From the NCBI GenBank assembly GCA_023142995.1, contig JAGLIM010000053.1:1-33723 (forward strand): 33,723 nt of DNA, written 5' to 3'. The DNA is from Minisyncoccota bacterium. Lineage in GTDB: Bacteria; Patescibacteriota; Minisyncoccia; JAHIHE01; JAGLIN01. The notes below the pieces were generated by a model. It saw only the letters and a list, made by a program, of their open reading frames with translations, did not search any database and was not told the origin of the DNA. Both the position numbers and the translations under genes were made by a program. This document shows, in pieces, positions 1 to 33,723 of the stretch (positions are counted from its first letter, which is position 1; each line of letters opens with the position of its first letter).

Positions 1-21
1 TCCATAAAGTCGAACAATATT

Positions 22-51
22 ATACGCAAGAGGATTAACTTCTTGCGTATT
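22..51. terminator. Hairpin, probable (bidirectional) terminator
   Basis: ATACGCAAGA-N8-TTCTTGCGTAT inverted repeat followed by TTTT, just past the 3' end of the L,D-transpeptidase gene. Confidence 0.5.
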
Positions 52-69
52 TTAAAAATTAGATCATGA

Positions 70-1032
70 TCAATTATGTATGTATATCGGCGTTCCAATT
101 TCTGACCAATCAAAAACATATTCTGCTGGACCAACACCAAGTCTGATACATCCATGAGAAACGCGCATACCCAAATGATCTTCTCCTTCACGATATCCCC
201 ATGGCCAGTATGGAAGTTCGTGAATATAATAAGCACCATAAAAATTCATACTATATGGCATCCACAGACCATAAGTTGAAGACCAATGATTTTCCTCTTT
301 TCTTTTCACAGAAAATGTTCCAAATGGAGTCGGCATATTATGTTTACCACTTGAGATTAAAAATTGGTTGACCTTAACTCCATCATCAAATAGGGTCATC
401 ACCTGATCTGCAATGCTAATATCCATATACTTTCCTTCAGTAAACTTTGGTATTATTTCTATTACCTCTTTAGGCTTAGAAACTTCTGGAACGATATATT
501 TATTTTCTGATAGTTCAAATTCACCATAGTTTCCTTTTATTTCCCTTTGAATCAAACTTATTTTGTTTTCTGAAGGTGTTTTTTTTGTGAAAAATGTCAA
601 TTTTCTATCATTTAACTTCAATCCACTCATTCCTATTATACCGTTTATATCTATTTCATATTTATTTTCATAAAGTAATGGTCCTTTTGGTTTTAGCGTT
701 AATGATCTTTTGTCATCAGAAAGTTCATAATCAAATTCAATATATGGACTGAATATTATATTCTCAGAATTCATAAAAATAATTGGCTGATTCAGATCTA
801 ATCTTATATTTGAATTTATATCTACATCATCATTGCTATTTTCTGAAAACTTTGCATCAACATCATAAATATTCGCATATTCTCTGATACCAATTGGAAT
901 AAAAGCTGACAGAACAATGAAAGTAAGCAAAATAACAACTGTCTTTAACGAGAAATGAAAAAGTTTTAATAACAAAAGATTTTTATTATCAAATGGTATT
1001 ATACTTGTTAGATTTTTATGTTTGCTATTCAT
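70..1032 (-). CDS. L,D-transpeptidase (YkuD domain) with N-terminal TM segment and Ig-like region
   Basis: C-terminal HLGMRVSHGCIRLG matches the YkuD catalytic motif; hydrophobic N-terminal segment. Confidence 0.9.
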   Translation of the reverse strand: MNSKHKNLTSIIPFDNKNLLLLKLFHFSLKTVVILLTFIVLSAFIPIGIREYANIYDVDAKFSENSNDDVDINSNIRLDLNQPIIFMNSENIIFSPYIEFDYELSDDKRSLTLKPKGPLLYENKYEIDINGIIGMSGLKLNDRKLTFFTKKTPSENKISLIQREIKGNYGEFELSENKYIVPEVSKPKEVIEIIPKFTEGKYMDISIADQVMTLFDDGVKVNQFLISSGKHNMPTPFGTFSVKRKEENHWSSTYGLWMPYSMNFYGAYYIHELPYWPWGYREGEDHLGMRVSHGCIRLGVGPAEYVFDWSEIGTPIYIHN

Positions 1033-1118
1033 TAATATTTGAAAAATAAAAAAAAAGGATAAAAATCACCCTTTTACATATCTTATTATAGCATAATAAC
1101 AACTATATAGCAACATCA

Positions 1119-1928
1119 CTATCTCCTGGCAACAACCAGTCCCCAAACATTTTTAGCTTTGGCTTTTTTAAGAGTTTTTGCGCACTCATCTAATGTCAAA
1201 AGAGAAGTACAGACATCATCAATAATTATCATATTCTTACCCTTGATTTTATTCTTATCAAGACACGAAAATGCTCCTTTAATATTTTTTTCTCTCTTAG
1301 AAACAGACTTCAATTTTGATTGAGGTTTTGTGTTTTTATTTCTGATTAAAACACCGCTAGTAATTTTAAGATCAAACTTATCAGAAATATATTCTGAAAG
1401 TAAAAAAGACTGATTAAAGCCTCGCCAATTATATCTTTTCTTATGTAATGGAACTGGGATCAAAACTGTTTCTGCTTTTATATTTTTTTCTTCATCAGTA
1501 TATATCTTTTCTTCATTGCTGTCCTGAGATAATTCCGTCAAAATTATATCCTGAAAGTCACCATATTCTTCTACTTCTAAAATGCTTTTGATCATAACAT
1601 TTGAAAGAGGAAAAGATATATCTCGCACAAAGTTAAATTTAAATTTTCTGATCGCACTGCTTATAATATCATATTTATATTCAGTTGCGACCCAAAGACC
1701 ATCAAGATGAGTTTTCTCTGTACACCTGTGATGCGTCCTGCCACCATCACTGAACTGCTCACATACGGGACAAACCTGTTGCCTTCTTATCTTGATCTCC
1801 TCTAAGCACTGAGGACATATCCATCTTTGAACTGGCTCTAAGTTTTCAAACTCTACATTACAACTGAGACATTTGATCGGAAAAAGAGTATCTAAAATAA
1901 AATTTCTAAGTTGAATATAAAATTTCAT
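1119..1928 (-). CDS. comF: ComF family protein / phosphoribosyltransferase
   Basis: N-terminal CxxC zinc-finger pairs; VPVPLHKKRYNWRGFNQS and MIIIDDVCTSLLT PRTase motifs. Confidence 0.88.
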   Translation of the reverse strand: MKFYIQLRNFILDTLFPIKCLSCNVEFENLEPVQRWICPQCLEEIKIRRQQVCPVCEQFSDGGRTHHRCTEKTHLDGLWVATEYKYDIISSAIRKFKFNFVRDISFPLSNVMIKSILEVEEYGDFQDIILTELSQDSNEEKIYTDEEKNIKAETVLIPVPLHKKRYNWRGFNQSFLLSEYISDKFDLKITSGVLIRNKNTKPQSKLKSVSKREKNIKGAFSCLDKNKIKGKNMIIIDDVCTSLLTLDECAKTLKKAKAKNVWGLVVARR

Positions 1929-1933
1929 AAATT

Positions 1934-4510
1934 TTATTTACCTATCACAATTTTATCTTTTTTGACAGTAACTTTTATACTGTCTCCTTTAACGATCTTT
2001 TCATCAACAATGTCTTCTGAAACCAGATCTTCAACCATCTCTTGTAATTTTCTTCTCACAAGTCTTGCGCCTTCATTCGGATTAAAACTATTATTTGCAA
2101 TAAGATCTACAGCAGCTTTATTTATACTGATCTTTATACCATTACTGTCTAAAAGCCTTTTTCTGAAATCATTAAATTGCAATTTCACAACAAATCTAAT
2201 ATCCCTAAGACTTAAAGGGTCAAAAACAATAATTTTATCAATTCGGTTTATAAATTCAGGATTAAATTCTTCCTGCACTTCTTTGATCACGGATTCTTTA
2301 GTTTGGATATATCTATCTCTGATCTTGTTATGCTTATCATGACCAGTTGGATTCTCTTCTTCTGCAAAACCTAATTTTGCTTCATCTGTAAGCCGATCAG
2401 TACCAATATTAGAAGTCATTATAATTGTAGTATTACTAAAATCAACTTTCCTCCCAGCGGCATCGGTTAGCTCTCCATCTTCAAAGATCTGAAGCATAAT
2501 ATTGAAAACATCACAATGAGCTTTTTCAATTTCATCAAAAAGTATAATTGAATATGGATGCAAACGAACTTGCTCGGTTAATTTTCCTCCTTCTTCATAT
2601 CCGATATAACCAGCTGGGGCACCAACAAGACGAGAAACATTATGCTTCTCCATAAATTCGCTCATATCAACTTTGATCAAAGCATCTTGTCTTTCATACA
2701 TCGTATGTGCCAATTTTTTTACAAGTTCTGTTTTTCCAACACCAGTTGGACCAAGAAAAAGAAACACTCCTAAAGGTCTTTTAGAGTCCGTCAAACCTAA
2801 ACGGCTACGGCGAATAGACTTTGAAACAATTGTAATAGCCTCTTTCTGTCCCACAATATCTTTTTCCAATTTCTTTTCCAAATTCCTAAGTCTTTTTCGT
2901 TCAGTTGAAACGATCTGTTGAACTGGTACACCTGTGATCTTTGTAATGATCTCGGCAACATCATCGCTGCTGACTGGATCTTCTATTTGAATTGCATTTT
3001 CCTTATCTTGTAATTGAAAATATTCTTTTATGGAAATTTCGATTTTTCTTTCTTCTTCTTTAAGTAAAAGAGCTTCATCATATTTTTCAGTTTCAATTGC
3101 TTTTTCTTTTTGAATTTGCAATCCATTTCTTTTTTCTTCAAGTTTCTTGATCTTTTTAAAATAATTTTTTCCAGTATTTTTCCCTCTCACGAAAGAAGCT
3201 GTTTCATCTATAACATCAATTGCTTTGTCTGGAAGAAATCTATCGTTAATAAATCTCACAGATAGATCAACAGCAGCATTAATAGCTTCATCAGATATTT
3301 TTAGATTATGATGATTTTCATAAACCTTTTTCAATCCTAAAAGCATTTTTTTCGTATCTTTAACAGTCGGCTCTTCAACTAGGATCATTTGAAATCTTCT
3401 TTCCAATGCCGCATCTTTTTTGAATTGTTTTCGATATTCATCAAGAGTTGTCGCCCCAATACAAGAAAGACTTCCTCTGGAAAGCGCTGGCTTGAGAATG
3501 TTCGCTGCATCAAGAGAGCCATTTGATCCTGCGCTTCCAGCGCCAATAATGGTGTGGATCTCATCAATGAACAAAATAACATTAGGATCTTCCTGCGCTT
3601 CGCTGATCACATCTTTTAATCTTGCTTCAAACTCTCCGCGAAAAACAGCTCCAGCGATCAAAAGACCAAGATCAAGAGAATATATTCTTTTGCTCAAAAT
3701 GTTTACTGGAACTTCACCCTTATAAATTCTTTGAGCAAGACCTTGAACGATCGCAGTTTTTCCAACTCCTGGCTCACCAACTAAAATTGGATTATTCTTT
3801 GATTTACGAGATAGAATATTCACAAGAGATTCAATCTCTTTTTCCCTTCCAATCACAGGATCAATAGTTCCTTCTTCAAATTCACGCAACAGATCTACAC
3901 AAAAATATTCCAAAACAGATTGCTTCTGATTTGCAGTAGCAGTTGGATTAGGCATTTCAACCATCATACCACTATTTTGACCTGGGTTCATTGGATTCAT
4001 TGAAGGATTTAATAATTGTGCTTTCGGATTTGATTCAAGAAAATCAACAATATCTGAAAATCTCGAAGATCCTTCCATTATTGCACCCAATTTTTCTTTA
4101 AGTTCATCTGTATTGATTCCAATTGAAGAGAATATCTTTTTTATTTTTTTATCATCATTAAGCAAAATAGCATATAATAAATGCTCTGTTCCAATATATG
4201 AATGCTTATATCTTCCAGCAATTAAAACTGACTTTTTAAAAACATTTTTCAGTTCTTCGGATAGATTTGACTTCCATTTCTTCACCTTTGATGCCTTATC
4301 TATGATCGTATGCAAGTTCTTTAGATCGGGTTTTCCCACTCCGAGTATATTTGAACCAATACTTCCTTTTTGAGACAAAATTCCCAAAATCACATGTTCA
4401 ATATCAATTGATTCATGCTTAAGTTCTTTTGAAATATTTTCAGCATTATTAATCACACCTTTCAGATGCGAAGTAAATTTATTTTGTATTTTTTCAGGAA
4501 ATATATTCAT
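1934..4510 (-). CDS. clpC: ATP-dependent Clp protease ATP-binding subunit (ClpC-type)
   Basis: Two AAA+ modules ([18 protein letters not shown]), Clp N-domain, UVR-like middle segment. Confidence 0.93.
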
Positions 4511-4513
4511 ATG

Positions 4514-4637
4514 AGTTAGAAAGTTAGAAAGTTAGAAAGTTAGAAAGTTAGAAAGTTAGAAAGTTAGAAAGTTAGAAAGTTAGAAAGTTAGAAAGTTAGA
4601 AAGTTAGAAAGTTAGAAAGTTAGAAAGTTAGAAAGTT
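4514..4637. repeat. 8-bp tandem repeat (GTTAGAAA)x~15
   Basis: Perfect octamer tract abutting the clpC start codon. Confidence 0.98.
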
Positions 4638-4659
4638 CCATCAACAACTGGTAATAACT

Positions 4660-4687
4660 ATTATATATATTTAAGCAATTATTACAA
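4660..4687 (-). promoter_or_regulatory. Putative clpC promoter (TTGTAA-N16-TATAAT)
   Basis: Minus strand -35 at 4682-4687 and -10 at 4660-4665; places the octamer tract in the 5'UTR. Confidence 0.45.
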
Positions 4688-4690
4688 GTC

Positions 4691-4719
4691 TTGACAAGTT
4701 TGTTATTTAGATGTATACT
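4691..4719 (+). promoter_or_regulatory. Sigma70-type promoter TTGACA-N17-TATACT
   Basis: Near-consensus hexamers upstream of the 4841 ORF. Confidence 0.65.
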
Positions 4720-4840
4720 ATCAAGTTATTATTTTATCTTTTCTAAAGTTCAAATTTCAACTTGTAAACACATATTATAGCTTGAAACCTGAATTCTAGG
4801 AAAATTCAAAGTAATTCAATCACTGGGAGGTGAAATACAG

Positions 4841-4966
4841 ATGATGAGAAGAAGATTAGTTGGAGATTTGCCAAAAGATGACGAAACTCCAAAGTTCGTT
4901 GAGGCAATAGCAAGAATAAACCATGCCTCAATAGTAGGTGCGTCAGAAATATTCAACGCGCCTTAA
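4841..4966 (+). CDS. Small hypothetical protein (41 aa)
   Basis: ATG with GGGAGGTG Shine-Dalgarno; MMRRRLVGDLPKDDETPKFVEAIARINHASIVGASEIFNAP*; below the ORF-track length cut-off. Confidence 0.55.
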   Translation: MMRRRLVGDLPKDDETPKFVEAIARINHASIVGASEIFNAP

Positions 4967-5001
4967 ATGTGATAATCAAACAAAAAAAAGAGGTAATCAA
5001 A

Positions 5002-5430
5002 ATGAAAAATATAGTGAAAATTAAAGCTCGTTTTTCGAAAAAGGACTTAAGAGTCGTTATTAAAGATGACGATCCTGAAGATGAAGTTGGTCCTGAAGAT
5101 GAAGCTGAAGTTGAAGCTGAAGTTGAAGCTATAGTTGAAGTTGAAGTTGAAGTTGAAGTTGAAAAAGCTTCTAATGACAACGACTGGAAAATAGTAGTTG
5201 AACCATCTAAAACTACTATCAAGATCTTACGACCTACTCCAGCTGGAGCGAGATTGATGGCTAATGAATTAAATAAATTGCCAGAAATCAAGGGGGTAAG
5301 TCAGTGGAGCATGAACCAGAAAGGAAGTGAGATTTCCATTTTGGGATCAATTAAAGAAGAAAATATAAAGATATTTATTGAACCATTAGCTGTAGAGATA
5401 ATCGTTCAACATTGCGGAGATAAGGAATGA
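5002..5430 (+). CDS. Hypothetical protein with acidic (VE)n/(EVEA)n low-complexity segment
   Basis: ATG at 5002 preceded by AGAGGT; 35 nt after the 4841 ORF. Confidence 0.7.
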   Translation: MKNIVKIKARFSKKDLRVVIKDDDPEDEVGPEDEAEVEAEVEAIVEVEVEVEVEKASNDNDWKIVVEPSKTTIKILRPTPAGARLMANELNKLPEIKGVSQWSMNQKGSEISILGSIKEENIKIFIEPLAVEIIVQHCGDKE

Positions 5431-5453
5431 ACCCTATCTCCCTTATTTTTTTG
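5416..5453 (+). terminator. Rho-independent terminator overlapping the stop codon
   Basis: GGAGATAAGG...CCCTATCTCC followed by TTATTTTTTT. Confidence 0.75.
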
Positions 5454-5720
5454 TCTAAATTATAATATCCTCTGCGGGAACTGGTTTTTAACCAGTTTCA
5501 AAATGTTTACCACTTACACAAAATACTGTTCGACCTTGCTCTGAACTCCGCGCAAATAACTTCTCCATAAAGTCGAAGAATATTAGAGTTTCATTAAATA
5601 ACAATATTGTTCGACTTTATGGAGAACTCCGCACGAATAACTTCTCCATAAAGTCGAAGAATATTAGAAATATTGCTGTAAGATAAATATTGTTCGACTT
5701 TATGGAGAACTATAGCGCAT
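5453..5720. repeat. Direct-repeat block copy 1 (3' flank), containing hairpin units
   Basis: tataatatcctctgcgggaactggtttttaaccagtttcaaaatgtttaccac... is nearly repeated at 6996-7165. Confidence 0.9.
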
Positions 5721-5742
5721 TTTATTTCAGAGCAAGGTCGAA
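5529..5742. repeat. Nested inverted-repeat element (MITE/REP-like)
   Basis: 17-bp outer inverted repeats TTCGACCTTGCTCTGAA (5529-5545) / TTCAGAGCAAGGTCGAA (5726-5742) around two TTCTCCATAAAGTCGAAGAATATT...AATATTGTTCGACTTTATGGAGAA hairpins. Confidence 0.85.
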
Positions 5743-5830
5743 AAATATTGTAGATTATGGAGAACTCTATTGTGTAACTTCTTAATACACTATACTTGTC
5801 TGTCTAAAACTGACAAAACTAATCCAACTC

Positions 5831-5859
5831 TTGACAAATCTTTGATTTTAATATATAAT
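5831..5859 (+). promoter_or_regulatory. Consensus promoter TTGACA-N17-TATAAT
   Basis: Exact consensus hexamers and 17-bp spacing. Confidence 0.8.
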
Positions 5860-5885
5860 GATTTGTTGTTCTTTAGAATGAGATA

Positions 5886-5996
5886 ATTTCCTACAAGGAC
5901 ATTTGTATAAATTATATAATTTATATAGACGTCCTTGATAGGAAATCAGTATAAAAAACTTCTAAAACACATTATGTGTTTTAAAAAAGAAGTTTT
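5886..5996 (+). promoter_or_regulatory. Structured 5' leader: two consecutive hairpins
   Basis: ATTTCCTACAAGGAC...GTCCTTGATAGGAAAT and AAAACTTCTAAAACACA-TTA-TGTGTTTT...AGAAGTTTT; SD AAGGAG abuts the second hairpin. Confidence 0.7.
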
Positions 5997-6013
5997 AAGG
6001 AGTGTTGAAGACA

Positions 6014-6937
6014 ATGAATGGAAACGGACAAATAGTAATTCCAGAAACAGATATTCTGGAACTAGTAGAATCGCTTATGAACAAGCAAGATTTGCCAACA
6101 AATCAGACAATGACAAGTCTTGGAGATGGGAAACCTCTCCTAATGGGATGTATCCCGTCAAAGAGAAAAGCCAAATGGGCTCTTAAGCACAATGGAACAA
6201 CGCTTTTAAAAACCCCTCAGCAAGTAGTTGAGGAATTCAGAAAAAAGCTCAAGGAGATGAAGTCTCCTGGTATTACCATCGTTGGTAAAAATGGGGAAGT
6301 GGAACAGAAGGTAGAACAGAGAAAGGTTTTTCCCGAAAAGAGACATCCTGTTCTGAAAGCTCCAGAGCACAAGAGCTCCAGGCCTCCGATGGTTTGGACA
6401 AAACCAGAAGGAGATCAGAGCGGCTTGATGTGGGTAGTCTTCAAAAGGAAAATCCTCTCAAATAGAGAAGAGATTATTTCTGCCGAAGCAAGATGCAACG
6501 GCAAAAAAGTATGGGTAAAACCAAAGGTTCCTCTGGAAAAAGAGGGTTTGGGATACCTAAGACCTATTCGGATTCCCTGGTGGGAAATCGCTGAATTCGA
6601 CAATGTCTTTATTGTCGAATTACCAGACTTCTCTGAAAAGAGAGTTCAGATGGGAGATAAGAAGGTTATAGTGATCGAATCTTCGGTCTACTTCAGTCAA
6701 GATATTCTCCAGAAGAAAGGACCCTTTGCTGTATTGTTTAAAGAAGACCTTGTCCTTATTCATATCGACAAGAGACTCAAAGAAGTCTACCATGCTCTGA
6801 ACACAAAACAGAAAGAAGAGAATGGGGTTGGCGACCAATGGACCATTCTCAGAAATGGACTGTTAAGAAGCCCGGAGAAAAGTCGGATTTCCGACGAAAC
6901 TGTTCTCGAAGTACTAAAAACAGTACTGGAGAAATGA
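6014..6937 (+). CDS. Hypothetical protein, no recognised family (about 307 aa)
   Basis: Long ORF with promoter, AAGGAG SD about 11 nt upstream, and its own terminator. Confidence 0.75.
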   Translation: MNGNGQIVIPETDILELVESLMNKQDLPTNQTMTSLGDGKPLLMGCIPSKRKAKWALKHNGTTLLKTPQQVVEEFRKKLKEMKSPGITIVGKNGEVEQKVEQRKVFPEKRHPVLKAPEHKSSRPPMVWTKPEGDQSGLMWVVFKRKILSNREEIISAEARCNGKKVWVKPKVPLEKEGLGYLRPIRIPWWEIAEFDNVFIVELPDFSEKRVQMGDKKVIVIESSVYFSQDILQKKGPFAVLFKEDLVLIHIDKRLKEVYHALNTKQKEENGVGDQWTILRNGLLRSPEKSRISDETVLEVLKTVLEK

Positions 6938-6951
6938 AAATAAATAAGTGA

Positions 6952-6988
6952 AGAGGACTTTGATTTGCAAAGCCCTCCTATTTTTTTA
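6952..6988 (+). terminator. Rho-independent terminator
   Basis: GAGGACTTTG-ATTTG-CAAAGCCCTC then TATTTTTTT. Confidence 0.75.
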
Positions 6989-6995
6989 CTCTTAG

Positions 6996-7165
6996 TTATA
7001 ATATCCTTTACGGGAACTGGTTTTTAACCAGTTTCAAAATGTTTACCACCTACACAAAATACTGTTCGACCTTGTGGAGAACTCCGCACAAATAGCTTCT
7101 CCATAAAGTCGAAGAATATTAGAAATATTGCTGTAAGATAAATATTGTTCGACCTTGTAAAAAAC
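6996..7165. repeat. Direct-repeat block copy 2 (one hairpin unit)
   Basis: Near-identical to block 1 minus one ~80-bp hairpin unit. Confidence 0.9.
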
Positions 7166-7201
7166 CATGCGCTTTATAATAATATCATACCTAAATATAC
7201 C

Positions 7202-7302
7202 CAGAGGCTTAACCTCTCCACGCTTAATTATATATTACAATTTATTGTTATATATCAAAGAAAACTTTAATTAAAAGATGGATGTGAAGAGGTTAAGCCT
7301 CT
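7202..7302. repeat. Long inverted repeat
   Basis: agaggcttaacctctccac ... gtgaagaggttaagcctct separated by ~65 bp with an inner AT-rich dyad. Confidence 0.6.
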
Positions 7303-7371
7303 TATCTGCTTTAAAATACGTATAATTCAAAAAACTAGCAAAAAACAATATTATTTGCTAGAATAAGACTA

Positions 7372-7836
7372 ATGGAAAGAAAAAATGAAGCTCTTAAATT
7401 TGCAATGAAACTTCTTGGCCTGAGAAAAAGGTCTGTCTTTGAGATTGAAAACAGATTACAAAAAAAAGGATACCAAAGAGATATTATAGAAGAGGTTCTT
7501 GAAGATCTAGACAGATATAAATATACAAATGATGAAGATTTTGCCGAAAGCTATATTAATGACAGAATGAACTTTAGACCATGTGGAAGATTTCTAATAA
7601 AAAAAGAGTTAAAAGAAAAAGGCGTTGCTGAAAATATAATTGAAAGAAAAACCACGGAGTTAATAAGCGAAGAAAAAGAAATCTCTTCAGCGCAAAAGTT
7701 AGCACAAAAAAAAATGAAAACGACAAGAGATAAAACTGATAAAAACAAGGCTACTCAAAAAGTAAGATCATACTTACAAACAAAAGGTTATTCCTTTGAT
7801 ATCATCAGCCAAGCAGTAGAAAATGAAATAGAATAA
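7372..7836 (+). CDS. recX: Regulatory protein RecX
   Basis: ALKFAMKLLGLRKRSVFEIENRLQKKGY..., RecX-like helical repeats. Confidence 0.8.
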   Translation: MERKNEALKFAMKLLGLRKRSVFEIENRLQKKGYQRDIIEEVLEDLDRYKYTNDEDFAESYINDRMNFRPCGRFLIKKELKEKGVAENIIERKTTELISEEKEISSAQKLAQKKMKTTRDKTDKNKATQKVRSYLQTKGYSFDIISQAVENEIE

Positions 7837-7847
7837 ATATAAATGAG

Positions 7848-9569
7848 TTGAAAAAAACTATGAAAAAGAAAAAGAAGAATAAAACAAACAGAAAGACCTT
7901 AATCGTTATCATCTTGATGCTAATGTTTTTTATAGGAATAATTTCTTTTACCAATTATAATTATTCTGATAAGATCCTTCCTAATATATTTATCAGCGGA
8001 GAAAGTTATTCAAACCTCACCAAAGAAGAAGCACTAAATAAACTCAACGATAGAACAAAAGATATTCGCGAGAATGGTCTGACTTTTTTATATTACAGCA
8101 AAACATATAACATTCCACTTTCAGAATTAGGAATTATACTTAATACTGAAACTATCATAGAACGAGCATATAATTATGGCCATAAAGAAGATATCATTGA
8201 GAATATAAAGGACCATTTCAAACTTCAGACAGAAAGTATTCATTTTCGAATAGCAGTAAAGATTGATGAAAAAATAATGGATGATTATATTTTGCATAAT
8301 CTCTCACATATTGAAGATCCACCAAAAGACTTTCGTTATATATACGAAGATGACAACTTTATTCCGAAAGAAGCAAAATCAGGAATTGTTATAGATAGAT
8401 CAGAATTGAAAACAAATATTTCAAATAATATAACCAACTTTCAAAATGACATAATAAAGCTGAGCTTGGTCGAAAGAAAACCAAGCATTACCAGCGATCA
8501 TAATGATAATGCTCTCCTACAGGCAAATAATTTGATAAAAAATAAGATCATCTTAAAATATAATTCGGAGCAATGGGAAGTTCAACAAGCAGATTTTGCC
8601 CTCTGGATCGATTTTGGTCTAGTAGAAAATAACGATCTAGAAGTTAAAGCAGATCACTTAACTATAGAAGACTACTTGCTAACTATTATTCCTCAAATAA
8701 ACCGCGAACCTATTAATGCTCAACTTGATTTTGAAGATGAAAGAATTGAAATGTTCTCATTGAGCCAAGAAGGAATTGCTCTGCAAGTTGAAAAAAGTAG
8801 AGAAGAAATTGATAGAGCTATTTTCAAGAAAGAAAATTATTCTGATAATCCAGAAAAAGAAATTACAATTGAGATTGAGATGATCACTGAAAAAGTTCAA
8901 CCTGAAATTACAACAGAAAGTATTGATAATATGGGAATAACCTCTCTTCTTGCAACAGGAGAATCAAATTTCTATGGCTCAACAAGAAATAGGAAACACA
9001 ATATTGCAGTTGGCGCTGGAAAGTTTCAAGGCATTCTTATCGGACCAGGAGATTTGTTTTCATTTAACAAAGTATTGGGAAATGTTGGACCGAGAGAAGG
9101 ATATCTTCCAGAGCTAGTAATCAAAAAAGGAGAAACAGTTCCAGAATATGGCGGAGGTTTATGTCAGGTTTCAACAACCACATTTCGAGGAGCTGTCCTT
9201 GCAGGACTTGAGGTCACTGAAAGAAAAAATCACGCATATGCTGTGAAATATTATGCTCCTCAGGGAACAGACGCAACGATCTATCCACCACATCCAGACC
9301 TTCAGTTCAAAAATAATACTCCAGCATATATTCTCATTCAAACAAAAATTGAAGGAAATAAACTCTATTTTGATTTTTATGGATCAGACGATGGCAGAAA
9401 TGTTCAGATGAAAGGACCTGTGACCTATAACTGGGAAGAAGATGGTTCAATGAAATCTGTCTGGACCCAACAGGTCTTTGATAAAAATGAGGAACTTCTG
9501 TTTGAAAAGAAATTCTATAGCACTTACAGATCTCCAAAACTATACCCACAGAAGAATCCTTTAGAGTAG
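7848..9569 (+). CDS. VanW family protein with N-terminal TM and YoaR-like domains
   Basis: GDLFSFNKVLGNVGPREGYLPE..., EYGGGLCQVSTTTFRGAVLAGLEVTERKNHAY VanW signature. Confidence 0.88.
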   Translation: MKKTMKKKKKNKTNRKTLIVIILMLMFFIGIISFTNYNYSDKILPNIFISGESYSNLTKEEALNKLNDRTKDIRENGLTFLYYSKTYNIPLSELGIILNTETIIERAYNYGHKEDIIENIKDHFKLQTESIHFRIAVKIDEKIMDDYILHNLSHIEDPPKDFRYIYEDDNFIPKEAKSGIVIDRSELKTNISNNITNFQNDIIKLSLVERKPSITSDHNDNALLQANNLIKNKIILKYNSEQWEVQQADFALWIDFGLVENNDLEVKADHLTIEDYLLTIIPQINREPINAQLDFEDERIEMFSLSQEGIALQVEKSREEIDRAIFKKENYSDNPEKEITIEIEMITEKVQPEITTESIDNMGITSLLATGESNFYGSTRNRKHNIAVGAGKFQGILIGPGDLFSFNKVLGNVGPREGYLPELVIKKGETVPEYGGGLCQVSTTTFRGAVLAGLEVTERKNHAYAVKYYAPQGTDATIYPPHPDLQFKNNTPAYILIQTKIEGNKLYFDFYGSDDGRNVQMKGPVTYNWEEDGSMKSVWTQQVFDKNEELLFEKKFYSTYRSPKLYPQKNPLE

Positions 9570-9703
9570 AATTAGAAAGTTAGGAGTTAAGGATAATTGT
9601 TGGTTCAGTGTCTCTGACCTGAACCGTTTATTTCTTTAAACATTGAGGTTTCGACCTCACAAACTATATAAATATAAACATTAAAATTTCTATATTTAAA
9701 ACT

Positions 9704-10306
9704 ATGAGAAAGATAATTCTTGCTTCAGGTTCAGAAAATAAAAGAAAGTTGATCAAATCAATCGGCTTGAATTTCTCAATCGAAAAAAGCAAATATAAAG
9801 AAGATATGTCAGAAAAGTTACCCGCGATCAAACTTGCAAAAAAGCTTGCTCTTGGTAAAGCGCAAGATGTTGCCAAGAAACACAAAAATGCGATTATCAT
9901 TGGAGTAGACACTTTTGGAATAATTGACAACAAATTCATCGGACAAGCAAAGTCGCCAAAAGAAGCAAAAAAGATACTGAAACTACTTAGTGACAGAAAA
10001 CATAAGATCATTACTGGAATCGCCATTATTGATACTCAAAAAAATAAGATCATTTCCGACTATGATATTTCACAAGTATGGATTAAGAAACTTTCCACAA
10101 AAGAGATTGACAGTTATATCAAAACCAAAGAACCTATGTTCAAAGCATCTGCCTATGCGATCCAGAAATTAGGATCAGTTTTTATTGAAAAGATCAATGG
10201 AAATCATATGGGAATTATTGGATTACCAATTGGAAAAATATATAAACATCTTTTAGAACTTGACGTTAATATTCTTGAAAAACCTTACTACAACGACCAC
10301 TCTTGA
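9704..10306 (+). CDS. maf: Maf-like nucleotide pyrophosphatase
   Basis: IILASGSENKRKLIKSIGL; IIGVDTF; internal spacing typical of Maf. Confidence 0.78.
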   Translation: MRKIILASGSENKRKLIKSIGLNFSIEKSKYKEDMSEKLPAIKLAKKLALGKAQDVAKKHKNAIIIGVDTFGIIDNKFIGQAKSPKEAKKILKLLSDRKHKIITGIAIIDTQKNKIISDYDISQVWIKKLSTKEIDSYIKTKEPMFKASAYAIQKLGSVFIEKINGNHMGIIGLPIGKIYKHLLELDVNILEKPYYNDHS

Positions 10307-10346
10307 TGTTTTTTATAATTTATTATATACTCTTATAGTAATAAAG

Positions 10347-10420
10347 GCGCTCGTAGCTCAATTGGATAGAGCACTTGGCTTCGGACCAAGGGGTTGTGGG
10401 TTCGATTCCTGCCGAGCGCA
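10347..10420 (+). tRNA. tRNA-Arg (TCG)
   Basis: Acceptor GCGCTCG/CGAGCGC-A; anticodon loop CTTCGGA; T-loop TTCGATT. Confidence 0.93.
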
Positions 10421-10427
10421 CAAGAAT

Positions 10428-10494
10428 TGTATAACGCAAAACGTATAACGTGTAATTTATCATACGTTATACGTTATACGTTTTGCGTTATACA
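10428..10494. repeat. 23-bp perfect inverted repeat between tRNAs
   Basis: TGTATAACGCAAAACGTATAACG ... CGTTATACGTTTTGCGTTATACA. Confidence 0.95.
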
Positions 10495-10498
10495 CTAT

Positions 10499-10571
10499 GG
10501 GTCGTTAGCTCAATTGGTAGAGCAGTTGCCTCTTAAGCAATTGGTTAGAGGTTCAAGTCCTCTACGACCCA
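10499..10571 (+). tRNA. tRNA-Lys (CTT)
   Basis: Acceptor GGGTCGT/ACGACCC-A; anticodon loop CTCTTAA; T-loop TTCAAGT. Confidence 0.93.
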
Positions 10572-10574
10572 CAG

Positions 10575-10640
10575 AAAACATATTAACATACTAACAATTT
10601 AACAATTTTTAATCTTGTTAAAATGTTAATATGTTTAAAT
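10575..10640. repeat. Inverted repeat between tRNA-Lys and tRNA-His
   Basis: AACATATTAACAT ... ATGTTAATATGTT. Confidence 0.85.
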
Positions 10641-10654
10641 GTTAAAATAAATAT

Positions 10655-10726
10655 GGTGGCTATGGTGTAATGGTAACACTAGAGGTTGTGGTCCTCTCGT
10701 CTCGGGTTCAATTCCCGATAGCCACC
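10655..10726 (+). tRNA. tRNA-His (GTG)
   Basis: G-1:C73 pair, GTGGCTA/TAGCCAC acceptor, anticodon loop TTGTGGT. Confidence 0.93.
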
Positions 10727-10736
10727 CAAATCTAAA

Positions 10737-10766
10737 ATAACCGCTAATGTTAGCGGTTTTCTTATT
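10737..10766 (+). terminator. Terminator of the tRNA cluster
   Basis: AACCGCTAAtgTTAGCGGTTTTCTT. Confidence 0.8.
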
Positions 10767-10790
10767 ATTAAATCGTAAACCACACCCCTT

Positions 10791-10819
10791 GACAAGTCGC
10801 TTATCTTATGCTATACTCT
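10791..10819 (+). promoter_or_regulatory. Promoter TTGACA-N17-TATACT
   Basis: cTTGACAagtcgcttatcttatgcTATACT upstream of the 10969 ORF. Confidence 0.65.
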
Positions 10820-10887
10820 ATAGTTCTAGTAATAATAAACTTTACAAAAAAATACACTTACCACAAAGAATTTGTTATTATAAGAAC

Positions 10888-10921
10888 CTGTTGGTTTAAA
10901 TAAAAATAATTAAACAAACAG
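10888..10921 (+). promoter_or_regulatory. Leader hairpin
   Basis: CTGTTGGTTTA...TAAACAAACAG, one mismatch. Confidence 0.5.
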
Positions 10922-10968
10922 AATTTCTATAATTACATAATACCGAAAAAAATCAGGAGAGATTGCAA

Positions 10969-11124
10969 ATGGAAAATGAATTAGAGAAGAAAATGGAAAA
11001 AGATGTAGATTGGTTTGCTGTCGTAGTTAAGGTACTACGACTTAGAAATGAAGAAAATTATGGCAAAAGAGATATTGCCAATTACTTAGAAGATCATATT
11101 GGGGATTTTGTCAAAAAGACATAA
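10969..11124 (+). CDS. Small hypothetical protein (51 aa)
   Basis: AGGAGAGATTGCAAATG start; MENELEKKMEKDVDWFAVVVKVLRLRNEENYGKRDIANYLEDHIGDFVKKT*; promoter and terminator present. Confidence 0.6.
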   Translation: MENELEKKMEKDVDWFAVVVKVLRLRNEENYGKRDIANYLEDHIGDFVKKT

Positions 11125-11137
11125 TTCCGTACATTAC

Positions 11138-11177
11138 AACGAGTGAGATGTGCTTGCATGTCTCCCGTTTTTTTTTA
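11138..11177 (+). terminator. Rho-independent terminator
   Basis: AACGAGTGAGATG-TGCTTG-CATGTCTCCCGTT then T8. Confidence 0.7.
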
Positions 11178-11314
11178 CTTAAATATATGCTTATTCAATT
11201 CATTATAACTAAGTGAAATTGAACTCATTATACAAAACAAGCTTTCTCTTTACTTGTAAAACAATATCACTACTTCAAATCAACGATACAAAAACTCTCA
11301 TTCAAAACCAATCT

Positions 11315-11388
11315 CACAAATTTAGTTCTAACGTTCTCAGCTACGCCACCCAAATCAAAAAATTCATCTGAGAATTAGTCAGATGAGT
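11315..11388. repeat. Array repeat copy A with adjacent hairpin
   Basis: cacaaatttagttctaacgttctcagctacgccacccaaatc followed by TCATCTGA-N7-TCAGATGA. Confidence 0.85.
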
Positions 11389-11392
11389 TATA

Positions 11393-11680
11393 TTATACTT
11401 CTATTAACTGTTTCATAAGAGAATCTAGTTGTCGCGAAACAAGACTATCATAATTTGCTTCACTATCCCTTATCTCTAATAAAATATTGCCTATACGTTC
11501 TTTCGAAATTATATTCTTCTCGAATAAATCATATGTCTCTTCTATCTTTATACATAAGTCAGAACACTTAGAAAGATTAAAATTACCACTGTTTGCTATC
11601 TTTGCTTTCTCAAGTAGATCAGAAATCATCGATTCTGCTAATGCTTTATTAATATCTGTTCCTTCTTCTAAAACTTTCAT
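11393..11680 (-). CDS. Hypothetical protein (95 aa)
   Basis: AAGGAG SD 9 nt upstream of ATG; minus-strand TTGACA-N17-TATATA upstream. Confidence 0.6.
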   Translation of the reverse strand: MKVLEEGTDINKALAESMISDLLEKAKIANSGNFNLSKCSDLCIKIEETYDLFEKNIISKERIGNILLEIRDSEANYDSLVSRQLDSLMKQLIEV

Positions 11681-11782
11681 CTTTCATCACTCCTTTATTC
11701 TATTTTTTTGTACAATATTCATTGACCAATTACTTTGGCATTATTTACCTTATATATATCATCACATTATAAAACTGTCAAG

Positions 11783-11940
11783 AAAAAGATGTTTGATGAA
11801 AATTTAGTAGATCTAAACTTTTTATTTTAAGTTCGGTATATGAACATCTTTATCTAAAGCTAATTCTACAAATTTAGTTCTAACGTTCTCCGCTACGCCA
11901 CCCAGCTCAATTTAACCGCTAATATTGGCTGTTTTTTTAT
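11783..11940. repeat. Array repeat copy B
   Basis: agatgtttgatgaaaatttagtagatctaaac...ctacaaatttagttctaacgttctccgctacgccacccagctc + degenerate hairpin. Confidence 0.85.
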
Positions 11941-12155
11941 GCTCATTTATAAAGTTAGAAATCTTTAATGTATTTGAGAAAGAAAATAACAGATATTGAT
12001 CCATTGTTTTTTATGATATTGAGTTTATCTAGATGATTTATGTCTACAGTAATAAAAAGCTATATTTACTGATACTGATATAAAAAAAGGAAGAAAAATC
12101 TTCAACATAATAGCTAAAAATTTAACTTCCATTTTGAGATTTTGAATTTTTAAAT

Positions 12156-12347
12156 CTAAGACACGATTGTCACTCCACTAAATTCTTTATATCTTTCAAC
12201 TTTCTCACCCTCTCGCCATCCAACGGTTCTAGTTCCCTGATTATAATTTAATTTTATATCTTTTAGCTTTATCTCTTTGCCACATCTCAAGCTTGCCGCT
12301 TCAGCAATTAACCTCTTAGTCTCTTCTAAATCAAATTCATCGCACAT
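12156..12347 (-). CDS. Hypothetical protein (63 aa)
   Basis: GAGGTGA SD before ATG; located between array repeats. Confidence 0.5.
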   Translation of the reverse strand: MCDEFDLEETKRLIAEAASLRCGKEIKLKDIKLNYNQGTRTVGWREGEKVERYKEFSGVTIVS

Positions 12348-12391
12348 GACGATTCACCTCACATATCTCTTTTAACATTTATTTAAATTCC

Positions 12392-12442
12392 TGTCAAAAC
12401 AGAATACTTACAGAATACTTACAGAATACAGACAGAATACAG
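12392..12442 (-). promoter_or_regulatory. Period-11 direct repeats abutting a TTGACA element
   Basis: Minus strand: (TATTCTGtaag/tctg) x4 at 11-bp spacing ending next to TTGACA (12392-12397). Confidence 0.6.
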
Positions 12443-12592
12443 GAAAAGATGTTTGATAAAAATTTAGTAGATTTAAACTTCTTCTAAATCAGGAATAAAT
12501 AAACCCTTATTTAAAGCTAATCTCACAAATTTAGTTCTAACGTTCTCCACTACGCCACCCAAACCTAAAATAATCACTAATACTAGTGATTA
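12443..12592. repeat. Array repeat copy C
   Basis: agatgtttgataaaaatttagtagatttaaac...cacaaatttagttctaacgttctccactacgccacccaaacctaaaat + AATCACTA-ATAC-TAGTGATT. Confidence 0.88.
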
Positions 12593-12888
12593 TTTTTGTA
12601 TCTCAATCATATGCTATAACTCTATAAAAGATTCTCAGCTACTAGACCATTGTTGACTTGCATAGTTACATAATACATAATATGAATAATAAGATATAGG
12701 AGATTAATAAATAATCATTTCACTAATATCATTTTTCAAAAAGGCGAACAGATTTTTATAAAGAGCATGGGTAATAAATGGCTTAGATCGATAATTATTA
12801 CACTGAACGGAAATTACTGATAAAATATGGAAAATACTTTGCCAATTTTAATTCATTTAGAAAAATTCTAACAAATTATTGTCATAAT

Positions 12889-13329
12889 ATGATATCTATC
12901 AATCCTATTGAAAATTTCAATAAAAAGTTTGAAGTAGTATCCTTATTTACTATTTATAATGGAAAAATATTATTACTCAAAAGACAAGAAAATAAACCTC
13001 AAGAAAAAACATGGGGACCTCCAGCAGGGAAAGTAGATGATGGCGAAAATCTTGAGCAGGCAATTTGTAGAGAAACTTTTGAGGAGACAAGTATAAAAAT
13101 AGAAACAGATCAAATAACCAAATATAAAAAGTGCTACTATGTAAGACACGACGATATAGATTTTGTGTTTTATGTTTATGCAATAAAACTGAATAAAAAG
13201 CCAGAAATAATACTAAGACCCGTTGAACATTCAGAACATTCTTGGTTTACACCACAAGAAGCATTGAGAATTGATCTAGTACAAAATGAAGAAACTCCTA
13301 TTACTGATTTCTTTTTTAAGAACAAATAA
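12889..13329 (+). CDS. NUDIX hydrolase
   Basis: GKVDDGENLEQAICRETFEETSI Nudix box. Confidence 0.9.
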   Translation: MISINPIENFNKKFEVVSLFTIYNGKILLLKRQENKPQEKTWGPPAGKVDDGENLEQAICRETFEETSIKIETDQITKYKKCYYVRHDDIDFVFYVYAIKLNKKPEIILRPVEHSEHSWFTPQEALRIDLVQNEETPITDFFFKNK

Positions 13330-13378
13330 ATAATATTTTATTATGAAAAATATAAACAGCAACCAGAACCATTCAATA

Positions 13379-13402
13379 TAACGTTCTCTACGAAGCCACC
13401 CA
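13379..13402. repeat. Partial array repeat copy E
   Basis: taacgttctctacgaagccacccagc. Confidence 0.6.
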
Positions 13403-13543
13403 GCGCTTTTTTAATGCTTTTTTCAGTTTTTCAAAATCGCTTTTAGTTCCATTAAATTCCCAATCAACAGTTTTTGTAAGCATATTGCAAAAATCGTGAT
13501 ATACCTTTTTTGTTTTTATTAATTTAGTTCTAACGTCATCCAC
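13388..13543 (-). CDS. Small ORF sharing a VRTK N-terminus with the array repeats (51 aa, GTG start)
   Basis: MDDVRTKLIKTKKVYHDFCNMLTKTVDWEFNGTKSDFEKLKKALKKRWVAS*; repeat copy D at its start. Confidence 0.35.
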   Translation of the reverse strand: MDDVRTKLIKTKKVYHDFCNMLTKTVDWEFNGTKSDFEKLKKALKKRWVAS

Positions 13544-13585
13544 TAACCTTGGTCTAAAACAATCGCTAATCAGCGATTGTTTTTA
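13521..13585. repeat. Array repeat copy D plus terminator-like hairpin
   Basis: aatttagttctaacgtcatccactaacc...CAATCGCT-AATC-AGCGATTGTTTTTA. Confidence 0.7.
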
Positions 13586-13613
13586 TAATACACATAATAA
13601 AAAGAGGAGTCTT

Positions 13614-13937
13614 TCAACTTCCTCTCGTTCTTCCCATAGACATTTGTGCCTCTGCTTCAGAGATAATGTCTTCATTCTTGAGATTTGTTCTGAACTCTTC
13701 GATTCTATCAAGAGTTTCCTGATCCTTTAAGTCAGAAAGATAGCAAAAAGCATAGAATCTATCAGATGGATCCTCGCTTTCTAATAGATTTCTTAAGAAA
13801 TCTTTTGCCTCTTCTGCTGCTTCTGCATTAACTTCTAAGGAAACTTCTCCTATTTTATTAAGAACAAAACACCTTGGACACGCTTGATTTTTAAGTGCCT
13901 TGAAAAGCTCTTCTAAACTCGATCCTTCTTGTGTAAT
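13614..13937 (-). CDS. Hypothetical protein (107 aa), apparent ATT start codon; absent from the ORF track
   Basis: AGGAGG-N8-ATT; in-frame TAG two codons upstream of ATT; no in-frame ATG/GTG/TTG until the C-terminus; ITQEGSSLEELFKALKNQACPRCFVLNKIGEVSLEVNAEAAEEAKDFL... Confidence 0.7.
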   Translation of the reverse strand: MTQEGSSLEELFKALKNQACPRCFVLNKIGEVSLEVNAEAAEEAKDFLRNLLESEDPSDRFYAFCYLSDLKDQETLDRIEEFRTNLKNEDIISEAEAQMSMGRTRGS

Positions 13938-14005
13938 TTTCTATTCCTCCTATAGTTTAGTAAAAAACTTCTGAAATACGTTTACCAGAAATCATTACTA
14001 TACAA

Positions 14006-14033
14006 AGTATATATAAATGATCATAAGTGTCAA
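14006..14033 (-). promoter_or_regulatory. Promoter TTGACA-N16-TATACT for the 13614-13937 gene
   Basis: Minus strand hexamers at 14028-14033 and 14006-14011. Confidence 0.6.
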
Positions 14034-14046
14034 TCTTAATAAAAAT

Positions 14047-14077
14047 AAAAAAAAGTCCCAAAATGAATTGGGATAAA
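14047..14077 (-). terminator. Terminator downstream of purB
   Basis: Minus strand TCCCAATTCATTTTGGGACTTTTTTTT. Confidence 0.75.
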
Positions 14078-14088
14078 ATCTTTGATAT

Positions 14089-15525
14089 TTATGTTGATTT
14101 ATTTCTTTTTACAAAATCATTTGCTCTTTTGACAACCTCCATTGCCTTTATTTCGGATTTACCTGTATATTTATATGGGTTTTGAAGAAGATCAAACATC
14201 TCCTTGGGTATTTGTGAGATAACTTCTTTTATATCCTGATCTTTGAGTGAGAGTTTAACTAACTCCTCGATCAATGATCTGCCTAACGTTTGAACATTCG
14301 GAACCAATGTGTGATTCACAAGTTCGTGCGCATCTCCTTTATATCCGCATAGTTGCAAGATAAGATACAATGGTTCAGCCATTATCAATTCTCTAGATTG
14401 ATCAAAGTTGCGCTTAAGAGATCTCTGGTCAATCGTAATTTTTGAAATAACTTTGCTTATACGATCAATTTGAGATTGAGCCATAATCACTATTGTTGGA
14501 AATTCCCTCATTACAGAACTGCCTACTAAATCTCTTTGATGCTCCGAAATCAAACAAGAAAGAACTTTTTGATATTCTGCTGATACGATCACAAATAGTC
14601 CTTCTGTATTCTCAAACGCAATAGGATTCCTCTTATGAGCCATGGTGGAAGATCCAACTTGAGCTGAACCAAAACTTTCAGCCACTTCCTTGATCTCTGT
14701 TCTTTGCAAGTGACGAGAGTCTCTTGATAGCTGCGCAAGAGAGCTGGATAGAAGAATATGCTCATGTAAAAACCTTGTCAAAGGATTCGGTGGAAGTATC
14801 TGGGTAGAAATTCTGCTTGGTTTTAGATCAAGTTTTGATAACACAAGTTCTTCAAAAGTAATATCGAAAAGTTCTTGCGACCTCTCATCAAGCCCTAAAG
14901 CAACTTGAGCATTATAGGCTCCTACAGCACCACTGAATTTTCCGACAAGCTTACTTTCTACTTCCTTAAGTTCCTCGGCTGAATCTATAAATCTATTCAA
15001 AAGTGTCGCAAGCCAAAAGCCAACAGTGATCGGTAAGGCATGCTGTCCGTGAGTTCTACCGATTTGAACAACAGACATAAATTCTTCTGTCTTCTTGCTC
15101 AGATTTTCTATCAAATCAACAAGAGTAGGAAGAGTCACTACTCTGAATGCTCTTTTATAGGCAATAATTCTAGCATTTTCAATTATATCGTAGCTTGTTG
15201 CACTATAATGAACCCATTTTCTTAAAGGTTCTGGCATAAGTTCCTGCATTAGTTGTACTAATGCTCTGATATCATGTTTCGTTACTTCCCGTTCCCTCTT
15301 ATCTTGCAGTGTTGTCGTTATTTCATTAAGCAAACAATGCTTCAGCTTTCCATCCAGTAGAAACACGTCTTTTGAAGGAATTGCTTTAATATCTGCAAGA
15401 GATTTAAGTAAAGCCCATTCAACTTCAATTTGAAATCCAGCAAGATAATCATATCCAAAATATGGAATTAATGATTTTGGCTGATATCGAGGATTTCCAG
15501 GCATTTCAAGCCTCAATTCTAACAA
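14089..15525 (-). CDS. purB: Adenylosuccinate lyase
   Basis: GSSTMAHKRNP signature of the fumarase/aspartase superfamily; TSYDIIENARI, GRTHGQHALP. Confidence 0.92.
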   Translation of the reverse strand: MLELRLEMPGNPRYQPKSLIPYFGYDYLAGFQIEVEWALLKSLADIKAIPSKDVFLLDGKLKHCLLNEITTTLQDKREREVTKHDIRALVQLMQELMPEPLRKWVHYSATSYDIIENARIIAYKRAFRVVTLPTLVDLIENLSKKTEEFMSVVQIGRTHGQHALPITVGFWLATLLNRFIDSAEELKEVESKLVGKFSGAVGAYNAQVALGLDERSQELFDITFEELVLSKLDLKPSRISTQILPPNPLTRFLHEHILLSSSLAQLSRDSRHLQRTEIKEVAESFGSAQVGSSTMAHKRNPIAFENTEGLFVIVSAEYQKVLSCLISEHQRDLVGSSVMREFPTIVIMAQSQIDRISKVISKITIDQRSLKRNFDQSRELIMAEPLYLILQLCGYKGDAHELVNHTLVPNVQTLGRSLIEELVKLSLKDQDIKEVISQIPKEMFDLLQNPYKYTGKSEIKAMEVVKRANDFVKRNKST

Positions 15526-15753
15526 TAGTTACCATCTCCTTTCTATGTTGTGTAAAGAACATTATCATTCTGATAATCCTCCTTCGTTAGAATACTAACA
15601 AAAAATTTATTTTTGTCAATTTATAGCTCTTTAGAATTTTCACCTTGACAAACCTTCATATTAGTGTACACTGAATAGTTCTCTAATAGCCTATCCACGA
15701 GATCAATTGAACACTAGACATTTCAAATTAATTTGTTAATTTCATTTAAAGTA

Positions 15754-15789
15754 AAATTTAATCATTTTTATCAAAAAATGATTAAATTT
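15754..15789 (+). promoter_or_regulatory. Leader hairpin (15-bp perfect stem)
   Basis: AAATTTAATCATTTT-TATCAA-AAAATGATTAAATTT. Confidence 0.6.
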
Positions 15790-15851
15790 CGCTTTAAGCG
15801 AATGAATGAATAAAAATAATATTAATGTGGCAAACAAATAGGAGGAAAAAA

Positions 15852-16232
15852 ATGAGATTCAAAATGTTGAAACCATACGACTTGGAAAAAAAGGAAGAGG
15901 AAGAGGAAGCTGTCAAAATTCAAGAGAGAGAAAAGGTAATAGAAGATTTCACTGATGAAATCTTAGTCGAGGAAGAATTCAATTTGTTTCTTGATATAAA
16001 CAGAACAACCCTCTTGATTGAAGGTGAAAAAGTTTCAAAAACAATTTCTTTTGACCTAGATGAGTCTAAGACTAGAGAAATTGGGATTACCGACATTTGT
16101 CGGCAAATCGAAATCCTCTTGGATGAAAATGAATATTGCGCAGAAATAAGTCCAGCTGAGTCAACAATAGGACTTGAGATCTGGATCAGCTCGCAATATT
16201 TCAGAGAGCAAGAAGACTTTGAATGTAAATGA
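15852..16232 (+). CDS. Hypothetical protein (126 aa), acidic N-terminus
   Basis: AGGAGG SD before ATG; TTGACA promoter about 195 nt upstream. Confidence 0.65.
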   Translation: MRFKMLKPYDLEKKEEEEEAVKIQEREKVIEDFTDEILVEEEFNLFLDINRTTLLIEGEKVSKTISFDLDESKTREIGITDICRQIEILLDENEYCAEISPAESTIGLEIWISSQYFREQEDFECK

Positions 16233-16344
16233 TCTTCTAAGCGGTGCGATCATATCAAACCGTTTTTTTTATTTCTTATCTTATTTTTTTTATAAAAAAA
16301 TAGCCCCGCAGAAATCTTCCGCAAGGCAAACCTTTATAATTTAT

Positions 16345-19300
16345 TTATTTATTTTCCTCCTGCTGTATGCACCAACTGTACGCATTCTGAAACATCTTAA
16401 GCCACGGACTTGCTTCCAAATCTTTCCATTCTTCTGGGATCCATGGAAGTTGCCAAAGTAAGAACGATCGTTCTGAATGTGGCATCATAGCAAGATGTCT
16501 TCCATTCTCAGAGCAAAGACCGGCTATACCGAAAGGACTGCCGTTCGGATTAAATGGATAAACCTCTGTAGGTTTTCCACTAATATCAACAAATGCTATT
16601 GGTACCAATTTCTTTTCTACAATCTCATGTAACATTTGTTTATCTGGAACAAAAAGTCGTCCTTGAGCATGTGCTGACCACACGCCAATTCTAGAACCTT
16701 CCATTCCCTTAAACATTATCGCTGGACTTGGTTGAATTTCCACAGTTGGAAATCTTGATTCAAAACGACCAGAGTTATTGCTTATAAATCTTGGCTGTTT
16801 CTCATCAGATATTCGGGACCAAGGAACCCATCCTAAAAGCGCCATTAGCTGACAACCATTGCATACTCCGAAAGAAAAAGTATCAGAGCGAGCATAGAAG
16901 TTGTCAAACTGTTCTTTGACTTCTGGGTTGAATTTTATTACACCGGCCCATCCTTTTCCTGCGTCTAAGACATCACCAAAGGTAAAACCTCCGACAAAGG
17001 CTATTCCTTTGAATTGATCAAGGGTAATATTACCTTTGATTATATCAGTCATAGTTGCATCCCAAGGATCAAATCCCGCAAGATAAAATGCTGAAGTCAT
17101 TTCTTTATCACCGTTACTTCCTCTTTCTCTTATAATAGCAATTTTTGGTTTATTGCTAGAATTAAGAATACTAGAAGGCTCAAAAGTCAGTCTATATGGT
17201 GGGTCTTTTATCAACTCTGCATTAACTTGCGCTTCTTCCTCCACACATTCTGGATTAGCTTGAAGCTTATCGATTTCTGTACTTGTTGCCTCCCAGATCT
17301 GTCGCAAAGCTGTCATCTCTTCATCTAAAACCAATATATTATTATGTTCTATTTTTATTTTACCTCCACGATTTCCTACTGCTCCAATTTCTTCAACTGG
17401 TACTCCAAAATCTGTGAGCAGTTTCAAAACCTCTTCTGGCTTATCAGTTTCCATAACAAGACCAAGTTCTTCGTTGAAAAGTGTTTCTATAGTTTTGGCA
17501 TTGCTCTCTATTGAAATATCTAAACCGACATTGCCAGCAAAAGCCATTTCTAAAAGCGTTACAACAAGACCGCCATCGCTTCTATCATGAATTGAGCAAA
17601 TAAGATCTCTATCAATTAACATTTGCACCGCTTCAAAAGAGCGTTTGAATAGACTTGCACTTTCCATATCAGGACAATCATCCCCAATTTGGCTATGAAC
17701 TTGAGCAAGTGTTGAACCGCCAAGACGGTTTTTGCCATTCGACGGATTTATAAATAACAAAACGTTTCCTGACTTTTTAAGATCAGGGGTAACTTTATTA
17801 GTTATATCATCCATTGGGGCCATAGCCGAAATTATCAATTGTCCAGGTGCCTTAACGATATGAGTTTCGTTATCAGGACCAGTAGCTTCAAGCGCCATTG
17901 AAAGACTATCTTTTCCGCCTATAATGGCAATACCTAACTCAAGCAAAATATCTCGCAAAGCGCAAACAGCATCATAGAGCCAAGCTCCTTCTCCAGGAAG
18001 TTTCGCTGCCAACATCCAGTTAGCCAAGAGCTTTACATCTTCAAGTTTAGTTATTTTGGCACCAATTATATTAAATAAAGCTTCCGAAACAGCCATATGT
18101 GCCATTGCCCAAGGAGAGACCAAACCTTTTAGAGGCTGTTCTCCCAGACTTAAAGCTGTTCCTGTTAAACCAAAATGACTTTGCGCCATAATAGCATAGT
18201 TAGACAGAGTCAACTGATTTGGTCCTACACATTGTTGTTGAGAAACTAAGCCTGTCACACTACGATCTCCTTTTATAATTAGATGTCTCTTAGATCCAAT
18301 AGAACGCAAAACCATATCTAGCGCTTCAAAAACAGTTAAGTCTTTTGGTAGAAGTAAAGGTTCTAGTATCGGATCAAGATGCTCCATCTCAAAGGTTTTT
18401 GGTTTGACTTTTTCAAGAATCTTATCCAAAGGCAGATCAACAGGACAAGAATTGTCATTCTCGTCATACAAAACGATCTTTCCATCACCAGTGATCTCAC
18501 CAATAACCGCGAAAGGAATATCTTCTCGCTCGCAAATTTGTTGAATTAGATCTAATTTTTCTGGTCGGATTAAGAGAGCATTTCGTTCTTGAGATTCGTT
18601 ACACCAATATTCTAAAACGGATAAACTCTTATCTCCTAACGGAATAGCACGAAGGTCAATTCTTGCGCCAGCAGGATGAATAAGCTCTGATACGGCATTG
18701 CAATCACCACCAGCTCCAAGATCTTGCATTAAGACAATTGGATTTTTGTTGCCGAGCTCTGTGCATGCTCGTATCAATCTGTTCATCCGCTGTTCCATTT
18801 CTGGATCTCCGCGTTGAACCGCACTAAAGTCCAATTCTGTATCATCTTCTTGGCTTTGGATCTTTGAACTACCAGATGCTCCTCCTAAACCAATACGATA
18901 AGCTGGTCCGCCAACTTGTATAAGAAGCATACCTTTTTGAGCAGTTCCTTTCTTTATGTGATCGTTCTCTACTTGTCCGGTACCTACCGTATAAAGGATA
19001 GGTTTGAAAAATGAATGATATTCTCCATCTGGAAGTAGCAAACCAGTCATTCTGGTAGCACCATAGATAAGCGGTTCACCAATACAATTATGATAATCGC
19101 TTGCTCCGTCGCTTGCCTTGATCATAATTTTTAAAGGCAATGTAAGAAGATCTTTGGCAATCCAATCATTTTGTTCCCAAGGAAGAATGTATCCAGGAAT
19201 ATGGAGATTACCAGTAAAATAACCAGCTCCTCCTACTCCAAAGCGTCCTCCTCTTCCTGCTCCGACTTGATTATCACGAATCCTTCCTCCAGGTCCAGTC

Positions 19301-20238
19301 GCGGCTCCGTTGTAGGGATCAATATATGTTGGATAGCAATGCGTTTCAGCATGTCCTGCGAAATGACGAAGAACTTTTTTCAAATAAGACGCGCTTGCTA
19401 CAATAGGGCTTGAGGGTATAAGATCCTCAGTCATATATCCGCGAATTATGGAACCATCAAAGGCAACTAAAGAATTTCTAGGATTTCTTCTCCATTGATC
19501 TTTGATAATATCCATAAGACTATCTTCCATTAAACAGCCATCAATATCAAATATTCCTCCAAAAAACAGATGTCTCGAATGCTCCGAATTTACCTGAGCA
19601 TACTTGTATATCTCAACATCTGTCGGATTACGACCAAGATAAATGGTAAACAGATCAATGATCGTTTCAATATCCTGTTTATCCATTGAGAGTCCTAATT
19701 CTTTGTTGATAGCAAGTAAAACATCTATTCCTTCTTCTAAAAGTGGAATAGTTTTTACGGGTTCAGGTTTTGAATTAGATTCAAAACTTGTCAAAGGCTC
19801 TTCATAGATTATCTCTGTCATCCGATCATAGAACAAAGAAGATAATTCTTCCTTTTGCTTCTCATTAAGACTTATTGATACTCCTACTCTCAGAGATCTT
19901 TCAATTCGAAGAACTTCTTTAATCTCACAAGAATGACATATTGAAACTGCTGTTGAAGAGTAAGTAGTTTCAAAATTTAACCTAGGTCCAGCTTCAAATA
20001 TAGTAGGACTATTCAATATAAATGATTCTTTCCCAAAGTCATCAGGTTTAAATGTTTCCCTAAGAAGCCATATCAATTTTGACTCACTTTTTGGCATTAA
20101 TTCGCCATTAGTCTCAACATAAAAGCACGTTTCTGTTTTGATATTTCCTGCTTTAATAACAGGTCCATTCCATTCTACCAGTAACTGGCTTATCTTTGCT
20201 TTTGTTAAAGCATCTTTTCTATAATATTTCCTTATCAT
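16345..20238 (-). CDS. purL: Phosphoribosylformylglycinamidine synthase (PurL with C-terminal PurQ-type glutaminase)
   Basis: GGRIRDNQVGAGRGG, DLGAGGDCNAVSEL, FGVCNGCQL class I amidotransferase nucleophile; start chosen at MIRKYYRK by SD. Confidence 0.92.
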   Translation of the reverse strand: MIRKYYRKDALTKAKISQLLVEWNGPVIKAGNIKTETCFYVETNGELMPKSESKLIWLLRETFKPDDFGKESFILNSPTIFEAGPRLNFETTYSSTAVSICHSCEIKEVLRIERSLRVGVSISLNEKQKEELSSLFYDRMTEIIYEEPLTSFESNSKPEPVKTIPLLEEGIDVLLAINKELGLSMDKQDIETIIDLFTIYLGRNPTDVEIYKYAQVNSEHSRHLFFGGIFDIDGCLMEDSLMDIIKDQWRRNPRNSLVAFDGSIIRGYMTEDLIPSSPIVASASYLKKVLRHFAGHAETHCYPTYIDPYNGAATGPGGRIRDNQVGAGRGGRFGVGGAGYFTGNLHIPGYILPWEQNDWIAKDLLTLPLKIMIKASDGASDYHNCIGEPLIYGATRMTGLLLPDGEYHSFFKPILYTVGTGQVENDHIKKGTAQKGMLLIQVGGPAYRIGLGGASGSSKIQSQEDDTELDFSAVQRGDPEMEQRMNRLIRACTELGNKNPIVLMQDLGAGGDCNAVSELIHPAGARIDLRAIPLGDKSLSVLEYWCNESQERNALLIRPEKLDLIQQICEREDIPFAVIGEITGDGKIVLYDENDNSCPVDLPLDKILEKVKPKTFEMEHLDPILEPLLLPKDLTVFEALDMVLRSIGSKRHLIIKGDRSVTGLVSQQQCVGPNQLTLSNYAIMAQSHFGLTGTALSLGEQPLKGLVSPWAMAHMAVSEALFNIIGAKITKLEDVKLLANWMLAAKLPGEGAWLYDAVCALRDILLELGIAIIGGKDSLSMALEATGPDNETHIVKAPGQLIISAMAPMDDITNKVTPDLKKSGNVLLFINPSNGKNRLGGSTLAQVHSQIGDDCPDMESASLFKRSFEAVQMLIDRDLICSIHDRSDGGLVVTLLEMAFAGNVGLDISIESNAKTIETLFNEELGLVMETDKPEEVLKLLTDFGVPVEEIGAVGNRGGKIKIEHNNILVLDEEMTALRQIWEATSTEIDKLQANPECVEEEAQVNAELIKDPPYRLTFEPSSILNSSNKPKIAIIRERGSNGDKEMTSAFYLAGFDPWDATMTDIIKGNITLDQFKGIAFVGGFTFGDVLDAGKGWAGVIKFNPEVKEQFDNFYARSDTFSFGVCNGCQLMALLGWVPWSRISDEKQPRFISNNSGRFESRFPTVEIQPSPAIMFKGMEGSRIGVWSAHAQGRLFVPDKQMLHEIVEKKLVPIAFVDISGKPTEVYPFNPNGSPFGIAGLCSENGRHLAMMPHSERSFLLWQLPWIPEEWKDLEASPWLKMFQNAYSWCIQQEENK

Positions 20239-20342
20239 TTTCTCACCTTCTCTGAATAAATTGTCTAAAGAACAACTAAATTTACACTTAGCCATAGCAC
20301 CATACTAAATGAAATGATAATAAAACGCAATAGTATAATAAA

Positions 20343-20372
20343 AAGCAGGAAGAAGTGAGAACTCTTCCTGAC
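20343..20372 (-). terminator. Terminator downstream of purM
   Basis: Minus CAGGAAGA-N9-TCTTCCTG followed by CTTTTTATT. Confidence 0.75.
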
Positions 20373-20382
20373 TATTACGATC

Positions 20383-21624
20383 TTAACTGTCTTCTGATGT
20401 AAGAAGACCGCCTTCTTTAAATCGCGATTGAATTGTTATTTGTCCTTTGTTTGTATTAAATGCTTCTCGCATAGTTTCTCCTATGATCTGCGCTCTTATA
20501 CCGTCTTTCGCTGCTTCTCTAATGATAATGTTTGCATCTTCTACAGTTTTTGCAACGACCATCATTCCGCATGCACCATGGAAAGAACCATAAGCCTGCT
20601 TATCAGTTATTCTTAATTCTGTATCCCATGACATTTCTTGAGCCAAAAGAAGAACTTCAGGAGGATTTGGCATTGCATATAAATAGGCACCAACACCTTG
20701 CGGAAGTATTTCTCCAAATTTACCCCAGACACCTCCTCCAGTTATATGAGCTATTCCAGCTATTTGCGCAAGTGGATCACCGACTCTGCCATCAGGCTTC
20801 CATCCTATGATTCTACAAATAGTTTTTGCATAGCTTATGGAAGGCACGGTAAGCTTTCTGGCAAACTCAATGGCTTCTTGGTTATTTACAATATCTTTGA
20901 CATTAGGTCCAAATATTTTCAAAAACAATTTTGTAAATACTCCTCCGCCATTACAGCGATAGCCATCTTCTGCAAATCCAACGATCACCATTTCTGGTCT
21001 TATTTCGGAATTATCAATCAGCAAATCTTTATGCACTAAACCAAAACAAAACGCACTCCATGTAAGTATGAGTTGCTTGTTTGATGATATATCACAAAAC
21101 GCTGTAATACTATCTTTCATTACCGCAGTTTCTCCAGTAATGTTTATAAGATTACTTTGTTTTAATGCTAATTCATATCCTTCAAACAATGCTCGCATTG
21201 ACGGCATGTTCTCTTTGGTTATACTTTTGACACCAATTTCATTACCTATTCCACAAGGGAACATTCCGAATTTTGCAAGATCATCTGCAGTCATCGCAAT
21301 TATTTCCCAGCCCAGTCCACGGAACACTTCTGGGTCTGCAACAAGTGTGGAAAATTGTGGCTTTCCACCAGCTCCGTCGTTTTGAACTGCTTCGGTCATT
21401 GTCCATGAGGTGACTTTTCCGCTTTGTGGATCAATTTGGCATTTTGCCATCTCTTTGAGAATATGTTGTTTAAATGAATAAACAACTCCTCCTCGAAAAT
21501 TTCCACCCAGTGGCATAATGGTCACAGCATCATTGTTCTGGAAACTTCTCCTACAAACAGCACTTGCTATTTTCGATACTTCATCTCCAGGATCTATTAC
21601 TTCTTCTTTATAAAGATCTATCAC
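20383..21624 (-). CDS. purM: Phosphoribosylformylglycinamidine cyclo-ligase (AIR synthase)
   Basis: AHITGGGVWGKFGEILPQGVGAYL; GTG start with AGGAGGT SD. Confidence 0.85.
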   Translation of the reverse strand: MIDLYKEEVIDPGDEVSKIASAVCRRSFQNNDAVTIMPLGGNFRGGVVYSFKQHILKEMAKCQIDPQSGKVTSWTMTEAVQNDGAGGKPQFSTLVADPEVFRGLGWEIIAMTADDLAKFGMFPCGIGNEIGVKSITKENMPSMRALFEGYELALKQSNLINITGETAVMKDSITAFCDISSNKQLILTWSAFCFGLVHKDLLIDNSEIRPEMVIVGFAEDGYRCNGGGVFTKLFLKIFGPNVKDIVNNQEAIEFARKLTVPSISYAKTICRIIGWKPDGRVGDPLAQIAGIAHITGGGVWGKFGEILPQGVGAYLYAMPNPPEVLLLAQEMSWDTELRITDKQAYGSFHGACGMMVVAKTVEDANIIIREAAKDGIRAQIIGETMREAFNTNKGQITIQSRFKEGGLLTSEDS

Positions 21625-21845
21625 TCTATTTTACCTCCTATTATACATCTAAGAACAATCAAAATTATCTTTCAATTATTCTTTTTTTATACTATCACAG
21701 TTAAAATTAAAATCAATAATTATTAAAATGAAATGGGAGAAAACCAACCTTGAATTGACACTAAAGTCTTAATATTTTTCGACCTTGCTCCGAAATCTAT
21801 CACATACAGAATAGACTTTTTATGATATGATTTTATTAATCTTAA

Positions 21846-22031
21846 ATGGAGGTCATTAAAATTAAAGGAAAAAACATATATGGAGTTCCCGATCATTGGG
21901 AAAAGATCCATAAAAGGAAAGAGCATCTAGGAGACTTTCGCATTTGTAAAAGGTGCCGGGACTTATTTGAGAATCCAAGCACAATCCCCGTAATTATAAG
22001 CGTAAAGACTTTAAAAGAAGTAAAACCCTAG
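21846..22031 (+). CDS. Small hypothetical protein with CxxC motif; start may be ATG 21846 or ATT 21861
   Basis: KGKNIYGVPDHWEKIHKRKEHLGDFRICKRCRDLFENPS...; GGAGGT lies 7 nt before in-frame ATT at 21861. Confidence 0.5.
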   Translation: MEVIKIKGKNIYGVPDHWEKIHKRKEHLGDFRICKRCRDLFENPSTIPVIISVKTLKEVKP

Positions 22032-22172
22032 AGAACTACTAGAGCTAGTATATAGTAGCAAAAAAGAAACATTATTAATAAAAGCTGATAATATATCTTT
22101 TTTACTACTTTTTTATTTTGATAAATTCCATTCACATTCAAATATAAAACGATAAAGATCTCTGCGGGATTG

Positions 22173-22203
22173 ACAATTTCAATATTTTGCTCTATCTTAT
22201 ATT
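22173..22203 (+). promoter_or_regulatory. Promoter TTGACA-N17-TATCTT
   Basis: gggaTTGACAatttcaatattttgctcTATCTT. Confidence 0.5.
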
Positions 22204-22263
22204 CAGATAGTCAATTTGGACTACAAAAGAATAAACACAAACAAAAAAGGAGTAATGATAAAT

Positions 22264-23439
22264 ATGTATGGAAGAACGTCATGGCTACCACCAGGTGGCA
22301 CAAACCTTTTTCAGGATATAAAAGATGAAATTGCCCTGGCAAAAAGAAGAATTATAGATATGTCTATAGGAGAACCTTCTCTTCCTCCGCTAGAAATAGC
22401 CAGGATAACAGCAGCACGAGAACTTTTAAGTTCAGATGTGAAAACACACGGATATCAAGACAACAAAACTCCAGCTCTTCTTAACTTTGCAGAACTTTTT
22501 GCTCTGTTCCATATGGACCCTCAGCTTGAAGGAAGATCAGACGTAAAGTTCCTAGGAACACCTGGCACAAAATCAATGCTCGGCGTAATAATACGCGCTT
22601 GTGGAGAAGAACTGAAGTTGGTTGGAACTCATACAAATCCCGGCTATCCAACACCAGCAGTTCAATGTGGTTATCAGGGTATACAACATTATGCTTTAAA
22701 GACCAACCCTGAGAATGACTTCCGCTTTAGCGTGGCAGACATCAAAGAAGGTACCGAGCTTTTAATGCTCAACTACCCTCACAATCCTTCGGGACAAGTG
22801 GCCACCAAAGAATTTTGGGAAGAGATCTGCGCTTATTGCGAGAAAAATGGAATCCGTCTGGTCAATGATGCTGCCTACACTGGTCTTGTTCATTATAGTA
22901 AAGACCACTGCACCTTAGCAGATGTTGCTGTCAACTATCCAAACCTTTCATGGGTAGAGCTCTACACAGCCTCCAAATTGATCAATGTAACAGGATGGAG
23001 AATTGGAGCAATGGTAGGATCACCTGATTTTATTGATGATATTGCAACCATAAAAGGCAACACAGACAGCGGACTCAGCGCCCCACTGGCAGCAGGAGTA
23101 TTAGATGCCGTGAAATATGACCAAACAGGGATAGCTACAAACAAAAATTTATACAGAGTGAGACTTCAATTTCTCATTAGAATTCTTGAAAATCAAGGCA
23201 TGCAACTTGCTGTTCGTCCCAGCGCAGGATTTTTCACTTTATGGAAAGTTCCTAAGATGGCTTTTGGGAAAACTATCACAAGAGCAGAAGAGTTTAATGA
23301 CCGAATGATCAGATTAGGTATTGTAGGTGTACCTTTTGATGGAGATGACAGCTACATAAGATACGCAGTTGTCAATGACATCATACCATTAGAAAATGAC
23401 ATTATTTCTGCTTTTGAAAAAGCAAAAGTGTCATATTAA
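22264..23439 (+). CDS. Pyridoxal-phosphate class I/II aminotransferase (LL-DAP/aspartate aminotransferase-like)
   Basis: LNYPHNPSGQVA, VNDAAYTGL, YTASKLINVTGWRIG PLP-lysine region. Confidence 0.88.
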   Translation: MYGRTSWLPPGGTNLFQDIKDEIALAKRRIIDMSIGEPSLPPLEIARITAARELLSSDVKTHGYQDNKTPALLNFAELFALFHMDPQLEGRSDVKFLGTPGTKSMLGVIIRACGEELKLVGTHTNPGYPTPAVQCGYQGIQHYALKTNPENDFRFSVADIKEGTELLMLNYPHNPSGQVATKEFWEEICAYCEKNGIRLVNDAAYTGLVHYSKDHCTLADVAVNYPNLSWVELYTASKLINVTGWRIGAMVGSPDFIDDIATIKGNTDSGLSAPLAAGVLDAVKYDQTGIATNKNLYRVRLQFLIRILENQGMQLAVRPSAGFFTLWKVPKMAFGKTITRAEEFNDRMIRLGIVGVPFDGDDSYIRYAVVNDIIPLENDIISAFEKAKVSY

Positions 23440-23498
23440 AGACAAACATAACGAATTTTCTTCCGAATCCCACAAAGGTTCGGAATTTTTTTTATAAA
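23391..23498. repeat. Direct repeat copy 1: aminotransferase 3' end plus terminator
   Basis: agaaaatgacattatttctgcttttgaaaaagcaaaagtgtcatattaaagacaaacataacgaattttcttccgaatcccacaaaggttcggaatttttttt. Confidence 0.95.
23462..23494 (+). terminator. Rho-independent terminator
   Basis: TTCCGAATCC-CACAAA-GGTTCGGAA-T8. Confidence 0.9.
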
Positions 23499-23580
23499 CT
23501 TCTTCGTGTAAAAATATTGCTATTACAACTGCTAGTAGAAAATAAAGCAGAACAAAGTCATTTTTAATAAACCCTTTATC

Positions 23581-23644
23581 ACAATTGAAAAACAATTAAA
23601 AAACAATTGAAAAACTTGACAATTTTTGATTTTTATTATATGTT
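23581..23644 (+). promoter_or_regulatory. Period-11 repeats + promoter TTGACA-N17-TATGTT
   Basis: ACAATTGAAAA ACAATTAAAAA ACAATTGAAAA ac TTGACA. Confidence 0.6.
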
Positions 23645-23729
23645 ACTTTTGGATTATAAAATACGAATTTTTGTTTTATTATCATGACTTAAAGATATTA
23701 AAATAAAATTGTTCTTTATTACAAAATTT

Positions 23730-23791
23730 ATCTAAGGTGACTTTTGTTTGATATTATCCAAAACAAATATTTAGCAAAAATCACCTTAGAT
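23730..23791 (+). promoter_or_regulatory. Leader hairpin upstream of the cytochrome gene
   Basis: ATCTAAGGTGA ... TCACCTTAGAT (11-bp perfect outer stem). Confidence 0.7.
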
Positions 23792-23837
23792 ATGAATGAA
23801 GCTATGGATAAAGCTAGGTGAACAGGAGGAACACAAA

Positions 23838-24965
23838 ATGAAAAGAATAGCGATATGGGCAAGTCTTGTAGTTCTATTTATGATAGGACTTGGATCCCCT
23901 TGTATAGCAGACAGTGTTGGTGGTTGTACAGGCTGCCACCAAGAGATTGTCGATAACTTCGAAACATCCCTGCACTATACGGCGTCAGGAATGTACGATG
24001 GATATCAAGATGGTGCTGCCGGATATTTCGGCATTGACATGGATGAATATTACGAAGAATTCAATTGTGCTAAATGCCACGTTACAACATGCACAACGTG
24101 TCATATAGGATACTCGGCTACGTACGGGCATAAACACCAAGGCAATCAGATAAACATAAGTATTGATACCTGTGATCCGTGTCATGGGAAAAAACAGACA
24201 TCCACTTTTATGGGTGAGATGCCTATGCATAAGAGTAAAGGTCCGAGTGCAGACATTCACTACGAGGCCGGAATGATTTGCACTGACTGTCATGAGCCAG
24301 AGGACATGCACGGAACTGGTGTAAAATATGACAAACAACTCGAAGCAATCTCAGTAGAATGCGGAGACTGCCACAACAATCCCGAAAAAACTGTGAATGA
24401 GATAGAGGTAACACAGTACTCGTCTGAATCTTATTCACACGAAATACACGGAGATAACTTGAGTTGTATAACTTGTCATTCAAGTTGGGTGTTAAATTGC
24501 CAGAATTGTCATCTCAAAGATCGAAAAGGGATGACAGTAACTCCAGATACGTTTTTCCTTGCGAAAGATGAAGAAGGACAGATAACGACCTTCTTCAAAA
24601 TGGAGACTAAGTATCAAGACGAAAGTCATATTGAGACTGAGTATCGAAGAGACGAAATTCATACCGTTTTCGGAGAGTGGTATGGCCACACGGCGACTAA
24701 CGAACCCAAGAAGTGCAACGTCTGCCATGAAAACGCAGAAGAGGTATTCCTCGCAAGATACACTGTCGGAGAAAATGTTCAGATCTGCGGATCATTCGTG
24801 GACAATAAAACAATTGAGCGTGTGATCAATGCCGAAATTGTCCAACCGCCAGAAGAAACTCCAGATAGTACAGATGATACGACAACAGATGAAACACCTG
24901 GTTTCAAAGCAGTCTTTGTCATTGCTGGACTGCTTGCGATTGCATATATAAGACGCCGTGAATGA
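23838..24965 (+). CDS. Secreted nine-heme c-type cytochrome with PGF-CTERM-like C-terminus
   Basis: Nine CxxCH motifs (CTGCH, CAKCH, CTTCH, CDPCH, CTDCH, CGDCH, CITCH, CQNCH, CNVCH); signal peptide; Thr/Asp/Glu/Pro-rich linker then TPGFKAVFVIAGLLAIAYIRRRE; AGGAGGA SD. Confidence 0.93.
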   Translation: MKRIAIWASLVVLFMIGLGSPCIADSVGGCTGCHQEIVDNFETSLHYTASGMYDGYQDGAAGYFGIDMDEYYEEFNCAKCHVTTCTTCHIGYSATYGHKHQGNQINISIDTCDPCHGKKQTSTFMGEMPMHKSKGPSADIHYEAGMICTDCHEPEDMHGTGVKYDKQLEAISVECGDCHNNPEKTVNEIEVTQYSSESYSHEIHGDNLSCITCHSSWVLNCQNCHLKDRKGMTVTPDTFFLAKDEEGQITTFFKMETKYQDESHIETEYRRDEIHTVFGEWYGHTATNEPKKCNVCHENAEEVFLARYTVGENVQICGSFVDNKTIERVINAEIVQPPEETPDSTDDTTTDETPGFKAVFVIAGLLAIAYIRRRE

Positions 24966-24967
24966 AT

Positions 24968-25072
24968 AGAAAATGACACCGTTTCTGCTTTAAAAAAAGC
25001 AAAAGTGTCATAAAGACAAATATAACGAATTTTCTTCCGAATCCCACAAAGGTTCGGAATTTTTTTTATAAA
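24968..25072. repeat. Direct repeat copy 2: vestigial aminotransferase 3' end plus terminator
   Basis: agaaaatgacaccgtttctgctttaaaaaaagcaaaagtgtcataaagacaaatataacgaattttcttccgaatcccacaaaggttcggaatttttttt, starting 2 nt after the cytochrome stop. Confidence 0.95.
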
Positions 25073-25105
25073 ATTAGAACTTTTTTACAAACAACCCTAA
25101 ATATC

Positions 25106-25155
25106 AAAAGCGTAGTGTATTTTGCAACGGCCGTTGCAAAACACACTACGCTTTT
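25106..25155. repeat. 50-bp near-perfect palindrome without loop
   Basis: AAAAGCGTAGTGTATTTTGCAACGG|CCGTTGCAAAACACACTACGCTTTT, one mismatch. Confidence 0.95.
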
Positions 25156-25271
25156 ATTTCTTCTGTTAAAAGTTCTAAAACCTGATTTCGGGTTTTACCC
25201 ATTAAATTATATACAATCCTATATTACAAGTTGATGATGAGTTGATAAATGATTTTTACCTAAAAACTGAG

Positions 25272-25312
25272 AGTATAACTTTTCTCACGGCCATGAGAAA
25301 AACGTTATAGTT
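25272..25312. repeat. Second GGCC-centred imperfect palindrome
   Basis: GTATAACTTTTCTCACGG|CCATGAGAAAAACGTTATAG. Confidence 0.75.
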
Positions 25313-25386
25313 GGTTTGTTTAAATATTACAGATATTATTTATAAATAAAAAAAGAGGACAGATAATATTGAATATTCCTGCCATT

Positions 25387-25833
25387 TTATATATTAATGA
25401 AATCCTGATCAGACTCTCTTTCAATTGCTTCATTTGTAATATCTAACAAAGAAGCATAATTGACATAGAAACGAACTAATGTTTCTGTTGTTTCATCTTT
25501 TTCGCTAGAGACTATAAAACCTTCAATGAATCTTCCAATATCTTTTAATATATTGTAAAAGACACCAAAACCATCTTTACATGGAAATCCAGGACTTTCT
25601 GGACCGAAGTTTGATTCTAAGTTACGCATATAGTCTCTTAGAAAACAAAACACTGCAAACATTTCTTGCTCATCTTTCATTTTTTTAGACATTTCAAGAA
25701 GTTCAAAATCTCCAACGATCTTCTTTAAATCGCAAAATGCCTCTGTTGCAGCATCTCCTCCTTCTTCCATTCGCGCAGAAATTGATCTTAATTCATTTTT
25801 TAATTCATTTATTCTTGCTTCTGATATAAGCAA
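25387..25833 (-). CDS. Hypothetical helical protein; start TTG 25833 or ATA 25827
   Basis: AGGAGG sits 2 nt before TTG but 8 nt before in-frame ATA; TTGACA-N16-TAGTAT promoter on the minus strand. Confidence 0.65.
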   Translation of the reverse strand: MLISEARINELKNELRSISARMEEGGDAATEAFCDLKKIVGDFELLEMSKKMKDEQEMFAVFCFLRDYMRNLESNFGPESPGFPCKDGFGVFYNILKDIGRFIEGFIVSSEKDETTETLVRFYVNYASLLDITNEAIERESDQDFINI

Positions 25834-25948
25834 TCCCTCCTGATCTTAAAAGTACTTTAATACTAACAAAATCTTTAAGAATGTCAACATTTATAGCCAA
25901 ATTCAATTATTAGTATCTTTACGATATTTTTTTTACAAAAAATAAAAT

Positions 25949-25976
25949 AAATCCGCTAGATGCTTCTAGCGGATAT
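25949..25976. terminator. Terminator downstream of the CoaD-CoaE gene
   Basis: ATCCGCTAGA-TGCT-TCTAGCGGAT. Confidence 0.75.
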
Positions 25977-25990
25977 TTTCGTTCAATTAA

Positions 25991-27202
25991 TTATTTATTC
26001 TCTCTTATAATTTTAAACCTCCTTTTATATTCCTTTTGAAGTTTTTCATAAACTTCTCCTGTATTCGTTTCTTTCGATCCGTCAATTTTGATAAACAGAC
26101 GGTCAAACTCTTCTCGCTGCCTTGCGATAATCTCTTCAGTTCTCTCCTTGTTACCAAACTGAAATTCAAATCTTCTTTCTATTTGTTTCTTGTTAAGACC
26201 TCTTTTTGCCATTCGTTTTTTCTGGATCTCTTTATCAACTTGAACAAGAACAATGTTCTCATTAACAAGATGAGTCATCTCACCTTCAATAAGGTTAGCT
26301 CCTTCAATCAGAAAGATTCCTTTACCAAGTTCATCCAGCCTTTTTCTGAGAAGATGAAGAATCGGATCCAACACTATTCCTACCAGCTTATCAAGCTTTC
26401 TCTTTGAGGAAAAAGCAATGTTTCCCAATTTATGCGTATCAATACTCGTATTCTCTCTTAAAAGTTTACCTCCAAATTCTCTGTTAATCTGTTTTCTAAT
26501 AGCCAAAAATCTTGGAGTGGGATCATTGCTATAAACAACTTTTCCCAATTCATCAAGACTGATATGATATATTGACATATCTTCAGTTCCACCATTTTCT
26601 TCTGAGAGCCCTTGGATATCTTCAGCGAACGTTGTTTTACCAGAAGCGATTCCTCCAGTAACCCCAATTATCAGCTGATTCTTCATCCTTATCTGAAGAG
26701 CCTCTCTTGTTAATGCTGGAGCAAAATCTTTAGCATCAATACCTAAATCGATAAAGCTCTTTAAATTGCTTGAAGAAACTTTTAGTAATGCTGGATCGGT
26801 CTGTGGAATAATAAGAGTTGTCAGACTACCAGAAAGTTTAGAATTCACTTCAGCTATCCATCTCTCAGACTTAAAGTCTTCTGAGTCCCGTGCTCCTTTC
26901 ACAAACATATTGATATTCTGTTCATAAAACAAATTTGCAATGATTCCTGAATACGGAATTACCTTCACTCTGTCTTTATATTCAACAGGTATTGTTCGTT
27001 CAATTAAAAATACTTTTTCTTCTGTTGAAAAAGTGCTTTTATCTTCTTTTTCTTCATTAACTCCGATCACAATATACAATATTGCTTTTGAATGAATCTC
27101 AAGAAAAGAGATTACGGCTGATAAGTGCCCATCGTGAAATGGATCAAAGCTACCGGGAAAACCGGCAATAAGTTGTTCTTGAATTTCTTTCATTTCTTTC
27201 AC
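25991..27202 (-). CDS. Fused pantetheine-phosphate adenylyltransferase (CoaD-like) / dephospho-CoA kinase (CoaE)
   Basis: GSFDPFHDGHL nucleotidyltransferase motif, then IGVTGGIASGKTTFAED P-loop. Confidence 0.82.
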   Translation of the reverse strand: MKEMKEIQEQLIAGFPGSFDPFHDGHLSAVISFLEIHSKAILYIVIGVNEEKEDKSTFSTEEKVFLIERTIPVEYKDRVKVIPYSGIIANLFYEQNINMFVKGARDSEDFKSERWIAEVNSKLSGSLTTLIIPQTDPALLKVSSSNLKSFIDLGIDAKDFAPALTREALQIRMKNQLIIGVTGGIASGKTTFAEDIQGLSEENGGTEDMSIYHISLDELGKVVYSNDPTPRFLAIRKQINREFGGKLLRENTSIDTHKLGNIAFSSKRKLDKLVGIVLDPILHLLRKRLDELGKGIFLIEGANLIEGEMTHLVNENIVLVQVDKEIQKKRMAKRGLNKKQIERRFEFQFGNKERTEEIIARQREEFDRLFIKIDGSKETNTGEVYEKLQKEYKRRFKIIRENK

Positions 27203-27208
27203 CTCTTT

Positions 27209-28012
27209 TTATATAATTACATTATTCAACTCGCTTGCGATACAAATGGGAGAATTTGTTTCTTTTATTCTTTGAAGAATGTTCTCTTCAAGAGTAATTG
27301 GGATATGATTAAGATACAATCTCTTTTGAATCTCAACTGGCAAAGTCAAAAGCTCATTAAAATGAGTATGCGATTGACTGCCAACGGCATAAGACCCTGC
27401 TTCATGAATTATAGGATACTCTCCTTTTTTTGCAAGAAATTCTATTAGCTCTAAATCAAAACTTGTATCTCCAGAATAAGCAAGAACAGGAACACCATTT
27501 CTCAAAATGCAAAATGCAATTGAAAGAAAAGGCGCATGTTTTGTGCTTCTCTTGAAAGTTTCAATTTCAATTCCCAATTCTTCTATCTTAGTCGTCTTGC
27601 CAAGTTCCAATTCAATTAATTTTACATAATCCTCCAATTGTCTTTTCGTTTTCATATCTATTCTATCTGTCTCAAATGCTGTTCTGACCCTCTGCCACAA
27701 CTGTTTGGCAATCTCTGGATGGGTTATCAGAAGAAGCTTTGAATTTTCTCCAAAAACCTTATGCCAGATAAGAGAATCAAATCCCGCAATATGATCAGCA
27801 TCAACATGTGTTATTATCAAAGCATCAACATGTGTAAGTTCACTTTCCGATCTCAATGTTTTCATTCTCGGCAAAGTTGCTGTTATGTGCGCGGGAGCTT
27901 CTATCACGATAGTTTTTCCATTAACCTCTAAAACGGTCAGATTCTCCAGACCGCCAGAACCTACCGAAAACATATCATGATATCCAAATGTCCGTATCGT
28001 TATTCCTTTCAT
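27209..28012 (-). CDS. MBL-fold metallohydrolase
   Basis: ITHVDADHIAGFDSL (HxDxDH-type motif), AYSGDTSFD. Confidence 0.85.
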   Translation of the reverse strand: MKGITIRTFGYHDMFSVGSGGLENLTVLEVNGKTIVIEAPAHITATLPRMKTLRSESELTHVDALIITHVDADHIAGFDSLIWHKVFGENSKLLLITHPEIAKQLWQRVRTAFETDRIDMKTKRQLEDYVKLIELELGKTTKIEELGIEIETFKRSTKHAPFLSIAFCILRNGVPVLAYSGDTSFDLELIEFLAKKGEYPIIHEAGSYAVGSQSHTHFNELLTLPVEIQKRLYLNHIPITLEENILQRIKETNSPICIASELNNVII

Positions 28013-28042
28013 TTTGTGTTCCTCCTATTGCTATAAATAAGT

Positions 28043-28474
28043 TTAATCGATTTTTTTTCTCATCCATACGTGACCTTCACTACTTTGTTTTACAATTTCA
28101 AATCCCTTCTTCCTGTAATATGAAATAACACCGCAAATTTTTGCCGTTAATACTCCTATATTTTTATATTCTTGAGATCTTGCAATTGAATCTACTAAAG
28201 TAATAATTTGTTCTCCAAGTCCTAACCCTTTGCGTGTAAACTCTTTCAAAGAGTAAAAAACAAAATACAAAGAATTATTTCTTTCTTTTAGATAAAGAAT
28301 TCCAACTATTGTGTTTCCACTATAAACAAAGTAATGATCTTTAGTTCTCTTAACTTCTATATCATAATTCTCATTACCTCCTGCACAGATGAAATGCTCT
28401 TCCCATTCTCTAAATTCCATACAATTTTCATCTTCTTGTGATATCTTTTTAATGAATATTGTTTGTTTAATCAT
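28043..28474 (-). CDS. GNAT family N-acetyltransferase
   Basis: VGILYLKERNNSLYFVFYSLKEFTRKGLGLGEQI... YYRKKGFEIV. Confidence 0.75.
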   Translation of the reverse strand: MIKQTIFIKKISQEDENCMEFREWEEHFICAGGNENYDIEVKRTKDHYFVYSGNTIVGILYLKERNNSLYFVFYSLKEFTRKGLGLGEQIITLVDSIARSQEYKNIGVLTAKICGVISYYRKKGFEIVKQSSEGHVWMRKKID

Positions 28475-28518
28475 TAGCTCACGCTCATTGAATTATAGCA
28501 AAAGTTGAAATTTAGATC

Positions 28519-28746
28519 TCAACTCCCACCATCTTTCACTTTTGCTGTTATTGTTGTGCTAAAATCGAATTCTACTTTCTCTCCTTTTATTGCATAAGGA
28601 GGATGATTTTCATTATAGTGTCTCACGACCCATTCTTTCACCTCATCAATAGTTTCAACAGATCTTAGAACTTGATAACAACCACCCGCAATCTGTCCGC
28701 AATCACCACAACGACCAACATTCCATTTTATTAAATAATATGTCAT
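28519..28746 (-). CDS. Hypothetical protein (75 aa)
   Basis: GGAGGAAAG SD before ATG; in a same-strand run. Confidence 0.55.
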   Translation of the reverse strand: MTYYLIKWNVGRCGDCGQIAGGCYQVLRSVETIDEVKEWVVRHYNENHPPYAIKGEKVEFDFSTTITAKVKDGGS

Positions 28747-28788
28747 TCTTTCCTCCGATAATTTGAGGAGACAGAGCAGAACTCCGCC

Positions 28789-29364
28789 TCAACTCATTTC
28801 ATTGTTCATTCTCTCAACGATATCCTTTATTGAAGCCATCTTTCCAATTCCTTCGTCACCGCATTGTAGTGTGCCAGTAACAGGACCAATGACTTTATAC
28901 ATCTGCTCTTTTTTCAATTCTTCCATATTCTTCAGAAAGAATGGGTTCTGCCACATATTAACATTCATCGCTGGAGCAATAAATATTTTTTTGTTGGCAG
29001 GCATTGCCAAAGCAGTTGTCGTCAGAAAGTTGTCGGCGAAAGCATGAACTACTTTACTGATCGTATTGGCCGAAGCCGGAGCGATCAGCATTGCATCCGC
29101 CCACTTGACCAAATTAATGTGTCTCACTTTTCCCTTTTCTTTGGAAAAAGCTCCAGTAAATTCCAGAAGTCCTGATTCCCAAATTTCTAAAAATTTGAAT
29201 ATCTTTCCAGGCTTCCTTGCAAGCACCGAAAGCACAAACAGCCAAGAGGCCTTCGTGGTAATTATTTTCACCTGAAAACCATTTTTTTCAAGTTCATCAA
29301 TAAGCTTGAAGATCATTACTGTTGCCACGCTTCCCGTAATCCCTAAGATTATATTCTTACTCAT
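28789..29364 (-). CDS. coaC: Flavoprotein, phosphopantothenoylcysteine decarboxylase-like
   Basis: ILGITGSVA, WADAMLIAPASANTISKVVHAFADNFLTT, PAMNVNMW. Confidence 0.88.
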   Translation of the reverse strand: MSKNIILGITGSVATVMIFKLIDELEKNGFQVKIITTKASWLFVLSVLARKPGKIFKFLEIWESGLLEFTGAFSKEKGKVRHINLVKWADAMLIAPASANTISKVVHAFADNFLTTTALAMPANKKIFIAPAMNVNMWQNPFFLKNMEELKKEQMYKVIGPVTGTLQCGDEGIGKMASIKDIVERMNNEMS

Positions 29365-29376
29365 AATTCTTTCCTC

Positions 29377-30108
29377 CTATATTTTCCTGCTTATCTCAAA
29401 CAGTAATCTCCTGTACATTTCTTCTCTTTTGGAAACTACTGTAACATTCTTTTCTGCATCAACGAAATAAGCTGCCGCAGTTGTCTCTGAAGTGCCAAAC
29501 TTATTATTAGCAACTACCAAATCGCTGTTGTTTTTAACAAGTCCAGCAAAAGCCTTATCAAGTAGCTCTTTCTCAGTAAGACCAACTTCAAGCTTAAACT
29601 GTACCAGAAAGATCTCTGGATCCCAGTTTTTGATATGACTGATGATCTTCGGTGTTTGAACAGTTTTGATCTCAAGCTTGTCAGACCCTGATCCAATCTT
29701 GCCATCTGTCTTAAGTGGAGCATAATCAGCCACCGCCGCAGAATGAATTACTGCATCAAATTCTGTTGATGAAATATTCTTTTCCATCAAGCTCATTAAC
29801 TCATCAAAATATTGATAGCTAACGATCTCAAGTTTTCCTCCAGAGACAAACATTTTTGTTTTTGAAAGAAAAATACTTTTCATCTTACTTAGAACATCTC
29901 CAAATGATTCATCAACCATAATACTGGTTTCCTTAATAGTATAAGGCCCGAGCAAAAGAGTAACTTGAGCACCAAGTTCCGCAGCAAGAACTGCAATTCT
30001 ATATCCAGTTGTTCCACCAAAAACATTGGTAATCACTCTAACATCATCAACTGAAACCCAAGTCGGTCCAGCTGTCAGCAAAATCTTCTTATTCTTAAGC
30101 ATTCTCAT
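29377..30108 (-). CDS. coaB: Phosphopantothenate-cysteine ligase (DFP domain)
   Basis: KKILLTAGPTWVSVDDVRVITN; AVIHSAAVADYAPL; VANNKFGTSET. Confidence 0.82.
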   Translation of the reverse strand: MRMLKNKKILLTAGPTWVSVDDVRVITNVFGGTTGYRIAVLAAELGAQVTLLLGPYTIKETSIMVDESFGDVLSKMKSIFLSKTKMFVSGGKLEIVSYQYFDELMSLMEKNISSTEFDAVIHSAAVADYAPLKTDGKIGSGSDKLEIKTVQTPKIISHIKNWDPEIFLVQFKLEVGLTEKELLDKAFAGLVKNNSDLVVANNKFGTSETTAAAYFVDAEKNVTVVSKREEMYRRLLFEISRKI

Positions 30109-30126
30109 TATTCTATCCTCCTTAAA

Positions 30127-30990
30127 TTATTTCTTCACTCCAAGAACCTTCAATATATTTCCAGAGAGAATCTGCTTTTTCTCTCTGCTATCAAGATCAA
30201 GTCTTTCTTCCAAAGAATCAACCAATGAAAGATATGCTTTATGCGAAGAAATAGGCCAATCTGTGCCAAAAATAATTTTCTCCGTTCCCATAAGATCTAC
30301 AAACACATCTGCGATCGTCTTGACAATATATTCTTCATTCTTTCTTTTCCATTTCTCACTCCTTCCTTGATTCTTAGTTGTATTGCTAACAAGTCCAGAA
30401 AAGTCTAAATAGACATTAGGATTCTTGTGAGCAACAGCAGTCGCCTGACGAATATCAGGATCACCAAGATGACTGATCACTATTCTCAGCTCTGGAAATT
30501 TATCCGCGACATCATCAAAATAGATCGGTCGCGAAAACCGTATTCCACCAGAACTCTTATAAGCCAATCCACTATGGAACATCACAGGAACTTCGAACTT
30601 TGCCGCCAGCTCGTAGATTTCGTCAAGCTTCTGATCATTCGGATATACAAACTGATATCCTGGATAAAGCTTGATCCCAACAATTTGATCTTCTAGAAGC
30701 AAACGCTCCAATTCAGAAACTCCTTTTTGCAAATGATTCTCCGCATCCAAGCTTCCAAAAACTACAATATTATCATAGCCATTAGTCAAAGAAAGAATTT
30801 GTTCGTTACTAATACTTCCAGTCTTTCTTGGGAAATAGGCAGCCAGAGCAATAGCAACATCAATCCTGTTCTCTGTCATACTTCTTTCCAGCTCCTCTAT
30901 CCTTGCTCTACTTTTAGGATAAGTACTAAGATGAACATGGTTGTCAATAATACTTGCCCGCTTTAACATTTTCTTAACTTCTTTTCTCAT
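30127..30990 (-). CDS. Amidohydrolase family (TIM-barrel) protein
   Basis: IDNHVHLSTYP, VMFHSGLAY, IVISHLGDPD, IIFGTDWPIS. Confidence 0.85.
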   Translation of the reverse strand: MRKEVKKMLKRASIIDNHVHLSTYPKSRARIEELERSMTENRIDVAIALAAYFPRKTGSISNEQILSLTNGYDNIVVFGSLDAENHLQKGVSELERLLLEDQIVGIKLYPGYQFVYPNDQKLDEIYELAAKFEVPVMFHSGLAYKSSGGIRFSRPIYFDDVADKFPELRIVISHLGDPDIRQATAVAHKNPNVYLDFSGLVSNTTKNQGRSEKWKRKNEEYIVKTIADVFVDLMGTEKIIFGTDWPISSHKAYLSLVDSLEERLDLDSREKKQILSGNILKVLGVKK

Positions 30991-31101
30991 TAATTTATTG
31001 CCTCCTTATTTAGTTGTTAAAGAACACAGAAATCTTGTAAATTCCTGTTTTCTAAATCTCAGCTTTCTACTAAAAGCTTAGATCCAGAAAACAAAATGCT
31101 A

Positions 31102-31134
31102 CAAAAAACGACCGCTTTAAGCGGTCGTTTTTTG
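31102..31134. terminator. Bidirectional terminator
   Basis: AAAAAACGACCGCTT-T-AAGCGGTCGTTTTTT. Confidence 0.85.
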
Positions 31135-31177
31135 TTTAAATAAGTGCACTTTGGTCAACACATTCTAAAAGCCACAC

Positions 31178-31272
31178 TAAAAACAACGACCGCTAATAAT
31201 CGGATAGGGTTGTTAATAGAAAGTTGTCTTCTTTGATAAAACATAATTTTATTATTTTATTATTTTCTCATA
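31178..31272. repeat. Intergenic direct repeat copy 1
   Basis: aaaaacaacgacc ... tttgataaaacataattttattattttattattttctcataa. Confidence 0.8.
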
Positions 31273-31343
31273 AATCAAAACTAAAAAAACGACCAAATGG
31301 TCGCTGTAAGAATCTGATGTAATAAATATTATTTACAACAACT

Positions 31344-31440
31344 CAAAAACAACGACCATTGGCGTCCAATACAATTAGATAGCATTTTTTGTTGTTTTTG
31401 ATAAAACATAATTTTATTATTTATTATTACATTTTCATAA
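31344..31440. repeat. Intergenic direct repeat copy 2
   Basis: aaaaacaacgacc ... tttgataaaacataattttattatttattattacattttcataa. Confidence 0.8.
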
Positions 31441-31478
31441 TATCATATAAAAACAAACTGTCAAATTTTTTAAAATTA

Positions 31479-31949
31479 TTATTTGATCTTCTTCTTTTTT
31501 ATTATGCTTCTGACTTTTTCAACAATTTCATCAACAGTAAAATGCGCTTTTATAATATAGTCCTCAGCTCCCATATCAAGTCCTTTTTTCACTTCATTGT
31601 CTTGTCCTAGATTAGTAAGCATAATTATAGGTATAAGAGCAGTTTCTATATTTTCTTTTGTCTGTTTTAATATGTCGAAACCATCCATCCCAGGTAAAAT
31701 AACATCCAACAAAACTAATTGGGGCTTAGTATCTTTAATTTTTTTGAAAGCATCAAGTCCATCTGAAGAAGTTGCAACATCAAAGCCTTCTTTTCTCAAC
31801 TTAATTTCGCATATATCTCTTAAAAAGTCATCATCTTCAACAAGTAATACTCTAATTCCTACCTCTTTAGAGGTTTCTTCCTCTTCTTCTTCAAATTGTA
31901 ACAACTTTTTATTTTCTATTATAGATATCTTTTTTAGCATATTCAACAA
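31479..31949 (-). CDS. Response regulator receiver (CheY-like) protein
   Basis: VLLVEDDDFLRDICE, LVLLDVILPGMDGFDIL, IIMLTNLGQ, K in AEDYIIKAHF. Confidence 0.9.
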   Translation of the reverse strand: MLNMLKKISIIENKKLLQFEEEEEETSKEVGIRVLLVEDDDFLRDICEIKLRKEGFDVATSSDGLDAFKKIKDTKPQLVLLDVILPGMDGFDILKQTKENIETALIPIIMLTNLGQDNEVKKGLDMGAEDYIIKAHFTVDEIVEKVRSIIKKKKIK

Positions 31950-32065
31950 TAATTATTTATATTTTTATAAACTGTCTTTAATTTATTACTAATTTCTAAT
32001 AACATATTGTAATACATTATAACATATTATATCTATATAAACAATCAAAAAAATATCATCAAAAA

Positions 32066-32096
32066 AATATCGCGTCAAACGATATTTCTATCTTAT
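32066..32096 (-). terminator. Terminator downstream of tRNA-Arg
   Basis: Minus AAATATCG-TTTGACG-CGATATTTTTTTG. Confidence 0.65.
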
Positions 32097-32157
32097 AAAA
32101 TAATAATTTATACAAGTTTGTTATAAGTTATTAGTTATATGTTATAAGTTAATTTAG

Positions 32158-32229
32158 TGTCCCCGGCAGGAATCGAACCCACATCAAGAGCTTAGAAGGC
32201 TCCCGTTCTATCCGTTGAACTACGGGGAC
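32158..32229 (-). tRNA. tRNA-Arg (TCT)
   Basis: GTCCCCG/CGGGGAC-A acceptor; anticodon loop CTTCTAA; T-loop TTCGATT. Confidence 0.92.
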
Positions 32230-32312
32230 AAAAAAACAAGCAGTGCAAACAATCTATAACGATTCTTAACACTGTTAAATGCTAACAAATATATTAATTT
32301 TGGTCAATAGGA

Positions 32313-32759
32313 CTAAGGTCCGATATCAACATCAATAACATCAACATCAACATCAACATCACTAATTATAATATCATCATCTATTTCTACTGGATCTTCT
32401 TCAGAAACAATATCTGATTCTGCATCATCTTTTTCTGATTCATTGAATACAAAAGGATTTTTATAATCATATTGTTCCTTATTCTTAAAGTTCAATTTAT
32501 CAACATTAATTTGTTCGATCATTTTTAAACTTAAACGGTTTGCTGATTTTAAATTTGCAATCACTTTATCTTCTGATTCAATATAGTCAATATACTTAAT
32601 TTTGACATACGCATCTTCATAAACAACCTTGAAAGAAAAAAGAATGATCGCAAAAAAATAAAAAAGAATGATCAATGATTTATATTTAATAAACTTTGAA
32701 AAAATCTTATTTATAATTTTCTTATCAAATTTTATTTTGATTTTTTTTAGTTTCTTCAT
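32313..32759 (-). CDS. Hypothetical membrane protein in pilus-assembly cluster, Asp/Val repeat C-terminus
   Basis: N-terminal TM; position after PilN/PilO-like genes; tail DVDVDVDVIDVDIGP. Confidence 0.6.
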   Translation of the reverse strand: MKKLKKIKIKFDKKIINKIFSKFIKYKSLIILFYFFAIILFSFKVVYEDAYVKIKYIDYIESEDKVIANLKSANRLSLKMIEQINVDKLNFKNKEQYDYKNPFVFNESEKDDAESDIVSEEDPVEIDDDIIISDVDVDVDVIDVDIGP

Positions 32760-32777
32760 TTTTTATGATTATTACTT

Positions 32778-33302
32778 TTATTTCCAAGCATAAACCTTTA
32801 AACTTGCTTTTATGTTTATATTTTCGTTATTACTAGAAACCGTTATATTTTCAATATCATTTTTATATTTTAGATTCTCCATATAATCAAAAAAATGCAT
32901 TATTTGATTAAAATCACCAGTGATATTAATACTATAGTTTATATAAGAAAGCTCCTTATTAATATCATTTATATCTTTACTAACCATTATTAACTTGACA
33001 CCAGTCTCATCTGTAACGTTTTCCTTAACTTCTGTTATAAAATTATATATTTCAGAATATTCTATAATGTTGCTTGATATTTTATCAATATTGCTCTCAA
33101 GTTTTTGATAGTTTTCTTTTATATTATTAATTTGCTTATTTTGCATATCTAATCGCTTTATCTCCTCTTTCTTTTCTATTATCTCAACAGTTTTAAGTTT
33201 TATTTCATCTGATAGATAAACAACGCTCACATAAAATATTGACAATAATATTGCTAGTGTTGAAAATACTTTTAAATATATTTTTTTTTCAATTCTACTC
33301 AT
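32778..33302 (-). CDS. PilO-like type IV pilus assembly protein
   Basis: Single TM, coiled-coil, then FNQIMHFFDYMENLKYKNDIENITVSSNNENINIKASLKVYAW typical of PilO. Confidence 0.65.
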   Translation of the reverse strand: MSRIEKKIYLKVFSTLAILLSIFYVSVVYLSDEIKLKTVEIIEKKEEIKRLDMQNKQINNIKENYQKLESNIDKISSNIIEYSEIYNFITEVKENVTDETGVKLIMVSKDINDINKELSYINYSINITGDFNQIMHFFDYMENLKYKNDIENITVSSNNENINIKASLKVYAWK

Positions 33303-33375
33303 GAGAATATTTTTTACAGTTATGAAAACTAATTTAAAATAAGATCTTAAAAGTGAAAAAATATAATATTATATT

Positions 33376-33723
33376 TTATCTTTCCATATTTAGATTATAT
33401 TGAAAGCTTTTATTATCGTAATTTGTTGGATCAACAGCAAAACCTGAAAAAACTTTTGAATTTTTTAAATTTTCTTCTAGTGCAAGTAAATCATCCATCG
33501 TTAATGATTCTCCAATAATCTTTACTGCTAATATATTATAATTTTTATTTTCAATTTGCTTTGCTCTTCTGCTACTTGACGAAGTAGTAATTTTAATACT
33601 TGGCCCTATACTAACATTATTGATTTTAATCCCATCTGGTATAACACTAGTCAAATCTTCAAGAACATTCAGCCAAATTGGATGCATTTTTTCCAGCTCT
33701 GTATATGCCCTTATCTTAGCTTC
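33376..33723 (-). CDS. PilN-like protein, 5' end outside window
   Basis: Frame open to window edge (EAKIRAYTELEK|MHPIWLNVLEDLTSVIPDGIKINNVSIG...). Confidence 0.65.
   Translation of the reverse strand, partial: EAKIRAYTELEKMHPIWLNVLEDLTSVIPDGIKINNVSIGPSIKITTSSSSRRAKQIENKNYNILAVKIIGESLTMDDLLALEENLKNSKVFSGFAVDPTNYDNKSFQYNLNMER

Follow-up and report, generated by a model that had tools for sequence, protein, structure and literature searches.

The window analysed here, a stretch of 33,723 nt from the genome of a Minisyncoccota bacterium (G000; 1.48 Mb, 96% complete), carries an aminotransferase gene followed on the same strand by an ORF for a nonaheme c-type cytochrome, and the 3' end of the aminotransferase gene with its intrinsic terminator is present twice, once in its own place (copy 1) and once behind the cytochrome ORF (copy 2). 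To the right lie a long palindrome, a 148-aa ORF, a fused CoaD-CoaE gene and a gene for a protein with a metallo-beta-lactamase fold (MBL), the start of which recurs at the start of the cytochrome ORF (Table 1). Pfam identifies bacterial genes among the ORFs of the window, including those for ClpC, RecX, VanW and an L,D-transpeptidase; like those of Patescibacteria, the genomes that were sampled from the host phylum are small (about 0.5-1.5 Mb). Counts for codon usage and local repeats refer to 409 kb of host sequence, that is the window and about 375 kb taken in stretches.

Table 1. Features at and around the cytochrome gene, with positions in the window
Feature	Position	Strand	Remarks
PLP-dependent aminotransferase (class I/II)	22264..23439	+	PF00155, E 3e-30
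Copy 1: last codons and stop of the aminotransferase, intrinsic terminator	23390..23498	+	stem 23461-23485
5' region of the cytochrome gene	23499..23837	+	GC 24%, like other host intergenic DNA
Predicted sigma-70-like promoter, TTGACA-17-TATGTT	23616-23644	+	resembles promoter of another host gene (G000:C34)
Hairpin leader, 27 bp	23729-23792	+	strong hairpin, z -4.6
RBS and first ~8 codons of the cytochrome	23821..23862	+	partner at 27988-28029, minus strand; 36/42 nt identical
Nonaheme c-type cytochrome, 375 aa, 9 CxxCH	23838..24965	+	PF14522, PF14537 and PF18204 above cut-off
Copy 2: relic of the aminotransferase 3' end, terminator	24967..25072	+	stem 25035-25059
50-nt palindrome downstream of copy 2	25106..25155	.	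one further copy, G000:C17 ~22040-22098
148-aa ORF	25387..25833	-	no Pfam or PHROG match; missing at the syntenic place in G001, where homology is back at ~25877
Fused CoaD-CoaE (phosphopantetheine adenylyltransferase and dephospho-CoA kinase)	25991-27202		also in G001 and G015
MBL-fold gene	27209..28012	-	PF12706, 41.7 bits; owner of the copied RBS and start; G001 ortholog with similar RBS

The recurrence of the aminotransferase end, which had been noticed in a previous sequence-only reading of this DNA, is real. The two copies align over 109 nt with 91.7% identity (6 substitutions and one 3-nt gap), and their match scores 148 bits, whereas the best match in 300 shuffled windows (10 Mb) scored 32.5 bits. 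The copies lie where that reading had placed them, with starts set here at 23390 and 24967, and it was right that copy 2 begins 2 nt past the cytochrome stop and can be read in frame as an aminotransferase-like end, ENDTVSALKKAKVS followed by a stop. It was also right that one gene lies between the copies; however, the region between them measures 1468 nt (23499-24966), and the length of about 1.57 kb that had been assigned to it corresponds to the start-to-start spacing of 1574-1577 nt. All differences fall within the first ~57 nt, which comprise the coding relic and the first bases past the stop, and there is none in the final 52 nt, where the terminator lies; by its position, copy 2 would supply the terminator of the cytochrome gene. 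No third copy was found in the 1.48-Mb genome. With two matches only, the repeat is not a generic terminator standing behind several genes, a case that the sequence-only reading had named as one that would speak against its interpretation.

Homologues of the aminotransferase are present in 4 of the 14 other genomes of the family, in differing neighbourhoods and with 57% identity for two of them. The sequence-only reading had proposed a search for alleles in which the aminotransferase and terminator occur without the cytochrome, and the relative G004 has one, with a single closely similar terminator (CCGAATC..GGTTCGGAATTTTTTT); it does not represent a strict empty site because its other neighbours differ. 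Measured against the outgroups G004 and G002, copy 2 retains an AAA (Lys) codon and the G of a GTT that are both lost in copy 1, while the TAT codon before the stop is retained in copy 1 and lost in copy 2. As copy 2 keeps bases that are gone from copy 1, it was not newly copied from the aminotransferase gene in its present form, and it may go back to an old duplication, to a sister allele or to a former second aminotransferase.

The cytochrome ORF is intact and encodes a hydrophobic, signal-peptide-like segment at its N terminus and a PGF-CTERM motif at its C terminus, the only such motif in the genome. With 9 CxxCH motifs and this N-terminal signal, the predicted product falls among the multiheme c-type cytochromes, taken as exported proteins with at least two CxxCH motifs. 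The tail, which fits the scheme of a PGF motif, a hydrophobic helix and a basic end, scores 27.3 bits with PF18204 (cut-off 18.8), but 21.6 bits with the NCBIfam PGF-CTERM model, slightly below the cut-off of 24.5 of that model. When the host genes in the 409 kb that are 450 nt or longer (262) are ranked by how atypical their codon usage is, the cytochrome gene comes first, and its GC3 is 0.388 compared with a host median of 0.225. No homologues were found in 380 other genomes of the host phylum, in phages, plasmids, viral contigs or the PDB, or, apart from a contig discussed below, in 157 other genomes of the Aenigmatarchaeota, the archaeal phylum covered by the search. By composition and distribution, the cytochrome gene is thus foreign to the host, and a host gene end with terminator stands on both its flanks, as the sequence-only reading had proposed; the archaeal-type features of the protein and the MBL-derived sequence at its start had been missed. 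The PGF-CTERM tail and the composition, on which the assignment of a donor is based, would suggest an archaeon, and because no archaeal homologue was retrieved this donor is one that we infer. In neutral simulations, the frame stayed free of stops in ~3 to 36% of cases, provided that the divergence of copy 2 reflects neutral drift since insertion, and the intact frame is therefore weak evidence of selection. An AlphaFold run without an alignment gave a pLDDT of 38 and was not used.

Upstream of the cytochrome ORF lies a predicted promoter, in line with the earlier claim that the gene has a promoter of its own, followed by the hairpin leader. The latter was considered as a known riboswitch, a possibility we rejected since Rfam models matched tRNAs only in the window. 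Within 23729-23837, a possible leader ORF of nine codons (MNEAMDKAR) follows the hairpin and ends just before the cytochrome RBS.

The RBS and first codons of the cytochrome (AACAGGAGGAACACAAAATGAAAAGAATAGCGATATGGGCAA) pair with the start of the MBL gene (28012, minus strand), and of the 52,003 pairs that the gene starts in the 409 kb form, no other scores as high; the second highest has 31 identical nucleotides, and the cytochrome start reaches 27/42 with its second-best partner. The match has an E value of 7.5e-8 genome-wide, no other gene start is comparable, and beyond the 42 nt the similarity of the flanks is at chance. There are 11 sites at which the MBL genes of the host and of its family member G001 differ and the cytochrome is identical to one or the other; at 10 of these it agrees with the host, which argues that the copy was made in the lineage of the host. 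The G001 ortholog has a related RBS and start, so that the MBL gene is likely to be the original owner and source, and copying probably ran from the MBL gene to the cytochrome, with some room left for the reverse. The weight of this match is lowered by the shortness of the 42-nt patch and by functional constraint on its AGGAGG and ATGAAA portions. The patch is inverted relative to its source, which lies ~4.2 kb away.

Small multiheme cytochromes with PGF-CTERM tails have been described in ANME archaea (PMC9012536). The cytochrome described here resembles them in its size, its haem-binding motifs, its signal peptide and its C-terminal PGF-CTERM motif, and the same sequence occurs in a cold-seep assembly; in contrast to them, it is encoded on a bacterial chromosome with no detectable archaeosortase or CcmC/CcmF/CcsA genes, and no direct ANME homologue was retrieved. 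For haem attachment by systems I/II (CcmC, CcmF, CcsA), the 96% complete host genome gave no PF01578 match, a model that scored above its cut-off in 8 of 14 control genomes, and for an exosortase or archaeosortase it gave no PF09721 match. Lacking these genes, the host would have no known pathway for attaching the haems or for processing the tail. A properly matured and anchored cytochrome therefore seems unlikely in this host, although transcription and translation of the gene would be expected from its host-type signals. Either the gene was captured recently and does not serve its original function here, or its product acts unmatured or by a route other than those known.

Elsewhere in the 409 kb, several families of non-coding direct repeats of ~70-170 nt occur locally only, beside unrelated genes. 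Five copies lie at 11272-16740 of G000:C17 (L038), three at 9725-11870 of G000:C34 (L042), and three in the window (11269-11363, 11781-11904 and 12441-12574), the last with none elsewhere in the 409 kb. The aminotransferase repeat stands alone among the local repeats seen in that it begins within the 3' end of a coding region and has a clearly foreign gene between its copies. It is not a member of a dispersed repeat family since it matches itself only, unlike a palindromic, MITE-like intergenic repeat that has 49 copies in the 409 kb (TGTCATTCTGAACT..GTTCAGAATCT with an inner hairpin). The aminotransferase repeat is more in keeping with these short local duplications than with a dedicated insertion system.

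We consider it probable, if well short of certain, that an archaeal-type cytochrome ORF was captured into a bacterial chromosome and gained host expression signals through short local duplications. According to this model, foreign DNA with the cytochrome ORF would have been joined in beside the aminotransferase gene, possibly via natural transformation, as the host encodes ComEC. The RBS and first ~8 codons would have been copied from the MBL gene as an inverted duplication, and the 3' flank, that is the 14-codon aminotransferase relic and the terminator, from the gene directly upstream as a direct duplication. Both patches would probably have been made by template switching or illegitimate recombination while the foreign DNA was being joined. 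The outcome would be a single transcription unit with a host-type promoter, a hairpin leader, a host RBS, a foreign ORF and a host terminator, reached through an order of events that is, like the donor and any function of the cytochrome, unproven. A wider proposal can be put forward only tentatively and seems doubtful to us, namely that such domestication, in which short template-switch copies of neighbouring genes give a foreign ORF a host RBS with start codon and a host terminator, is one case of a general habit of this genome, whose local copying would supply expression signals to unrelated ORFs.

Templated insertions at break-repair junctions are short copies of nearby sequence, in direct or inverted orientation. 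Duplications linked to transformation are similar in that nearby sequence is copied at the junctions of foreign DNA; however, they span ~100-900 kb (PMC3784515), compared with 40-110 nt at the cytochrome locus. What sets the patches described here apart from both is that they sit precisely at the two ends of one ORF, which they provide with a terminator and with an RBS and its start codon.

Copy 2 might instead be the remnant of a tandem aminotransferase duplication, in which the cytochrome replaced the body of the second gene and left its 3' end. This would account for a gene end that is still in frame and carries its own terminator, and for the AAA (Lys) codon and the G of GTT that copy 2 shares with G004 and G002 while copy 1 has lost them, and local repeats are frequent in the host genome. 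However, 23499-23837 shows no remains of the 5' portion of a second aminotransferase gene and no relative seen has a tandem pair, and we regard this origin as unlikely. Rather improbable, too, is the import of a block from a sister strain, by which the cytochrome and a diverged aminotransferase end would have recombined in at the shared 3' end. Derived changes in both copies are what two diverged alleles would show, and homology at a single end would suit transformation in a host that encodes ComEC, but the proposal shifts the origin of the arrangement to a sister strain, none of which was found, and it is the MBL gene of the host's own lineage that the 5' patch matches.

The sequence-only reading had explained the repeat by insertion of a cassette with regeneration of the target, as at att sites. 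A mobile cassette would have entered site-specifically at the aminotransferase 3' end and restored the gene end, with the identical 52-nt terminator block as att core. Direct repeats at a gene 3' end that enclose a single gene are in keeping with this, as is the single terminator behind the aminotransferase gene of G004, and the arrangement recalls integrative elements that target and restore gene 3' ends. It differs from these elements in that the target is a protein-coding gene with its terminator, the 1.5-kb unit occurs once, and a patch is present at the 5' end too; as had been noted before, no integrase or transposase is evident nearby, Pfam giving no recombinase among the ORFs of the window. 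Integron cassettes, including those that cross domains (PMC9668308), likewise have one ORF between repeated sites, and a possible exchange between archaea and bacteria would be a further likeness, but the cytochrome gene has its own putative promoter, it does not stand in an array, and attC core sites (GTTRRRY / RYYYAAC) are absent from the repeat. Since, in addition, the repeat occurs only twice in the genome, the cytochrome has no homologues on phages, plasmids or viral contigs, and the MBL-derived patch is left unexplained, the cassette interpretation lacks support and we consider it very unlikely.

A contig of 4052 nt in the cold-seep MAG CSMAG_1834 (DAOWAL010000107.1, L005) spans 23230-27281 of the window with one difference, at 23472 (A/G), where the copy 1 terminator has its loop, and thus contains both repeat junctions around the cytochrome gene. 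The CSMAG catalogue was assembled from cold-seep sediments with MEGAHIT (PMC10491686). The contig is filed under Aenigmatarchaeota, in a bin that has a PF09721 match; as its bacterial-type genes are those of the window, we take it to be misbinned, probably through a binning error in the public record. The two assemblies could come from one sample, and their agreement is evidence against a random misjoin, yet one that is not fully independent. From 25877 onward, the right flank of the host contig is syntenic with G001 at 76-80% DNA identity. In G001, the gene that comes after coaDE encodes a DEAD-box helicase, with no 148-aa ORF, cytochrome or aminotransferase there, and this difference in gene order marks the region as a rearrangement point. 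An assembly chimera with the cytochrome of an archaeon from the same sediment, for which the metagenomic origin, the missing maturation genes and the archaeal bin could be cited, is most improbable given identical junctions in two assemblies, the syntenic right flank and host-derived sequence fused to both ends of the ORF, which would not be expected from a chance join.

Capture of the cytochrome ORF with local duplication of host signals, the reading we favour, is of interest because sequences seldom show how a gene that stems from another domain comes to be expressible in a bacterium. At this locus, the apparent expression pieces, an RBS with start codons and a terminator, can be traced to named neighbouring genes. 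An archaeal-type multiheme cytochrome in a lineage with no detectable maturation genes is relevant to the exchange of genes between archaea of methane seeps and very small bacteria, and the locus bears on whether a captured cytochrome is put to use or is a passing capture.

Some further observations concern repeats and palindromes in this and related genomes. Two copies of the MITE-like repeat (5444-5761 and 6979-7153) flank the gene at 6014-6937, which is the second most codon-atypical in the sample and has no Pfam or PHROG match. In G000:C34, the repeat copies at 9725-9884 and 10590-10749 (96%) each lie just 5' of a different start codon, which gives the impression of a duplicated promoter or leader. 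The palindrome downstream of copy 2 is likely to be the terminator of the convergent gene, and together with a second one at 25268-25318 it forms a pair (n=2) of near-perfect long palindromes with centres ACGGCC(G/A)T. In G004, a GC-rich palindrome (GTAGGGGCGTATCGCGATACGCCCCTAC; L008 ~1350-1390) lies inside the coding region of recG, at its 3' end.
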